64,000 bases of DNA from Blastococcus sp. CT_GayMR16 (GTDB lineage Bacteria; Actinomycetota; Actinomycetes; Mycobacteriales; Geodermatophilaceae): the NCBI RefSeq assembly GCF_004570875.1, contig NZ_SPQK01000017.1, positions 1 to 64,000 of the forward strand, in the 5' to 3' direction. Under the pieces are notes generated by a model. The model did no database searches. It had not been told where the DNA came from and saw only the letters and a program-made list of their open reading frames with translations. Shown one piece after another: positions 1 through 64,000 of this stretch (position 1 is the first letter of the stretch; every line of letters begins with the position of its first letter). Made by a program: the position numbers and the translations under genes.

Positions 1-1314
1 CGCGGCGGCCAGCGCCCGCGCCCGGCACCGCTCCTCGACGCGCGCCACGACCACCGCGTGCGGGCGATCGAGGTCGGCCCCCAGCCGGCGGGCCCGCTCC
101 CGCAGGCCGTCGGGGTCCCGGACCGTCGGGCCGAGCAGCTCCTCGAGCAGCTCCCCCCGGACCCGGTTCTCCGCCTCGCCCGCCGTCCGGCGGATCAGCA
201 GCAGGAGCGCGGTCACCAGCGCCGCACGCTCGAGGATGCGCTGGTCGGCGTCGGACAGCTCGTCGTCCCGGTGGAGCACCAGACCGCCGAGCAGCTCGCT
301 GTCGACGGTGACGGCCGCCGTCCACCAGCTGCCGTCCCGGACGGTGCGGCCGGTCGCGCGGGAGCGGGTCAGGCCGCCGGCCGGGTCCGGTGGCAGCCCG
401 GCGTCCCCGGGGGTGTCGGCCGGTGTTCCCCGGCCCTCCTCGTCCAGCACGGTGATGGTGCCGCCCAGCGCCTCGGTGACGGCCGCCGCGACGTCCTCCA
501 CCCCGCCACCCCGGAGGACGACGTCGATGAACCGGTCGTGCGCCCCCGCGGCCCGCTCCACCGACGCGGTGTGGGCGCGCAGCTCCCGGCTCGCGGCCGA
601 CAGCTCGTCCAGCGCGGCCCGGGTCTCCTCGAGCAGGCGGGCGTTGTCCAGCGCGATCGCCGCGTGCGCCGCGAGGGAGCCCAGCAGCGACACCTGCGCC
701 CGGTCGAAGGTCCGCTCGGTGCGGTCGGCGGCGAAGAGGACCCCGATCACCTGGGACCCCCGGATCAGCGGCACGCCCAGGATGGCGACGAGCCCCTCGT
801 CGCGGACGCCGTCGTTGATCTCGTTGGTGTGCCGGAAGCGGGCGTCCTTGAAGTAGCTGGCCGTGGCGTACGGCGCGGCGGTCTGGGCGACCAGGCCCCC
901 CAGGCCGGCCCCCATCGGCAGCCGGAGCGCTTGGAAGCGGGCGGAGACCGAGCCGTCGGTCACGCGCATGTAGGTGTCGCGCCGGGCCAGGTCGTTGAGG
1001 GTCAGGTACGAGACGTCGGTGCCGAGCAGCTGCCGGGCGCGACGCACGATCGCGCTGAGCACGGAGTCGACCCCGCGCAGGGCGGCGAGGTCGCTGGCGG
1101 TGTCGAAGAGCGCCGACAGCTCCGACTCGCGACGGCGGCGCGCGGCGAAGGCCCCCCGCACCTCCAGGGCGAGGAACTTGACGCGCTCGAGCTCGGCCAG
1201 CTCGTCGCCGTCCGCGCCGGCGGCCCGGGCGCGGACCAGCGGCCGCTCGTACTCGATGGCCGCGGCGCCATCCAGGAGCAGCTCGAAGAACTCGATGGCC
1301 GACATGGCGAGCAT
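1..1314 (-). CDS. GAF-domain PucR/CdaR-type transcriptional regulator, 3' end cut by window edge
   Basis: The minus strand is open from an ATG at 1314 (second ATG at 1305) to the left edge, about 438 codons with no stop. The N-terminal 80 residues are acidic and helical. Residues about 80-230 read as a GAF domain, with the typical ending of a hydrophobic strand, a DRTERTFDRAQVSLLGSLA helix and AAIALDNARLLEE. The rest resembles the pre-helix-turn-helix part of PucR/CdaR activators; the DNA-binding C terminus would lie outside the window. An AGGGGG stretch 9-14 bases upstream can serve as ribosome binding site. It lies 65 bp downstream of the hydroxybutyrate dehydrogenase on the same strand, so co-transcription is likely. 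Ligand and targets are unknown; control of the neighbouring dehydrogenase is inference. Confidence 0.8.
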   Translation of the reverse strand, partial: MLAMSAIEFFELLLDGAAAIEYERPLVRARAAGADGDELAELERVKFLALEVRGAFAARRRRESELSALFDTASDLAALRGVDSVLSAIVRRARQLLGTDVSYLTLNDLARRDTYMRVTDGSVSARFQALRLPMGAGLGGLVAQTAAPYATASYFKDARFRHTNEINDGVRDEGLVAILGVPLIRGSQVIGVLFAADRTERTFDRAQVSLLGSLAAHAAIALDNARLLEETRAALDELSAASRELRAHTASVERAAGAHDRFIDVVLRGGGVEDVAAAVTEALGGTITVLDEEGRGTPADTPGDAGLPPDPAGGLTRSRATGRTVRDGSWWTAAVTVDSELLGGLVLHRDDELSDADQRILERAALVTALLLLIRRTAGEAENRVRGELLEELLGPTVRDPDGLRERARRLGADLDRPHAVVVARVEERCRARALAAA

Positions 1315-1379
1315 TCTCGTCGGCCCCCTGCCAGGTTCCGCCGCGAGCCTGCGAGCGGTGGGGGGCAGGGGGTCCTTCA

Positions 1380-2135
1380 TCAGTGCGCGCTCCAACCGCC
1401 GTCCATCACCAGGGACGTGCCGGTGATGGACGCCGCGGCGGGGGAGCAGAGGTAGGCCACCGCCCCGGCGACCTCCGCCGGCTCGATGAGCCGTTTCACC
1501 GCGGCCGGGGCGAGCATCACCTGCTCGACGACCTGGTCCTCCGACAGCCCGTGGGCCTTGGCCTGGTCGGCGATCTGTCCCTCGACCAGGGGTGTCCGCA
1601 CGTAGGCCGGGTTGACGCAGTTGGAGGTGACGCCGTGCTCGGCGCCCTCGAGCGCGATCACCTTCGAGAGCCCCTCCAGGCCGTGCTTGGCGGTGACGTA
1701 GGCGGACTTGAACGGCGAGGCGCGCAGGCCGTGGATCGAGCTGATGTTCACGACGCGGCCCCAGCCCCGTTCGTACATGTGGGGGAGCGCGCCCCGGACG
1801 AGCCGGAACGGGGCCTCGAGCATCAGCCGGAGGATGTAGGAGAAGCGGTCGACCGGGAACTCGTGCAGGGGCGCCACGTGCTGGAGCCCGGCGTTGTTGA
1901 CCAGGATGTCGACGGCGAGGTCCAGCCCGTCGACGGCGGTCAGGTCGGAGAGGTCCACGGCGACCGCCGTGCCGCCGACCTGGGCGGCCGCGCTCTTCGC
2001 CGCCTCGGCGTCACGATCGACCACCACGACGTCGGCGCCCTCGTCGGCCAGGCGCACGGCGCAGGCCAGACCGATGCCCGACGCCCCGCCGGTGATGAGC
2101 GCACGTCGTCCGAGCAGCGGTCCGGTAGCGGGCAT
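1380..2135 (-). CDS. bdhA: 3-hydroxybutyrate dehydrogenase (SDR family)
   Basis: 251-residue classical short-chain dehydrogenase that should oxidise (R)-3-hydroxybutyrate to acetoacetate with NAD, a cytosolic step in polyhydroxybutyrate or ketone-body use. The Rossmann motif TGGASGIG is at residues 15-22, NNAG at 80-83, and the catalytic Ser133, Tyr146 and Lys150 are in place. The stretches NAGLQHVAPLHEFP and NPAYVRTPLVEGQI are characteristic of the hydroxybutyrate branch rather than generic SDRs, which is the reason for the specific call. It diverges from another SDR gene across a 215-bp gap, and a GAF regulator follows it on the same strand. No polyhydroxybutyrate synthase or depolymerase is in the window. 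Confidence 0.86.
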   Translation of the reverse strand: MPATGPLLGRRALITGGASGIGLACAVRLADEGADVVVVDRDAEAAKSAAAQVGGTAVAVDLSDLTAVDGLDLAVDILVNNAGLQHVAPLHEFPVDRFSYILRLMLEAPFRLVRGALPHMYERGWGRVVNISSIHGLRASPFKSAYVTAKHGLEGLSKVIALEGAEHGVTSNCVNPAYVRTPLVEGQIADQAKAHGLSEDQVVEQVMLAPAAVKRLIEPAEVAGAVAYLCSPAAASITGTSLVMDGGWSAH

Positions 2136-2350
2136 GAGGGGGACGGTAGACGGCGACCGTGACGAGCCACACGGATGTCACCCACACAGTCGAGGGTCGG
2201 TGTGTGGCGCCGAGACACATCTGATTCCACGTCGGGGCATGGGGCGATGCCACATGACTGCCGTCACGACCGCAGGCCCGTCGGTGCCCGGCGGGCGTCC
2301 GGTCGGCTGAGAGACTCGGCCCCCGACGACGAGCCAGCGGAGGTTCTCCC

Positions 2351-3133
2351 ATGCGCGTGCCCGACCCCGACCGGCGGAACCTGCTGGAGGGCCAGGTCGC
2401 CCTGGTCACCGGCGGTGGCGGCAGCCTCGGGCGGGCCACGGCGAGGCTGTTCCTCAAGGAGGGCGCCCGCGTCGTGCTGGTCGACCGCAACGCCGACTCG
2501 CTGAGGACGGCGCAGTCCTCGCTGGACGACGTCAACGTCTGGGCCATCACCGGTGACGCCAGCGCGGAGGCCGATGTGGCCGCCGCGATGGACAGCGTGA
2601 TCGACCGGCACGGCCGGCTCGACGTCGTCGTGGCGAACGCGGGAACCCCGGCGGCGGTCGCCCCGATCACCGAGTTCGACGTCGACGAGTTCGACCGCAC
2701 GCTGGCGGTGCACGTGCGCGGCGTCTTCCTGGCCTGCAAGCACGGGCTGCGCGTCCTGAGCGACGGCGGCAGCGTGGTGATCGTGTCCAGCGTGGCCGGG
2801 GTGCGCGCGGACGCCGGGGTGAGCGCGTACGCCGCGGCCAAGCATGCCCAGGTGGGGCTGATGCGATCGGCGGCCAAGGAGGCCGCGGCCCGCGGCATCC
2901 GGGTCAACACGATCCACCCCGGGCCGGTGGCCAACGAGTTCCAGTCCGGGATCGAGACGGGGCTCAGCACCGTCCTGGGCACCGACGCCACCGCGTTCCT
3001 CGACCGGCAGATCCCGCTGGGCCGGCACGCGCGGCCGGAGGAGATCGCGCGGTCGGTGCTCTACCTGGCCTCGAGCCAGAGCAGCTTCACCACGGGCAGC
3101 ACCCTCGTCGTCGACGGCGGGATGAGCACGTGA
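2351..3133 (+). CDS. SDR family oxidoreductase
   Basis: 260-residue classical short-chain dehydrogenase/reductase. It has the cofactor motif TGGGGSLG (20-27), an acidic residue after the second strand (VDRN) that predicts NAD(H) preference, ANAG at 95-98, and the catalytic triad Ser147, Tyr160, Lys164. The C terminus (FTTGSTLVVDGGMST) is the usual SDR ending. The ATG at 2351 follows a GGAGG at 2339-2343 (spacing 7). The gene diverges from bdhA and converges on a 55-residue ORF. The substrate cannot be told from sequence; 3-oxoacyl reductase-like or alcohol dehydrogenase activity are both possible. Confidence 0.85.
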   Translation: MRVPDPDRRNLLEGQVALVTGGGGSLGRATARLFLKEGARVVLVDRNADSLRTAQSSLDDVNVWAITGDASAEADVAAAMDSVIDRHGRLDVVVANAGTPAAVAPITEFDVDEFDRTLAVHVRGVFLACKHGLRVLSDGGSVVIVSSVAGVRADAGVSAYAAAKHAQVGLMRSAAKEAAARGIRVNTIHPGPVANEFQSGIETGLSTVLGTDATAFLDRQIPLGRHARPEEIARSVLYLASSQSSFTTGSTLVVDGGMST

Positions 3134-3301
3134 TCAGCCCGGATCGTTGCCCGGGCGCACGACGCCGTCGTCGGCCTGGGCGTCCTCGTCGGTCGTGAGC
3201 GTCGCGCTGCCCTCGGGACCGTCGTCGGTCTGGTCCTCGCCGACCGGGCCGTCGGCGGTGTCGGGCGAGTCCTCGTAGCCGGTGCTCTCGGGCTCGGTCA
3301 T
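3134..3301 (-). CDS. Small acidic hypothetical protein (MTEPE type)
   Basis: 55-residue ORF beginning MTEPESTGYEDS, rich in Asp, Glu, Gly and Thr, with no hydrophobic segment. The ATG at 3301 follows a well placed GAGGAG (spacing 5), the main reason to believe it is translated. An in-frame upstream start at 3406 lacks a ribosome site and would run through the terminator hairpin of the next gene. It converges on the SDR gene, its stop directly abutting that gene's stop. A second ORF with the same start (MTEPERTPHSTES) lies at 20292-20423, also placed tail-to-tail with a metabolic gene. Probably intrinsically disordered. No function is recognised. Confidence 0.55.
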   Translation of the reverse strand: MTEPESTGYEDSPDTADGPVGEDQTDDGPEGSATLTTDEDAQADDGVVRPGNDPG

Positions 3302-3370
3302 GCGCGCTCCTCGTGGTCGGTCCGGCTGCCGTCTGGGAGCCCATGCCCGGCACCCGGGTGACGAAACAGC

Positions 3371-3404
3371 GACGGCCGCCGTCCCGGAGGGGACGACGGC
3401 CGTC
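3371..3404 (-). terminator. Hairpin terminator after the fadE5-like gene
   Basis: Two 15-base arms (3371-3385 and 3390-3404) pair with a single mismatch around a 4-base GGAG loop. On the minus strand the hairpin is followed by GCTGTTTCGT, a short T-run. It lies 12 bp after the stop of the acyl-CoA dehydrogenase, so it fits an intrinsic terminator for that gene. Confidence 0.7.
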
Positions 3405-3416
3405 AAGGGGGTCCGC

Positions 3417-5261
3417 TCAGAAGACGGCCTCGTCGATCTCCATCAGCGCGTTGTCGGTGTTCTCGACGATCGCCCGCTCCGAGGACAGGCGCGGCAGCAC
3501 CTGGGTGGCGAAGAACCGCGTCGCGGCGAGCTTGCCCTCGTAGAAGAACCGGTCCTTCTCGCCGACCTCGCCGGACAGCGCGGCCAGGGCGACCTCGGAC
3601 TGGCGGACCAGCAGCCAGGCGGTGATCAGGTCACCGGTGGCCAGCAGCAGCCGGCTGGTGTTCTGGGCGACCTTGTAGAGCGAGGTCATGTCCTCCTGCG
3701 CCGCCGTCAGGTGGCCGAACATCGCGGTGAGCATGCCCTGCACGTCGTTGAGCGCGGCGCCGAGGAGAGCGCGCTCCTCCTTGAGCCGGCCGTTGCCGAT
3801 CTCGCCGTCCACCGTCGCCTTGATCTGCTCGGCCAGCCAGGTCAGTGCGACCCCGCCGTCCTTGACGATCTTCCGGAAGAAGAAGTCCTGACCCTGGATC
3901 GCCGTGGTGCCCTCGTAGAGGGTGTCGATCTTGGAGTCGCGGATGTACTGCTCGATCGGGTAGTCCTGCAGGTAGCCCGAGCCGCCGAGGGTCTGCAACG
4001 ACTCCGCGGTCAGCAGCTGGGTGGCCCGCTCGGAGCCGAAACCCTTCACGATCGGCAGCAGCAGGTCGTTGACCCGCTCGGCCAGCTTCGCCTGCTCGCT
4101 GTGGCCCTCGCCCGCCGCCTCTGCCTCGATGACCTGGTCACGGAAGCTCGCGGTGTAGAGGTACAGCGCGCGCATGCCCTCGGCGTAGGCCTTCTGGATC
4201 ATGAGCGAGCGGCGGACGTCCGGGTGGTGGGTGATGGTCACCCGCGGGGCGTCCTTCGTCGTGGCGGTGAGGTCCGCTCCCTGGATGCGGGTCTTCGCGT
4301 AGTCCAGAGCGACCTGGTAGCCGGCCGAGAGGGTCGCGATCGCCTTGGCCCCGACGAACATGCGCGCGTGCTCGATGACCTTGAACATCTGGGCGATGCC
4401 GTCGTGCACCTCGCCGACCAGCCAGCCCTGCGCGGGCACCGGTCCGTCGCCGAAGGTGAGCTCGCAGGTCGTGGAGACCTTCAGGCCCATCTTCTTCTCG
4501 ACGTTGGTGACGTAGACGCCGTTGCGCTCGCCCAGGGCACCGGTCTCGGTGTCGACGTGGAACTTGGGGACGACGAACAGCGACAGCCCCTTCGTGCCGG
4601 CCTTCGCGCCCTCGGGGCGGGCCAGGACCAGGTGGATGATGTTGTCGCTGAGGTCGTGCTCGGCGGAGGTGATGAACCGCTTCACGCCGGTGATGTGCCA
4701 CGAGCCGTCGGCCTGCTGCACGGCCTTGGTGGTGCCGGCGCCTACGTCGGAGCCGGCGTCGGGCTCGGTGAGCACCATCGTGGCGCCCCAGCCCTTCTCC
4801 AGCATGAGCCCGGCCAGCTTCTTCTGGTCGGGAGTGCCCAGCTCGTCCAGGACGGCGGCGAACGCCGCACCCGAGCCGTACATGAAGACGGCGGGGTTGG
4901 CGCCCAGCACCATCTCGAACGCGGCCCACGTCAGCGCGTGCGGGGCGCCGAATCCGCCCAGGTGCTCGGGGACGTCGAGCCGCCACCACTCGCCGTCGTT
5001 GATCGCCTTCATCGACTTCTTGAACGACTCGGGCAGCGTCACCGAGTGCGTGGCGGGGTCGAAGACCGGCGGGTTGCGGTCGGCGTCGGCGAAGGACGCG
5101 GCGATCGGCCCCTCGGCCAGCCGGCGGATCTCGGTCAGCACCCCGCGCGCGGTGTCGACGTCCATCTGCTCGAACGGTCCGGAGCCGAACCGGTCCTTGG
5201 TGTCGAGGAACTCGAACAGGTTGAACTCGAGGTCCCGCAGGTTGGCGGTGTAGTGCGTCAT
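3417..5261 (-). CDS. fadE5: FadE5-like acyl-CoA dehydrogenase
   Basis: 614 residues, close to the 611 of mycobacterial FadE5 and much longer than ordinary 380-residue acyl-CoA dehydrogenases because of an extra C-terminal helical domain. From the start it tracks FadE5 as remembered: [17 protein letters not shown], the flavin-region motif [18 protein letters not shown], the block [27 protein letters not shown] and [24 protein letters not shown]. FadE5 is a broad-range long-chain FAD enzyme catalysing the first step of beta-oxidation and passing electrons to ETF. The gene is monocistronic, with a hairpin terminator behind it and two inverted-repeat motifs in front. The EtfD-like gene at 32809-35103 would be its electron acceptor route to the quinone pool. 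Confidence 0.9.
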
Positions 5262-5304
5262 TGCGCTGGGCTCCCGTGCTCCGTGCTGGTGAGCGGCGGT
5301 TTCC

Positions 5305-5340
5305 TACTCACCAGTAACAAACGGTATTACTCACGGGTAG
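5305..5340 (-). promoter_or_regulatory. Putative operator pair upstream of fadE5-like gene
   Basis: Two related imperfect inverted repeats lie 44-79 bp before the fadE5 start: TACTCACCAGTAA at 5305-5317 and TTACTCACGGGTAG at 5327-5340, 22 bp apart (about two helical turns). The first is nearly identical to TACTCACCGGTAAC at 35279-35292 upstream of the EtfD-like gene. The symmetry TACT-N4/5-AGTA is like that of TetR-family operators controlling fatty-acid genes in actinobacteria; which regulator binds is not known. Confidence 0.45.
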
Positions 5341-5401
5341 CAACGAGCAAGTGCTGCGGTGGTGACACGCCCGGAGGGGTTGATTTCGGGAAGCTCGCTA
5401 C

Positions 5402-5794
5402 TCAGCGGCTCCTGCGCCGCCCCCGCGCGGCCAGCACGGCTCCCAGCAGTGCGGAGACCAGCCCGCCCAGGACCGCGGCGATGAGGAGCGCCAGGACCAG
5501 CGGCGCGTTCACGTCGGTGAAGACGAGGCTGATGTCGACGTTCTGGGTGTTGAAGACGACGAACAGCACCAGGACGACCGTCACGAAGATCAGCAGGGCG
5601 AGCGCCACCGTGCGGCCGATCGTCCGGCCGGTGTGGCGGGCGGGCTTCGCGGGACCGGTCTGCGCCGGGCCGGACGGCGGGCCGCCCGCGGAGGGGGCGG
5701 TCGTGCCGGCGGGCGCGGACGACGTGCTGGCGGGGAAACCGGCGGTGGGGTCGGAGCCGGGGACTCCGGCCGGGCGCTGTTCGGGAGTGGTCAC
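5402..5794 (-). CDS. LapA-like (DUF1049) membrane protein
   Basis: 130 residues. The first 55 are a Pro/Ala/Gly/Thr-rich, probably disordered cytoplasmic tail. Two hydrophobic segments follow (about 62-83 and 98-120) separated by FNTQNVDISLVFTDVNAPLVL, the signature of the LapA/DUF1049 family, and the protein ends in RGRRRSR. Such proteins are small inner-membrane proteins linked to envelope or lipopolysaccharide assembly in proteobacteria; the role in actinobacteria is unclear. The start is a GTG at 5794. It is downstream of fadE5's promoter on the same strand and followed by other small genes in the same direction. Confidence 0.75.
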   Translation of the reverse strand: MTTPEQRPAGVPGSDPTAGFPASTSSAPAGTTAPSAGGPPSGPAQTGPAKPARHTGRTIGRTVALALLIFVTVVLVLFVVFNTQNVDISLVFTDVNAPLVLALLIAAVLGGLVSALLGAVLAARGRRRSR

Positions 5795-5884
5795 GTCGCT
5801 GAGTGTGATCCGGTCCGGGGCCGTCCGCAGGGCGCGGCTGCACCCGGACCGGGAAAGTTGCCGTTCCGCAACGCTCGACCGACG

Positions 5885-6040
5885 TCAGTCGCGGTGCGCG
5901 TCGGGCTCGGTCTCCGCCGGCGGGTAGCTGGGGCCGGCGACGCCGTCGGGGCCGCCCTGCGACTCCTCGTCCCCCGGCGGCGCCACCTCGCTGCCGAGCG
6001 GGCCGGCTTCGCGATCGTCCTTCTCCTCGGGCATCGTCAT
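5885..6040 (-). CDS. Small acidic hypothetical protein
   Basis: 51-residue ORF starting MTMPEEKDD (alternative start 6034, MPEEKDD), rich in Glu, Asp, Pro and Gly, no membrane segment. It is the third very small acidic ORF in the window, and the initial MTxPE loosely resembles those at 3134-3301 and 20292-20423. No convincing ribosome binding site is visible, so translation is less certain. No function is recognised. Confidence 0.42.
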   Translation of the reverse strand: MTMPEEKDDREAGPLGSEVAPPGDEESQGGPDGVAGPSYPPAETEPDAHRD

Positions 6041-6148
6041 GAGGCCGAGTGTGCGTCGAATGACGAGACGCCGCTCTGTCGGGGTCTCCCCGCGACGCAG
6101 GCCCCGGTGCGCTGGCTGTGGATCTTCGACTCTGTCCTCGAGTGCGGG

Positions 6149-6574
6149 TCAGTCCTCGAGTGCGGGTCCGGCCTCGTGGTGGGGGTGGCCCGTCGTCCGT
6201 TCCGACTGCTTCATGCGCGCCTCGAAGACGTGCCGGTCGCCGTCGGCCAGTTCCTCGCGCGCGCGGGCGTCGAAGTCCCGGAAGGCGGTCCAGTAGTTCG
6301 CGTCGAAGTCCTCGACGATCTGGAAGGTCCAGCGGTCGGCGATGACGTTGCGGCCCACCAGGTCGCGGTCGACGTCGTCGGCGAGCGCGGTGTGCCCGGC
6401 ATTCCGCAGCAGCTCGACGGCGTCCTGGAGCACGCGGTCGGCCTTGCCGGTCAGCTGGTGGAAGCCGTACAGCAGGCCGCGGGCCTGCTCGACGGTCTCG
6501 AGGGCCTCGGAGAGCTTGCCGAGCCCCTCGACCGTGGTGTCGTCGAGCTCGGGACGGGTGCGGTCGTTCGTCAC
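6149..6574 (-). CDS. Conserved hypothetical protein
   Basis: 141 residues, soluble, charged, mostly helical. The middle (HTALADDVDRDLVGRNVIADRWTFQIVEDFD) and the end (ELADGDRHVFEARMKQSERTTGHP) look strongly constrained and read like a conserved actinobacterial family of unknown function that I cannot name. The start at 6574 follows a purine-rich region but no strong ribosome site. It lies between a small acidic ORF and a TetR regulator, all on the minus strand, with 37 bp to the TetR gene upstream. Confidence 0.68.
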   Translation of the reverse strand: MTNDRTRPELDDTTVEGLGKLSEALETVEQARGLLYGFHQLTGKADRVLQDAVELLRNAGHTALADDVDRDLVGRNVIADRWTFQIVEDFDANYWTAFRDFDARAREELADGDRHVFEARMKQSERTTGHPHHEAGPALED

Positions 6575-6611
6575 CGGCCCATCGTGCGGGGCCGGCGGGG
6601 TGAGCGCCTGG

Positions 6612-7271
6612 TCAGAGGCGGGCGGCGGAGAGGTTGATCAGACGCTCGGCGAGCTGGCGCCCGTGCGACGCGGGGCCGTCGGGACCGAGCAGACCGCCCG
6701 AGAGGTACATACCGTCGATGATCAGGTGGATCTGTGCGGCGAGGTCCTCACCGGCGCCGGGCACGATCTCGTCGGCGAGCCGCTCGAGCCGGCCGTAGAG
6801 CTCGAACTTGTAGTCGGCGGCCGCGCTGCGGGCCGGGTGCTGCGGGTCGTCGTACTCGCTGCTGACGTTGTTGAACGGGCAGCCGCGGAAGCCGGTGCGG
6901 GTCACGTCGCGCTCGACGGCGTCGACGACCGACAGCAGCGCGGCGCGCGGGTCGCCCTCGAGGCGGACCAACTCGGCGTCGATGAACGCCAGCACCGTGG
7001 CGGCCTTGCGGGAGAGGTAGGCCCCGACGAGGTCGTCCTTGCTCTTGAAGAGCCGGTAGACCGTCATCTTGCCGAGCCCGGTCTCGCGGACGAGCTCGTC
7101 CATGCCCACGCTGCGGGAGCTGCGGCCGGCGAAGAGCCGCTCCGCGGTGTCCAGCACGATCGCCTGACGCTCGGCACGACTCCGGCGCACCGGGGCCCCG
7201 GCGTCTGCGAGTGCGTTGTCTGCGGGGGCGAGGGACAGGGCAGCGGTCACGTCAGGGATGGTGCACCACAC
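6612..7271 (-). CDS. TetR family transcriptional regulator
   Basis: 219 residues counted from a GTG at 7271 (a second GTG at 7250 is equally possible; neither has a clear ribosome site). The helix-turn-helix is at about 35-78: RQAIVLDTAERLFAGRS, VGMDELVRETGLGKMTVYRLFKSKDDLV. The C-terminal ligand domain contains RTGFRGCPFNNVSSEY, a motif common in TetR proteins near oxidoreductases, including a Cys in a GCPF context. The ligand is unknown. It heads a short run of minus-strand genes and may regulate its own operon or the nearby lipid genes. Confidence 0.84.
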   Translation of the reverse strand: MWCTIPDVTAALSLAPADNALADAGAPVRRSRAERQAIVLDTAERLFAGRSSRSVGMDELVRETGLGKMTVYRLFKSKDDLVGAYLSRKAATVLAFIDAELVRLEGDPRAALLSVVDAVERDVTRTGFRGCPFNNVSSEYDDPQHPARSAAADYKFELYGRLERLADEIVPGAGEDLAAQIHLIIDGMYLSGGLLGPDGPASHGRQLAERLINLSAARL

Positions 7272-7389
7272 CGTGACGGATCAGTTCGCGGCACGCCGAT
7301 GAATGTCGCTCTGTGTGACGAGAGGCGCCCGGGTTGTGCGGGACGCCGGGGAGCGGTGGGGCCGCTGTGGCAACGGAGAGTGACTTCCT

Positions 7390-7527
7390 TCAGTTGCGGC
7401 GCACGCGCCGCGGGTTGGCCAGCATGCGGGTGACGGTGGCGGTCGCCTGCTCGGGGGTGCGCGACTCCTCGGTCTGAGCCTCGGTGGAGTCGTCGGATAC
7501 TCGGATCTCGTTCTGCATGTCCGCCAT
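7390..7527 (-). CDS. Small hypothetical protein
   Basis: 45-residue ORF MADMQNEIRVSDD... ending in a basic tail (MLANPRRVRRN). The N-terminal two thirds are acidic and Thr/Glu-rich. The ATG at 7527 is preceded by GAGGGCAGG about 8-12 bases upstream. It sits alone between the TetR gene and the metal importer. The acidic body with a basic C terminus suggests a short regulatory or disordered protein; no family is recognised and it may not be expressed. Confidence 0.4.
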   Translation of the reverse strand: MADMQNEIRVSDDSTEAQTEESRTPEQATATVTRMLANPRRVRRN

Positions 7528-7620
7528 GTACACAGCCTGCCCTCGGCGGGCCGATCGGGAAACGCCCCGGACCGGTGATCCTCCCCGTTGGGGCTGAGAG
7601 ATCGCTCACGTCCCCGCAGG

Positions 7621-8499
7621 TCAGTGCGGGTGGTGGGTGTCCAGGAGGGGCTCGGCGGGCCGGTTGCGGCGCCGTCCGACGACGGCCAGGACGACGACCC
7701 AGGCGAGTACGGCGAGTGACACGATGAAGAAGCTCGGCGGCAGATCCACCATCGCCGACAGCACCAGGCCGCCCCACACCGCGGCCAGCGCGAGCGCCAC
7801 CGAGATCAGTGCGACCCGCCCCGGCCGGGCCGTGATCCGGAGCGCGGTCGCCGCCGGCGTCACCACCAGCGCGAAGAGCAGCAGGGTGCCGACCACCTGG
7901 ACGGCCATCGTGATCGTCAGGGCCAGGAGGACGACGAACGCGAGCCCGAGCGCACGCACCGGCACACCGCGGGCCTCGGCGACGGCGGGGTCGACCGAGG
8001 CGAACACCAGGGGCCGGGCCAGGACGGCGAGCGTTCCCACCACCGCGGCGGTGAACGCGCCGTAGACCAGCAGCTGGTCGTCGGAGATCGCCAGCAGGTT
8101 GCCGAACAGCACCGACGTCGTCGTGCTCGCGTTCGCGCTGGCCAACGAGGCGAACAGGACCCCGAGCGCGGTGGCCAGGGCGAGGATCGTGCCGGTGGCC
8201 ATCTCGCGGTCGGCCACCTTCCGGCCGAACAGCCCGATGAGCAGCCCGCCCCCGACGCAGAAGACGGCGAGGCCCAGGGTGACCGGTGCGCCGACCAGGA
8301 TCGCGCCGGTCGCTCCCGGGAAGCCGATGTGGGCCAGCGCGTGCGCGGCGAAGGCGTTCTGCCGCGTGATGACGAAGTAGCCGAGCAGGCCCGCCGCGAC
8401 CGCGACCAGCGAGCCCCCGATCAGGGCGTGCTGCATGAACGGGCTGCCCAGGATCTCCAGCCAGTTCGACTGGAACTGGACACCGGCGAGTGCACTCAT
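7621..8499 (-). CDS. znuB: Metal ABC transporter permease (ZnuB/MntB type)
   Basis: 292 residues with about eight to nine membrane spans. The family landmarks are present: GSLVAVAAGLLGYFVITRQNAFAAHALAHIGFPGATGAIL near the start and the EARGVPV coupling loop in the second half. The C terminus ends in THHPH, a possible metal-binding tail. The ATG at 8499 overlaps the stop of the ATPase gene as ATGA, which decides the start over an upstream in-frame one at 8529. Third gene of the importer operon. It would form the membrane channel for zinc (or manganese) uptake. Confidence 0.88.
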   Translation of the reverse strand: MSALAGVQFQSNWLEILGSPFMQHALIGGSLVAVAAGLLGYFVITRQNAFAAHALAHIGFPGATGAILVGAPVTLGLAVFCVGGGLLIGLFGRKVADREMATGTILALATALGVLFASLASANASTTTSVLFGNLLAISDDQLLVYGAFTAAVVGTLAVLARPLVFASVDPAVAEARGVPVRALGLAFVVLLALTITMAVQVVGTLLLFALVVTPAATALRITARPGRVALISVALALAAVWGGLVLSAMVDLPPSFFIVSLAVLAWVVVLAVVGRRRNRPAEPLLDTHHPH

Positions 8500-9317
8500 C
8501 GCTGTGATCCAGGGGCGGGGTCCCGCCACGCGGCGCGGGTGAACAGGTCGCCCTGCGCGGTGCGGACGACGCCCACCGGGGTGCCGTAGAGGTGGGTGAG
8601 GAGCTCCTCCTGCACGACGTCGGTGATCGGGTCGTGGTGCGGATGCCCGTCGAGCAGGTAGATCGCCTCGGAGAGCACCGGCAGCAGGGGGTTCAGGTCG
8701 TGCGCCACCACCATGATCGTGACGTCGCGCTCGCGGTGCAGCTCACCGAGCAGCTGGACGATCTCCTGCTGGTTGCGCAGGTCCAGGTTGGCCAACGGCT
8801 CGTCGAGGAGCAGCAGCTCGGCGTCGTCGACGATGGCCTGGGCGATGGCGACCCGCTGCTGCTGGCCGCCCGAGAGCTCCGACATGCGGCTCTCGGCGTA
8901 GTCGTAGGCGCCCACCCGGCGCAGGGCCTCGTCCACCCGGGCGCGCTCGGCGGCCGAGGTGGGCCGCAGCCCGAACCGGCTCCCCGTCAGCCCCAGCGTG
9001 ACCAGGTCGCGACAGCGGATGGCGTGCCCCAGGGCGGCGGTGTAGTTCTGCGGGACGTAGCCGATCCGGCGGTTGCCGCGGCGCGGCGGCGCGCCCAGGA
9101 CGTCCACGCGGCCGCCTGCCACCGGGAGCAGGCCGAGGGCGAGCTGGAACAGGGTCGTCTTGCCGGCGCCGTTGGGACCGATCACGCCGACGACGGCGCC
9201 CGCGGCGACGCTGAACGTCCCCTCCGACCAGACCGTGCGGCCCCCGCGGACGACGCTCACGTCCACCATCTCCAGCGCGGCCGGACGGTCGCCACCGGTC
9301 GCGGGAAGCACCGTCAC
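8496..9317 (-). CDS. znuC: Metal ABC transporter ATP-binding protein
   Basis: 273 residues. Walker A is GPNGAGKTT, the signature is LSGGQQQR, Walker B is AELLLLDEPLANLD, and the switch His is in VVAHDLNPLL. The PQN and H(P/D) features and the C-terminal extension resemble ABC ATPases of the zinc/manganese group. The GTG at 9317 overlaps the stop of the binding-protein gene (GTGA), which fixes the start; a longer frame to 9368 would intrude into that gene. It energises import together with the permease at 7621-8499. Confidence 0.88.
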   Translation of the reverse strand: MTVLPATGGDRPAALEMVDVSVVRGGRTVWSEGTFSVAAGAVVGVIGPNGAGKTTLFQLALGLLPVAGGRVDVLGAPPRRGNRRIGYVPQNYTAALGHAIRCRDLVTLGLTGSRFGLRPTSAAERARVDEALRRVGAYDYAESRMSELSGGQQQRVAIAQAIVDDAELLLLDEPLANLDLRNQQEIVQLLGELHRERDVTIMVVAHDLNPLLPVLSEAIYLLDGHPHHDPITDVVQEELLTHLYGTPVGVVRTAQGDLFTRAAWRDPAPGSQR

Positions 9318-10249
9318 GGCGCCCCGGCGAGGGCGTCGGAGACGTCGGAGAACTGGGCGAGCTGCCACGCGATGAAGGAACCGCTCGCGTCGGGCGGCGA
9401 TTCCGAGACCTCGACCACCGGCACCCCGGCGGCCTCGGCGGCGGCGCGCAGCTGCTCCGGCACGCTGCCGCTGGTCTGCGTGTTGTAGATCAGGACGTCG
9501 ACGGAGCCGTCGGCCAGTGCCGACTCGAACGCGGCGAGATCACCGGGCGCCGGGTCGCTGTCGTTGCTCGAGGCGCGGCGGTACCCCTCCGGCGTCGCGT
9601 CGACCAGCCCGAGCGCCGCGGCCATCCGGTCGAACACCGGCTCGGTCGCGGCGTACGTGCGGCCGGAGACGCTCGAGCCGAGGGCGAGGACGGCGTCGAG
9701 GTAGGGGCGCAGGCCCGCCTGCCAGGCGGCGGCGCGCTCCTCGAAGAAGGGAGCGGCGTCGGGGGAGGCCCGGGTGAGCTCGTCGGCCAGGGCCGGGCCG
9801 ATGGCGTGCACCGCCTCGGGCTCGTACCAGAGGTGCGGGTCGGCGCCGTCGGGAGCGTCGACGAGGTCCGCCACGTCCAGCACCGCGGGCGCGGGGTCCT
9901 GGGACTCCACGGCGTCCTCGGCCCAGGAGTCGTAGTCGGCGCCGTTGACGACGACCAGGTCGGCGTCGGAGAAGGCGGCGAGATCGGCCGTGCCGGGCTC
10001 GAAGTCGTGCGGGTCCACCGCGCCGGACGCCACGATCGTCGTGACGTTCGCGCAGTCACCCCCGATGGAGCGGACGACGTCGCTCCACTGGCCGACCGAG
10101 ACCACGACGTCGACGACCTCGCCGGGGCACGCGTCGGCATTGCCGGTCGCGACCGTCGATCCGTCGTCGGATCCGCCGGAGCAGGCGGCGACAGCGAGAG
10201 TGGTGAGCGCGACCGCCGTGCGGACGGCGGTGGTGCGGGCGCGGGGCAC
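9314..10249 (-). CDS. znuA: Zinc/manganese ABC transporter substrate-binding lipoprotein
   Basis: 311 residues, cluster A-I metal-binding protein. The N terminus is a lipoprotein signal with lipobox LAVAAC (Cys23). Metal ligands of the family are visible: His81 in DPHDFEP and His139 in DPHLWYEP. At the third ligand site the sequence is ATEPVF (Glu203) rather than the His of classical ZnuA, as in PsaA-like proteins, so zinc versus manganese is not settled by ligands. There is no His-rich loop. The start is the GTG at 10249, with GAGGAG 10 bases upstream; a TTG at 10276 would lie inside the Zur-like box. First gene of a znuA-znuC-znuB operon. Confidence 0.86.
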   Translation of the reverse strand: MPRARTTAVRTAVALTTLAVAACSGGSDDGSTVATGNADACPGEVVDVVVSVGQWSDVVRSIGGDCANVTTIVASGAVDPHDFEPGTADLAAFSDADLVVVNGADYDSWAEDAVESQDPAPAVLDVADLVDAPDGADPHLWYEPEAVHAIGPALADELTRASPDAAPFFEERAAAWQAGLRPYLDAVLALGSSVSGRTYAATEPVFDRMAAALGLVDATPEGYRRASSNDSDPAPGDLAAFESALADGSVDVLIYNTQTSGSVPEQLRAAAEAAGVPVVEVSESPPDASGSFIAWQLAQFSDVSDALAGAP

Positions 10250-10270
10250 GACGGCGGTTCTCCTCGTAAC

Positions 10271-10285
10271 TGACAATGATTCCCA
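10271..10285 (-). promoter_or_regulatory. Zur-like box
   Basis: TGACAATGATTCCCA on the plus strand matches the actinobacterial Zur consensus as remembered (TGAAAATGATTTTCA) at 12 of 15 positions, including the AATGATT core. It lies 22-36 bp before the znuA start, where a repressor would block the promoter or early transcript. This supports zinc as the cargo. No zur gene is in the window. Confidence 0.65.
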
Positions 10286-10337
10286 CTACCAGTATGCCCG
10301 ACGGGAGCGTCCCGCCGCACGGGGGTCAGGAAGGGCG

Positions 10338-11354
10338 TCAGCGGGAGCCGGCGACCAGCGGATCCCAGAGGTCCAGGGCGGCGGGATAGGACGCGTAGAC
10401 GCTGAACCGGTCGATCACGCCGTCGAAGCGCCGCACCACCTCGGTCGGCACGTCCTGTGGCTCGGCGACGACGGCGAACGCGGCCAGGACCTCGTCGTCG
10501 ACCAGGTCGCGCATCGCCGTCCACTTGTCCTCGCGGCGGCTGACCGACAGGGCGTGCAGTTCGTCGGCGAGGGACTCCCAGCCGTGCACCTCGAGCACCG
10601 GGCGGTAGGCAGGCGTACTGCCGTAGAACGCGATCGTCGCCTTCACCGCAAGGGCGGCCGCGGCCATCTCCTCGGCGTCCCGGCCGGTCACGACCATCCC
10701 GGGAAGCGTGACGGCGACCTGCTCCCGGGTCCGGCCGGCGGTGGCCAGGCCCTCCTCCAGCGCCGGGATCGTGCGCTCGCGCAGGTAGCGCTCGGTGGTG
10801 AACCCGTGCACCAGCAGACCGTCGCCGACCTCACCGGCCAGCCGCGTCATCGCCGGGCCGACCGCCGCGAGGTACACCGGCGGGGGGCCCCACTCGTGCG
10901 CGGCGGGGGCGAACATCGGCGTCATCAGGGTGTGCCGGTAGTGCTCGCCCTGGAAGCGCAGCGGGGTGCCATCCTGCCACGCGCTCCAGATGGCGTTCAG
11001 CGCGTCGACATACTCGCGCATCCGGGCGACCGGCGGGCTCCACGGCATCGAGAACCGCCGCTCGATGTGCGCTTTGATCTGCGTCCCCAGGCCGAGTACG
11101 AACCGGCCGCGGGTGTAGCGCTGGAGGTCGTAGGCGGTGGTGGCGAGGGTCATCGGGGAGCGGGCGAACGCGACCGCGATCGCCGTCCCCACCTGCAGCC
11201 GTTCGGTGGCCAGCCCGGCCGCCATCAGGGGAAGGAAGGGGTCGGAGTCGACCTCGGACGCCCACACCCCGGCGTAGCCGCGGGCCTCCAGGTCCCGGGC
11301 GGTGGCCGGGATGTCGTCGTTCCCGGTGGACAGCAGCGCGGCGTCGAGGAGCAC
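10338..11354 (-). CDS. LLM class F420-dependent oxidoreductase
   Basis: 338 residues, luciferase-like monooxygenase fold using reduced F420 or flavin. It starts with a beta strand (MLLDAALLSTGNDD), then ATARDLEARGYAGVWASEVDSDPFLPL, RLQVGTAIAVAFARSPM and GRFVLGLGTQ, which are family landmarks. Length and N terminus resemble the TIGR03617 subgroup. The GTG at 11354 is chosen because the LLM beta strand begins there; the frame stays open far upstream but that part is antisense to the AtuA cluster. It diverges from the TIGR03084-like gene across 106 bp, and may belong functionally to that acyl-CoA cluster. Its substrate is unknown. Confidence 0.82.
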   Translation of the reverse strand: MLLDAALLSTGNDDIPATARDLEARGYAGVWASEVDSDPFLPLMAAGLATERLQVGTAIAVAFARSPMTLATTAYDLQRYTRGRFVLGLGTQIKAHIERRFSMPWSPPVARMREYVDALNAIWSAWQDGTPLRFQGEHYRHTLMTPMFAPAAHEWGPPPVYLAAVGPAMTRLAGEVGDGLLVHGFTTERYLRERTIPALEEGLATAGRTREQVAVTLPGMVVTGRDAEEMAAAALAVKATIAFYGSTPAYRPVLEVHGWESLADELHALSVSRREDKWTAMRDLVDDEVLAAFAVVAEPQDVPTEVVRRFDGVIDRFSVYASYPAALDLWDPLVAGSR

Positions 11355-11460
11355 GGCTGCCGAGCTTGCCCGACAGGGGACCCCCTGGCGAGGTCCGGAC
11401 CGCCTTCCGTAGGTTCTGCGCCCAGTGGCCGGCAGCGTCGCCGGCCGGCAGGAGGTCGTC

Positions 11461-12255
11461 GTGGCGCAGCTGGCACCGCTGCTCGCCGACCTTCGGGCCG
11501 AGGGGGACGCACTGGACGGCGTCGTCGCCGCGCTCGAGGAGACGGCGTGGCTGGGCCAGACGCCGGCCGAGGGCTGGACCATCGCCCACCAGATCGCCCA
11601 CCTCGCCTGGACCGACGAGCAGGCGCTCCTCGCCGCGACCGACCCCGAGGGGTTCACCCGTGCGATGACCGACGCCGCTCCCGGCCTGACCGCCGCCGTC
11701 GACGACGCCGCGGACACGGGCGCGACCGACGCGCCGGAGCGGTTGCTGGCGCGGTGGCGGGACGGGCGGGCGGCGCTGGCCGAGCGGTTGGCCGCCCTGC
11801 CCGCGGGCGCCCGGCTGCCGTGGTTCGGGCCGCCGATGAGCGCGGAGTCCATGGCGACGGCGCGGCTGATGGAGACGTGGGCGCACGGCCTCGACGTCAC
11901 CGATGCGCTGCACCACCCGCCGTCGGTGTCCGGGCGGTTGCGGCACGTCGCGCACATCGGCGTCCGCACGCGCGATTTCGCCTTCCAGCAGAACGGGCTC
12001 CCGCCGCCGACCGACGAGTTCCGCGTGGAGCTGACCGCGCCGGACGGCGGCACCTGGACCTGGGGACCCGAGGACGCCGACCAGCGGGTCACCGGCCCGG
12101 CGCTGGACTTCTGCCTGCGGGTCACCCGCCGGCGGCACCGTGCCGACCTTGCTCTCGAGGCCACCGGCCCCGATGCCGACCGCTGGCTGGACCTCGCGCA
12201 GGCCTTCGCCGGGCCGCCCGGCGAGGAGCGCCCGCCCGCGGACGCCGGTACGTGA
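11461..12255 (+). CDS. TIGR03084-like metal-binding protein (DinB/maleylpyruvate isomerase family)
   Basis: 264 residues. The first half is the DinB four-helix fold with ligand-type His residues in EGWTIAHQIAHLAWTDEQAL and METWAHGLDVTDAL; this family includes mycothiol-dependent isomerases. The C-terminal half matches the TIGR03084 type (RHVAHIGVRTRDFAF, then a small beta domain). The GTG at 11461 follows AGGAGG with a 5-base gap, preferred to the GTG at 11425. It is the first gene of the acyl-CoA cluster, and its stop overlaps the next start (GTGA). The precise reaction is unknown; mycothiol- or metal-dependent isomerisation or hydrolysis is plausible. Confidence 0.8.
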   Translation: MAQLAPLLADLRAEGDALDGVVAALEETAWLGQTPAEGWTIAHQIAHLAWTDEQALLAATDPEGFTRAMTDAAPGLTAAVDDAADTGATDAPERLLARWRDGRAALAERLAALPAGARLPWFGPPMSAESMATARLMETWAHGLDVTDALHHPPSVSGRLRHVAHIGVRTRDFAFQQNGLPPPTDEFRVELTAPDGGTWTWGPEDADQRVTGPALDFCLRVTRRRHRADLALEATGPDADRWLDLAQAFAGPPGEERPPADAGT

Positions 12256-13973
12256 GCGGACCGCTGCGGATCGGCAACGCGTCGGGCTTCTACGGGGACC
12301 GGCGGTCGGCGGTCCGGGAGATGCTCGAGGACGGGCCGCTCGACGTCCTCACGGGTGACTACCTGGCCGAGCTGACCCTGCTGATCCTGGGCCGGGACCG
12401 GGCGAAGGACCCCTCCCGCGGGTACGCGCGCACCTTCCTGTCCCAGATGGAGGAGTGCCTCGGGCTGGCGCACGACCGGGGCGTCCGGATCGTGGTGAAC
12501 GCCGGCGGGCTGAACCCGGCCGGCCTCGCGGACGCGCTGCGGGACCTGGCCGGCCGGCTGGGTCTGCCGAGCGCCGTGGCGCACGTGGAGGGCGACGACC
12601 TGCTGCCCCGCGCGGCGGATCTGGGGCTCGGGGCGCCGCTGACCGCGAACGCCTACCTCGGCGCGTTCGGGATCGCGGAATGCCTGCGTGCCGGGGCGGA
12701 CGTCGTCGTCACCGGCCGGGTCACCGACGCCTCGCTGGTGGTCGGGCCGGGTATCGCGTACTTCGGCTGGGGCCGCGACGACCTGGACGCGCTGGCCGGT
12801 GCCGTGGCGGCCGGTCACGTGCTGGAGTGCGGTGCCCAGGCCACCGGCGGCAACCTCGCCTCCTTCGACGAGCACCCGCTCGAGCAGCTGCTGCACCCCG
12901 GCTTCCCGCTGGTCGAACTCGCCGCCGACGGCTCCTGCGTGATCACCAAGCACCCCGGCACCGGCGGCGTGGTCGACCGCGACACCGTCACCGCCCAGCT
13001 GCTCTACGAGATCGGCGGCCCGCGGTACGCCGGCCCCGACGTGGTCGCGCGGTTCGACACGATCCGGCTGGACGACGACGGTCGCGACCGGGTGCGGATC
13101 TCCGGGGTGCGCGGCGAGCTCCCGCCGCCGGAGGCGAAGGTCTGTCTCAACGCACTCGGCGGGCACCGCAACGAGGTGACGTTCGTGCTGACCGGCGACC
13201 GGATCGACGCGAAGGCAGCCTTCGCCCGTGCGCAGTTCGAGGCCGGCCTGCCCGTGCGGCCGGCCGAACTGGCCTGGTCGACGGTCGGGGTCGAGCGACC
13301 GGACGCCGGCACCGAGGCCGGCGCCAGCGTGCTCCTGCGCTGCTCGGCGCTGGACCCCTCGCCCGAGGTCGTCGGCCGCGCGTTCAGCGGGGCGGCTGTG
13401 GAGATGGCGCTGGCAAGCTATCCGGGCTTCCACCTCACCGCGCCGCCGGGCACCGGATCCCCGTTCGGCGTCTACACGGCCGCGTTCGTGCCGCAGGACG
13501 CTGTCCCGCACGTCGCCGTCCTGCCCGACGGCAGCCGCGTGGACATCGCCCCGTCCGTGCAGACCCATCCCCTCGAGGAGTTGTCTTCGGCACAGTCGTG
13601 CTCTGCTTCGCCAGGTAAGCAGAGCACGACCTTCGCCGGACCCACCCGCCGGGCGCCGCTCGGCGCCGTCGCCCGCGCCCGCAGCGGTGACAAGGGCGGG
13701 ACGGCGAACATCGGACTGTGGGCGGGCACCGACGAGGCGGCTGCCTGGCTCGCGGCCACCCTCACGCCCGACCGCGTGCGCGAACTGCTGCCCGAGGCCG
13801 CGGCGCTGCCCGTCACAGTCCACGCGCTGCCGAACCTGCGGGCGGTCAACGTCGTCATCGACGGGCTGCTCGGCCGCGGTGTGGCGGCCAGCAGCCGGTT
13901 CGACCCCCAGGGCAAGGCGGTCGGTGAATGGCTGCGCGGCCGCACCCTCGACATCCCGGAGGCCTTGTTGTGA
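12252..13973 (+). CDS. AtuA-like acyclic terpene utilisation family protein
   Basis: 573 residues. The large N-terminal domain (about 1-430) has the AtuA family pattern: IGNASGFYGDR at the start, GDYLAELTLLILGR, RIVVNAGGLNPAGLADALR, TANAYLGAFGIAECL, ADVVVTGRVTDASLVVGP and GHVLECGAQATGGN. A separate C-terminal domain of about 100 residues (RARSGDKGGTANIGLWAG) is the AtuA ferredoxin-like fold. A 36-nt perfect hairpin encodes the linker between the two. AtuA is needed for citronellol/geraniol use in Pseudomonas but its reaction is unknown; mycobacteria have a homologue (Rv0976c) next to a carboxylase. The GTG start overlaps the previous stop. Confidence 0.8.
   Translation: MSGPLRIGNASGFYGDRRSAVREMLEDGPLDVLTGDYLAELTLLILGRDRAKDPSRGYARTFLSQMEECLGLAHDRGVRIVVNAGGLNPAGLADALRDLAGRLGLPSAVAHVEGDDLLPRAADLGLGAPLTANAYLGAFGIAECLRAGADVVVTGRVTDASLVVGPGIAYFGWGRDDLDALAGAVAAGHVLECGAQATGGNLASFDEHPLEQLLHPGFPLVELAADGSCVITKHPGTGGVVDRDTVTAQLLYEIGGPRYAGPDVVARFDTIRLDDDGRDRVRISGVRGELPPPEAKVCLNALGGHRNEVTFVLTGDRIDAKAAFARAQFEAGLPVRPAELAWSTVGVERPDAGTEAGASVLLRCSALDPSPEVVGRAFSGAAVEMALASYPGFHLTAPPGTGSPFGVYTAAFVPQDAVPHVAVLPDGSRVDIAPSVQTHPLEELSSAQSCSASPGKQSTTFAGPTRRAPLGAVARARSGDKGGTANIGLWAGTDEAAAWLAATLTPDRVRELLPEAAALPVTVHALPNLRAVNVVIDGLLGRGVAASSRFDPQGKAVGEWLRGRTLDIPEALL
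13595..13630. repeat. In-frame 36-nt perfect hairpin inside the AtuA-like gene
   Basis: The arms GTCGTGCTCTGCTT (13595-13608) and AAGCAGAGCACGAC (13617-13630) are exact reverse complements around an 8-base loop. The unit is exactly 12 codons and lies at the junction of the two protein domains, encoding part of a Ser/Cys/Gln-rich linker. Its lower G+C and Ser/Thr coding differ from the flanking gene, as expected of an inserted palindromic element. Confidence 0.8.
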
Positions 13974-15583
13974 CCGTGTTCCGCTCGGCGCTGGATCCGG
14001 CGTCGGCGCAGTTCGCCGCCAACCGCGAGGCGATGCTCGACGCCCTCGCGGCCCTGGACGCCGAGCACGCCAAGGCGCTCGCCGGCGGAGGGGAGAGGGC
14101 GGTCGCCCGGCACCGGACGCGCGGCAAGCTCCTGCCGCGCGAGCGGATCGAGCTGCTGCTCGACCCCGACAGCCCGTTCCTCGAGCTCTCCCCGCTGGCC
14201 GCCTGGGGCAGCGACTTCGCCGTCGGCGCCAGCGTGGTCACCGGCGTCGGCGTGATCGAGGACGTCGAGTGCGTCCTGGTCGCCAACGACCCCACCGTCC
14301 GCGGCGGCGCGAGCAACCCGTGGACGCTGAAGAAGACGCTGCGCGCGATGCAGATCGCCCGCGAGAACCGGCTGCCGCTGATCAACCTGGTCGAGTCCGG
14401 CGGCGCCGACCTGCCCACGCAGAAGGACATCTTCATTCCAGGCGGGCAGATCTTCCGCGACCTGACCCGGCTCTCGGCGGCGGGCATCCCGACGATCGCG
14501 CTGGTCTTCGGCAACTCGACTGCCGGCGGCGCGTACGTGCCCGGCATGAGCGACCACGTCGTGATGGTGGACGGGGGCGCGAAGGTCTTCCTCGGCGGGC
14601 CGCCGCTGGTGCGCATGGCCACCGGTGAGATCGCCGACGAGGAGGAGCTCGGCGGGGCCGCGATGCACGGCCGGGTCAGCGGACTCGCCGACCACGTGGC
14701 CCTGGACGAGGTCGACGCGCTGCGGATCGGACGGCGGATCGTCGCCCGGCTGGACTGGCGCAAGCGCGGCCCGGTCCCGGGCGCGTCCGTCGCCCTGCGC
14801 TACGACGAGGAGGAGCTGCTCGGCATCGTCGGCACCGACCTGTCGCGCCCGTTCGACCCACGCGAGGTGCTCGCCCGGGTGGTCGACGACTCGGACTTCG
14901 ACGAGGTCAAGCGCCGCTACGGGCCGAGCCTGGTCACCGCCTGGGCACGGATCCACGGCCACCCGGTCGGCGTGCTCGCCAACGCGCAGGGCGTGCTGTT
15001 CAGCCAGGAGGCGCAGAAGGCCGCGCAGTTCATCGCGCTGGCCAACCAGAGCGACACCCCGCTGGTCTTCCTGCACAACACCACCGGCTACATGGTCGGC
15101 CGGGAGTACGAGCAGGGCGGGATCATCAAGCACGGCGCGATGATGATCAACGCCGTCGCCAACAGCCGGGTCCCGCACCTGTCGGTGCTGCTCGGGGCCT
15201 CCTACGGCGCCGGGCACTACGGGATGTGCGGCCGCGCCTTCGACCCCCGGTTCCTGTTCGCCTGGCCCTCGGCGAAGTCGGCGGTCATGGGGCCGGCGCA
15301 ACTGGCGGGCGTGCTGTCGATCGTCGCCCGCGCCGCCGCCGAGGCCCGCGGGACGGCGTTCGACGAGGAGGGTGACGCCGCGCTCCGGGCTGCGGTCGAG
15401 GCCCAGATCGAGGCCGAGTCGCTGCCGCAGTTCCTGTCCGGCCGCGTCTACGACGACGGCGTCATCGACCCCCGCGACACCCGCACCGTGCTCGGCCTCT
15501 GCCTGTCGGCGATCGCCAACCGCGAGGTCGAGGGCGTGGGCGCAGGCAGAGGAGACGCCGGCTTCGGCGTCTTCCGGATGTGA
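13970..15583 (+). CDS. Acyl-CoA carboxylase carboxyltransferase (beta) subunit
   Basis: 537 residues, biotin-dependent carboxyltransferase with both the N- and C-terminal crotonase-like halves. Visible landmarks: RHRTRGKLLPRERIELLLDP, NPWTLKKTLRAMQIARENRLP, GNSTAGGAYVPGMSDHVVMVD, the biotin-binding region GAMMINAVANSRVPHLSVLLGASYGAGHYGMCGRAF and FAWPSAKSAVMGPAQ. It is of the methylcrotonyl/geranyl-CoA type by general look. It would transfer CO2 from BCCP-biotin to an unsaturated branched acyl-CoA. The GTG at 13970 overlaps the AtuA stop as GTGA and has CCCGGAGG upstream. It forms a complex with the next gene product. Confidence 0.91.
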   Translation: MTVFRSALDPASAQFAANREAMLDALAALDAEHAKALAGGGERAVARHRTRGKLLPRERIELLLDPDSPFLELSPLAAWGSDFAVGASVVTGVGVIEDVECVLVANDPTVRGGASNPWTLKKTLRAMQIARENRLPLINLVESGGADLPTQKDIFIPGGQIFRDLTRLSAAGIPTIALVFGNSTAGGAYVPGMSDHVVMVDGGAKVFLGGPPLVRMATGEIADEEELGGAAMHGRVSGLADHVALDEVDALRIGRRIVARLDWRKRGPVPGASVALRYDEEELLGIVGTDLSRPFDPREVLARVVDDSDFDEVKRRYGPSLVTAWARIHGHPVGVLANAQGVLFSQEAQKAAQFIALANQSDTPLVFLHNTTGYMVGREYEQGGIIKHGAMMINAVANSRVPHLSVLLGASYGAGHYGMCGRAFDPRFLFAWPSAKSAVMGPAQLAGVLSIVARAAAEARGTAFDEEGDAALRAAVEAQIEAESLPQFLSGRVYDDGVIDPRDTRTVLGLCLSAIANREVEGVGAGRGDAGFGVFRM

Positions 15584-17550
15584 GCGCCGTGATCTCCAGA
15601 GTGCTCGTGGCCAATCGGGGCGAGATCGCCCGGCGGGTCTTCCGCACCTGCCGCGACCTGGGCATCGGCACCGTGGCGGTCTACTCCGACGCGGACGCAG
15701 ACAGCCCGCACCGCGCCGAGGCCGACCGCGCCGTGTGGCTGCCGGGCTCGGCGCCTGCCGACACCTATCTGCGGGCCGACCTGCTGATCGACGCCGCCCG
15801 CACCGCCGGCGCCGACGCCGTCCATCCGGGCTACGGGTTCCTGTCGGAGAACGCCGCGTTCGCGCAGGCGGTGATCGACGCCGGCCTCACCTGGATCGGG
15901 CCGCCGCCGGCCGCGATCGCCGCCATGGGCTCCAAGGTCGAGGCCAAGAAGCTCATGGCCGCCGCCGGAGTGCCGGTGCTGCCCGAGCTGGACCCGACCG
16001 CCGTCACCGAGGCCGACCTGCCGGTGCTGGTCAAGGCATCGGCGGGCGGCGGGGGCCGCGGCATGCGCGTCGTGCGGACCCTCGCCGACCTTCCGGCGGC
16101 GCTCACGACCGCCCGCGCCGAGGCCGCCTCGGCCTTCGGCGACCCGACCGTGTTCTGCGAGCCCTACGTCGAGGCGGGCCACCACCTCGAGGTGCAGGTG
16201 CTCGCCGACACCCACGGCACCGTGTGGTCCCTCGGCGAGCGGGAGTGCTCGCTGCAGCGCCGGCACCAGAAGGTGGTCGAGGAGACGCCGTCCCCCATGG
16301 TGGACGACGCCCTGCGCGCCGAACTGGCCGCCGCGGCGGTCGCGGCGGCGAAGGCGATCGACTACGTCGGCGCCGGCACCGTCGAGTTCCTGGCCCGCGA
16401 CAACGGCACGTTCTGGTTCCTCGAGACCAACACCCGCCTCCAGGTCGAGCACCCCGTCACCGAGTGCGTCACCGGCCTGGACCTCGTCGCCGAGCAGCTG
16501 CGGATCGCCGCGGGGGAGCGGCTGCCGGCCACGCCCCCCGAGCCGCGGGGCGCGGCGATCGAGGCGCGGCTCTACGCGGAGGACCCGGCGCAGGGCTGGC
16601 GGCCCACCGGCGGCACGGTCCACCGGTTCGCCGTCCCCGGGGTGCAGGCGGAGTTCGACGTGCTCGCCCGGCCCGGCGTCCGGCTGGACGCCGGGATCGT
16701 CGACGGCACGCCCGTCGGCACGTCCTACGACCCGATGCTGGCCAAGGTGATCGCCTGGGCGCCGACCCGCGCGGAGGCGGCCGCCCGGCTCGCGGCGGCC
16801 CTGGCCGGCGCCAGGGTGCACGGCCCGACGACGAACCGCGACCTGCTGGTGCGCACCCTGCGCCACCCCGACTTCCTGAGCGGCCGCACCGACACCGGGT
16901 TCTTCGACCGGATCGGCCTGGACGTCCTCGCCGCCCCGCTGGCCGGTCCGGCCGAGACCGAGCTGGCCGTGCTCGCCGGTGCCCTCGCGAGCGCCGCGGC
17001 CCGGCGCCGTGCCGCCCGCGTGCTGGGCGAACTACCGGGCGGGTGGCGGAACGTCCCGTCACAGTTCGCACGAGCGGAGTTCGAGGTGGCCGGGAGGACT
17101 GTCGAGGTCGGCTACCGGCACACGCGTCAAGGCCTCCTGGTCGAAGGCCGCAGCGACGTCGTGCTGGTGTCCGCGACCGCCGACGAGGTGGTCCTGGAGG
17201 TCGCCGGTGTGGAGCACCGGCTGGACGTGACGATCGCCGGGAATGCCGTCGACGTCGACGGGGACGGCTGGGCGGTGTCGCTGACGGCGCTACCCCGGTT
17301 CCCGGACGCGACGACGGCGGTGGCGGAGGGCTCGCTGGTCGCGCCCATGCCCGGGACGGTCACCGCGGTCCATGTGGCCGTCGGCGACGAGGTGCGGGCG
17401 GGTCAGCCCCTGCTCGTGCTGGAGGCGATGAAGATGCAGCACCCCGTTGTGGCCGGGAGCGACGGCGTGGTGCGCTCCCTGGACGTCGTCCCGGGGGCAC
17501 AGGTGGACGCGGGCGCGGTGCTCGCCGTGATCGAGGCAGGGGAACAGTGA
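15580..17550 (+). CDS. Acyl-CoA carboxylase alpha subunit (biotin carboxylase + BCCP)
   Basis: 656 residues. Biotin carboxylase domain at about 5-450: VLVANRGEIARRVFRTCRDLG, ATP-grasp glycine loop KASAGGGGRGMRVV, ERECSLQRRHQKVVEE and LETNTRLQVEHPVTE. A linker domain follows, then a biotinyl domain at about 585-656 with the biotinylation site EAMKMQHPV. Together with the beta subunit it would form an MCC/GCC-like holoenzyme. The GTG start overlaps the beta-subunit stop (GTGA), indicating coupled translation and fixed stoichiometry. Methylcrotonyl-CoA versus geranyl-CoA specificity cannot be read from the sequence. Confidence 0.93.
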   Translation: MSAVISRVLVANRGEIARRVFRTCRDLGIGTVAVYSDADADSPHRAEADRAVWLPGSAPADTYLRADLLIDAARTAGADAVHPGYGFLSENAAFAQAVIDAGLTWIGPPPAAIAAMGSKVEAKKLMAAAGVPVLPELDPTAVTEADLPVLVKASAGGGGRGMRVVRTLADLPAALTTARAEAASAFGDPTVFCEPYVEAGHHLEVQVLADTHGTVWSLGERECSLQRRHQKVVEETPSPMVDDALRAELAAAAVAAAKAIDYVGAGTVEFLARDNGTFWFLETNTRLQVEHPVTECVTGLDLVAEQLRIAAGERLPATPPEPRGAAIEARLYAEDPAQGWRPTGGTVHRFAVPGVQAEFDVLARPGVRLDAGIVDGTPVGTSYDPMLAKVIAWAPTRAEAAARLAAALAGARVHGPTTNRDLLVRTLRHPDFLSGRTDTGFFDRIGLDVLAAPLAGPAETELAVLAGALASAAARRRAARVLGELPGGWRNVPSQFARAEFEVAGRTVEVGYRHTRQGLLVEGRSDVVLVSATADEVVLEVAGVEHRLDVTIAGNAVDVDGDGWAVSLTALPRFPDATTAVAEGSLVAPMPGTVTAVHVAVGDEVRAGQPLLVLEAMKMQHPVVAGSDGVVRSLDVVPGAQVDAGAVLAVIEAGEQ

Positions 17551-18704
17551 CGCTGGACTTCGACGAGGGCGACGAGCTGCGCGCGCTGCGGGCGGCGGTG
17601 GCCGAGCTCGGCGGCCGCTACGGGCAGACCTACTTCCTGGAGCAGGCTCGGTCCGGCGGCCGCACCGATGCGCTGTGGGCCGAGGTCGGCAAGGCGGGCT
17701 TCCTCGGCGTCAACCTGCCCGAGGAGTACGGCGGCGGGGGCGGCGGCATGGTGGAGCTCTCGATCGTCCTGGAGGAGCTCGGGGCGGCCGGCTGCCCCTT
17801 GCTGATGATGGTGGTGTCGCCCGCGATCTGCGGCACCGTGATCGGGAGGTTCGGCACCGCCGAGCAGAAGCAGCGCTGGCTGCCGTCGCTGGCCGACGGG
17901 TCGAAGACGATGGGCTTCGCGATCACGGAGCCCGACGCCGGATCGAACTCCCACGAGATCACCACCGTGGCCCGCCGGGACGGCGACGAGTGGGTGCTCC
18001 GCGGCCAGAAGGTGTGGATCAGCGGCGTCGACCAGGCCGATGCGCTGCTGGTCGTCGGGAAGATGGCCGACAGCGGGAAGGGCACGCTGCGGCCGGCGCT
18101 GTTCGTCGTCCCGACCGACGCCCCGGGGCTCACCGCCCACCGGATCCCGATGGAGATCATCAGCCCGGAGGGGCAGTTCCAGCTGTTCTTCGACGACGTC
18201 CGGCTGCCCGGCGACGCCCTGGTCGGGCACCCCGACCAGGGCATCGCGCAGCTGTTCGCGGGCCTCAACCCCGAGCGCGTGATGGCGGCCGCCTACTCCC
18301 TGGGGGTCGCGCGGCTCGCGATGCGCAAGGCCACCGAGTACGCCCGCACCCGTCAGGTCTGGGGCACCCCGATCGGCGCCCACCAGGGCCTGGCCCACCC
18401 GCTCGCGGCCTGCCAGATCGAGATCGAGCTGGCCCGGCTGATGACGCAGAAGGCCGCCTGGCTCATCGACTCCGGCGCCGATGCCGGAACCGCGGCCAAC
18501 AGTGCCAAGTACGCCGCGGCCGAGGCCGCCGCGCACGCGGTCGACCAGGCGATCCAGACCCACGGCGGCAACGGGCTCTCCCAGGAGTACGGCGTCGCCG
18601 CTCTGCTGGCGATGTCCCGCGTCAGCCGAATCGCCCCCGTCAGCCGCGAGATGATCCTCAGCTTCGTCGCCCAGCACGACCTGCAGCTGCCCCGCTCCTA
18701 CTGA
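17547..18704 (+). CDS. Acyl-CoA dehydrogenase
   Basis: 385 residues, normal length for the family. Landmarks: VNLPEEYGGGGGGMVELSIVLEELG, GFAITEPDAGSNSHEITT for flavin and substrate binding, the region EYARTRQVWGTPIGAHQGLAHPLA and the C-terminal AVDQAIQTHGGNGLSQEYGVA. It should introduce a 2,3 double bond in an acyl-CoA, supplying the unsaturated substrate of the neighbouring carboxylase (isovaleryl- or citronellyl-CoA-like). The GTG at 17547 overlaps the carboxylase stop as GTGA. It is followed after 13 bp by the ligase gene. Confidence 0.9.
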   Translation: MTLDFDEGDELRALRAAVAELGGRYGQTYFLEQARSGGRTDALWAEVGKAGFLGVNLPEEYGGGGGGMVELSIVLEELGAAGCPLLMMVVSPAICGTVIGRFGTAEQKQRWLPSLADGSKTMGFAITEPDAGSNSHEITTVARRDGDEWVLRGQKVWISGVDQADALLVVGKMADSGKGTLRPALFVVPTDAPGLTAHRIPMEIISPEGQFQLFFDDVRLPGDALVGHPDQGIAQLFAGLNPERVMAAAYSLGVARLAMRKATEYARTRQVWGTPIGAHQGLAHPLAACQIEIELARLMTQKAAWLIDSGADAGTAANSAKYAAAEAAAHAVDQAIQTHGGNGLSQEYGVAALLAMSRVSRIAPVSREMILSFVAQHDLQLPRSY

Positions 18705-18717
18705 CCTGAGGACGACG

Positions 18718-20295
18718 ATGTCCGCACCGCGCATCCACACGAGCGAGTTCCCACCGGTGGAGACCCCGACGACGCCGATCTGGCATACGGTGCTGGCCGG
18801 CGCCGCCGAGCGGGGGAACCACCCCGCGCTGATCGACGGCGTCAGCGGCCAGACGATCACCTACGCGCAGCTCGCGCAGATGGTCGACCGGATGGCGGCC
18901 GGCTTCGCCGAGATCGGGGTGAAGCCCGGCGACGTCGTCGCTCTGCACAGCCCGAACACCGTTCTCTACCCGGTCGTGTTCTACGCAGCCAGCCGGGCCG
19001 GCGCGACGGTCACGACGCTGTCGGCGCTGGCGACCGCCAAGGACATGGCCACGCAGCTCGACGACAGCAAGGCCACGATGGTGATCACCGTCGCCCCCCT
19101 GCTGCCGGTGGCGGTCGAGGCGGCCGGCGACCGGCCGGTCTGGACCTGCGACCAGGTCGAGGGGCACCGCAGCGTCCAGGAGCTGCTGGCCGCCACCGGG
19201 CCCGCGCCGGAGGTGCACGTCGACGCCGCCGAGGACGTCGCCGTGCTGCCCTACTCGTCGGGCACCACGAGCCTGCCCAAGGGCGTGATGCTGACCCACG
19301 CCAGCATCGGCGTGAACCTGGCGCAGATCGACGCGCTGCACACGATGGGCACCGAGGACCGGATCGTCGCCGTCCTCCCGTTCTTCCACATCTACGGCAT
19401 GACCGTGCTGATGAACGTGGCGCTGCGGAAGGGCGCGACCGTGGTCGTGCTGCCGCGGTTCGACCTCGCCCAGTTCGTCGACGTGCTCGAGCAGCACCGG
19501 ATCACCCGCGCCTACGTGGCTCCGCCGGTGGTCCTCGCCATGGCCAAGCACCCGGCCTTCGAGGGACGCGACTTCTCGGCGCTCACCTTCATCCTGTCCG
19601 CCGCCGCGCCGCTGGACGCAGAGCTCGGCGCGATCGCCGCCCGCCGGATGGGCGCGGAGCTCGGGCAGGCCTACGGGATGACCGAGCTCTCGCCGGGCAC
19701 CCACCTGGTGCCCGACGGGACCGCTCACGAGGCGCCGGCGGGGACGATCGGCAAGCTCTTCCCCGCCACCGAGGCCCGGCTCGTGGACACCGAAACCGGC
19801 GAGGACGTCGGGTTCGGCGAGCCCGGCGAGATCTGGATCCGCGGGCCGCAGCGGATGAAGGGCTACTTCGGCCGCCAGGAGGAGACCGACACCCTCATCG
19901 ACGCCGACGGCTGGCTGCACACCGGCGACATCGGCACGGTCGACGAGCACGGCTGGTGGCACGTCGTCGACCGGGTCAAGGAGCTGATCAAGTACAAGGG
20001 CTACCAGGTGGCGCCCGCCGAGCTGGAGGCCGTGCTGCTGGCCTCGCCCGACGTGACCGACGCCGCGGTGATCGGGGTCTACGACGAGCGGGGGGACGAG
20101 GTGCCGAAGGCGTTCGTCGTCCGGGCGCCGGGCAGCACCGCCACGGAGGACGACGTCATCGCCTTCGTCGCCGAGCGCAGCGCGCCCTACAAGCGGGTCC
20201 GGCTGGTGCAGTTCATCGACGCGGTGCCGAAGTCGGCCAGCGGGAAGATCCTGCGCCGCGAGCTGCGGGCGCAGGAGAAGGCCGGATCCGCCTAG
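18718..20295 (+). CDS. AMP-binding acyl-CoA ligase (4-coumarate-CoA ligase/fatty acyl ligase type)
   Basis: 525 residues, adenylate-forming enzyme that should activate a carboxylic acid to its CoA thioester. The P-loop is PYSSGTTSLPKGVMLTH, motif A5 is QAYGMTELSPGTH, the A7/A8 hinge is GWLHTGDIG...DRVKELIKYKGYQVAPAELE, and the catalytic Lys of the C-terminal domain is in PKSASGKILRRELR. It starts 13 bp after the acyl-CoA dehydrogenase and ends the cluster, so it probably provides the CoA ester for the pathway. It overlaps by 4 bp, tail-to-tail, with a 43-residue ORF on the other strand. Confidence 0.89.
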   Translation: MSAPRIHTSEFPPVETPTTPIWHTVLAGAAERGNHPALIDGVSGQTITYAQLAQMVDRMAAGFAEIGVKPGDVVALHSPNTVLYPVVFYAASRAGATVTTLSALATAKDMATQLDDSKATMVITVAPLLPVAVEAAGDRPVWTCDQVEGHRSVQELLAATGPAPEVHVDAAEDVAVLPYSSGTTSLPKGVMLTHASIGVNLAQIDALHTMGTEDRIVAVLPFFHIYGMTVLMNVALRKGATVVVLPRFDLAQFVDVLEQHRITRAYVAPPVVLAMAKHPAFEGRDFSALTFILSAAAPLDAELGAIAARRMGAELGQAYGMTELSPGTHLVPDGTAHEAPAGTIGKLFPATEARLVDTETGEDVGFGEPGEIWIRGPQRMKGYFGRQEETDTLIDADGWLHTGDIGTVDEHGWWHVVDRVKELIKYKGYQVAPAELEAVLLASPDVTDAAVIGVYDERGDEVPKAFVVRAPGSTATEDDVIAFVAERSAPYKRVRLVQFIDAVPKSASGKILRRELRAQEKAGSA

Positions 20296-20423
20296 GCGTC
20301 GCCGGTGTCCTCGCCCTCGGCCGGCTGTTCCGGATGCGGGGTGCGGCCGCCGGTCTCGTCGTCGCCGGGCTCGTCGCCCTCGGCGCTCTCGGTGCTGTGC
20401 GGCGTCCGTTCGGGCTCGGTCAT
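20292..20423 (-). CDS. Small acidic hypothetical protein (MTEPE type)
   Basis: 43-residue ORF beginning MTEPERTPHSTES and ending EGEDTGDA, composed mostly of Glu, Asp, Gly, Thr and Pro. It shares its first five residues and composition with the ORF at 3134-3301. Both are convergent with an upstream metabolic gene and both stops touch or overlap that gene's stop. The upstream neighbour on the same strand is ribokinase, 39 bp away. A GCGGGGGAAACG-like purine stretch is too far to be a convincing ribosome site. Function unknown. Confidence 0.48.
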   Translation of the reverse strand: MTEPERTPHSTESAEGDEPGDDETGGRTPHPEQPAEGEDTGDA

Positions 20424-20462
20424 GGCGGTCCTGTGCCCGGCGGTCCGCGGGGGAAACGCGGG

Positions 20463-21389
20463 TCAGGCGAGCGGGACGACGGCGGGCGTCCGCGGCAGCA
20501 GCGCCTGGACGTCGCCGTCGTCCGGCAGCGCGCCGCGGGCGCCCGGACCGGTGGTCGACAACGCTGCCGCGGTCACCGCGTACCGCACGGCCTCGGGGAG
20601 CTCCGCTCCGCGCGCGAGCGCCTGGGCCAGCGCGCCGCAGAAGCAGTCCCCGGCGCCCGTGGTGTCCACAGCGACCACCTCCGGCGGCGCCTGCAGCAGC
20701 GCGGGAGTGCCGTCGCGGCGCACCAGCAGCGCGCCGCGGGCGCCGAGGGTCACCACCACGACCGGGCCGACGATGCCGCGGGCAAGGGCGGCCAGCTCGG
20801 CAGGCGTCCGGGCGCCGGCGGCGGCGCCGGTCAGCTGCACCAACTCGTGCTCGTTGGGGACCAGCAGGTCGACCAGGCCCAGCAGCTCATCCGGCAGGAG
20901 GCAGGGAGGCGCGGGGGTGAGGACCACGGTTCCACCGGCCGCCGCCGCGGCGGCGTAGACGGTGTCCAGCGGCACCTCCAGCTGCAACAGCAGCACGGCC
21001 GCCCGGCGCACGGACTCGACGTCGGCGTCCTCGGGGGTCAGCTCCGCGTTCGCACCGGGGACGACGACGATCAGGTTCTCGCCGCTGCCGTCCTCCACCG
21101 GGATGGTCGCCGACCCGGTCGGGACCCCCGCGGTGCGCTGCACGCGGCTGACGTTCACCCGCGAGCCGGCGAGCGCGGCCAGCTGACGGTCGCCGGCGGG
21201 GTCCTCGCCGACCCGGCCGACCATGTGCACCCCGGGGCCCAGCTGCCCGGCGGCCGCGGCCTGGTTCGCGCCCTTCCCGCCCGGCGCCAGCTCCGCCGAT
21301 CGGCCGATGACGGTCTCGCCGCGTCCGGGCAGCCGGCCGACCGCGACGAGCACGTCCTCGTTGAGGCTGCCGACGACGGTGACGGACAC
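20463..21389 (-). CDS. rbsK: Ribokinase (PfkB family)
   Basis: 308 residues. The N-terminal substrate motif is VVGSLNEDVLV with APGGKGANQA AAAGQLG (Gly-Gly signature 1), and the C-terminal ATP/anion-hole signature is VDTTGAGDCFCGALAQAL with catalytic Asp in GAGD. NEHEL, typical of ribokinase, is also present. It phosphorylates ribose to ribose-5-phosphate. The GTG at 21389 is chosen because GGAGG stands 8 bases before it and the family's first strand starts there; an ATG at 21434 would add 15 residues. No ribose transporter adjoins it; the sugar-type ABC genes at 59.8-61.7 kb are far away. Nucleoside or other sugar kinase activity is possible. Confidence 0.82.
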   Translation of the reverse strand: MSVTVVGSLNEDVLVAVGRLPGRGETVIGRSAELAPGGKGANQAAAAGQLGPGVHMVGRVGEDPAGDRQLAALAGSRVNVSRVQRTAGVPTGSATIPVEDGSGENLIVVVPGANAELTPEDADVESVRRAAVLLLQLEVPLDTVYAAAAAAGGTVVLTPAPPCLLPDELLGLVDLLVPNEHELVQLTGAAAGARTPAELAALARGIVGPVVVVTLGARGALLVRRDGTPALLQAPPEVVAVDTTGAGDCFCGALAQALARGAELPEAVRYAVTAAALSTTGPGARGALPDDGDVQALLPRTPAVVPLA

Positions 21390-21478
21390 GGGCACGACCT
21401 CCGGGAGCACGAAGCGGGGAACAGCAGCGATCATGGTGCCGTGACCGCCGCCGCGCCCCGCAGAGTGGTCCCGGCGCC

Positions 21479-22186
21479 GTGACGGCGGCGAGGCGGCCGC
21501 GCAACGACCCGGCCCAGTACGACGAGCTGGTGGGCGAGTGGTGGCGGCCGGACGGGGAGTTCGCGGCGCTGCACTGGCTGGCCGCCTCGCGGGCGGAACA
21601 CATCCCCCCGGCTCCGAGCCCCGACGCGGTGCTGGTCGACCTCGCCTGCGGCGGAGGCCTGATGGCCCCGCACGTCGAGCGGCTGGGCTACCGGCACGTG
21701 GGCGTCGACATCGGACGCGCCGGCCTGGAGCTCTGCCGCGCGCACGCGATGCTCCCGGTGCGGGCCTCGGTCCTGGCCGTGCCGCTGGCCGACGGATGCG
21801 CCGACGTGGTGGTGGCGGGGGAGATCCTGGAGCACGTCGAGGACGACGTCGGCGTCCTCGCCGAGTGCGCCCGCCTGCTGCGTCCGGGCGGAACGCTGGT
21901 GATCGACGCCCTGGCGGCCGGCCGGTTGTCGGTCCTGGTCAACGTGCATCTCCTCGAGCGACTGCCCGGAGGACCACCGCCCGGGCTGCACGACCCCGCG
22001 TTGTTCGTGGACCGGAAACGGCTACTCGCCGCCGCCGACCGGTTGGGCCTCGACCTCCGGCTGGTGGGCCTGCGTCCCTCGTTGCGGGAGGCGATCGCCT
22101 GGAGGTTCGGACGTCGACCGATGGTGCGGATGAAGCAGATCCGGTCGACGGCCGTCGTCTTCGCGGGTTACGGCCGGAAACGATGA
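21479..22186 (+). CDS. Class I SAM-dependent methyltransferase, UbiG-like
   Basis: 235 residues. The start (YDELVGEWWRPDGEFAALHWLAASRAEHI) resembles the UbiG/Coq3 O-methyltransferase entry, and the SAM motif I is VLVDLACGGGLMAPHVERLG, followed by GVDIGRAGLELCRAHA, GEILEHVEDD and LLRPGGTLVIDAL. It lies 73 bp before a type III polyketide synthase on the same strand, so methylation of a polyketide phenol or quinone is likely. It diverges from ribokinase. It has no strong ribosome site (GTG start at 21479). Confidence 0.82.
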   Translation: MTAARRPRNDPAQYDELVGEWWRPDGEFAALHWLAASRAEHIPPAPSPDAVLVDLACGGGLMAPHVERLGYRHVGVDIGRAGLELCRAHAMLPVRASVLAVPLADGCADVVVAGEILEHVEDDVGVLAECARLLRPGGTLVIDALAAGRLSVLVNVHLLERLPGGPPPGLHDPALFVDRKRLLAAADRLGLDLRLVGLRPSLREAIAWRFGRRPMVRMKQIRSTAVVFAGYGRKR

Positions 22187-22259
22187 GGCGGCGGACCGGT
22201 TGGGCGCCACGTACCGTCGGGGGCATGACGCCGAGCCCGCGCGCCCGCGAGACCCCCGG

Positions 22260-23288
22260 ATGAGCAGCGCGGTCGTCACCGGCGCCGGCTCCGCACTCCC
22301 GGCCACGCTGGACCAGGACGCCGTCTGGGAAGGCTATTTCGCCCACCACTACGAGGGTGTGCGCGCGGCCCGCAGGATCTTCGCCGGGGCGGGCGTCCGC
22401 CGCCGCCACGCGGTCGCCAGCCCGCTGGACGAGGACCTCAGCGGCTGGGGCACCGGCGCCCGCATGGAGCGTTACGTCCAGGAGGCGCTGCCGCTGGGCA
22501 AGCAGGCGGTGGCCGGTGCGCTGGACGCCGCCGGGCTCGCACCGGGGGACGTCGGCCTGTTCGCCGTCGCCACCTGCACCGGGTACGCGACCCCGGGCCT
22601 CGACATCCGGCTGGCCAGCGACCTCGGGATGCCGGCCGGCCTGCAGCGGCTGCTGGTCGGCCACATGGGCTGCTACGCCGCCATCCCCGGCCTGGCCGCC
22701 GTCAGCGACTTCGTCGCCGCGCGGTCCCGCCCCGCGGTGCTGCTCTGCTGCGAGCTGACCAGCCTCCACGTGCAGCCCGCGCAGCCGGACCTGGAGCAGG
22801 TCGTCGCGCACGCGCTCTTCTCCGACGCCGCCGCGGCGGTCGTCGTGGAGCCGGGTGCCTCCCGCGGCCGGCGCATCGCCGGGATCGTCGCGCGCACCGA
22901 CCCCTCGACCGCCGATCACATGACCTGGGACGTCACGGACCTCGGCTTCCGCATGGGGCTCTCGCCGCGGGTGCCCGACGTGCTCTCCCGGCACGTCGGC
23001 GGCGTCGTCGACGAGCTGCTCACCGAGGCGGGCCTGCGGGTCGAGGACGTCGCCGGCTGGGCGGTGCACCCCGGCGGCCCGCGCATCCTCGACGTCGTCC
23101 GCGACGAGCTGGGCCTCGCGGAGGACCAGATCGCTACCTCGCGGCGGGTGCTCGCCGAGCACGGCAACTGCTCGTCTGCGACGGTGCTGTTGGTGCTGCA
23201 GGAGATGGCCGACGTGGACGGTCCGGTCGTGGCGATGGCATTCGGCCCGGGCCTCACCCTCTACGCGGCCCTGCTGCTGCCCGCGTGA
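22260..23288 (+). CDS. Type III polyketide synthase (chalcone/stilbene synthase-like)
   Basis: 342 residues, the normal size of a bacterial type III PKS. The catalytic triad is present: Cys138 (GHMGCYAAIPGL), His270 (AVHPGGPRILD) and Asn303 (EHGNCSSAT), plus the C-terminal GFGPG-like loop (AFGPGLTLYA). It condenses malonyl-CoA onto an acyl-CoA starter to give alkylresorcinols, alkylpyrones or related phenols. The ATG at 22260 gives the usual N terminus; the ribosome site is weak, and a 12-residue ORF (22226-22263) overlaps it as ATGA, which could couple translation. The neighbouring UbiG-like methyltransferase probably tailors the product. The starter unit is unknown; long-chain acyl-CoA is the common choice. 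Confidence 0.88.
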   Translation: MSSAVVTGAGSALPATLDQDAVWEGYFAHHYEGVRAARRIFAGAGVRRRHAVASPLDEDLSGWGTGARMERYVQEALPLGKQAVAGALDAAGLAPGDVGLFAVATCTGYATPGLDIRLASDLGMPAGLQRLLVGHMGCYAAIPGLAAVSDFVAARSRPAVLLCCELTSLHVQPAQPDLEQVVAHALFSDAAAAVVVEPGASRGRRIAGIVARTDPSTADHMTWDVTDLGFRMGLSPRVPDVLSRHVGGVVDELLTEAGLRVEDVAGWAVHPGGPRILDVVRDELGLAEDQIATSRRVLAEHGNCSSATVLLVLQEMADVDGPVVAMAFGPGLTLYAALLLPA

Positions 23289-23368
23289 CCGAAGCGGTTC
23301 CGGTGGGTCCCGGGAGCCCCTAGGCTCCGCACCCCTGGAGCCCCCGCGAGCCGGGAGGAGGCGGTGGC

Positions 23369-24025
23369 ATGGACCCCGTCTCCCCGCCCGTGCGCGTGTT
23401 CCTCGTCGACGACCACGAGGTCGTCCGCCGCGGGGTGGCCGAGGTGCTCGAGGACGACCCCGGCATCACCGTCGCGGGGGAGGCCGGGTCGTGCGCCGAG
23501 GCGCTGGCCCGGGTGCCGGCCGTGCGGCCCGACGTCGTCGTCATCGACATGCGCCTGCCCGACGGGGACGGCGCGGAGCTCTGCCGCGGTCTGCGCGAGC
23601 GGGTGCCGGGGCTGCACTGCCTCGTGCTGACCAGCTACTCCGAGCAGGACGCGTTGGACGCCGCCGTCCGGGCGGGTGCGGCGGGCTTCCTGCTCAAGCA
23701 GGTCCGTGGGCCGGCCCTGGTGTCCGCGGTACGCACCGTGGCGGCAGGGGGCAGCCTGTTCGACGACCTGGCGCCGGCCGCGCCGCGCAGCCGGGGACCG
23801 GCCACCGCCGGCCGCGAGCGGCTGTCCACGCTCACCGACCAGGAACGTTCCGTGCTGCGGCTGATCGGCGAGGGGCTCACCAACCGGCAGATCGGCGAGC
23901 GGATGGGCCTGGCGGAGAAGACGGTGAAGAACTACACCAGCCATCTGCTGGCCAAGCTGGGTCTGGAGCGGCGGACCCAGGCCGCCATCCTCGCCACGCA
24001 GCTGCGGGACACCGCGACGGGCTGA
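23369..24025 (+). CDS. devR: DevR/DosR-like NarL-family response regulator
   Basis: 218 residues. Receiver domain 8-125: [13 protein letters not shown] with the acidic pair, phospho-acceptor Asp60 in [12 protein letters not shown], and Lys of the KQV region. LuxR-type helix-turn-helix at about 150-210: [56 protein letters not shown] split over two helices, nearly the same as mycobacterial DevR. Ribosome site GGAGGAGG precedes the ATG. It converges with the DevS-like kinase gene, 5 bp apart. In mycobacteria DevR turns on the dormancy regulon under hypoxia, NO and CO; the same role here is inference. Confidence 0.86.
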
Positions 24026-24030
24026 CCCGC

Positions 24031-25701
24031 TCAGGCCGCGGCAGGCCGCGGCACCGACCAGGCGACCTCGGTCCCGGAGTCGCCGCTGGAGATCGTCAGC
24101 CGGCCGCCGCGGCGTTCGGCGCGGTCGGCGAGATTGGTCAGGCCGCTGCGGACCGTGATCGGCGGCAGCCCGCGGCCGTCGTCGGTGACGACGACGGACA
24201 CCGCGTCGGTGACCGTCACCGCCACCGTCAGGCGGGTCGCCCGGGCGTGCCGCACCACGTTCGTGACCAGCTCCCGGACCACCGCCACCACGTCGTTGAC
24301 CAGATCGGGGAGAAGATCCTCCACCTCGTTGCGGATCCGCAGGTCCGGGCGCAGGTCGTGGGCCTCGGTCACCGACCGGACCACCTCACCGATCCGTCGC
24401 CGGACCGCCACCGGCGAGGCGTCCTCGGCCTCCTGGAGCTCGAAGATGGACGAGCGGATCCGGGAGATGGTGCCGTCGAGCTCGTCGACCCGTTCGCTGA
24501 TGCGGGAGGCAACCTCCGGGCTGGTCTCCTCCAGGGAACGGCTGATCCGGTCCAGCGCCAGGCCGGTCGCGAAGATCCGCTGGACGACGTGGTCGTGCAG
24601 GTCGCGCGCGATGCGGTCCCGGTCGGTCTGCACCTGCAGCCGGCGCTCGCGCTGCTGGGCGCGCGCCAGCTCCAGGACGACGGAGGCCTGGGCGGCGAAG
24701 GCCGACAGCAGGTCGAGCTCGTCGGGGGAGAACGGTTCGCGTCCGGACGAGCGAAGCACGGCGAGCAGGCCTCTGCCGGGGGCGTTGCCCATCGGCGCGA
24801 CCATGCCCGGGCCGAAGGCAGCGGTCAGCTCGACGACGACCGCCGCGCGCGTGCCCATGACAGGCATCGTGCTGATGTCCTCCATGAGCCGGGAGTCACC
24901 GGCCTCGTGGAGTGCGCCCAGGTACGTCCCGGTCAGCGGCAGCCGGACACCCTCGTAGTCGGCGGCCGCATGGCCGACGGCGCTCACGATGGTCATGGAG
25001 GAGTCGTCGTCCAGGCTCGGTGCGAGCACGCCGGCCATGTCGGCGTTCGTGAGCGTCGAGACCTGGAGGGACACGGCCCGGAGCACGTCGTCGGGGTCGG
25101 CGCCCGACAGCAGGGCCGTGGCCATCTCGGTGGCGGCCTGACCCCATCGCCTGCGGGCCTCGGCGCGCTCGGCCAGCCGGGCGTTCTCGATCGCCATGCC
25201 GGCGACCGCGGCGAGCGCCTGGGCCACCTCGACGTCGGCCGGGGTGAACGGGCCGCCGGTGCTCTTCTCGGTGAGGTAGAGGTTGCCGAAGACGGAGTCG
25301 CCCACCCGGACCGGGACGCCGAGGAAGGACCGCATCGGTGGGTGGCCCGGCGGAAAGCCGGAGGACGCCGGGTGCTCACCGAGGTCGTCGAGGCGCAGCG
25401 TCTCCGGCTCGGCCACCAGCAGGCCGAGGATCCCGTTCCCCGCGGGCGGCTGCCCGATCCGCTCGCGGTCCTCGGGACCCATGCCGACGATCACGAACCG
25501 GTCCAGCCGGCGGCCGTCCGGCGTCAGCACACCCATGGCGCCGTAGCCCGCGTTCACGTGCCGTACCGCCGCCTGCACGATGTCGTGAAGGGTGGCTTCC
25601 AGCTGGCTGCCGGAGGCCGCCGCCCGGAGGGCAGCGGTGAGCACCGGCGCGACGTTCACGTCGGTGGTCGGCGGATCGGCCAGGTGGTCGGGCGGGGGCA
25701 C
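24031..25701 (-). CDS. devS: DevS/DosT-like GAF sensor histidine kinase
   Basis: 556 residues counted from a GTG at 25701: GAF-A about 30-175, GAF-B about 195-345, HisKA_3 dimerisation domain with phospho-His369 (RDRIARDLHDHVVQRIF), and an HATPase domain with RELVTNVVRHARA and DDGRGLP. The GAF-A segment GFPPGHPPMRSFLGVPVRV aligns by eye with DevS, where the His of HPPM (His149) binds heme iron; here it is His120. That predicts a heme-based O2/NO/CO or redox sensor. Tail-to-tail with the response regulator and downstream of a universal stress gene. No ribosome site is visible before the GTG, so it may be leaderless or start elsewhere. Confidence 0.86.
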   Translation of the reverse strand: MPPPDHLADPPTTDVNVAPVLTAALRAAASGSQLEATLHDIVQAAVRHVNAGYGAMGVLTPDGRRLDRFVIVGMGPEDRERIGQPPAGNGILGLLVAEPETLRLDDLGEHPASSGFPPGHPPMRSFLGVPVRVGDSVFGNLYLTEKSTGGPFTPADVEVAQALAAVAGMAIENARLAERAEARRRWGQAATEMATALLSGADPDDVLRAVSLQVSTLTNADMAGVLAPSLDDDSSMTIVSAVGHAAADYEGVRLPLTGTYLGALHEAGDSRLMEDISTMPVMGTRAAVVVELTAAFGPGMVAPMGNAPGRGLLAVLRSSGREPFSPDELDLLSAFAAQASVVLELARAQQRERRLQVQTDRDRIARDLHDHVVQRIFATGLALDRISRSLEETSPEVASRISERVDELDGTISRIRSSIFELQEAEDASPVAVRRRIGEVVRSVTEAHDLRPDLRIRNEVEDLLPDLVNDVVAVVRELVTNVVRHARATRLTVAVTVTDAVSVVVTDDGRGLPPITVRSGLTNLADRAERRGGRLTISSGDSGTEVAWSVPRPAAA

Positions 25702-25792
25702 GGCCCGACGGTAGGTGGCCTGGCCGGGATCAGGAAGCGGTCCCGGGACGTGCGATCGGCGGGGAGCGGCGGCCGGTGGGCTGCGGTGGAGC

Positions 25793-26329
25793 TCAGGCGC
25801 CACGGGCGAGACGGCGAGGGGCGGCCGGACGCGCGACCGCCTGGCGCAGCAGGGTCTTGCCCCGCGCACCGACGACGACGAGGTCGGCACCGTGCGTGGC
25901 GGCCATCAGCGCCTCGAAGACCGGACGCTCGAGGACCGCGGTACGGGTGCGGCCGTGGACGCCGGTCTCGGCGATCGCACGGAGCACCTGGGCCTCGAGC
26001 CGGTTGTGCGCGGCGAGGTGGGCGCGGACCTGGACCCGCGCGGAGCCGTCGAGAGGATCGCCGTCCGGAGCCTGGAGCACGCTCACCGCGACGACGGTCG
26101 CCTCCCGGCGCGCGGCCTCGCGCAGCGCCCACACGAGGGCGCCGTGGCCGGCAACCGAGCCGTCCACCTCGACGACGAGCCACGGGTTCTGCCGGCGGGG
26201 GAGGAGCGGGGGGAGGCGGAGGGGTTCGACGCCCGGGCTCTGACCCCGTCCGGACGCCGTCGGCCCAGCCGACTGCGGCTCCGTTCCCGGTGCCGAGTCC
26301 GGCTCCCAGGACGGTCGGGTGTCGCTCAT
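25793..26329 (-). CDS. Universal stress protein (UspA-like)
   Basis: 178 residues. A 45-residue Pro/Ser/Gly-rich leader precedes a single Usp domain: NPWLVVEVDGSVAGHGALVWALREAARREATVVAVSV and ADLVVVGARGKTLL near the end. The usual ATP-binding ending G-x2-G-x9-G(S/T) is shortened (GARGKTLLRQAVARP), so nucleotide binding is doubtful. Start ATG at 26329; no clear ribosome site. Universal stress proteins are core members of the mycobacterial DevR regulon, and a Dos-like box lies 37-53 bp upstream. The kinase gene follows 91 bp downstream in the same direction and may be co-transcribed. Confidence 0.77.
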   Translation of the reverse strand: MSDTRPSWEPDSAPGTEPQSAGPTASGRGQSPGVEPLRLPPLLPRRQNPWLVVEVDGSVAGHGALVWALREAARREATVVAVSVLQAPDGDPLDGSARVQVRAHLAAHNRLEAQVLRAIAETGVHGRTRTAVLERPVFEALMAATHGADLVVVGARGKTLLRQAVARPAAPRRLARGA

Positions 26330-26365
26330 GAACTTGATCGTTGCGGCACTCTCGGCAGTCCGGCA

Positions 26366-26382
26366 GGGACCAAGGGCCCGAC
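26366..26382 (-). promoter_or_regulatory. Dos (DevR) box-like palindrome
   Basis: GGGACCAAGGGCCCGAC agrees with the remembered DevR consensus GGGACTWWAGTCCCSAA at 12-13 of 17 positions, and similarly on the other strand, as expected of a palindrome. It is 37-53 bp before the universal stress gene, a common place for DevR activation. By-eye match only. Confidence 0.5.
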
Positions 26383-26692
26383 GGCCGATACGGGAAGCGT
26401 ACCGACATCGTTTCGCGTGGCTCGGGCTGCGTGTCCACACCCACAGTGACTTCCCAGGCGCTTCCGGGTGACCGCACAGCGCACCGCAGCGCGCCCGGAC
26501 GTGCGCGAACCGCACAGTCGCAGCGAATCGACGGCTGCGTGGCGATGCTGACGGCCCGCGCCGGCGCCCGAGCGTCACGTTCGCCCGCACGGCTCGTTGA
26601 CGTCGCGTGCCCGAGCTCTCGAGCTGCGGCGGAGGTGCTCGGAGCCTGAGGGTCGGGGTGTTCCGGATTCGCTCGTGCCCTGGTGAGGAGCG
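26383..26692. other. Intergenic region between the stress gene promoter and tRNA-Gly
   Basis: About 310 bp without a credible gene. A 102-residue frame on the plus strand has poor codon bias and no ribosome site. Composition is slightly less G+C rich than the neighbours. Apart from the Dos-like box at its left side and sequence that must contain the tRNA promoter on its left flank, I see nothing recognisable. Confidence 0.5.
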
Positions 26693-26766
26693 TGGAGCGG
26701 GTGACGAGAATCGAACTCGCACTGTCAGCTTGGGAAGCTGATGTTCTACCATTGAACTACACCCGC
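26693..26766 (-). tRNA. glyU: tRNA-Gly (anticodon CCC)
   Basis: Read on the minus strand the gene begins GCGGGTGTAGTTCAATGG and ends CACCCGCTCCA with CCA encoded. Acceptor stem GCGGGTG/CACCCGC pairs fully. The anticodon arm is TCAGC-TTCCCAA-GCTGA with CCC at positions 34-36, and the T arm contains GTTCGATTC. 74 nt including CCA. It reads glycine GGG codons. Confidence 0.94.
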
Positions 26767-26841
26767 GAACGCCCGCCAGACTACCTGGCGGCCCTTCCGC
26801 AGCGGCCATAGACCCCTCCTCGCAGCACTCCGCTGGACATG

Positions 26842-26883
26842 GCTGCGCCCCGTCCGCACTGGGGAAGTCGGACGGGGCGCAGC
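26842..26883 (-). terminator. Hairpin terminator after the subtilase gene
   Basis: Perfect 15-bp arms (26842-26856 and 26869-26883) around a 12-base loop, 15 bp after the protease stop. No U-run follows on the minus strand, as is common in high-G+C actinobacteria. It may also isolate the protease from the tRNA gene. Confidence 0.7.
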
Positions 26884-26898
26884 GGTACGGAGGGGTCC

Positions 26899-29667
<2,769 letters not shown>

Positions 29668-29830
29668 CCATCGCCCCCCGGACGCGCGCCCCCGGACCGT
29701 CCGGAGCCGTCCGCCACCGGTGGCCGGCAGCGGACGTGCGTCTTCTCCGGTGATCAACGGCGTGCCGCGGCCGGGGGTTGAGAAGGTTCGCCCGGAGGAG
29801 TGACGGGGGCGATTCCCTAGACTCCGCGCC

Positions 29831-30418
29831 ATGCTGCTGTCCGACCGCGACATCAAGGCCTCGATCGCCGAGGGCCGGCTCGGTCTCGAGCCCTACGACG
29901 CGGAGCTGGTGCAGCCCTCCAGCATCGACGTCCGGCTCGACCGGTTCTTCCGGGTGTTCAACAACTCCCGGTACACCCACATCGACCCGGCACTGCAGCA
30001 GGACGACCTGACGACCGAGGTCGAGCCGGACGGCGACGAACCGTTCGTGCTGCACCCGGGTGAGTTCGTCCTCGGGTCGACCCTTGAGGTGGTCAGCCTG
30101 CCGGACGACCTGGCAGCGAGGCTCGAGGGGAAGAGCAGTCTCGGGCGGCTCGGGCTGCTCACCCACTCCACCGCGGGGTTCGTCGACCCGGGGTTCTCCG
30201 GGCACATCACGCTGGAGCTGTCCAACGTCGCGAACCTGCCGATCACGCTCTGGCCGGGCATGAAGATCGGCCAGCTGTGCATGTTCCGGCTGACCAGCCC
30301 GTCGGAGCACCCGTACGGCTCGGCCGTCTACGGCTCCCGGTACCAGGACCAGCGCGGCCCCACGCCGTCGCGGTCCTACCGCAACTTCACCCGCGCGGAG
30401 ACCCGTCGTCCGACCTGA
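29831..30418 (+). CDS. dcd: dCTP deaminase (probably bifunctional dCTP deaminase/dUTPase)
   Basis: 195 residues. The start [39 protein letters not shown], the catalytic region [33 protein letters not shown] and [11 protein letters not shown] are diagnostic. Actinobacterial Dcd often converts dCTP directly to dUMP. Its last 32 bases overlap the 3' end of the convergent MFS gene. It diverges from the subtilase gene across 163 bp. Confidence 0.94.
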
Positions 30419-31724
30419 CCGGGGTCACCACCGGCGGTTCCGCGCCGGCCGCCTCGACGACGTGGGTCGGCGCCGCCCCCGCTGACCAGCCCGGGACGGA
30501 ACGGTCCACCTCGTCGTCGACGTACCGGGGCCGGGTGACCACCCGGCCGAGGATCGTCAGGCCGACGACGCCGGCGAGCACCAGCACGAACATCCCGGTG
30601 TAGCCCCCGGTCACGCCGCGGAGCACCCCGACCAGGAGCGGGCCCGCGGCGGCCAGGAGGTAGCCCAGCCCCTGGACGACCGTGGCCAACGCGGCGGTCG
30701 TCTCCGCCGTCCGGGCGCGCAGCGGGATCAGGGTCAGCACCATCGGGAACGTGCCGAGTCCGAGCCCGAGCACGGCCATCCAGAGCCACGGCGCCGCCGT
30801 GGGCGCGACCCAGAGCCCGATCCAGCCGGCGGTGTAGCACCCCATGAAGGCGAGCAGCATCGGCCACTGGAGCCGGGGCCGGACGGTCAGGGTCGGGACG
30901 AGCATGCTGAACGGGATGCCGATGAGGGTGTTCAGGCCCAGCAGCAGGCCTGCGGTGGCCGCGCTCAGTCCGGCCTCGCGCAGGTACTGCGCCGACCAGC
31001 CGACGATGACGTAGGCCTGGGTCGCCTGGATCCCGAAGAACACGGTCAGGGCCACGGCGGTCCGGCTGTGCACCAGTGACCGCATCTGCACGGCGACGTG
31101 CGTCCCGCGGGATCCCCCGGCCGTGGCGGGCACGAGCAGCCACGCCAGGACGCCGACGAGGGACAGGACGGCCCAGATACCCAGGGCCCAGCGCCACCCG
31201 TCGGCGCCGACCGACGCGGCGATCGGCTGGGTGGCCACCGAGGCCGCCGTCCCGCCGATGCTGAGCGCGGTGCTGTACGCACCCACCAGCAGGCCGGTGC
31301 GGTGCGGGAAGTAGCGCTTCACCAGGCTCGGCAGGAGGACGTTGCCGAGGGCGCCGCCGGTCATCGCCAGCACGGTCCCGACGACGAACAGCCAGAACGA
31401 CCCGGCGACGCCGCGCAGGACGAGACCGCCGGTCATGGCCAGCAGGGCGCCCGCGAGCACGGTGGCGTCCCGGAACCGGGCCGACAGGGCAGGCCCCGCG
31501 AAGCCCAGGACGGCGAAGCAGAGCACCGGCAGCGAGGTCACGAGCCCCGCGAGGCCGCTGGAGAGACCCAGGCCGGCCTCGATCTCCTCCAGCACGGGGC
31601 CGACGCTGTTGACCGCCGTCCGCAGGTTCAGCCCGGTGAGGACGATCGCGACGCCGATCAGCACCAGCCCCCGCCGGTTCTCTCCGGCGGCGGGGGAGGG
31701 GGTCCGTGCGGCGGTGCGGGTCAC
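30387..31724 (-). CDS. MFS transporter, CynX/NimT family
   Basis: 445 residues with about 12 membrane spans, starting near [30 protein letters not shown], the landmark of the CynX/NimT (cyanate, 2-nitroimidazole) group. The conserved loop between helices 2 and 3 ([17 protein letters not shown]) is present. The GTG at 31724 follows GGAGG by 11 bases. The frame is open far upstream but that part belongs to the opposite reading of the DUF389 gene. Substrate unknown; an export role is usual for the family. The C-terminal tail of about 45 residues is hydrophilic. It overlaps dcd tail-to-tail by 32 bp. Confidence 0.86.
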
Positions 31725-31776
31725 CCCGGCATGGTCCTCCACCGCGCGCCGCGGGCCGCGCGGGGGCCGTCCGCCC

Positions 31777-32730
31777 TCAGTGGCCCCCAGCAGCGGGCAC
31801 TGACGGCAGCATGCGGGGGACCCGGCGCCAGACGGCCCGTTGGAGCGCAAGCGTCGCGGTGGCCGCGACGATGATCCCGGCCAGGTTGATCCCCAGCTGG
31901 GTGGCCGCGCGGACGAACTCCGGACCGCCGCCGAGCGCGAGGGAGATCGCCATGTCCGCGGCGGCCGGCACCGTGGTGACGGAGATGAAGACCCCGACGA
32001 GCGCCCCGCTCTTCGACGAGGTGAGCGACAGGACCCCTGCGACGCCGGCGAGCACGGCCACGACCAGGGACCAGCGGTCCGGTGCAGTGATGAAGCCCGT
32101 CTCCGGACGGTCGGCGCTGAGCAGTTCGGTGCCGAACCAGCCCAGGCCCCGGCCGACGAGGGTGACGGCGGCCGTGAGCCCGATGGCCACGACGAAGCCG
32201 ACCACCAGGGTGACGGCAGCGCGTCGGGCACTCCGCCTGCGGCCCTGCACCGCGGCGACGGCGAGAGCGGCGAGCGGGGCGAACTCGGGGCCGAGCACCA
32301 TCGCGCCGATGGTGAGGATCGCGGAGTCGTTGATGATCGCGACCGCGGCCAGGAGCGTCGCGATCGTGAGGAACGCCAGGTAGGAGACCGAGAGCGCGGA
32401 GTCGGCGTCGGTCGTCCGGACGATCTGCTCCCAGACCACCGCGTCCGCGGCATCCCCGGGTGCGTCGACCTCCGCCTTCCGGGCGGCGCTGGACACGGCG
32501 GCGTCGACCGCTGACATGACGATGGCCCCGTCCTGGTGCACCCGAAGCTCCCGCAGTGCCGCGACCAGCCCGTCGGCCGACTCCCGGGCGACGTCGGCGA
32601 GCACCAGGTCCCCGGGTGGGGAGACGGAGGCACCGGGGAGGACGACGAGGTGCGCCGTCCCCGGATTGCTCTCGAACAGGTCGCGAACCCGGTCGGTCCG
32701 GTCGGACGGCACGGTCACCCGCAGTTGCAT
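31777..32730 (-). CDS. DUF389 family membrane protein (TIGR00341 type)
   Basis: 317 residues. The N-terminal 110 form a soluble alpha/beta domain (MQLRVTVPSDRTDRVRDLFE, GTAHLVVLPGASVSPPGDLVLADVARESAD), and the rest has about six membrane segments with the family core YLAFLTIATLLAAVAIINDSAILTIGAMVLGPEFAPLAALAVAA and the SKSGALVGVFISVTTVPAAADMA loop. A GTG two codons upstream (32736) could be the start. Function of DUF389 is not established. It is upstream of the MFS gene (53 bp) on the same strand and may share its transcript. Confidence 0.8.
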   Translation of the reverse strand: MQLRVTVPSDRTDRVRDLFESNPGTAHLVVLPGASVSPPGDLVLADVARESADGLVAALRELRVHQDGAIVMSAVDAAVSSAARKAEVDAPGDAADAVVWEQIVRTTDADSALSVSYLAFLTIATLLAAVAIINDSAILTIGAMVLGPEFAPLAALAVAAVQGRRRSARRAAVTLVVGFVVAIGLTAAVTLVGRGLGWFGTELLSADRPETGFITAPDRWSLVVAVLAGVAGVLSLTSSKSGALVGVFISVTTVPAAADMAISLALGGGPEFVRAATQLGINLAGIIVAATATLALQRAVWRRVPRMLPSVPAAGGH

Positions 32731-32760
32731 CAGCACGGGCGCAGTTCTAGCCCGGAACGG

Positions 32761-32798
32761 CGACGGCGCGCGTCACCCGGAGGTGTCGCGCGCCGTCG
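32761..32798 (-). terminator. Hairpin terminator after the EtfD-like gene
   Basis: Perfect 12-bp arms (32761-32772 and 32787-32798) enclosing a second inner 4-bp stem CACC/GGTG with a CGGA loop. It is 10 bp after the EtfD-like stop and before the DUF389 start, so it should separate the two minus-strand transcripts. Confidence 0.72.
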
Positions 32799-32808
32799 TC
32801 CGACCTCG

Positions 32809-35103
32809 TCAGGCCTGGGGCCCGTGCTCCGTGGCAGGCGACCCGGCGCCCGCGGGGTCGTCGGCCACGGTGCCGACCTCGGGGCCGGAGTCGGTGCCCG
32901 GGGCGCCGACCGGCGCCATCGAGCGGAGCAGGATCTGGCTGACGTCGAGGACCTCGACGTGGTCCTTGGCCTCGCCGTTCTGCTTCTTCGTGTTCAGCGC
33001 GTCGCTCAACATCGTGATGCAGAACGGGCAGGCGGTGGAGATGACGTCGGGATCGAGCTCGAGCGCCTCCTCGGTGCGCTCGGCGTTGATCCGCTTGCCG
33101 ATCTTCTCCTCCATCCACATGCGCGCGCCGCCGGCGCCGCAGCAGAAGCCGCGGTCCTTGCAGCGGTGCATCTCCTGGGTGGACAGGCCCTGGACGGAGT
33201 CGAGGATCTCGCGCGGCGGTGTGTAGACCTTGTTGTGCCGGCCCAGGAAGCAGGGGTCGTGGTAGGTGACCTTGCGGTCGACCGGCGTGACCGGGGTCAG
33301 CCGGCCCTCCTCCACCAGCGTGCTGAGCAGCTGGGTGTGGTGGATGACCTCGTACTCGCCGCCGACCTGCGGGTACTCCCGCCCGAGGGAGTTGAAGCAG
33401 TGCGGGCAGGTCGCGACGATCTTGCGGGTGCCCGGCACGCGGCCCTCGAACGCGGCGTTGAGCGTCTCGACGTTCTCCATGGCCAGCTGCTGGAAGACGA
33501 ACTCGTTGCCCATGCGGCGGGCCGGGTCGCCCGAGCAGGTCTCGCCCGAGCCCAGGACGGCGAACTCGACGCCGGCGATGTGCATGAGCTCGGCGACGGC
33601 CTTGGTGACCTTCTTGGCCCGGTCGTCGATGGCGCCGGCGCAGCCGACCCAGAACAGGTACTCGACCTCGTAGGGGATCGGGCCGTCGACCATCCGGACC
33701 TCGAAGTCGAGCTCCTTGATCCACTCCTCGCGGACGTTGCCGCCCACGCCCCACGGGTTGCCCCGGTTCTCCAGGTTCTTCATCATCACGCCGGCCTCCG
33801 AGGGGAAGCTCGACTCGATGAGCACCTGGTAGCGGCGCATGTCGAGGATGTGGTCGACGTGCTCGATGTCGACCGGGCACTGCTCGACGCAGGCGCCGCA
33901 GTTGGTGCAGCTCCACAGGACGTCGGGGTCGATGACCCCGCCCTCCTCGAGGGTGCCCACCAGCGGGCGGTGCGCCTGGGCGTCGTTGGTGCCCTCAATG
34001 CGGGCGTAGCCCGACGCCCAGGCCTGCTCGTCGCTGGGACGAAGGACGTCGTAGTCGGGTGCGGTCTCGCTCGCGGTCTGCGCGCCGAGCAGGTACGGGG
34101 CCTTGGCGTACAGGTGGTCCCGCAGGTCCATGATCAGCATCTTCGGCGACAGGGGCTTGCCGGTGTTCCAGGCCGGACACTGGCTCTGGCACCGCCCGCA
34201 CTCGGTGCAGGTGGTGAAGTCCAGCATCCCCTTCCAGGTGAAGTCCTCGATCTTGCCGCGACCGAAGACGTCGTCCTCGCCGGGATCCTCGAAGTCGATC
34301 GGCTTACCGGCCGACGTCATCGGCTGCAGCGGGCCGAGCGCCACGCCGCCGTCGGCCTCGCGCTTGAAGTAGATGTTGAAGAAGGCGCTGAACCGGTGCC
34401 AGGCGACGCCCATGTTGAGGATCCGGCTGATGACCACGAGCCAGGTCAGCGAGACCACGATCTTGACGAACGCGACCACCGTCAGGAGGTCGGGGCTGTC
34501 GGGCAGCAGGTTCGCCAGGGCGCCGGAGATCGGGTGCGACCAGGCGGGGGCCTCGGTCAGGTCACTGGAGACCTTGAGTGCGCGGATGAGCAGGATGCAG
34601 ACGCCGACGGTGAGGACGACGGCCTCGACGAAGTAGCCGCGGCCCTCGTTCGACCCGGCGAAGCGGCTCTTCCGGCCCTGGCGGCGCGGGTGGTCCTTCT
34701 GGCGCCGGTAGATCAGGTAGAGGATGCCGAGGATCGTGCCGGTGCCGATGATGTCGGCGAAGAGGTTCCAGAGGAACCACTCCCCGATCAGGGGTAGGTG
34801 GAAGGACGGGTTCCAGACCTCGCCGAAGGCCTCGACCAGGGTGAGGAACAGGCCGTAGAACCCGACGAACACGAACCAGTGGGCGGCGCCGATGGCCGAC
34901 CACTTGAGCATCCGGGTGTGGCCCAGCGACTCGACCAGCAGCGTCTTCACGCGGCTCTTCACCGGGCCGAAGCGGGTGCCGTCGGGCTGGCCGGTGCGGA
35001 TGATCCGCACCATCGCGCGGACCGCCCGATAGGCGAGGACCGACGACACGATCAGGAACAGGACGCTGATCGTGCCCAGCACGACCTGCAACGGGCCCGT
35101 CAT
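32809..35103 (-). CDS. etfD: EtfD-like membrane iron-sulfur oxidoreductase
   Basis: 764 residues. About five to six membrane helices occupy 1-250, with His residues placed for heme b. Then two 4Fe-4S motifs, CTECGRCQSQCPAW and CTNCGACVEQCPVD, and two CCG-type heterodisulfide-reductase-like modules (GCAGAIDD with SGETCSGDPARRMGNEF and TCPHCFNSLGREYP; CFLGRHNKVY, FCCGAGGARMWMEE, CPFCITMLSDAL). This architecture matches mycobacterial EtfD (Rv0338c), which takes electrons from ETF, and thus from acyl-CoA dehydrogenases, to the menaquinone pool. A motif identical in core to that before fadE5 lies 176 bp upstream. etfA and etfB are not in the window. Confidence 0.87.
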   Translation of the reverse strand: MTGPLQVVLGTISVLFLIVSSVLAYRAVRAMVRIIRTGQPDGTRFGPVKSRVKTLLVESLGHTRMLKWSAIGAAHWFVFVGFYGLFLTLVEAFGEVWNPSFHLPLIGEWFLWNLFADIIGTGTILGILYLIYRRQKDHPRRQGRKSRFAGSNEGRGYFVEAVVLTVGVCILLIRALKVSSDLTEAPAWSHPISGALANLLPDSPDLLTVVAFVKIVVSLTWLVVISRILNMGVAWHRFSAFFNIYFKREADGGVALGPLQPMTSAGKPIDFEDPGEDDVFGRGKIEDFTWKGMLDFTTCTECGRCQSQCPAWNTGKPLSPKMLIMDLRDHLYAKAPYLLGAQTASETAPDYDVLRPSDEQAWASGYARIEGTNDAQAHRPLVGTLEEGGVIDPDVLWSCTNCGACVEQCPVDIEHVDHILDMRRYQVLIESSFPSEAGVMMKNLENRGNPWGVGGNVREEWIKELDFEVRMVDGPIPYEVEYLFWVGCAGAIDDRAKKVTKAVAELMHIAGVEFAVLGSGETCSGDPARRMGNEFVFQQLAMENVETLNAAFEGRVPGTRKIVATCPHCFNSLGREYPQVGGEYEVIHHTQLLSTLVEEGRLTPVTPVDRKVTYHDPCFLGRHNKVYTPPREILDSVQGLSTQEMHRCKDRGFCCGAGGARMWMEEKIGKRINAERTEEALELDPDVISTACPFCITMLSDALNTKKQNGEAKDHVEVLDVSQILLRSMAPVGAPGTDSGPEVGTVADDPAGAGSPATEHGPQA

Positions 35104-35278
35104 GTTTTCCTCCCGCGTACGCCTGGTGGCGTTGGTTGCTCACGTCCGCCACACGGCGACGACAGGGTGATCATCGGAGCACCTGGCGTCCCCCGCACCG
35201 GCGGGGAGCCGGCGCGCGGATCGCGTGCGGGCAAAGCTGCCTGCACTGCTCCGCACGATAGCTGGCGCCGCGTTCGGC

Positions 35279-35292
35279 TACTCACCGGTAAC
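35279..35292 (-). promoter_or_regulatory. Putative operator upstream of the EtfD-like gene
   Basis: TACTCACCGGTAAC differs by one base from TACTCACCAGTAAC at 5305-5318 upstream of the fadE5-like gene. It lies in the 217-bp gap between the thioesterase stop and the etfD start. Recurrence before two functionally linked genes suggests one regulator. Confidence 0.47.
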
Positions 35293-35320
35293 CCCGGCGC
35301 GCCCGGACGCCTGGAACGGG

Positions 35321-36142
35321 TCATCGGATCAGGGTGTCCTGGCCGAGCGAGGCCGCGAGCGATCCGTCGGCGGTGTGCACGGTGCCGCGCACGGTTCCCC
35401 GCTGATGACTGTTGGAGACCGACTCCAGGTTCAGCAGCGTCCACTCGTCCGCCCGCACGGGGCGGTGCCACCACAGGGCGTGGTCCAGGCTGGTCAGGAC
35501 GTTCGCCCGCCGGTACAGCCCGGCGGTCACCGACGAGGCGATCGTGACCCCGAGGTCGGAGGCGTACGCGATCGCACTGGCGTGCACCGCCGGGTCGTCG
35601 GGCAGCGGATCGGCGGCCCGGAACCACACCCGCCGGCTGAACTCCCGGGTGCCGTCGGGGCCCTCCGGAGCCGGCGGGAGCTCGCGCAGGTCGAACACCG
35701 AGAAGTAGTCGGACTCGGCGAGGTACGGCGACCAGGCGCCGGCGGGCTCCTCCGCGTCCGGCGCGGCGGGACGGGCCAGCTGGTACTCCACGCCCTCGGT
35801 GTCGGGCCCGGTGCGGTGGAAGGACACGGTCGCGGTGAAGACCCGGCGGCCGTCCTGGTCCGCGTCGACCTGCCGCAGGGTGAACGACCGGCCGTCCCGG
35901 ACGCGGGAGACGCGGTACTGCAGCGGCCGGCTCGGTAGGGCGACCGCCAGGAAGTGCGCGTGCATCGAATGGGGCGTTCGGTCGCCGTCCGTCGTCGCCA
36001 TGGCTGCGCTCGTCGCCTGCGCGAGCTGTTGGCCGCCGAAGACGAATGCCGAGTCCCACTCCGGATAGACCGCCGGGACGAACACGTCGTCCCCCCGGGA
36101 CTCCAGCGTGACCAGGTCGGTGAAGGTGTGGCGGTTGCTCAC
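35321..36142 (-). CDS. Acyl-CoA thioesterase (TesB-like double hotdog)
   Basis: 273 residues. The first hotdog carries PEWDSAFVFGGQQLAQATSAAMATT and HSMHAHFLAVALPSRPLQYRVSRVRDGRSFTLRQV, and the second ends with SLDHALWWHRPVRADEWTLLNLESVSNSHQRGTVRGTVHTADGSLAASLGQD split over strands; the Asp/Ser-Thr/Gln pattern of TesB is visible. It hydrolyses acyl-CoA to free acid and CoA. The GTG at 36142 overlaps the LLM gene stop as GTGA, so the pair is translationally coupled. It is just upstream of the EtfD-like gene, in line with a lipid-degradation role. Confidence 0.82.
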   Translation of the reverse strand: MSNRHTFTDLVTLESRGDDVFVPAVYPEWDSAFVFGGQQLAQATSAAMATTDGDRTPHSMHAHFLAVALPSRPLQYRVSRVRDGRSFTLRQVDADQDGRRVFTATVSFHRTGPDTEGVEYQLARPAAPDAEEPAGAWSPYLAESDYFSVFDLRELPPAPEGPDGTREFSRRVWFRAADPLPDDPAVHASAIAYASDLGVTIASSVTAGLYRRANVLTSLDHALWWHRPVRADEWTLLNLESVSNSHQRGTVRGTVHTADGSLAASLGQDTLIR

Positions 36143-37014
36143 GGCTGCGAGGAACTCGCGATCGTCTCCGCGGCGAAGGCGTCGATCCACCGGCGGGCCT
36201 CGTCGAGGGTGGACTCGGCGGTCAGCCCCGGGATGTGGGTGATCACGCGGGTGACCCCGGCCTGTTCCAGTGCCCCGAGGTCGCCGCCCTCGGGCGCGAG
36301 AGACGCGGTGATCTCGAACGGATGGTCGCCCAGGCCGGCCTCGCTCCGGGCCTTGGTGAGCCCGGCGATCCGCCCTGCGATCTCGTCGACGTCGCTGGAG
36401 CCCAGTTCCATCCACCCGTCACCCATGAGCGCCGCCCGGCGCAGGGCGGCCGGCGAGGTGCCGCCCAGCTCGATCGGGATGGACGGCTTCTGGATCGACT
36501 TGGGGCGGAAGTGCACGGGCCCGAAAGAGAAGTGCTGCCCCTCGTGCGTGATCGGGTCCTGGCCCGACCACAGCCGGCGCAGCAGCGGGATGATCTCGTC
36601 CATCCGGCTGCCGCGTTCGGCGAACGGGACGCCGGCCGCGTCGAACTCGTCCTTCAGCCAGCCGACCCCTGCACCGAGGGTGACGCGCCCGCCCGACAGC
36701 CGGTCGAGCGTGACGACCGAGCGGGCGGTCACCAGCGGGTGCCGCAGCGGGAGGACGTAGACGTTCGTGCCGAGCCGGAGGGTCGTCGTCGCGGTGGCGA
36801 TCCCCGCGAGCATCACGAACGCGTCGTACAGCGGGCTGTCCGGCGTGATGGGGGCGTTGCCGTCGGACGCGTACGGGTACGTGCTCGGCAGCGTCGCCGG
36901 CAGGACCAGGTGCTCCCCGAACCACACCGACTCGAAGCCGGCCGCCTCGACCTGCCGGGCCACGTCCGTGTACCAGCGGGGCCGCAGGCCCACCAGCGTC
37001 AGTCCGAACTTCAT
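36139..37014 (-). CDS. LLM class F420-dependent oxidoreductase
   Basis: 291 residues, beginning MKFGLTLVGLRPRWYTDVARQVEAAGFESVWFGEHL, followed by TLRLGTNVYVLPLRHPLVTARSVVTLDRLSGGRVTLGAGVGWLKDEFDAAGV, all typical of F420-dependent LLM enzymes (TIGR03619 style). The ATG at 37014 is preceded by GGAGAG directly upstream. It overlaps the thioesterase by GTGA, hinting at a joint role in acyl or xenobiotic turnover. Two similar imperfect inverted repeats lie 80-150 bp upstream. Confidence 0.86.
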   Translation of the reverse strand: MKFGLTLVGLRPRWYTDVARQVEAAGFESVWFGEHLVLPATLPSTYPYASDGNAPITPDSPLYDAFVMLAGIATATTTLRLGTNVYVLPLRHPLVTARSVVTLDRLSGGRVTLGAGVGWLKDEFDAAGVPFAERGSRMDEIIPLLRRLWSGQDPITHEGQHFSFGPVHFRPKSIQKPSIPIELGGTSPAALRRAALMGDGWMELGSSDVDEIAGRIAGLTKARSEAGLGDHPFEITASLAPEGGDLGALEQAGVTRVITHIPGLTAESTLDEARRWIDAFAAETIASSSQP

Positions 37015-37093
37015 CTCTCCGCCTTCGTCTGCCCAGGTCGTCGGGACACGCGGCGCTGCCGGAAGGCGGGGGCCGTGGACGCGTCGTCCCCGA

Positions 37094-37172
37094 TATCGAC
37101 AGGTGCTCGGTATCTCCCCGAGGAAAGCAGGCCGCGTCCGAGTTGTCGATAGGCATTCGATAACTGCGGACG
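37094..37172. promoter_or_regulatory. Two related inverted-repeat motifs upstream of the LLM gene
   Basis: ATCGACAGGTGCTCGGTATC (37094-37113) and GTCGATAGGCATTCGATAAC (37145-37164) share 13 of 20 positions and are 51 bp apart, close to five helical turns. The second lies inside a larger hairpin (37135-37172) with CGTCCG/CGGACG outer arms. They may be operators for the LLM-thioesterase transcript or part of the repeat-rich gap that follows. Confidence 0.38.
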
Positions 37173-37194
37173 CCGAACCGAATGTCGCCGTGTG

Positions 37195-37250
37195 GTGGCC
37201 AGGTCCGCGCTGCAGCGCGGCCTTGGCCACGACACCCCGGTACCGGGTCA
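37195..37250. repeat. Palindromic repeat, copy A
   Basis: A 36-bp palindrome (37195-37230) centred on CTGCAG, with 16 of 18 base pairs, followed 29 bp from its centre by CCCGGTACCGGG (37236-37247). The same two-part layout with the same 29-bp spacing is found at 38316-38375. Copy A reaches into the stop codon of the 37248-38246 gene. Confidence 0.68.
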
Positions 37251-38246
37251 GCTGACGCGGAGCACGCCTCGCTCCCGCGCGGTAGCGCTGTAGCGCCGTC
37301 CGGAGGGCCGTGGACGCGCCAGGAGACTGCGGAGGGGGTCCTCGACGCGCCTCCAGTTCGCTCCCAGGTCTGCCTCCGCGATCCGCACGACACCGATGTC
37401 CAGAGCCCGGAGTTCGTCCTCGCGGCGCTTCTCGTCCCACAGCACCTGCTCGGGCGAGCGACCGCGCCAGGGGTCGGTGTACTTGACCCGGCCGTCGAAC
37501 TCCACCGCGACCGCCGCCTCGTCGAACCAGGCATCGACGACGGCGATCAGTCGGCCGCCCACTCTGATCTCGACCTGGAGCTCGGGTGAGGGCAGTCCCG
37601 AGCCCACGATCCGCAGCCTGCCGCGCGTCTCCAGGGGCGACTCGGCACGGCCGTCGGTGAGCGAGAGTGCCCGCTCGGCCTGGCGCCCCCCGGGCCACCG
37701 ACGGGACCGGGCGGCCGCGTCCAGGAGTTCCGCGGGCGTCACCTTCCCGGTGAGCACGCCGGCATCCATCGCGACGACGGCGTCCTCCAGTGGCCAGTCG
37801 CGGGCGCAGTCGATGAGGGTGCGGGCCGCCGTGGTGAACCGGAGCGCACCCCGGGTGCCGATCTCGTCGGGACCGAGCGGTGCGCGGGTCACGAGGAACC
37901 CGCTGCCGCGACGCCCGTGCGCCGGGTCGGTGAGCCGGACGTCGGAAGCCTGCTGTCGCCGAAGCGGGACGCCCCACAGGCGGGCGGCCGAGAGGTGGCT
38001 GATCGCCGCCGTCGGCCGGTCGAGGGCAAGGAGCACCGCCAGGCACTCGAGCCGGTGCCGCCGGCTGCCGGTGTCGGCGCGGGCGAGCTCGTCGGCCGTG
38101 ACGTAGATGCCGCGCCGGAGTCGGTGCCAGCGACCCGACGCGCAGAGGTGGCGGATCTCAGGGTGCCCGTACCCGGCCCGGCGCGCATCGACCGCGGTGA
38201 AGACGCCGTACTGGCGTTCGGCGACGGCGCGCAGGAGGGGATGCAC
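37248..38246 (-). CDS. AbiEi-type N-terminal domain plus DUF559/Vsr-like nuclease-fold protein
   Basis: 332 residues from a GTG at 38246. The N-terminal 60 residues (AERQYGVFTAVDARRAGYGHPEIRHLCASGRWHRLRRGIYV) are the winged-helix of type IV toxin-antitoxin AbiEi antitoxins. The C-terminal 120 look like a DUF559/very-short-patch-repair nuclease fold: ESPLETRGRLRIV, VVDAWFDEAAVAVEFDGRVKYTD and ELRALDIGVVRI, giving candidate catalytic Glu, Asp and E-x-(D/K). No AbiEii toxin partner is adjacent. Such single genes are very common and multicopy in actinobacteria; function is unknown. The gene is bracketed by two copies of a palindromic repeat. Confidence 0.78.
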   Translation of the reverse strand: MHPLLRAVAERQYGVFTAVDARRAGYGHPEIRHLCASGRWHRLRRGIYVTADELARADTGSRRHRLECLAVLLALDRPTAAISHLSAARLWGVPLRRQQASDVRLTDPAHGRRGSGFLVTRAPLGPDEIGTRGALRFTTAARTLIDCARDWPLEDAVVAMDAGVLTGKVTPAELLDAAARSRRWPGGRQAERALSLTDGRAESPLETRGRLRIVGSGLPSPELQVEIRVGGRLIAVVDAWFDEAAVAVEFDGRVKYTDPWRGRSPEQVLWDEKRREDELRALDIGVVRIAEADLGANWRRVEDPLRSLLARPRPSGRRYSATARERGVLRVS

Positions 38247-38315
38247 CCGTGGAGTCTGCGATCTTGCGCGTCGTGGCGGCGGGTGCCTGTGGACGACGCC
38301 GCCAGGGCCGCGCTG

Positions 38316-38375
38316 TGGTTGCGAGGACCGCGCTGCAGCGCGGTCCCGGCGACTGCACCGCGGTACCGAGGTCAC
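38316..38375. repeat. Palindromic repeat, copy B
   Basis: A perfect 22-bp palindrome (38325-38346) centred on CTGCAG, followed 29 bp from its centre by CGGTACCG (38361-38368). Alignment with copy A covers about 60 bp in the same orientation, 1,123 bp away. It lies 70-130 bp before the start of the AbiEi-like gene and upstream of the dnaK promoter. Confidence 0.68.
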
Positions 38376-38450
38376 GGAGATCGACCCACAGGAAATTGGT
38401 CGGGACCCGGGAACACGGCCCGGATGCCTGCCGTTATCGTGGGCAGGAAA

Positions 38451-38471
38451 GTTGAGCGGACCACGCGCAAG
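38451..38471 (+). promoter_or_regulatory. HAIR (HspR operator) upstream of dnaK
   Basis: GTTGAGC-N7-GCGCAAG compares with the HAIR consensus CTTGAGT-N7-ACTCAAG: 5 of 7 in each half with exact 7-bp spacing. It lies 66-86 bp before the dnaK start. HspR, encoded as the fourth gene of the operon, would bind here as autorepressor. Confidence 0.66.
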
Positions 38472-38536
38472 ATGGTGAGAGCCCTCAGCTCCTGGACCAA
38501 GCACCACCCCAGCACCCGGAAAGAGAGGCCATCCCC

Positions 38537-40399
38537 ATGGCTCGAGCGGTCGGAATCGACCTCGGCACCACCAACTCCGTCGTCACCGTCCTGGAGGGCG
38601 GCGAGCCGACGGTCATCGCGAACTCCGAGGGCTCGCGCACGACGCCGTCGGTCGTGGCCTTCGCCAAGAACGGCGAGGTCCTCGTCGGCCAGTCGGCCAA
38701 GAACCAGGCGGTCACCAACGTCGACCGCACCATCCGCTCCGTGAAGCGGCACATGGGCACGACGTGGAGCACGGATGAGATCGACGGCAAGAAGTACACG
38801 CCGCAGGAGATCTCCGCGCGCATCCTGCAGAAGCTGAAGCGGGACGCCGAGACCTACCTGGGCGAGCCGGTCACCGACGCCGTCATCACCGTCCCCGCCT
38901 ACTTCGAGGACGCCCAGCGCCAGGCCACCAAGGAGGCCGGTGAGATCGCGGGCCTCAACGTCCTGCGCATCGTCAACGAGCCGACCGCGGCCGCACTGGC
39001 CTACGGCCTGGACAAGGGTGAGACCGAGCAGACGATCCTCGTCTTCGACCTCGGCGGCGGCACCTTCGACGTCTCCCTGCTCGAGATCGGGGACGGCGTC
39101 ATCGAGGTCAAGGCCACCGCCGGCGACAACCACCTCGGTGGTGACGACTGGGACGAGAAGGTCATGACCCACCTGGTCAAGACCTTCAACGCGTCCAACG
39201 GCATCGACCTGTCCAAGGACAAGCTGGCCATGCAGCGCCTCCGCGAGGCCGCTGAGAAGGCCAAGATCGAGCTCTCCGGCGCCCAGTCGACCAACATCAA
39301 CCTGCCGTACATCACGGCCGGTGCCGACGGCCCGCTGCACCTCGACGTCACGATCACGCGTGCGGAGTTCCAGCGGCTCACGCAGGACCTGCTCGACCGG
39401 GCCCGCGCGCCGTTCAACCAGGCGATCCGGGACGCCGGCATCTCCGTCGGCGAGATCGACCACGTCGTCCTCGTCGGTGGCTCCACGCGCATGCCGGCCG
39501 TGTCCGACCTGGTGCGTGAGCTGACCGGCGGCAAGGAGCCCAACAAGGGCGTCAACCCGGACGAGGTCGTGGCCATCGGTGCCGCGCTGCAGGCCGGTGT
39601 CCTCCGCGGTGAGGTCAAGGACGTCCTGCTCCTCGACGTCACCCCGCTGTCCCTGGGCATCGAGACCAAGGGCGGAATCATGACCAAGCTCATCGAGCGC
39701 AACACCACGATCCCGACGAAGCGCTCCGAGATCTTCACGACGGCCGACGACAACCAGCCGTCCGTGCAGATCCAGGTCTTCCAGGGCGAGCGCGAGATGG
39801 CGGCCTACAACAAGAAGCTCGGCATGTTCGAGCTGACCGGTCTGCCCCCGGCGCCCCGCGGCGTCCCGCAGATCGAGGTGGCCTTCGACATCGACGCCAA
39901 CGGCATCGTCCACGTCCACGCCAAGGACCTCGGCACGGGCAAGGAGCAGTCGATGACCATCACCGGCGGCTCGGCCCTCCCGAAGGACGACATCGAGCGG
40001 ATGATGAAGGACGCCGAGGCGCACGCGGACGAGGACAAGAAGCGCCGCGAGGAGGCCGAGACCCGCAACCTGGCCGAGTCGCTGCAGTACCAGACCGAGA
40101 AGTTCCTGGCCGAGAACGGCGAGAAGATCCCGGCCGAGAAGAAGGACGAGCTCGGCGAGGCGCTGACCGACCTGCGCAGCGCCCTCGGCGGATCCGACAT
40201 CGCCGCGATCAAGGCCGCGCAGGAGAAGGTGGCCCGCGTGTCCCAGGAGGTCGGCGGCGCGCTCTACGCGCAGCAGGCCGAGGCGGCCGGCTCTCCCTCG
40301 GGCGACGCCGGTGACGGCCCGGCGGCGGAGGGCTCGTCGAGCTCCGACGACGACGTCGTCGACGCCGAGATCGTGGACGAGGACACCGACAAGAAGTGA
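38537..40399 (+). CDS. dnaK: Chaperone DnaK (Hsp70)
   Basis: 620 residues. The ATPase domain begins [22 protein letters not shown] and contains [30 protein letters not shown] and [12 protein letters not shown]; the substrate domain begins after [14 protein letters not shown]; a helical lid and a Gly/Ser/Asp-rich tail ending [10 protein letters not shown] follow. It folds and protects proteins with DnaJ and GrpE. First gene of dnaK-grpE-dnaJ-hspR; a HAIR element upstream predicts HspR control. Codon usage is strongly biased to C-ending codons, as for a highly expressed gene. Confidence 0.97.
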
Positions 40400-40430
40400 T
40401 GACACCGCCGGACGCTTGGGGAGGGCGGCC

Positions 40431-41126
40431 ATGACAGAGCCGCGGGACGAGGAGACGCCACGGGTCGTGATCCGCGACAAGCGGCGCATCGATCCGATCA
40501 GCGGCACGGTCCGGGTGCCGGCCGGCGAACAGCCGGCCGGCACCACCCCCGCTGGAACCACAGCCCCGGTCCGAGAGGAATCCATGAGCGAGCACGAGAC
40601 CCCGGTCGTCGACGAGGTGCCGGCCGTCCAGCCCCCCGGCGGGGCCGGGGGAGGGGACGTCGCGGCCCAGCTGGCCGAGCGGACCGAGGACCTGCAGCGG
40701 GTCAGCGCCGAGTACGCCAACTACCGGCGGCGGGTCGACCGTGACCGCTCGCTGGTCGTCGACCAGGCGGCCGAGAAGTTCGCGCTGCAGCTGTTCCCGA
40801 TCGTCGACGACATCGAGCGGGCCCGTGACCACGGTGACCTGACCGGTGCCTTCAAGGTCGTCGCCGAGCGCGTGCTCGGCCTGCTCGACGGCCTCGGCGT
40901 CGAGGCCTTCGGCGCCTCGGGCGACGCGTTCGACCCGGCACTGCACGAGGCCGTCATCCACGACACGTCGTCGGAGGTGAGCGTCCCGACCGCCACGACG
41001 GTGCTGCGGCAGGGTTTCCGCCGCGGGGACCGTGTCCTGCGGACGGCGATGGTCGCGGTGACCGACCCCGAGTCGCCGGCACCGGCGGCCTCCGCGCCGC
41101 CGGGCGACGAGCCCCCCGCCGGCTGA
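40431..41126 (+). CDS. grpE: Nucleotide exchange factor GrpE
   Basis: 231 residues. The N-terminal 85 are disordered and carry the actinobacterial entry MTEPRDEETPRVVIRDKRRIDPISG. The coiled-coil and four-helix part include ERTEDLQRVSAEYANYRRRVDRDR and AAEKFALQLFPIVDDIERARDHGDLTGAFK, and the beta domain has FGASGDAFDPALHEAVIHDTSSEV and GFRRGDRVLRTAMVAV. It releases ADP from DnaK. The start at 40431 follows GGGAGG and is 31 bp after dnaK. Confidence 0.93.
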   Translation: MTEPRDEETPRVVIRDKRRIDPISGTVRVPAGEQPAGTTPAGTTAPVREESMSEHETPVVDEVPAVQPPGGAGGGDVAAQLAERTEDLQRVSAEYANYRRRVDRDRSLVVDQAAEKFALQLFPIVDDIERARDHGDLTGAFKVVAERVLGLLDGLGVEAFGASGDAFDPALHEAVIHDTSSEVSVPTATTVLRQGFRRGDRVLRTAMVAVTDPESPAPAASAPPGDEPPAG

Positions 41127-41159
41127 CCGTCGGCCCAACACACAGAAAGGGGGCGCCCG

Positions 41160-42368
41160 ATGAGCACCCGGGACTTCATCGAGAAGGACTACTACGCCGC
41201 CCTGGGCGTCCCGAAGGACGCCGATGCGGCGGCCATCAAGAAGGCCTACCGCAAGCTGGCCACGGAGCTGCACCCGGACAAGAACCCCGGCAACTCCGAG
41301 GCCGAAGCGCGCTTCAAGGACGTGTCCGAGGCCTACGACGTGCTGTCGGACACCAAGCGCCGCGGCGAGTACGACGACGCGCGGCGGCTCTTCGGCGCCG
41401 GCGGACGCGGCGGGGGCTTCCCCGGCGGGTTCCCCGGTAGCGGCGGCACGCAGGACTTCGACCTCGGCGATCTGTTCGGCGCTGCCGGTGGCACCGGCGC
41501 GGGCGGTCGGGGCGGCGGCGGTCTGGGCGACCTGCTGGGCGGCCTGTTCGGCGGCGCCGGTGGCGCGGGGTCGGCCCGATCGCGCAGCCAGGCGGCGTCC
41601 GGCCCGGCGCGGGGCCAGGACGTCGAGACCGAGGCGACGCTCTCCTTCGACGAGGCCGTCCTCGGCGTCACCGTGCCGCTGCGCATGCAGAGCCCGGGCA
41701 CCTGCCCGACCTGCCACGGCAACGGCGCCAAGCCGGGGACGAGCCCGCACACCTGCCCGGTCTGCCAGGGCGCGGGCGTCACCAGCCGCAGCCAGGGCGC
41801 GTTCGCCTTCTCCGAGCCCTGCCGCAACTGCCGCGGCACCGGCTCGGTCGTCGACGACCCCTGCCCGACCTGCTCCGGCAGCGGCGTGACCACCCAGACC
41901 CGCACCATCACCGTCCGGATACCGGCCGGCGTCAAGGACGGCCAGCGCATCCGGCTGGCCGGCAAGGGCGCGCCCGGCCGACGCGGCGGACCGTCCGGCG
42001 ACCTCTTCGTCGTCGTCCACGTGTCCGAGCACCAGCTGTTCGGCCGCAAGGGGGACGACCTCACGCTGACCGTGCCGCTCACGTTCGCCGAGGCGGCCCT
42101 CGGGACGACGCTGACGGTGCCCACCCTCGACGGGACCGTGTCGCTCAAGGTGCCGGCCGGGACCGCGAGCGGCCGGACGCTGCGGGTGCGCGGCCGCGGC
42201 GTGCCCGGCAAGGGCAAGGCGGGCGACCTGCTGGTCACTCTCGACATCGCCGTCCCGGTGCGGCTCACCCCGGCGCAGCGCAAGGTGATCGAGAACCTGG
42301 CCGAGGAGATGAACGAGGACCCGCGGCCGCAGATCACGGCCGCGGTGCAGGCGGGGAGCGAGAAGTGA
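41160..42368 (+). CDS. dnaJ: Chaperone DnaJ
   Basis: 402 residues. J domain 10-75 with the HPD motif ([11 protein letters not shown]), a long Gly/Phe region (80-160), four CxxCxGxG zinc motifs ([32 protein letters not shown]) and the two C-terminal beta domains ([19 protein letters not shown]). It stimulates DnaK ATPase and delivers substrates. The type with [19 protein letters not shown] and linkage to grpE and hspR is DnaJ1 of actinobacteria. Start preceded by GAAAGGGGG. Confidence 0.95.
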
Positions 42369-42820
42369 CCGAGCCGGCGGAGGTCGCAGGGTCCCAGGAC
42401 GCCGCGCGCGCCGTGGCCGAGGACGCCGCCGTCTTCGTGATCTCGGTGGCCGCCGAGCTGGCCGGCATGCACGCCCAGACCCTGCGGCAGTACGACCGGC
42501 TCGGCCTCGTGAGTCCCGGCCGCACGGCCGGCGGAGGCCGCCGGTACAGCCCGCGGGACGTGGCGCTCCTCCGCGAGGTGCAGCGGCTCTCCCAGGAGGA
42601 CGGCGTCAACCTCGCCGGCATCAAGCGGATCATCGACCTGGAGTCGCGGGTCGAGGCGCTGCAGGCGCGGGTGCACGAGCTGCTGGAGGAACTCGAGATG
42701 TCCGAGACGCGGCGGATGGCCGCCGAGGCCGCTGTCCCGGCCGGCTACCGCCGCGACCTCGTGCCCCAGCGCCGGCCCAGCTCGGCGCTGGTCGTGTGGC
42801 GTCCCCGGACCGACCGATGA
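42365..42820 (+). CDS. hspR: Heat-shock repressor HspR (MerR family)
   Basis: 151 residues. MerR helix-turn-helix at about 25-90: [66 protein letters not shown] split over helices, typical of HspR. The C-terminal tail with ALVVWRP is the conserved end proposed to contact DnaK. It represses the dnaK operon and clpB through HAIR sites. The GTG start overlaps the dnaJ stop as GTGA, and its own stop overlaps the next gene as ATGA. Confidence 0.93.
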
Positions 42821-43308
42821 CCGGCCGCCCCGCGCCCGACGCGCACGAGGCCTTCGTGCAGCTGGAGCGCGAGATCGGCCTGCTCCTGCGCCGCTCCCGC
42901 GCGATCTCCGCCCGCCTGGCCGGGGAGTTGCACCCCGACCTGGACGGCGCGGCCTACGGACTGCTGGCCCTCCTCCAGGACACCGGTCCCCTGCGGGCGA
43001 GCGACCTGGTCGCGCGGCTGGGCCTGGACAAGAGCACGGTCAGCCGTCAGGTCGCCAACCTCGTGGACCTAGGTTTCGTCGACCGCGCGGCCGACCCCGT
43101 GGACGGTCGCGCCCAGGTGCTCACCCCCTCGGCCGAGGGGTCGGCGCGGCTCGCCCGCGTGCGCGACGTCCGCCGGGCGCGCTGGGAGGCCGATCTCGCC
43201 GACTGGCCCGCCAGCGACGTCGCCCTGCTGGGGGAGCTGCTGAACCGCCTGAACCGGCTCGGCGAGGCCCGCGAGGCCGAGGTCGGCGCGGGCGGCACCG
43301 TCCGCTGA
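42817..43308 (+). CDS. MarR family regulator at the end of the dnaK operon
   Basis: 163 residues. Winged helix at about 50-110: GPLRASDLVARLGLDKSTVSRQVANLVDLGFVDRAADPVDGRAQVLTPS. The ATG at 42817 overlaps the hspR stop (ATGA), so it is translationally coupled to hspR and should be heat-induced. Its partner MarR gene at 43459-43950 has exactly the same length and a related sequence, suggesting a duplicated pair. Targets are not known. Confidence 0.82.
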   Translation: MTGRPAPDAHEAFVQLEREIGLLLRRSRAISARLAGELHPDLDGAAYGLLALLQDTGPLRASDLVARLGLDKSTVSRQVANLVDLGFVDRAADPVDGRAQVLTPSAEGSARLARVRDVRRARWEADLADWPASDVALLGELLNRLNRLGEAREAEVGAGGTVR

Positions 43309-43392
43309 CCACGACGGACTGTCCGAGCGGGAAGTCAGCAAGCGCCCCACCCTGAGCCACCCCTACCTGGGGACACGCCGAACGACAGAACG

Positions 43393-43424
43393 TTGTAGAC
43401 GCCAACCAACTAGGTGTATGGTTG
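43393..43424 (+). promoter_or_regulatory. Promoter with an overlapping MarR-type operator
   Basis: CAACCA-N10-TGGTTG (43403-43424) is a perfect 6-bp inverted repeat with the 22-bp span usual for MarR operators. It overlaps a possible sigma-70-like promoter: TTGTAG at 43393-43398 and TATGGT at 43417-43422, 18 bp apart. It lies 35-56 bp before the MarR-exporter gene pair, fitting autorepression by that MarR. Confidence 0.48.
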
Positions 43425-43458
43425 CGGTCTGCAAGTATCCGTCGCAGCAAGGATCCCC

Positions 43459-43950
43459 ATGCCCATCACCCCGGAAACGCGCGACCGGCTGACGTCGAGC
43501 GTCGCCCAGCTGGTCCGTACCGGCCGCCACGTGAGCGCGCGTGCCGCCACCCAGCTCTACGGCGAGCTGCCCTCCTACGGCTGGGCGTTGCTCGTGCCGC
43601 TGCAGCGCGACGGTGACCAGCGCTGCAGCGCCCTGGCACTGCAGGTGGGCGTCGACGTCTCGGTCGTCAGCCGCCAGCTCGCCGTCCTGGAACGTCTCGG
43701 GTACGTCGAGCGGCGCCCCGACCCGCACGACGGGCGGGCCAGCCTGCTGCGCCTCACGCCGGCCGGCGCCGAGGCGCTGGCCGCCACCCGCGCCCTCCGT
43801 GCCGACTGGGCCCTCACCGCCCTGGCCGGCTGGGACGAGTCCGAGGCGAGCCTGCTCAGCGACCTCCTCGACCGTCTGGTGACCGATCTCGACCCGGTCG
43901 GCGCCGTCCACCCGACGGCCGCCCGTTCCGCCGTCCCCAGTCCCCGATGA
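43459..43950 (+). CDS. MarR family regulator of the adjacent exporter
   Basis: 163 residues. Winged helix at about 45-105: DQRCSALALQVGVDVSVVSRQLAVLERLGYVERRPDPHDGRASLLRLTPAG. The ATG at 43459 follows AAGGA; an upstream ATG at 43414 is inside the operator. The exporter gene begins at or near its stop codon, the classical MarR-efflux layout, so derepression by a toxic compound is likely. Related to the MarR gene just upstream in the heat-shock operon. Confidence 0.84.
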   Translation: MPITPETRDRLTSSVAQLVRTGRHVSARAATQLYGELPSYGWALLVPLQRDGDQRCSALALQVGVDVSVVSRQLAVLERLGYVERRPDPHDGRASLLRLTPAGAEALAATRALRADWALTALAGWDESEASLLSDLLDRLVTDLDPVGAVHPTAARSAVPSPR

Positions 43951-43985
43951 CCTCCACCCGCACCGAGCTTCCCTTCAGGAGAACC

Positions 43986-45608
43986 GTGAGCAGCACCATC
44001 GCGCGCCCCGCCGACACGTCGGAGGAGGCAGTCGCCGCGCCCAGGGACGTCGTCCCCGCCGTCCAGCAGGGCCAGATGACCCACCGGCAGATCCTCGAGG
44101 CGCTCTCGGGGATGTTGCTGGCGATGTTCGTGGCGTTCCTGTCCTCGACCGTCGTCTCCAACGCCCTCCCCACGATCATCACCGACCTGCGCGGCAGCCA
44201 GAGTCAGTACACCTGGGTCGTCACCGCGACCCTGCTCTCCTCGACGGCCTCCACCCCGATCTGGGGCAAGCTCGCCGACCTCTTCAGCAAGAAGCTGCTG
44301 ATCCAGCTCTCGATCGTCATCTTCATCGTCGGCTCGATGCTCGCCGGCTCGTCGCAGTCGGTGGAGACGCTCATCGCCTGGCGTGTGCTGCAGGGCCTGG
44401 GGCTCGGCGGGCTGCAGGCACTGGTGCAGATCGCGATGGCGGCGATGATCAGCCCGCGCGAGCGCGGCCGGTACTCCGGTCTGCTCGGCAGCGTGATGGC
44501 GGTCGCGACCATCGGCGGCCCGCTCCTCGGTGGCCTCCTGGTGGACACGAGCTGGCTCGGCTGGCGCTGGTGCTTCTTCGTCGGCGTGCCCTTCGCCGCG
44601 GTGGCCCTGGTGCTGCTGCAGCGGACCCTGCACCTGCCGGTGACCAAGCGGGACGTGTCCATCGACTACCTGGGTGCGGCCTTCCTCACCGCAGGCGTCT
44701 CGGCGCTGCTGATCTGGGTGACCCTGGCCGGTGACAGCTTCGCCTGGATGTCGACCGAGACCGCCCTGTTCGTCGGCGGCGGGCTGCTCGCGATCGCGGC
44801 ATTCATCGTCACCGAGCTGCGGGCCAAGGAGCCGATCGTCCCGCTGCGCCTGTTCCGCGACCGGACGACGACGCTGGCCATCGTGGCGAGCATGGCGGTC
44901 GGTGTGGCCATGTTCGGTTCGTCGGTCTTCCTCGGCCAGTACCTGCAGATCTCGCGCGGCTACTCGCCCACGGCGGCCGGTCTGCTCACGGTTCCGATGA
45001 TCGCCGGGCTGCTGCTCTCCTCGACCGTGTCGGGGATCCTGATCACCAGGACCGGCCGCTGGAAGCACTTCCTCGTCGCCGGCTCGATCCTCGTGGTGGC
45101 AGGCTTCGCGATGCTGTCGACCATCGACCACGAGACGAACATCGTGCTGCTCGGCGGTTTCCTGTTCGTCCTGGGCGTCGGCATCGGCATGACGATGCAG
45201 AACCTCGTGCTGGCGGTGCAGAACACCGTGGCCGCCACCGACCTGGGTGCGGCGAGCTCGGCAGTCGCCTTCTTCCGCAGCCTCGGCGGCACGATCGGCG
45301 TCTCGGTCCTGGGCGCGGTGCTGAGCACCCACGTCGGCGATCTGATCGTCAAGGGTCTCGCCGCCGTGCCGGGTGCCGCGGCGGCGGCCGCGGGCTCCGG
45401 CAGCGTCGGCCTGGCCGACTTCGCCGATGCCCCGCGGGTCATCCAGGACCTCATCCGGGTCTCCTACGGCGACGCCACCGGGCGGATCTTCCTGATCTCG
45501 GCGGTCGTCGCTGCGATCGCCGTGGTCGCCATCGTGTTCATCCGCGAGATCGCGCTGCGCACCCAGAGCGGCACCGAGCGGCTGGCGGAGGAGACGGTCG
45601 ACGCCTGA
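43986..45608 (+). CDS. MFS drug exporter, DHA2 (EmrB/QacA) family
   Basis: 540 residues from a GTG at 43986, which has AGGAG four bases before it; an ATG at 43947 overlaps the MarR stop as ATGA and would add 13 residues. About 14 membrane helices. Landmarks: FVAFLSSTVVSNALPTIITDL, QYTWVVTATLLSSTASTPIWGKLADLF (motif A), RVLQGLGLGGLQALVQIAMAAMISPRERGRYSG and GGPLLGGLLVDTSWLGWRWCFFVGVPFA (motif C). Proton-driven export of toxic compounds. A strong hairpin terminator follows. Confidence 0.88.
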   Translation: MSSTIARPADTSEEAVAAPRDVVPAVQQGQMTHRQILEALSGMLLAMFVAFLSSTVVSNALPTIITDLRGSQSQYTWVVTATLLSSTASTPIWGKLADLFSKKLLIQLSIVIFIVGSMLAGSSQSVETLIAWRVLQGLGLGGLQALVQIAMAAMISPRERGRYSGLLGSVMAVATIGGPLLGGLLVDTSWLGWRWCFFVGVPFAAVALVLLQRTLHLPVTKRDVSIDYLGAAFLTAGVSALLIWVTLAGDSFAWMSTETALFVGGGLLAIAAFIVTELRAKEPIVPLRLFRDRTTTLAIVASMAVGVAMFGSSVFLGQYLQISRGYSPTAAGLLTVPMIAGLLLSSTVSGILITRTGRWKHFLVAGSILVVAGFAMLSTIDHETNIVLLGGFLFVLGVGIGMTMQNLVLAVQNTVAATDLGAASSAVAFFRSLGGTIGVSVLGAVLSTHVGDLIVKGLAAVPGAAAAAAGSGSVGLADFADAPRVIQDLIRVSYGDATGRIFLISAVVAAIAVVAIVFIREIALRTQSGTERLAEETVDA

Positions 45609-45621
45609 TTCCGAGCGAGCG

Positions 45622-45657
45622 CGACGGCCCGTCTCCCCTGCGGGAGACGGGCCGTCG
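45622..45657. terminator. Bidirectional hairpin terminator between exporter and osmC
   Basis: A 16-bp perfect stem (45622-45637 with 45642-45657) and a 4-base CTGC loop lies between two convergent genes, 14 bp after one stop and 5 bp from the other. It can serve both strands. Confidence 0.75.
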
Positions 45658-45662
45658 TCGTC

Positions 45663-46106
45663 TCACTGCTCCAGGGCAGCGTCCAGCGTGATGTCGACGC
45701 CGGCCAGCGCCTTGCTGACCGGGCAGCCGGCCTTGGCCTCCTGTGCAGCCTTCTCGAACTCGGTGGCGTCGAGGCCCTCGACCCGGCCACGGACGGTCAG
45801 CTTGATCCCGGTGATCATGAACCCTCCGCGCTCCTTGTCCGGCCCGAATCCCACGTCGGCGGTCACGTCGAGGCTCTGTGGCGTACCACCGGCTTTGGCG
45901 ATGCCCCCGGAGAACGCCATGGCGTAGCAGGACGCGTGGGCCGCGGCGATCAGTTCCTCCGGGCTGGTGCTCCCGCCGGCCTCGTCCGACGTCCGCTTCG
46001 GCCAGGAGACGTCGAAGGTTCCCAGGCCGGAGCTGGCCAGTTCTGTCCGGCCGGACCCTTCCTGCAGGGTGCCGTTCCAGGCGGTGCGTGCGGTGCGAGT
46101 GGGCAT
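45663..46106 (-). CDS. osmC: OsmC family peroxiredoxin
   Basis: 147 residues. OsmC-subfamily features: ARTAWNGTLQEGSG, SPEELIAAAHASCYAMAFS with the first redox Cys and EAKAGCPVSKALAGVDITLDAAL with the second. It reduces organic hydroperoxides with a thiol cofactor. The ATG at 46106 follows GGAGG with good spacing. Its OhrR-like regulator lies just upstream on the same strand. By sequence it is OsmC rather than Ohr, so pairing with an OhrR-type regulator is slightly unusual. Confidence 0.9.
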   Translation of the reverse strand: MPTRTARTAWNGTLQEGSGRTELASSGLGTFDVSWPKRTSDEAGGSTSPEELIAAAHASCYAMAFSGGIAKAGGTPQSLDVTADVGFGPDKERGGFMITGIKLTVRGRVEGLDATEFEKAAQEAKAGCPVSKALAGVDITLDAALEQ

Positions 46107-46195
46107 GGGACTTCCTCCGGACCGGGCGCTGCCCACTGTTGGACGGCGCATCCTCCGGCCCTTACCCCGGCGCCGTGCGCCCTACCGTCCGCAGG

Positions 46196-46651
46196 TCAGG
46201 TAGGGGCGACCGGGGAGGTGACCCGCTCGGTCAGCAGCCGCAGCTTCGCCTTCAGGTCGTCGAACTCGCCGGTGTCGAAGCCGATCGCGCCGATCATCTC
46301 CTCGGAGATGGTGAACGCCTTCTCCCGCAGGGCGCGGCCCTCGTCGGTGAGCGCGATGGAGACCGAGCGCTCGTCCTCGACGCGCCGGTGGCGGGTGACC
46401 AGACCGGCGGCAGTGAGACGCTTGAGCAGAGGCGAGAGCGTGCCGCTGTCGAGCGCCAGCCGTGATCCGAGCTGCCCCACGGTCTGGTGATCGGTCTCCC
46501 AGAGCAGCATCATGACCAGGTACTGCGGATAGGTCAGGCCGAGCGCGTCGAGCATGGGCCGGTAGCGCGCCGTCACCGCTCGGGAGGCGGCGTACAGAGC
46601 GAAGCACAGCTGGTCGTCGAGCGCCACGCTCGGCGACGGCAGGGCGGTCAT
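46196..46651 (-). CDS. ohrR: OhrR-like MarR family peroxide sensor
   Basis: 151 residues. The N-terminal DDQLCFALYAASRAVTARYRPMLDALGLTYPQYLVMMLLWE carries Cys16 in the LCFALY context that is the reactive cysteine of OhrR proteins. The wing is RVEDERSVSIALTDEGRAL. It should repress the peroxiredoxin gene 90 bp downstream until oxidised by organic peroxides. The ATG at 46651 is preceded by an ACTTCACGC stretch without a strong ribosome site. Confidence 0.84.
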   Translation of the reverse strand: MTALPSPSVALDDQLCFALYAASRAVTARYRPMLDALGLTYPQYLVMMLLWETDHQTVGQLGSRLALDSGTLSPLLKRLTAAGLVTRHRRVEDERSVSIALTDEGRALREKAFTISEEMIGAIGFDTGEFDDLKAKLRLLTERVTSPVAPT

Positions 46652-46735
46652 GCGTGAAGTCTAGGACGCCGGAGCCCGGCGGGTCGCGGCGTCGCCTCTC
46701 GGTGGCGTAGCGGCCCGGCGAGTGGACGTCCTGAG

Positions 46736-46756
46736 GTTGAGCGGAACAGACTCAAC
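46736..46756 (+). promoter_or_regulatory. HAIR (HspR operator) upstream of clpB
   Basis: GTTGAGC-N7-ACTCAAC matches the HAIR consensus CTTGAGT-N7-ACTCAAG at 11-12 of 14 positions and is itself a near-perfect palindrome with 7-bp spacing. It is 82-102 bp before the clpB start, tying clpB to the HspR encoded at 42365-42820. Confidence 0.76.
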
Positions 46757-46837
46757 TTGGTATCCGTTGCACCCAGCGACGACACGCGGCCGGCAGTCCC
46801 GGTCGCCCGACAGCCGAGAGGACGCGCGCCCCCGACC

Positions 46838-49432
46838 ATGGAGAGCAAGCTCACCACCCGTTCCCAGGAAGCCATCGCCGCCGCTCAGCGGCTCGCCGTC
46901 GACCGCGGCCAGGCGTCGCTGGAACCGCTGCACCTGCTGTCCGCGCTGCTCGAGCAGACCGACGGCATCGCCGGCCCGCTGCTGAAGGCGGTCGGCGCCG
47001 ACCCGGCCGACGTGCGCGCCAAGGCCGAGGCCGCGCTGCGGCGCATGCCCAGCGTGAGCGGCGCGACGGTGTCGGCCCCCTCGCCGTCCCGTGAGCTGCT
47101 GCGCGTCATCAACGCAGCCGGGGAGCAGGCCAGCGCCCTCGGCGACGAGTACGTCTCGACCGAGCACCTGCTGGTCGGGCTGGCCGGGTCCGAGGGCGAG
47201 GCCGGGAGCGTGCTGGTCGGCTCCGGCGCCACCCGCGACACCCTGCTGGCCGCCTTCCGCACCGTCCGCGGCAACCGCAAGGTCACCACGCCGGATCCCG
47301 AGGGCACCTTCCAGGCGCTGGAGAAGTACGCCGTCGACCTCACCCAGCGGGCGCGGGACGGCAAGATCGACCCGGTCATCGGTCGCGACAACGAGATCCG
47401 CCGCGTCGTCCAGGTGCTGTCCCGGCGCACCAAGAACAACCCGGTACTGATCGGTGAGCCCGGTGTCGGCAAGACGGCGATCGTCGAGGGCCTGGCCCAG
47501 CGGATGGTCGCCGGCGACGTCCCGGAGAGCCTGAAGGGAAAGCGCCTCATGGCGCTGGACCTGGCCTCCATGGTGGCCGGGGCCAAGTATCGCGGCGAGT
47601 TCGAGGAGCGACTGAAGGCCGTCCTCCAGGAGATCTCCGATTCCGAGGGGCAGGTCGTCACCTTCATCGACGAGCTGCACACGATCGTCGGCGCCGGCGC
47701 GACCGGCGACTCCGCCATGGACGCCGGCAACATGATCAAGCCGATGCTGGCCCGCGGCGAGCTGCGCATGGTCGGGGCGACGACGCTCGACGAGTTCCGC
47801 GAGCACATCGAGAAGGACCCGGCCCTGGAGCGCCGCTTCCAGCAGGTCTTCGTCGGCGAGCCCTCGGTCGAGGACACGATCGGCATCCTGCGCGGGCTCA
47901 AGGAGCGCTACGAGGTCCACCACGGCGTCCGGATCACCGACACCGCCGTCGTCGCCGCCGCGACCCTGTCCGACCGCTACGTCACGGCCCGCTTCCTGCC
48001 GGACAAGGCGATCGACCTCGTCGACGAGGCGGCCAGCCGGCTGCGCATGGAGATCGACAGCCGGCCCGTCGAGGTCGACGAGGTCGAGCGCGCCGTCCGC
48101 CGGCTCGAGATCGAGGAGATGGCGCTGACCAAGGAGGACGACGAGTCCTCCCTGCAGCGGCTGGCCGCGCTCCGTGAGGACCTCGCCAACCGGCGCCAGG
48201 AGCTGGCCGAGCTGACCTTCCGCTGGCAGCAGGACAAGACCGCCATCGAGCGGATCCAGCGGATCAAGGAGGAGCTCGAGCACGTCCGGCTCGACGCCGA
48301 GCGCGCCGAGCGGGACGGCGACCTCGCCCGGGCCGCAGAGCTGCGCTACGGCCGGCTGCCCGAGCTGGAGAAGGCCCTGACGTCCGCCGAGGAGTCGGTG
48401 CAGACGGGGGAGTCGATGCTCAAGGAGGAGGTCGGCCCCGACGACATCGCCGAGGTCGTCCAGGCCTGGACGGGCATCCCCGCCGGCCGACTGCTCGAGG
48501 GCGAGACGCAGAAGCTGCTCCGCATGGAGGACGGGCTGGGCCGCCGCGTGGTCGGCCAGCCGGACGCGGTCCGCGCCGTGTCCGACGCCGTCCGCCGGGC
48601 GCGTTCCGGGGTGTCCGACCCCGACCGTCCCACGGGATCGTTCCTGTTCCTGGGCCCGACCGGTGTCGGCAAGACCGAGTTGGCCAAGGCGCTGGCGGAG
48701 TTCCTGTTCGACGACGAGCGGGCGATGGTCCGCATCGACATGAGCGAGTACTCCGAGAAGCACTCCGTGGCCCGGCTGGTCGGGGCTCCCCCCGGCTACG
48801 TCGGCTACGAGGCGGGCGGGCAGTTGACGGAGGCGGTGCGCCGTCGTCCGTACACCGTCGTGCTGCTCGACGAGGTCGAGAAGGCGCACCCCGACGTCTT
48901 CGACGTCCTGCTGCAGGTGCTGGACGACGGCCGGCTGACCGACGGGCAGGGCCGCACGGTCGACTTCCGGAACACGATCCTGATCCTGACGTCGAACCTC
49001 GGCTCGCAGCTGATCGCCGACCAGTCGGTGCCGGAGGAGCGACGCCGCGAGGCGGTCCTCGAGGTGGTCCGGACGCACTTCAAGCCGGAGTTCCTCAACC
49101 GGCTCGACGACATCGTGGTGTTCCGCGCCCTGGGCAGCGGGGAGCTCACCGGCATCGTCGACATCCAGGTCGGCGTCCTGGCCCGTCGCCTGGCGGCGCG
49201 CCGGCTCACCCTGACGGTCACCGACGCCGCCCGGGAGTGGCTGGCGCTCAACGGGTTCGACCCCGTGTACGGCGCCCGTCCGCTGCGCCGGCTGGTGCAG
49301 TCGGCGATCGGCGACCAGCTCGCCAAGGCGCTGCTCGCCGGCGACATCCGGGACGGCGACGAGGTCGTCGTCGACGCACCGGAGGACTTCACCGGTGCGG
49401 GCGAGGGTGGATTGTCGGTCGCCCGCGGCTGA
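46838..49432 (+). CDS. clpB: Disaggregase ClpB
   Basis: 864 residues. N-terminal Clp_N repeats ([24 protein letters not shown] onward), first AAA module with GEPGVGKTA and [13 protein letters not shown], a coiled-coil middle domain (about 410-520: [25 protein letters not shown]), second AAA module with [47 protein letters not shown] and [35 protein letters not shown] in sequence, and the D2-small domain. It rescues aggregated proteins with DnaK. ATG at 46838; the coding frame is open 81 bp further up but without a ribosome site. Controlled by a HAIR site. Confidence 0.96.
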
Positions 49433-49602
49433 TACCCGCAGGCATCGGGTCGCCGGTGTGGTGGCCGGAGGCCCACCACCCCCTGTGGACGGCGCCAGCA
49501 GCCCGGGCGCAAACCGTCCTGCCGTGCCCGGGCGGCTGCGCGCCGCGGACGGACGTCGGGCGGAAGTCCCCGCTGTCGCCGTCGGTCACGAGGAGGCAGC
49601 CG

Positions 49603-50049
49603 ATGTCCCTGGGTTCCCGCTGGCGCCGGGTCGACGCCGAGCACTGGGTCCACCGGCTGGGCATGCTCCAGACGACGCTGCTGGTCCTCCTCGCCGGATG
49701 GACGGTGCTGTCCGGCTTCGTGGTGGGCCTCGTCGCGGCCGTGGTCCCCGCGGCGCTGGCCGCACTGGCCGGCTGGATGACCGCGGCCTGGCGGCGGGAC
49801 GAGCCCTGGTCCTGGCCGGCCTGGGTGTGCGCCAGCGGTGCCGGCGCCGTCCTGTCGGCCACGCAGCTCGTGGTCGGCGGTCCCACGTGGGCGAGCTGCA
49901 GCGGCCTGGCCCTCGCCGTGCTGACGCTCGTCCTGCTCGCCCACCCCGACAGCCGGGCACGGTGGCTCTCCCCGTCGCCGCCTGCCGTGACACGGTCGGG
50001 CGACGACACGCGTGCCGACGCTGGTGAGGGCCGCGGCCGTGGTTCATGA
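49603..50049 (+). CDS. Small membrane protein of unknown function
   Basis: 148 residues from an ATG at 49603 with AGGAGG six bases upstream. Four hydrophobic segments are visible (about 24-44, 45-58, 74-92, 98-113), then a hydrophilic tail. No family recognised. It is 170 bp after clpB and 37 bp before another small membrane protein gene; the two may be a pair. Confidence 0.62.
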   Translation: MSLGSRWRRVDAEHWVHRLGMLQTTLLVLLAGWTVLSGFVVGLVAAVVPAALAALAGWMTAAWRRDEPWSWPAWVCASGAGAVLSATQLVVGGPTWASCSGLALAVLTLVLLAHPDSRARWLSPSPPAVTRSGDDTRADAGEGRGRGS

Positions 50050-50086
50050 TCGCCGCAGTACCGGAGATCGTCGAAGGGCATCGCAG

Positions 50087-50695
50087 ATGACGTCAGGACA
50101 GGGCGAGAACCAGCCGGGGGGCCCGTACGGCCCGCCGCAGGGCTGGAACGCACCCCCGCCTCCCGGCCCGCAGTACCCGGGTTACGCGCCGGCGCCCTCG
50201 GCGCCGACCGGCTACGGGGGGCCGCAGTCGATGGAACGGCCGACCACCGTGCGAGCGGGCATCGGTGCGTTCGTCGCCAGCCTGCTCGTCGGGTTGATCT
50301 CCTCGGCGGTGACGTTCGCCGACTTCGACGCCTTCGTCGCCCGGGCGATGGCAGCCTCCTCCGACACCCCGGACGTGACGGAGGACCTCATCCGCACCTC
50401 GCTGATGATCGGCATCGTCGTCGGGCTCGTCTTCGTGGCGCTGGAGGTGCTCTTCCTCTGGTTCGCGTGGAAGGGGCACCAGTGGGCGCGGATCGTCCTC
50501 TGGGTGCTCGGCGGCCTGTCCCTGACGTTCGGCCTGATCGGACTCGCCGGCAGCAGCGGACAGACGGGCTTCACCACGTCGATGGGGGCGTTCGGGCTGC
50601 TGTTCACCGCCGCCGGGGTGCTGCTGCTCGCGATGAAGCCGTCGAACGAGTGGTACCGGTTCCGCAGCTGGCAGCGGGCGACCGGCCAGGGCTGA
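50087..50695 (+). CDS. Pro/Gly-rich N-tail membrane protein
   Basis: 202 residues. The first 50 are a Pro/Gly/Tyr/Gln-rich tail (GGPYGPPQGWNAPPPPGPQYPGY), typical of actinobacterial membrane proteins of the DUF4190-like sort. Four hydrophobic segments follow. The segment WFAWKGHQWARIVLWVLGGLSLTFGLIGL recurs in loosely related form in the convergent gene (RRQPWARWIGLAASFVLALLTL). AAGGG precedes the ATG. No function is recognised. Confidence 0.7.
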   Translation: MTSGQGENQPGGPYGPPQGWNAPPPPGPQYPGYAPAPSAPTGYGGPQSMERPTTVRAGIGAFVASLLVGLISSAVTFADFDAFVARAMAASSDTPDVTEDLIRTSLMIGIVVGLVFVALEVLFLWFAWKGHQWARIVLWVLGGLSLTFGLIGLAGSSGQTGFTTSMGAFGLLFTAAGVLLLAMKPSNEWYRFRSWQRATGQG

Positions 50696-50702
50696 GGCGG
50701 CC

Positions 50703-51203
50703 TCAGGCGCGGCTGCGCAGCCGGGGCACCCACGTCCCGGTCGTGCGGGACAGCAGGCTCGTCACGGCGGCCGCCGAGAGCACGAACAGCAGCAGGGACG
50801 AGACGGTGATGCCCCCGGCGGCGAGCATGGAGAAGAGGGTGAGGAGCGCGAGCACGAAGCTCGCGGCCAGCCCGATCCAGCGCGCCCAGGGCTGACGGCG
50901 CGGCAGGAACCACGCGGCCAGCGCGAGGATCAGGCCGATCCCCAGGTAGGGGATCAGGGCGAGCAGCACGAACCGGCGGGCCTCCGCCTCGGTGACGCCG
51001 TCGCCCTCGCTCACAATGCGGTCGACGGTGACCCCGAAGCCGTACCAGAGCAGTCCCGCGTTCACGAGGAGCAGCGCGGCGAGGACGCCCATGGTGATCG
51101 CGGCGACCCGCACGGACACGGGCATCACGGACGGCGCGTCGCCTGCAGCAGGATCGTTGCCCTTGGCGGGCTCGGACGCGGCGGGCTGGAGTGGGGTCGG
51201 CAC
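50703..51203 (-). CDS. Small membrane protein of unknown function
   Basis: 166 residues from a GTG at 51203. A 35-residue hydrophilic N terminus, then four hydrophobic segments (SVRVAAITMGVLAALLLVNAGLLW, FVLLALIPYLGIGLILALAAWFL, WARWIGLAASFVLALLTLFSML and SSLLLFVLSAAAVTSLL). Topology and the QPWARW loop resemble the convergent gene at 50087-50695. Tail-to-tail with it, 7 bp apart. An upstream in-frame start at 51263 has no ribosome site either. Confidence 0.66.
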   Translation of the reverse strand: MPTPLQPAASEPAKGNDPAAGDAPSVMPVSVRVAAITMGVLAALLLVNAGLLWYGFGVTVDRIVSEGDGVTEAEARRFVLLALIPYLGIGLILALAAWFLPRRQPWARWIGLAASFVLALLTLFSMLAAGGITVSSLLLFVLSAAAVTSLLSRTTGTWVPRLRSRA

Positions 51204-51316
51204 GCCGCAAGCCTGACAGACCGACCCGAGGCCGCCGACGGGACGCGGTCGGCCGCGCACCACGACTGCGCAGCCTGCCGGCCATCCGGATCGGGGCCGA
51301 GGGGCGAAGCTAGGGC

Positions 51317-52990
51317 GTGACCATCTCCGTGCAGGCTCCCGCTCCCGTCCCGGGTGCGGCTCCTGGGCAGGGCGGTGGCCGGGGCTCGCGGCGTGCGCTC
51401 GGGGCGCTGGCGGGCCTGCTCGCCGCCGCCGTGGCGCTCGGGGCGGCCGAACTGGTCGCGGGCGTCGTCGGCCCGGCGTCCTCGCCCGTCGTCGCGGTCG
51501 GGGACGCCGCCATCACCCTGACGCCGGAATGGCTGAAGCAGTTCGCCATCTCCACCTTCGGCGCGAACGACAAGGTCGCCCTGGTCGCCGGGACCCTGAT
51601 GGTGATCGCGCTCTACGCCCTGGCCGTCGGGCTGCTCGGCCTGCGCAGCCCCCGCCTCGGGGTGCTCGGGATCGCCCTGTTCGGGGGGATCGGCGCGGTC
51701 GCCGCCCTCACCCGGCCCGAAGGCGGACCCCTCGCCGCGCTGCCCTCGGTCGCCGGTGCCGCCGCCGGCGCCGTCGCGCTGCTCGCGCTCCTCGCCCCGC
51801 TCACGCGGCCGGCCACCTCCACGGCCGAACCTGCCCGGAACGGCCCGCCCGGCGACGAGCGGGTGATCGACCGGATGCGCGGCATGCTCGGATCGGTCGA
51901 CCGCAAGGGCACGGCGATCGACCGGCGCGGCTTCTTCCTCACCAGCGGCGTGGCCCTGGGCGCGGCCGCCGTCGCCGGGGGCGGCGCGCGGCTCCTGCAG
52001 CGTCGCTTCGCCGTCGCCCAGGCCCGGGACGACCTCGTGCTCCCGGTGCCCGCGTCCCGGGCGCCGGCGCTCCCGGCCGGAGCGGACCTGGCCGAGACGA
52101 TCGACGGCGTCACCCCGCTGTTCAGTGCGAACCGCGACTTCTACCGCGTGGACACCGCGATCGTCGTCCCGCAGGTGCGGCCCGCGGACTACCGCCTGTC
52201 GCTCACCGGGATGTTCGACTCCGCCCGCAGCTTCACCCTGGCCGACCTCTACGGCCGCGCCGACCTCATCGAGCGCGACATCACCCTGACCTGTGTCTCC
52301 AACGAGGTCGGCGGGACGCTCGCCGGCACGGCCCGCTGGATCGGCGTCCCCCTCGGGGCGTTCCTGCGCGAGAACGGGGTCGGGCCGGGCAGCACGCAGC
52401 TCGTCTGCCGGTCGGTCGACGGGATGACGATCGGTGCGCCGACCCGCTCGGCCCTCGACGTCGGGGACGCGATGCTGGCCATCGGCATGAACGGCGAGCC
52501 GCTACCCGTGGAGCACGGCTTCCCGGTGCGGATGATCATCCCCGGCCTCTACGGCTACGTCTCGGCCTGCAAGTGGCTGACCCGCATCGAGGCGACCACG
52601 TTCGAGGCCTACGACGCGTACTGGGTCGAGCGCGGCTGGGCGGCCGACGGCCCCATCAAGATCGCTGCCCGGATCGACACCCCGGCACCGTTGCGCGCCT
52701 TTCCCGCCGGGCGGCGGGCCGTCGCCGGGGTCGCGTGGGCGCAGACCCGTGGCATCTCCCGCGTCGAGGTGCAGGTGGACGACGGCGACTGGATCGACGC
52801 CGAGCTCGCACCCGAGGTCGACGCCGATCTGTGGCGCCAGTGGGTGCTGCGGCACGACTTCGCGGCTGGGCGCCATACCGTCAGCGTGCGCGCCACCAGC
52901 TCGGACGGCGAGGTCCAGACCGACACGCGGGCCGACCCGTTCCCGGCCGGTGCGAGCGGCCGGCACACCATTCAGGTGGACGCTCGCTGA
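51317..52990 (+). CDS. Membrane-bound molybdopterin oxidoreductase (sulfite oxidase/YedY-like)
   Basis: 557 residues. Four membrane segments at 27-160, then IDRRGFFLTSGVALGAAAVAGG (about 202-222), which looks like an internal twin-arginine signal and fifth helix. The sulfite-oxidase-type molybdopterin domain (about 270-460) has the molybdenum-ligand Cys326 in ITLTCVSNEVGG, and a C-terminal immunoglobulin-like Mo-co dimerisation domain follows (about 465-557). The enzyme part should therefore sit outside the membrane. Starts GTG at 51317, only a few bases after a CTAGGG, possibly leaderless. The fasciclin lipoprotein gene follows 91 bp later. Substrate unknown. Confidence 0.88.
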   Translation: MTISVQAPAPVPGAAPGQGGGRGSRRALGALAGLLAAAVALGAAELVAGVVGPASSPVVAVGDAAITLTPEWLKQFAISTFGANDKVALVAGTLMVIALYALAVGLLGLRSPRLGVLGIALFGGIGAVAALTRPEGGPLAALPSVAGAAAGAVALLALLAPLTRPATSTAEPARNGPPGDERVIDRMRGMLGSVDRKGTAIDRRGFFLTSGVALGAAAVAGGGARLLQRRFAVAQARDDLVLPVPASRAPALPAGADLAETIDGVTPLFSANRDFYRVDTAIVVPQVRPADYRLSLTGMFDSARSFTLADLYGRADLIERDITLTCVSNEVGGTLAGTARWIGVPLGAFLRENGVGPGSTQLVCRSVDGMTIGAPTRSALDVGDAMLAIGMNGEPLPVEHGFPVRMIIPGLYGYVSACKWLTRIEATTFEAYDAYWVERGWAADGPIKIAARIDTPAPLRAFPAGRRAVAGVAWAQTRGISRVEVQVDDGDWIDAELAPEVDADLWRQWVLRHDFAAGRHTVSVRATSSDGEVQTDTRADPFPAGASGRHTIQVDAR

Positions 52991-53081
52991 CCGCAGCGCC
53001 CCGCCGGGACCGCTTCCGCGGCCTGCGCCCGCCCCGTCCGCGACAATGCGGACCACGGACAGGACAAGGAGCACCAACCAC

Positions 53082-53741
53082 GTGAAGACCACACTTCCCG
53101 GCCGCGGCGTCCTCGTCGCCGCCGTCTCCACCCTCGCCGTCACGCTGAGCGCCTGCGGCTCGGACGAGCCATCCGACGGCAGCGCCTCCTCCGGCTCTGC
53201 CGCCACCGCGAGCGAGACCGCCGAGAGCACCGCGCCGGCGGCCGCCGCCGGACCGTTCGGCCCAGGCTGTGCCGCCGTCCCCGCCGACGGGCCGGGCAGC
53301 TTCGCCGGCATGGCAGCAGCCCCGGTCGCCGCCGCGGCGAGCGCCAATCCGGCGCTGTCGGCGCTGGTGCAGGCGGTCACCGCGGCCAACCTGGGCGACT
53401 CGCTCAACACGCAGCAGAACATCACGGTCCTGGCGCCGGCCAATCCCGCCTTCGAGGCCATCCCGGCCGACGCGCTGCAGGCGCTCCTGGCCGACAGCGC
53501 CCAGCTGACCGCCGTCCTGACCCACCACGTCATCCAGGGCCGCCTGACCCCCGAACAGTTGGCCGGCACGCACACCACGCTGAACAACGACGAGGTCACC
53601 ATCGAGGGGGCCGGCCAGAGCTTCACCATCCCCGGCGAGGGCACGATCGCGGGCACGGACGCGTCGGTGATCTGCGGGAACGTGCCGACGGCGAACGCCA
53701 CCGTCTACGTCATCGACCAGGTGCTCACGCCCGCCGGCTGA
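53082..53741 (+). CDS. Fasciclin-domain lipoprotein
   Basis: 219 residues from a GTG at 53082 with AAGGAG upstream. The signal ends in the lipobox LSAC (Cys23); a Ser/Ala/Glu-rich linker and FGPGCAAVPADGPGSFAGMAAAPVAAAASANPALSALVQAV lead to one fasciclin domain (ITVLAPANPAFEAIP, LTHHVIQGRLTPEQLAG, ANATVYVIDQVLTPAG). It resembles the mycobacterial MPT70/MPT83 surface proteins. Pairing with a membrane molybdoenzyme recurs in actinobacteria. Possible role in surface adhesion or oxidative protein quality control; unproven. Confidence 0.86.
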   Translation: MKTTLPGRGVLVAAVSTLAVTLSACGSDEPSDGSASSGSAATASETAESTAPAAAAGPFGPGCAAVPADGPGSFAGMAAAPVAAAASANPALSALVQAVTAANLGDSLNTQQNITVLAPANPAFEAIPADALQALLADSAQLTAVLTHHVIQGRLTPEQLAGTHTTLNNDEVTIEGAGQSFTIPGEGTIAGTDASVICGNVPTANATVYVIDQVLTPAG

Positions 53742-53778
53742 CCGCGCCCGGATCCGGGCGCTCAGTAGGGTCGGGCGC

Positions 53779-54333
53779 ATGACGGCTCCTGCGCACCTGC
53801 CCGACCGCGACCGGCTGCTCGAGCTCATCGTCTCCCTGGCCGTGGTGCACGGGAAGGTCACGCTCTCCTCGGGGCGGGAGGCCGACTGGTACATCGACAT
53901 GCGCCGGCTGACGCTGCACCACGAGGGCGCGCCGCTGGTCGGCCGCGTGATGCGTCAGCTCACCGGCGACCTGCGCTACGACGTCGTCGGGGGGCTCACC
54001 CTGGGCGCCGATCCCGTCGCGACGGCGATGCTGCACGCGGCCGCCGACGGCGAGGGCTGGCTGGACGCGTGCGTCGTCCGCAAGGCCGGCAAGGCGCACG
54101 GGCTGCAGCGCCGGATCGAGGGACCGGACGTCGAGGGCCGCACGGTGCTCGTCGTCGAGGACGTCTCCACCACCGGCAGCAGCCCCCTCACGGCGGCTGA
54201 GGCGCTGCAGGAGGCCGGCGCGGAGGTCATCGGGGTGGCGGTCATCGTGAACCGCGGCGCCCGGGAGGCGGTCGAGGCGGCCGGCTTCGAGTACCGGGCC
54301 GCCTACGAGCTGACGGACCTCGGCCTCGCCTGA
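53779..54333 (+). CDS. pyrE: Orotate phosphoribosyltransferase
   Basis: 184 residues, standard length. PRPP-binding motif VLVVEDVSTTGSSPLTAAEAL, the flexible-loop region VRKAGKAHGLQRRIEG and GKVTLSSGREADWYIDMRRLTLH at the N terminus. It makes orotidine-5'-phosphate in pyrimidine synthesis. Alone rather than in a pyr operon. A compound palindrome starts 8 bp after its stop. Confidence 0.93.
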   Translation: MTAPAHLPDRDRLLELIVSLAVVHGKVTLSSGREADWYIDMRRLTLHHEGAPLVGRVMRQLTGDLRYDVVGGLTLGADPVATAMLHAAADGEGWLDACVVRKAGKAHGLQRRIEGPDVEGRTVLVVEDVSTTGSSPLTAAEALQEAGAEVIGVAVIVNRGAREAVEAAGFEYRAAYELTDLGLA

Positions 54334-54341
54334 CCCCGGGA

Positions 54342-54425
54342 ATGATCAGGAGACCTGATCATTCGGGGTCCTGGCTCACCACCGATGCTGAGCCAGGACC
54401 CGAAACGATCAGGTGACCTGATCAT
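54342..54425. repeat. Triple palindrome downstream of pyrE
   Basis: Three hairpins in 84 bp: ATGATCAGG-AGA-CCTGATCAT (54342-54362), GGGTCCTGGCTCA with a 10-base loop and its exact complement (54366-54401), and GATCAGG-TGA-CCTGATC (54407-54423). The left and right hairpins also pair with each other, so the whole unit is close to one inverted repeat. It contains several GATC sites. It could end pyrE transcription, but the symmetry is more than a terminator needs. Confidence 0.76.
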
Positions 54426-54449
54426 CAGAGCACGTCGTACGGTTGAGCG

Positions 54450-55886
54450 GTGACCACGGCAACGGCGGCGTGGGTGACCGAGCTGCAGGACGCGCTCGGC
54501 ACCGGGAGCGTTCTCCTCGATCCCGATGTCACGGCGGCCTACGCCCGTGACCAGGCCATGCTCGCGCCGGCCGGGATGCCCGCGGCCGTCGTCCTCCCGC
54601 GGAGCACGGCCGACGTCGTCGCGGTGATGCAGGTGGCGTCCCGCCACGGTGTGCCGGTCGTGCCGCGCGGCGCCGGGTCGGGGCTGGCCGGGGCCAGCAA
54701 CGCCGTGGACGGCGCAATCACGCTCGTGATGACCCGGATGGACGCCGTCCTGGAGGTCGCTCCGGCCGACCGTCTCGCCGTCGTCCAGCCGGGTGTGGTG
54801 AACAAGGCGCTGCGCGACGCCGTCGCCGGGGTCGGGCTGTTCTATCCACCGGACCCCTCCAGCTACGACTGGTGCACGATCGGCGGCAACCTCTCCACCA
54901 ACTCCGGCGGGCTGTGCTGCGTCAAGTACGGCGTCACCACCGACTACGTCCTGGGCCTGGAGGTCGTCCTCGCCGACGGTCGCGTGCTGCGCACCGGGCG
55001 GCGGACGGTCAAGGGCGTCGCCGGCTACGACCTGGCCCGGCTGTTCGTGGGCTCGGAGGGAACCCTCGGCGTCATCACCGAGGCGACGCTGGCCCTGCGT
55101 CCGGCACCGAAGCGCCCGGTCACCCTGGCCGCGACCTTCGCGACGACGGCGCAGACCGGCCAGGTGGTCGAGCGGGTGGTCACCAGCGGCCTGGTGCCCA
55201 GCCTGCTCGAGGTCATGGACAACACCTGCATCTGCGCCGTCGACGACCTGCTGAAGGCCGACCTCGACCGCGGCGCGCGGGCGCTGCTCGTTGCGCAGTC
55301 CGACGCGGGGGGCGAGGCGGCCGCCGCCGAGATCGCCGCCCTCGCCGACCTGTGCCGCGAGGCCGGGGCGGAGTTCGTGCACACGACCGACGACCCGGCC
55401 GAGGGCGACCTGCTGCTCACCGCCCGCCGGATGGCGCTGCCCGCGCTGGAGCAGCTGGGCTCCACGCTCATCGACGACGTCGCGGTGCCGCGGTCGCGGA
55501 TCGCCGCCTTCCTCGACGGCTGCGACGCCATCGCCGTGCAGCGCGAGCTGATCATCGGCGTCGTCGGCCACGCCGGCGACGGCAACATGCACCCGACGAT
55601 CTGCTTCGACCCGGCCGACGACGACCAGCGCACGCGGGCCTACGCCGCCTTCGACGACATCCTCGAGCTCGGACTCTCCCTCGGCGGGACGATCACCGGC
55701 GAGCACGGGGTGGGCGCGATCAAGGTCGACTGGCTCGAGCGCGAGATCGGCCCGGTGGCCCTCGACGTGCACCGCGCGATCAAGGACGCCCTCGACCCGG
55801 CCGGCCTGCTCAACCCGGGCAAGGTGTTCCGCCGGGTGCAGGTCGCGGACCTGGCGGCGGTGACGGGACTGGTCGGCAGCGCCTGA
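54450..55886 (+). CDS. FAD-binding oxidase, D-lactate dehydrogenase/glycolate oxidase (GlcD) type
   Basis: 478 residues. FAD-binding PCMH domain at about 40-215: VPVVPRGAGSGLAGASNAVDGAI, NLSTNSGGLCCVKYGVTTDYVLGLEVVLADG, LFVGSEGTLGVITEATL. C-terminal cap with GHAGDGNMHPTICFDP and TGEHGVGAIKVDWL. Probable oxidation of a 2-hydroxyacid such as glycolate or D-lactate. GTG at 54450. No glcE or glcF follows, so it may be a single-subunit enzyme. Close after the palindrome behind pyrE. Confidence 0.87.
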   Translation: MTTATAAWVTELQDALGTGSVLLDPDVTAAYARDQAMLAPAGMPAAVVLPRSTADVVAVMQVASRHGVPVVPRGAGSGLAGASNAVDGAITLVMTRMDAVLEVAPADRLAVVQPGVVNKALRDAVAGVGLFYPPDPSSYDWCTIGGNLSTNSGGLCCVKYGVTTDYVLGLEVVLADGRVLRTGRRTVKGVAGYDLARLFVGSEGTLGVITEATLALRPAPKRPVTLAATFATTAQTGQVVERVVTSGLVPSLLEVMDNTCICAVDDLLKADLDRGARALLVAQSDAGGEAAAAEIAALADLCREAGAEFVHTTDDPAEGDLLLTARRMALPALEQLGSTLIDDVAVPRSRIAAFLDGCDAIAVQRELIIGVVGHAGDGNMHPTICFDPADDDQRTRAYAAFDDILELGLSLGGTITGEHGVGAIKVDWLEREIGPVALDVHRAIKDALDPAGLLNPGKVFRRVQVADLAAVTGLVGSA

Positions 55887-55923
55887 GCTGCAGGACGTCG
55901 GTGCCGGGTGCGACCCTGACCGC

Positions 55924-57276
55924 ATGAGCAGGGAGCGACTGGTCGTCATAGGTGGGGACGCGGCGGGGTTGTCGGCGGCGGCCCAGGCCCGGCGCCTGCG
56001 CCCGGCGGAGGACCTCGAGATCGTCGTCCTCGAGCAGGGGCCGGAGGTGTCCTACTCGGCCTGCGGGATCCCGTACTGGATCGGCGGCCTCGTCTCCGAC
56101 CGCGACCGGCTCATCGCCCGCACCCCGGAGCAGTTCGCCGAGAAGGACATCGTCGTGCGCACCGACACCCGGGCCGAGGGCATCGACCTCGCCGCCGGGA
56201 AGGTCGTCGCCGCCGGTGGTGAGCGGCTCGGCTACGACAACCTCGTGGTCGCCACCGGTGGCCGTCCGCTCCGCCCGAAGGTGCCCGGTCTGGACGCCGA
56301 CGGCGTGTACGGGGTGCACCGGCTGGCCGACGGCGCCGACATCCGCGCCGCGATCGCCGCCGGGGCCGAGCGCGCCGTCGTGCTCGGCGGCGGCTACATC
56401 GGCCTGGAGATGGCCGAGGTGCTGCAGACGCGCGGGCTGCACGTCACGGTCGTCCTCGCCGATCCGCTCCCGATGGGCCAGCTGGACGACGACATGGGCG
56501 AGCGGGTCTGTGCCGCCATGTGCGACATGGGCATCGACGTGCAGACGAGCCAGCCGGTCCGCGAGATCGAGGTGGACGCCGACGGCGTGGTGCGGGCGGT
56601 GCGCACCGACGCCGGCAGCTACCCCGCCGACCTCGTCGTCCTCGGGCTGGGCATGGGCCCGGAGGTGGAGCTGGCGCGTGATGCGGGGCTGCAGATCGGG
56701 GCAACGGGCGCCATCGACGTCCGGCAGACCCAGCGCAGCCGCTCCCACCCGGAGGTCTTCGCCGCCGGCGACTGCTCCCAGACCATCCACCGGCTGACCG
56801 GCGAGGCCATCCACGTCGCGCTCGGCACGCACGCGAACAAGCAGGGGCGGGTGGCAGGCGCGGTGATCGGCGGCCGCCCCGCGCGCTTCGCCGGCGTCCT
56901 CGGTACGGCGATGACCAAGGTCGGCGATCTGGAGGTGGCCCGGACCGGGCTGTGCACGACGCAGGCCGAGGACGGCGGCTACGACTTCCGCACCGAGCTG
57001 ATCGAGTCCTCGACGCGGGCCGGCTACTACCCGGGCGCCGCCCCCATCCACGTCAAGCTGATCAGCGAGCGGGGCTCGGGGCTGCTGCTCGGCGCCCAGG
57101 TCGTGGGGGGACCGGGCAGCGGCAAGCGGATCGACGTGTTCGCGACCGCCATCTGGGCGGGGATGACGGCCGAGGAGCTGTCGGGGTCCGACCTGTCCTA
57201 CGCCCCGCCGTTCTCGCCCACCTACGACCCGGTCGTCGTCGCTGCCCGGGTGGCGAGCCGCGTCGAGCACGGCTGA
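55924..57276 (+). CDS. FAD-dependent NAD(P)H/CoA-disulfide reductase-like enzyme
   Basis: 450 residues, class III pyridine nucleotide-disulfide family. FAD motif VVIGGDAAGLSAAAQARRLRP, the single redox Cys in SYSACGIPYWIGGL (about residue 44), NAD motif VVLGGGYIGLEMAEVLQTRG, second FAD motif EVFAAGDCSQTIH and a C-terminal dimerisation domain ending PPFSPTYDP. It resembles CoA-disulfide reductase or NADH oxidase/persulfide reductase; the substrate cannot be told. It starts 38 bp after the oxidase gene and may share its transcript. Confidence 0.87.
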   Translation: MSRERLVVIGGDAAGLSAAAQARRLRPAEDLEIVVLEQGPEVSYSACGIPYWIGGLVSDRDRLIARTPEQFAEKDIVVRTDTRAEGIDLAAGKVVAAGGERLGYDNLVVATGGRPLRPKVPGLDADGVYGVHRLADGADIRAAIAAGAERAVVLGGGYIGLEMAEVLQTRGLHVTVVLADPLPMGQLDDDMGERVCAAMCDMGIDVQTSQPVREIEVDADGVVRAVRTDAGSYPADLVVLGLGMGPEVELARDAGLQIGATGAIDVRQTQRSRSHPEVFAAGDCSQTIHRLTGEAIHVALGTHANKQGRVAGAVIGGRPARFAGVLGTAMTKVGDLEVARTGLCTTQAEDGGYDFRTELIESSTRAGYYPGAAPIHVKLISERGSGLLLGAQVVGGPGSGKRIDVFATAIWAGMTAEELSGSDLSYAPPFSPTYDPVVVAARVASRVEHG

Positions 57277-57281
57277 CCCGC

Positions 57282-57899
57282 GTGCCAGGCACGGAGCCGG
57301 CCCCCACCGAGACCGAGGTCCGGCAGGCCGACTGGTACGGCGAGGATCTCTCCGGTCAGGAGCACACCCGGGTGGGATTCGTCGGCGTGGACCTCACCGA
57401 GGCCACCGACGAGGGCGCTGTCTTCACCGAGTGCACGTTCCGCGACTGCCGGTTCAACCTCTCGCAGCACACCGACGCCGCGTTCCTGAACTGCACCTTC
57501 ACCGGCTGCTCGTTCTTCGACGCCACCTTCACCGACTGCAAGTTCGTCGGCTCGATGTTCGACCGGTGCACCTTCGACCTGATGACGGTCGAGCGGGGCG
57601 ACTGGTCGTTCGTCGGACTCCGGGGGGCCGACCTGACGCGGGCCACGCTCACCGGCGCCCGGATGCGGGAGGCCGATCTGACCGGTGTGCGCGGCTCGGG
57701 CGCCACCCTGCGGGGCCTGGACCTCTCCGCCTCCTGGTTCCACGACGCCGACCTGAGCGGCGCCGACCTGCGCGGTTCGGACCTCTCGGCGGTGGACCCC
57801 CGCAACGTCGACCTCGCCGGCGCGCAGGTCGACGTCACTCAGGCGGTCGTGCTGGTGACCACCCTGGGGCTGCGCGTCCGCCCCGACGCCCCGCCGTGA
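57282..57899 (+). CDS. Pentapeptide repeat protein
   Basis: 205 residues from a GTG at 57282, 5 bp after the preceding stop. From about residue 20 to 190 it has A(D/N)LxX/CxF-type pentapeptides: FVGVDLTEAT, FTECTFRDCRF, FLNCTFTGCSFFDATFTDCKF and later ADLTRATLTGARMREADLTG and ADLSGADLRGSDLS. The fold is a right-handed quadrilateral beta helix. The Cys-rich CTF/CSF face in the first half is like the E. coli-type YjbI/McbG/Qnr group. A DNA-gyrase-protecting role is possible but not indicated by context. Confidence 0.8.
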   Translation: MPGTEPAPTETEVRQADWYGEDLSGQEHTRVGFVGVDLTEATDEGAVFTECTFRDCRFNLSQHTDAAFLNCTFTGCSFFDATFTDCKFVGSMFDRCTFDLMTVERGDWSFVGLRGADLTRATLTGARMREADLTGVRGSGATLRGLDLSASWFHDADLSGADLRGSDLSAVDPRNVDLAGAQVDVTQAVVLVTTLGLRVRPDAPP

Positions 57900-57956
57900 G
57901 TGCCCCGGCGCGATACTGACGACGAGCACGGCAGATTTCCAACCGAGGAGCCCCGC

Positions 57957-58988
57957 ATGCCCATCGCGACCCCCGAGGTCTACGCCGACATGATCCGCCG
58001 GGCCAAGGAGGGCGGGTTCGCCTACCCGGCGATCAACTGCACCTCCTCGGAGACGGTGAATGCCGCGCTGCGCGGATTCGCCGACGCCGGGAGCGACGGG
58101 ATCATCCAGTTCTCCACCGGCGGCGCAGAGTTCGCCTCCGGCACGAAGGTCAAGGACATGGTGACCGGCGCGGTCGCGCTGGCGGAGTTCGCGCACGTCG
58201 TCGCCGAGAAGTACCCGGTCAACGTCGCGCTGCACACCGACCACTGTCCGAAGGACAAGCTCGACAGCTACGTCCGCCCGCTGATCGCGCTGTCGCAGGA
58301 CCGCGTGAACGCCGGTCAGGAGCCGCTGTTCCAGTCGCACATGTGGGACGGCTCGGCGATCGACCTCGAGGAGAACCTGCAGATCGCCGAGGAGCTGCTG
58401 GCGAAGACCGCGGCGGCCAAGATCGTGCTCGAGGTCGAGATCGGTGTCGTCGGCGGCGAGGAGGACGGCGTCGCGCACGACATCAACGAGAAGCTCTACA
58501 CCGCCGAGGGTGACTTCGTGGCCACCGCCCGCGCCCTCGGACTGGGGGAGCGCGGCGTCTACCTGCTCGCCGCGACCTTCGGGAACGTGCACGGCGTCTA
58601 CAAGCCGGGCAACGTCAAGCTGCGCCCGGAGATCCTGAAGCAGGGTCAGGACGTCGTCGCGAAGGAGCTCGGGACGACCGACGACAAGCCGTTCAACCTG
58701 GTGTTCCACGGCGGCTCGGGTTCGTCGCAGGCGGAGATCCGCGAGGCGCTGTCCTATGGCGTCGTGAAGATGAACGTCGACACCGACACCCAGTACGCGT
58801 TCACCCGTCCGGTCGCCGGCCACATGTTCGGCAACTACGACGGCGTCCTGAAGGTCGACGGCGAGGTCGGCAACAAGAAGGCCTACGACCCGCGCAGCTA
58901 CCTCAAGGCCGCCGAGACGGGCATGGCCGCCCGCGTCGTCGAGGCGTGCGAGGACCTGCTGTCGGCCGGTCAGTCGACGGCCGGCTGA
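57957..58988 (+). CDS. fba: Class II fructose-bisphosphate aldolase
   Basis: 343 residues. Zinc-dependent aldolase signatures: YPAINCTSSETVNAALRGFADAGSDGIIQFSTGG, HTDHCPKDKLDSYVRPL with a zinc-ligand His, EIGVVGGEEDGV, and NLVFHGGSGSSQAEIREALSYGVVKMNVDTDTQYAFTRP for phosphate binding. It splits fructose-1,6-bisphosphate in glycolysis and gluconeogenesis. The ATG at 57957 has GAGGAG six bases before it. Overlaps the DUF3151 gene by one base (TGATG). Confidence 0.96.
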   Translation: MPIATPEVYADMIRRAKEGGFAYPAINCTSSETVNAALRGFADAGSDGIIQFSTGGAEFASGTKVKDMVTGAVALAEFAHVVAEKYPVNVALHTDHCPKDKLDSYVRPLIALSQDRVNAGQEPLFQSHMWDGSAIDLEENLQIAEELLAKTAAAKIVLEVEIGVVGGEEDGVAHDINEKLYTAEGDFVATARALGLGERGVYLLAATFGNVHGVYKPGNVKLRPEILKQGQDVVAKELGTTDDKPFNLVFHGGSGSSQAEIREALSYGVVKMNVDTDTQYAFTRPVAGHMFGNYDGVLKVDGEVGNKKAYDPRSYLKAAETGMAARVVEACEDLLSAGQSTAG

Positions 58989-59410
58989 TGACGCACTCCC
59001 ACGGCAACCTGCTGGGCGAGCCGCCGGCCACCCTGCTCCCGCCGAACCCGGAGGCCGACGCGGAACTCGCGGCCGGGAACCCGCCGGCCGAGGTCGCGGC
59101 GCACCACCCGACCGTCAGTGCGGCGTGGGCGGCGCTGGCTGAGGAGGCCCTGAACCGTCCCGAGCGTGGGCTGAGCGACACCATCGAGGGCTACGCCTAC
59201 GCCCGCACCGGCTACCACCGCGGACTGGACTCGCTGCGCCGCAACGGCTGGAAGGGCTTCGGTCCGGTGCCGTGGTCGCACGAGCCCAACCGGGGCTTCC
59301 TCCGGTGCGTCACCGAGCTGGCGAAGGCCGCCGAGGCGATCGGCGAGACCGACGAGCAGGCACGCTGCATCCAGCTGCTCCGCGACTGTGACCCCTCGCT
59401 GGCGCCCTGA
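58988..59410 (+). CDS. DUF3151 family protein
   Basis: 140 residues beginning MTHSHGNLLGEPPATLLPP, then ALAEEALNRPERGLSDTIEGYAYARTGYHRGLDSLRRNGWKGFGPVPWSHEPNRGFLRCVTELAKAAEAIGE, which is the DUF3151 core as remembered from Rv0360c. Its function is unknown. Start overlaps the fba stop, and fba-DUF3151-(Rv0358)-purA proximity matches the mycobacterial neighbourhood. A nested palindrome begins immediately after its stop. Confidence 0.82.
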   Translation: MTHSHGNLLGEPPATLLPPNPEADAELAAGNPPAEVAAHHPTVSAAWAALAEEALNRPERGLSDTIEGYAYARTGYHRGLDSLRRNGWKGFGPVPWSHEPNRGFLRCVTELAKAAEAIGETDEQARCIQLLRDCDPSLAP

Positions 59411-59412
59411 CA

Positions 59413-59527
59413 TCGAAACCTGTGGGGTGCAGGAAGTGCGGAGGCGCCTGTGATCCGCCGCAGGAAGTCCCGTCGGCCGTGGGGTCGGCGGGATTCTCTG
59501 CACCCGATCTACATGTGCTCGTTTCGA
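59413..59527. repeat. Nested palindromic structure after the DUF3151 gene
   Basis: Concentric arms TCGAAAC (59413-59419)/GTTTCGA (59521-59527) and GGGTGCAG (59425-59432)/CTGCACCC (59498-59505) surround a further imperfect hairpin (about 59464-59496, GAAGTCCCGTCGGCC with GGTCGGCGGGATTC). The total is 115 bp. Possible repeat element, terminator or structured RNA. Confidence 0.52.
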
Positions 59528-59598
59528 ACGCCGCCGGGGTGATCATTAACAACGGTGCATGGCGCCGTCCGGGCGCCCGCACGGTTGGAAGTGCCGTC

Positions 59599-59742
59599 AT
59601 GGTCACGCTGCTGTGGATCCTTGCCGTAGTCCTGGTGATCGCGGGCATCTTCGCGATCTTCCGCGGACAGATGCTCTGGGGGATCGTGCTCATCATCGTG
59701 GGTCTGCTCGTCGGCCCGGGAGGCGTGAGCGTCTTCAACTGA
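59599..59742 (+). CDS. GPGG-motif small membrane protein
   Basis: 47 residues: MVTLLWILAVVLVIAGIFAIF, RGQMLWGIVLIIVGLLV, then GPGGVSVFN. Two short membrane helices and the C-terminal GPGG match a conserved actinobacterial small protein family of unknown function. GGAAG precedes the ATG. A likely minus-10 (TCATTAAC region) lies about 50 bp upstream. It ends just before a strong hairpin. Confidence 0.74.
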   Translation: MVTLLWILAVVLVIAGIFAIFRGQMLWGIVLIIVGLLVGPGGVSVFN

Positions 59743-59746
59743 GTGG

Positions 59747-59792
59747 CCGCCCGGGACGGCGCACCGCTCGCGCGGTGCGCTCCCCCGGGCGG
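59747..59792. terminator. Bidirectional double-stem terminator
   Basis: Outer 9-bp stem CCGCCCGGG/CCCGGGCGG and inner 8-bp stem CGCACCGC/GCGGTGCG with a TCGC loop. It lies between convergent genes, 4 bp after the GPGG stop and 5 bp from the ABC ATPase stop. Confidence 0.74.
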
Positions 59793-59797
59793 AGCCG

Positions 59798-60616
59798 TCA
59801 GCGCTCGCCCAGCTCCGAGTGCAGGTCCGTCAGTGCCGAGGTCAGGGCGCTGAACTCCTCCCCGCCGGCCATCAGCCGCATCAGGTCCGAGGCGTCGACG
59901 TCCTCCCTGGTGAGCTTGCCGGCCACCTGGCCGTGAGCCAGGAGCAGGAAGCGGTCACCCACGAGGTGGGCGTAGCGCGGATTGTTCGTCACGAGCAGTA
60001 CCGCCAGGCCCTGGCTGCGGGCCGCCACGATCGCCTGCAGCAGCAGCGTCTGCTGCCCGACGGTCAGGGGCGCCGTCGGCTCGTCGACGACCAGCGCGCG
60101 GACGCCGAAGTGCCGCGCGCGGGCGATCGCCAGGCTCTGCCGGGCGCCGGCCTGCAGCGTGCTCGCCGGCTGGTCGGGATCGAGCCCGGTCACCCCGACC
60201 CGGGCCATCGCCTGGACCGTGATCTCCCGGGCGCGGTCGACGTCGAGCCGCCGCAGCGGCCACACCCCGCGAGTGGGCTCGGCGCCGAGGAAGAAGTTCC
60301 GCCAGATCGACAGCAGCGGGGCGACGGCGAGGTCCTGCCAGACGGTGGCGATCCCGGCCGCCCGGGCCTGTTGTGGGGACCGGAAGTGGACCGGCTCCCC
60401 GGTCATCAGCAGCTGGCCCTCGTCGTGCCGGCGCAGCCCGGAGAGTACGGCCACGAGCGTGGACTTCCCCGAGCCGTTCTCCCCGAGCACGCAGGTGATC
60501 TGGCCGGCCGGCACGGTGGCGCTGACCCGGGACAGCGCGTGCACGCTGCCGTAGCGGACGCTCAGTCGCTGGAGCTCGAGGGCCGGTACGGCGGACTGCT
60601 CGACGGGCCCCGTCAT
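59798..60616 (-). CDS. Sugar-type ABC transporter ATP-binding protein with degenerate motifs
   Basis: 272 residues, single ABC domain of the FrcA/RbsA kind. Walker A GENGSGKST and Walker B ALVVDEPT are intact. The signature LSGGQ is replaced by LQAGARQ, and the switch His is replaced by Asn (LLVTNNPRYAHL where THNPHHAY is usual in FrcA as remembered). The D-loop is also unusual (APLTVGQ). It may hydrolyse ATP weakly or work with a partner. The ATG at 60616 overlaps the permease stop (ATGA). No substrate-binding protein gene is nearby. Confidence 0.82.
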   Translation of the reverse strand: MTGPVEQSAVPALELQRLSVRYGSVHALSRVSATVPAGQITCVLGENGSGKSTLVAVLSGLRRHDEGQLLMTGEPVHFRSPQQARAAGIATVWQDLAVAPLLSIWRNFFLGAEPTRGVWPLRRLDVDRAREITVQAMARVGVTGLDPDQPASTLQAGARQSLAIARARHFGVRALVVDEPTAPLTVGQQTLLLQAIVAARSQGLAVLLVTNNPRYAHLVGDRFLLLAHGQVAGKLTREDVDASDLMRLMAGGEEFSALTSALTDLHSELGER

Positions 60617-61674
60617 GACCGGGGCACCGCCTTCAGGCGGTAGCGCACGACGGCGTTGGCCAGCAATGCCACCAGCAGGAGCACGCCGAGGAACGCCTGG
60701 AACCAGGGCGGGTCCCAGCCGGCCAGCGCGATGCCTTGCCGGGCCACGGCGTAGAGCAGCGCCCCGATCGCCGCACCGACGGCCGAGCCGTAGCCGCCGG
60801 TGAGCAGGCACCCTCCGATGACGGCCACGACGATGAAGTCCACCGCCGTCGCCAGGCCCGGCGCACCGACCTGCACGCCGTCCAGCCGGACGAGTCCGAG
60901 GGTGCCGATCAGCCATCCGGCCGCAGCCGTCAGGCAGAAGAGGGTGAGCGTCGTCCGCCGGACGGGTACGCCCAGTTGCCGCGCGGCCCGGCGGGCACCC
61001 CCGCTGGCGAAGACGGCGTTGCCGAACCGGGTGCGCCACAGCGCCCACGAGGCCAGGGCGGTGAGCCCGAGCCACCAGAGCAGCGACACCCGGAAGCGGC
61101 CGTCCCCCAGGTGCACCGTCGCGCCGAACACGGCGTCGGCGGCGGCCCAGCCGGGGGCCTCGTCGACGCCGGTCACCCGCACCGACCCGGCGAGTGCCGA
61201 CACGCCGGCCTGCGACGTCCCCTGGAGAACGAGGAAGGTCGCCAGCGTCACGAGGAAGCTGGGCAGGCCGGTGTTCACCACGAGGAACCCGTTGACCAGG
61301 CCCACCAGCAGGGACGCGCCGAAGGAGACCAGCAGGGCCGGCCAGGTGTCCCAGCCGGCCTGCTCGATCAGCAGCGCGGTCACCAGGGAGCTCGCCACGG
61401 CCAGGACGCCGATGGAGAGGTCGAACTGGCCGGCGATCAGGAGCAGGGCGACCGCGACGCCGCCGATGCCCAGCAGCGCGGCCGCATCGAGGACGCTGGC
61501 CAGGCCGCCCGAGGTGAGCAGTTCGGGCGCCTGCACGCCGAAGACGGCGACGACCACCAGGAGGCCGACCAGGGCGGGCAGGCTCGGCCGGGCCAGTGCC
61601 CGCGTCAGCAGCCGGCGGCCGCGCGGCATCTCGGCAGGCGCCGCGCCCAGCGTGGGCAGGCGATCGCTGATCAC
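60613..61674 (-). CDS. Sugar-type ABC transporter permease (RbsC/FrcB-like)
   Basis: 353 residues from a GTG at 61674; a GTG at 61767 would add 31 residues of unlikely composition and neither has a sure ribosome site. About ten membrane helices with family motifs: GGLASVLDAAALLGIGGVAVALLLIAGQFDLSIGVLAVASSLVTALLI, NGFLVVNTGLPSFLVTLATFLVLQG and RTRFGNAVFASGGARRAARQLGVPVRRTTLTLF in sequence, and GGCLLTGGYGSAVGAAIGALLYAV. Substrate probably a monosaccharide or polyol. First gene of a two-gene operon with the ATPase. Confidence 0.83.
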   Translation of the reverse strand: MISDRLPTLGAAPAEMPRGRRLLTRALARPSLPALVGLLVVVAVFGVQAPELLTSGGLASVLDAAALLGIGGVAVALLLIAGQFDLSIGVLAVASSLVTALLIEQAGWDTWPALLVSFGASLLVGLVNGFLVVNTGLPSFLVTLATFLVLQGTSQAGVSALAGSVRVTGVDEAPGWAAADAVFGATVHLGDGRFRVSLLWWLGLTALASWALWRTRFGNAVFASGGARRAARQLGVPVRRTTLTLFCLTAAAGWLIGTLGLVRLDGVQVGAPGLATAVDFIVVAVIGGCLLTGGYGSAVGAAIGALLYAVARQGIALAGWDPPWFQAFLGVLLLVALLANAVVRYRLKAVPRS

Positions 61675-61813
61675 CGGCAGGGCCCGTGGGGCAGCCCTGA
61701 CCCGGTCGGGGCGCAGGACGTCGGCAGCGGGGCCTCCTCGACAAGCGGGATGCGGTCCAGTGTCCACGACGCCGCCGGCCCCCCGCAGAGGCCCGCCGCG
61801 AGCCGGCGAGGCG

Positions 61814-63784
<1,971 letters not shown>

Positions 63785-63834
63785 GACCTCCGACGGTGCG
63801 GGGCGGCCGCGCCTCCTCGACTCAAGCTCGCCCG

Positions 63835-64000
63835 ATGCTCCGTCGCGCAGTTGTTCTCGGGTTGCTCGGCCTGCTCACCGGCTGCACGGCTGTGGTTGAC
63901 GGCTCGGGATCGTCGGCAGTTGCGACAAGTGCAGCCGGGGAACCCTGGAGCGAAGAGCCGATCGACACCCTGGTCGTGGGTGAGGCGCCCGAATTCCCGA
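63835..64000 (+). CDS. Lipoprotein, N-terminal part (cut by window edge)
   Basis: 55 codons visible, beginning MLRRAVVLGLLGLLTGC: a lipoprotein signal peptide with lipobox LLTGC (Cys17). The mature start TAVVDGSGSSAVATSAAGEPWSEEP is Ser/Ala/Gly-rich, as usual for a tether, followed by IDTLVVGEAPEFP. The gene runs off the right edge. The first hydrophobic part and the clear lipobox are the evidence that the frame is real. It resembles DUF7373/serine-protease-type lipoproteins too little to name. Confidence 0.6.
   Translation, partial: MLRRAVVLGLLGLLTGCTAVVDGSGSSAVATSAAGEPWSEEPIDTLVVGEAPEFP

Follow-up and report, generated by a model that had tools for sequence, protein, structure and literature searches.

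The window analyzed here, a stretch of 64,000 nucleotides from Blastococcus sp. CT_GayMR16, lies on contig C8 of a 4.5-Mb genome in 47 contigs. A minus-strand gene for a 332-residue protein, P0001, lies between a luciferase-like monooxygenase gene and dnaK and is bracketed by two long palindromes; thioesterase and dnaJ genes lie further out. The features are as follows.

36139..37014, minus strand: luciferase-like monooxygenase gene, the other neighbor (context), which adjoins dnaK without an AbiEi gene in genome G014.
37185..37240, no strand assigned: 56-bp core of copy A, the downstream palindrome (covariance-model match 37180-37244), from repeat search, covariance model and family pairing.
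37248..38246, minus strand: gene for the 332-aa AbiEi-nuclease fusion P0001, stop included, from translation, Pfam AbiEi_4, PADLOC AbiEi and a model with pLDDT 92.7.
37305..37640, minus strand: residues 203-314, predicted Vsr/EDxHD nuclease-like domain (3r3p Z 10.5, 3hrl Z 9.8, 1cw0 Z 9.5; alignment A5).
37653..38246, minus strand: residues 1-198, predicted AbiEi-antitoxin-like winged-helix plus middle domain (6y8q Z 11.9, 1zel Z 9.7; palindrome co-variation strongest at residues 61-200).
38308..38363, no strand assigned: 56-bp core of copy B, the upstream palindrome (covariance-model match 38303-38367), from repeat search and covariance model.
38537..40399, plus strand: dnaK, the divergent neighbor marking a conserved slot (context), from profile match and synteny.

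Upstream of dnaK, at 38452-38471, the window also carries TTGAGCGGACCACGCGCAAG, which we take to resemble the HspR-binding HAIR motif.

P0001 matched AbiEi_4 in Pfam (E 5.2e-11) and, over its N-terminal part, AbiEi in PADLOC (2.3e-26), and had no match in NCBIfam or, by sequence, in the PDB. By protein, the nearest named relatives belong to Blastococcus (Geodermatophilaceae). In the AlphaFold model, built with the 42 sequences of A5, residues 1-198 resemble AbiEi of Streptococcus agalactiae (Z 11.9, Foldseek E 3.9e-6). Residues 203-314 resemble I-Bth0305I (3r3p; Z 10.5, but E 0.1 by Foldseek alone), NGO0050 (Z 9.8), and Vsr (Z 9.5); as modeled, the C-terminal domain of P0001 has the Vsr/EDxHD fold. 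E206, D238, D251, G252, and K255 are invariant across the 42 sequences, and E249 is nearly so; L261/L265 lack E249. K255 presumably lies near the position of the usual Vsr/DUF559 histidine, which is apparently replaced by lysine in the P0001 family. The first-pass annotation had called the gene AbiEi/nuclease-like; the AbiEi_4 match and the predicted fold bear this out, whereas no DUF559 sequence match was found in P0001. Among 31 relatives, AbiEi_4 matched in 29 and DUF559 in 1. With I-Bth0305I, Vsr, and DUF559, P0001 shares the predicted C-terminal fold and the conserved acidic residues; it differs from them in being encoded by a free-standing gene between palindromes rather than within an intron, in its AbiEi module, and in the apparent lysine.

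A de novo repeat search recovered the two palindromes as family D1 (82 nt, 74% identity), with two directly repeated copies separated by 1,123 bp, just as the first-pass annotation had described them. The palindrome lengths that it gave (22 bp perfect in copy B, 36 bp with two mismatches in copy A) and its placement of one copy upstream of the gene also hold, with 61 bp between the near edge of copy B and the GTG start codon (38246). Two details changed. Each copy had been read as a two-part repeat composed of a CTGCAG and a GGTACC palindrome, but each is a single imperfect palindrome centered on CTGCAG; separate elements were rejected, as GGTACC lies over the right, outer edge of this palindrome and is unconserved in alignment A1 (14 sequences). 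Copy A had been placed across the stop codon (37248-37250, minus strand), but its core ends 7 bp from it.

When the whole genome was searched by BLAST with a 74-base query from copy B, copy A (E-value 1.1e-9) and one further copy on contig C22 (1.6e-7) were recovered; the similarity among the three is not due to chance. The covariance model R1, derived from the 14 gap-free elements of A1, gave E-values of 5.5e-8 (A), 1.4e-8 (B), and 2.4e-9 (C22). Because all three are within the 14 training sequences of R1, a fair test is given by BLAST instead. The C22 copy lies between two convergent genes (nudix-like and Crp-like, as judged by eye), and there is no AbiEi-nuclease gene there. No Rfam family matched positions 36500-39000 at the gathering threshold, and a known RNA family was rejected on this basis. 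Treated as a 30-pair structure, A1 has 77.9% of its cells paired and 46 cells that change on both sides (in both cases 0/500 shuffles were as high); its double-change pairs (282/500 as high) and pair types (307/500) were not above shuffles.

Copies of this type occur across the family. With copy B as the query, 15 of the 61 genomes searched gave matches, its own among them, and R1 matched in 48 of 112 genomes of the family, the richest having 22 strand-matches (about 11 elements); palindrome pairs approximately 1.12-1.15 kb apart were seen repeatedly. In its own genome, R1 gave 18 strand-matches at E <= 10, and the eight at E <= 0.01 represent five elements, three of which are R1 training sequences. 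With gene-linked copies counted, this genome holds three strong and two weak elements of the R1 type, a number far from the hundreds of random sites that the first-pass annotation had named as counting against its reading, and a high-copy random REP was rejected for the R1 type in this genome. Sixty stretches were taken from among the R1 matches listed. Of the palindrome loci fetched, 9/61 hold a homolog of the gene and 52/61 none (E 1e-3), which makes solo copies the more frequent class in the fetched set. The solo copies are dispersed between genes: 52 of 57 lie outside called genes, with 28 in codirectional, 20 in convergent, and 4 in divergent gaps and 5 inside a called ORF (hand-sorted). 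These orientation counts are rough, because the GC3-based gene caller overlooked real genes (AbiEi genes in part and the Crp gene).

Similarity of solo to gene-linked copies is higher within a genome (0.679) than between genomes (0.589; 0/2000 permutations; 57 solo and 32 linked copies), in a set found by one model and possibly biased to alike copies. In G101, there was no within-genome gain (0.587 both ways), and the solo copies of G015 appear unlike its linked pair. We designated the clade of homologs holding P0001 as the P clade. Among the 112 genomes, an R1-type palindrome and a P-clade gene occurred together in 34, the palindrome without the gene in 14, the gene without the palindrome in 9, and neither in 55 (Fisher p 9.8e-10, with gene-linked copies counted, phylogeny ignored, and the gene list made by hand with three partial matches). 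Another dispersed repeat of about 100 bp, of the CGGCCCGAGTGGGGCCC... type, has dozens of matches in these genomes and shares its intergenic slots with the palindromes (at L031:4780-4970 on G000:C22 and at many further loci); it is sometimes tandem, with three copies in G015 (by eye).

Bracketing recurs among the homologous genes. At 30 P-clade loci, including some training loci, R1 matched on both sides in 20, on one side in 6, and on neither in 4 (E <= 0.5). Absence of the element from all gene-carrying relatives, which the first-pass annotation had named as refuting its proposal, did not occur. Several P-clade loci not bracketed by R1 carry other palindromes. Without any model, many homologs of lower identity are also bracketed, by palindromes that differ clade by clade. 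The 188 loci given to this count reduced to 141 distinct genes, of which 137 had enough flanking sequence. A palindrome of at least 19/28 pairs was present upstream in 51%, downstream in 53%, and on both sides in 36% of the 137 genes; for 890 control windows the figure was 1.1%, and for windows within the genes 2.2%. The centers of the strong palindromes have medians of -112 upstream and +41 downstream. Two palindromes of at least 17/28 pairs flank 82 of the 137 genes, and 55 are without such a pair. Thirty loci in other families belonging to the order were also scored, with gene ends of distant homologs estimated from profile coordinates; a score of at least 16 was reached upstream in 12 and downstream in 8 (2.2% of 400 controls). 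Several of these pairs are near-identical (L290, L298, and L300); L287, L297, and L309, among others, have background scores on both sides.

The element on each gene side is one imperfect palindrome of 56-62 bp. When the inner and outer parts of each arm were compared in 143 elements, direct matches showed a single strong maximum at a shift of 20 bp (0.572); the remaining 20 offsets gave 0.17-0.42, the next best being 0.416 at 17 and the rest 0.17-0.37. The element is therefore described as four half-sites in a 20+16+20 layout. All four half-sites fit in copy B, with the CCGCG(G/C) type and outer and inner sites 20 bp apart, and the outer half-sites of copy A are decayed. In 54 non-P cassettes, TGATC is found at the distal tip of 23 upstream and 29 downstream palindromes and at the proximal end of only 2 and 4, indicating that in these clades the palindromes are brackets with outward-facing termini. 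The two palindromes of a pair match better in direct register in 19/28 P-clade genes, with little difference in identity, and in inverted register in 19/26 and 17/28 genes of the other clades.

That the palindromes are simply bidirectional terminators or roadblocks, insulating the gene and unrelated to protein binding, seems very improbable. Neither four half-sites 20 bp apart nor matched sides nor the co-variation with the AbiEi part described below is needed for such a role, Rfam gave nothing in 36500-39000, and in a slot of G033 the solo copy already has a terminator-like hairpin next to it (by eye); the stable stems and their frequent location between convergent genes or just past stops are what terminators would also show.

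The gene is mostly inherited in place. In the P clade, it is kept beside dnaK, often with an Fe-S oxidoreductase gene (named by eye) as its other neighbor. The 105 genes whose neighborhoods were counted fall into just 15 neighborhoods, 56 of them in the dnaK slot, and gene movement is therefore rare. The first-pass annotation had suggested that the gene plus one repeat forms a cassette; free hopping of such a cassette is not supported, given inheritance mostly at fixed sites, 56/105 in one neighborhood. On the tree, which used 108 of the 141 genes, the dnaK-slot label changes at least five times on supported branches. At eleven loci (L238, L239, L240, L242, L244, L246, L254, and four others), the dnaK slot is occupied by a second AbiEi-nuclease clade, which is oriented the other way and has its own palindrome type. 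In G068, G080, G069, and G061, solo copies of this second clade have an additional GATCAGGTGACCTGATC-type palindrome at one of their tips, which may be a preferred target or the place where two element ends join. Decay of the dnaK-slot gene is visible as a frame break, a short remnant, and gene absence (L276/G008, L272/G004, and L282/G014).

A reading in which an AbiEi-guided nuclease serves defense by cutting invading DNA, with the palindromes as self-marks, decoys, or storage sites that restrain the protein, appears unlikely. It would account for the PADLOC AbiEi call on the N-terminal part and for a nuclease fold related to Vsr. It fits less well with the P-clade gene in a single housekeeping slot, with scanned neighbors (monooxygenase, dnaK, thioesterase, and dnaJ) that include no toxin partner, and with solo copies that have no obvious role in it.

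Solo copies vary between species more than the gene does. In G014, the monooxygenase gene adjoins dnaK, the gene is absent, and one palindrome-like scar remains (by eye); the intergenic flanks have diverged, and their alignment to the window is unreliable mid-way. The C22 slot was compared by eye in twelve other species: a different palindrome type is present in G015 and G013, the type of the other clade in G009 and G012, and none in eight (in G011, a gene is inserted instead). For the C24 slot of G033, both anchors were present at 15 of 21 loci, and 14 other genomes were compared. G074, whose flanking genes are 96% identical and alignable, is without the solo copy of G033; by eye, G070 and G072 have an unrelated repeat, seven have the type of the other clade, G064 and G077 have the R1 type, G073 has two palindromes, and G062 is ambiguous. 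The gene-less sites that the first-pass annotation had wished to see compared thus include one that lacks the gene and keeps a palindrome-like scar; no target-site duplication or exact empty site was recognized at the three slots, the intergenic ends having diverged, and the slot comparisons do not prove the polarity (gain or loss) of empty sites. Elsewhere in the window, the gap at positions 59411-59948 contains no AbiEi-nuclease gene, and another AbiEi-nuclease cassette is present at the matching place in G035 (both flanks matched) and probably in G113 (one flank).

The guess of a REP/MITE-like element is strengthened by solo copies, 52/57 of them outside called genes, and by slots that vary between species. 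Like MITEs and TIRtrons, the copies are short, non-coding, and palindromic and may depend on an enzyme encoded elsewhere. They differ in that a single palindrome makes up the entire element, in that the gene between them does not encode a transposase, and in that no target-site duplication was recognized.

The two palindromes of a gene on average resemble each other more than they resemble their counterparts in other genomes. This comparison covered 82 of the 137 genes, in three clades of 28, 26, and 28 genes, in which identity between the upstream and downstream palindromes of one gene was 0.649, 0.742, and 0.800 and identity between counterparts in different genomes was 0.51-0.52, 0.54, and 0.43-0.44. 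Within-pair likeness is seen though 44 of 48 P-clade genes occupy a single slot. Among all downstream palindromes, the best match is the gene's own in only 11/28, 14/26, and 24/28 genes. The average identities point to concerted evolution of the two flanking copies.

Palindrome similarity was compared with protein similarity for 26 P-clade genes. For residues 61-200, r was 0.59 (0/500 permutations) with a partial correlation of 0.48, and for residues 1-60, r was 0.47 (0/500 permutations) with a partial correlation of 0.29; for the nuclease, r was 0.18 (31/500 permutations) and the partial correlation 0.01. The middle part also led in two further sets, of 26 and 71 genes, with r values of 0.51 and 0.65 and partial correlations of 0.31 and 0.51. 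The nuclease in these sets correlates before correction only (r 0.39 and 0.43; partial 0.04 and -0.09), and the wHTH part, which likewise loses its correlation on correction, is almost without partial signal (0.01 and 0.06). Across the sets, the signal is therefore firmest for the AbiEi middle domain. The first-pass annotation had raised the possibility that the repeats are the recognition target of the protein itself, and the co-variation with the AbiEi part, together with the concert of the flanking copies, supports it. The best-supported step of our interpretation is that the AbiEi module recognizes the palindromes, a well-supported inference.

Known AbiEi proteins provide a precedent of similar scale. 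According to the cited parts of two reports (PMC3985639, PMC7319586), the AbiEi promoter contains a pair of 23-bp inverted repeats, separated by 3 bp, to which AbiEi itself binds, and Rv2827c recognizes two repeat pairs whose gaps are 13 bp; the 23-bp repeats are close in scale to one arm of our palindromes and the repeat pairs are near the 56-bp element in size. The AbiE type IV toxin-antitoxin system (AbiEi, Rv2827c) shares with the present unit the AbiEi fold predicted in residues 1-198 (Z 11.9) and an operator-like inverted repeat upstream. The unit differs in its added nuclease domain, the second palindrome downstream, and the solo copies elsewhere. An AbiEii nucleotidyltransferase toxin gene was not found adjacent in the window, where the neighbors are the luciferase-like monooxygenase gene and dnaK.

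The main rival to our interpretation is an autoregulator with copied operators: the upstream copy would repress the gene, the downstream and solo copies would be regulatory, insulating, or decoy sites matched to one another through the specificity of the protein, and nothing would be mobilized. We consider this unlikely, while giving it more weight than defense or termination. A copy at about -110 is where an operator is expected, its size is near that of the AbiEi/Rv2827c operators in the cited parts of PMC3985639 and PMC7319586, and a plain repressor would also show co-variation in the AbiEi part. Autoregulation accounts less readily for a copy just past the stop that is as frequent as the upstream copy, for the rarity of solo copies in divergent (promoter) gaps (4/57 with a crude caller), for their variation between species at one slot, and for the retention of a nuclease fold with conserved acidic residues.

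The underlying logic matches that of the REP/RAYT system. In the cited parts of PMC2817692 and PMC6006769, there is one gene per palindrome type, flanked by palindromes, with dispersed extragenic solo copies; gene and palindrome co-evolve, and the gene is mostly vertically inherited. The present unit resembles these REPtrons in the gene between palindromes, the solo copies, the co-evolution, and the mostly vertical gene, as far as the cited parts of PMC2817692, PMC3733652, and PMC6006769 describe them. It differs in its enzyme, an AbiEi plus Vsr/EDxHD protein rather than an HUH/Y1 tyrosine transposase, and in its palindrome, 56-62 bp with four half-sites rather than a short, GTAG-headed REP. 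In orientation, REPtron genes having inverted flanking palindromes, the picture here is mixed: mostly inverted pairs in the other clades and mostly direct ones in the P clade. Y1_Tnp (PF01797) was found in 0 of 14 genomes and in 5 of 14 control genomes; dispersal of the palindromes as REPs driven by a RAYT was rejected on this absence, and the unit is therefore not a member of the REP/RAYT REPtrons. The hosts of the present unit are Actinomycetota, for which that transposase superfamily is reported only as IS200-like subclass 1.1 in the cited part of PMC6006769. Our search of open-access full-text literature returned no report of palindrome-bracketed AbiEi/DUF559 genes.

We propose that the locus is a REPtron-like unit built on an AbiEi-nuclease, whose product recognizes the bracketing palindromes, with additional solo copies of these palindromes dispersed in the genome, and we regard this as probable. 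The bracketing and its recurrence, the concert within pairs, the co-variation with the AbiEi part, and the solo copies with their differences between species can be read from the sequences compared; DNA binding and cleavage by P0001, and dispersal driven by cleavage, are steps that we infer. The AbiEi-type module of the product would recognize the long palindromes, probably with one protein molecule per arm, as AbiEi antitoxins do on 23-bp repeats, and the half-site spacing of 20 bp would correspond to about two helical turns. The bound protein would position the Vsr/EDxHD nuclease domain on the DNA. Cutting in or close to a palindrome and repair templated by a different copy would spread the palindromes and keep them homogeneous, and the gene itself would mostly be inherited in place. 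Nuclease cutting with repair copying is a likely but unproven engine of this spread.

More tentatively, and with less confidence than for the unit itself, these genes may represent a new class of mobile element, in which an AbiEi-guided Vsr/EDxHD nuclease spreads palindromes; this would in effect be a homing system with one palindrome as both target and cargo, of an origin independent of RAYT/REP and widespread in Actinomycetota. Lone AbiEi antitoxin and DUF559 annotations are common in actinobacteria, without an assigned role. If such a palindrome-spreading class exists, it would explain many of the toxin-less AbiEi/DUF559-type genes in Actinomycetota, and lone AbiEi/DUF559 genes would gain a role as enzymes of palindrome spreading. 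It would also be a source of palindromic intergenic repeats where REP-associated transposases are reported missing, and it would offer many natural protein-target pairs for reading the DNA specificity of AbiEi.
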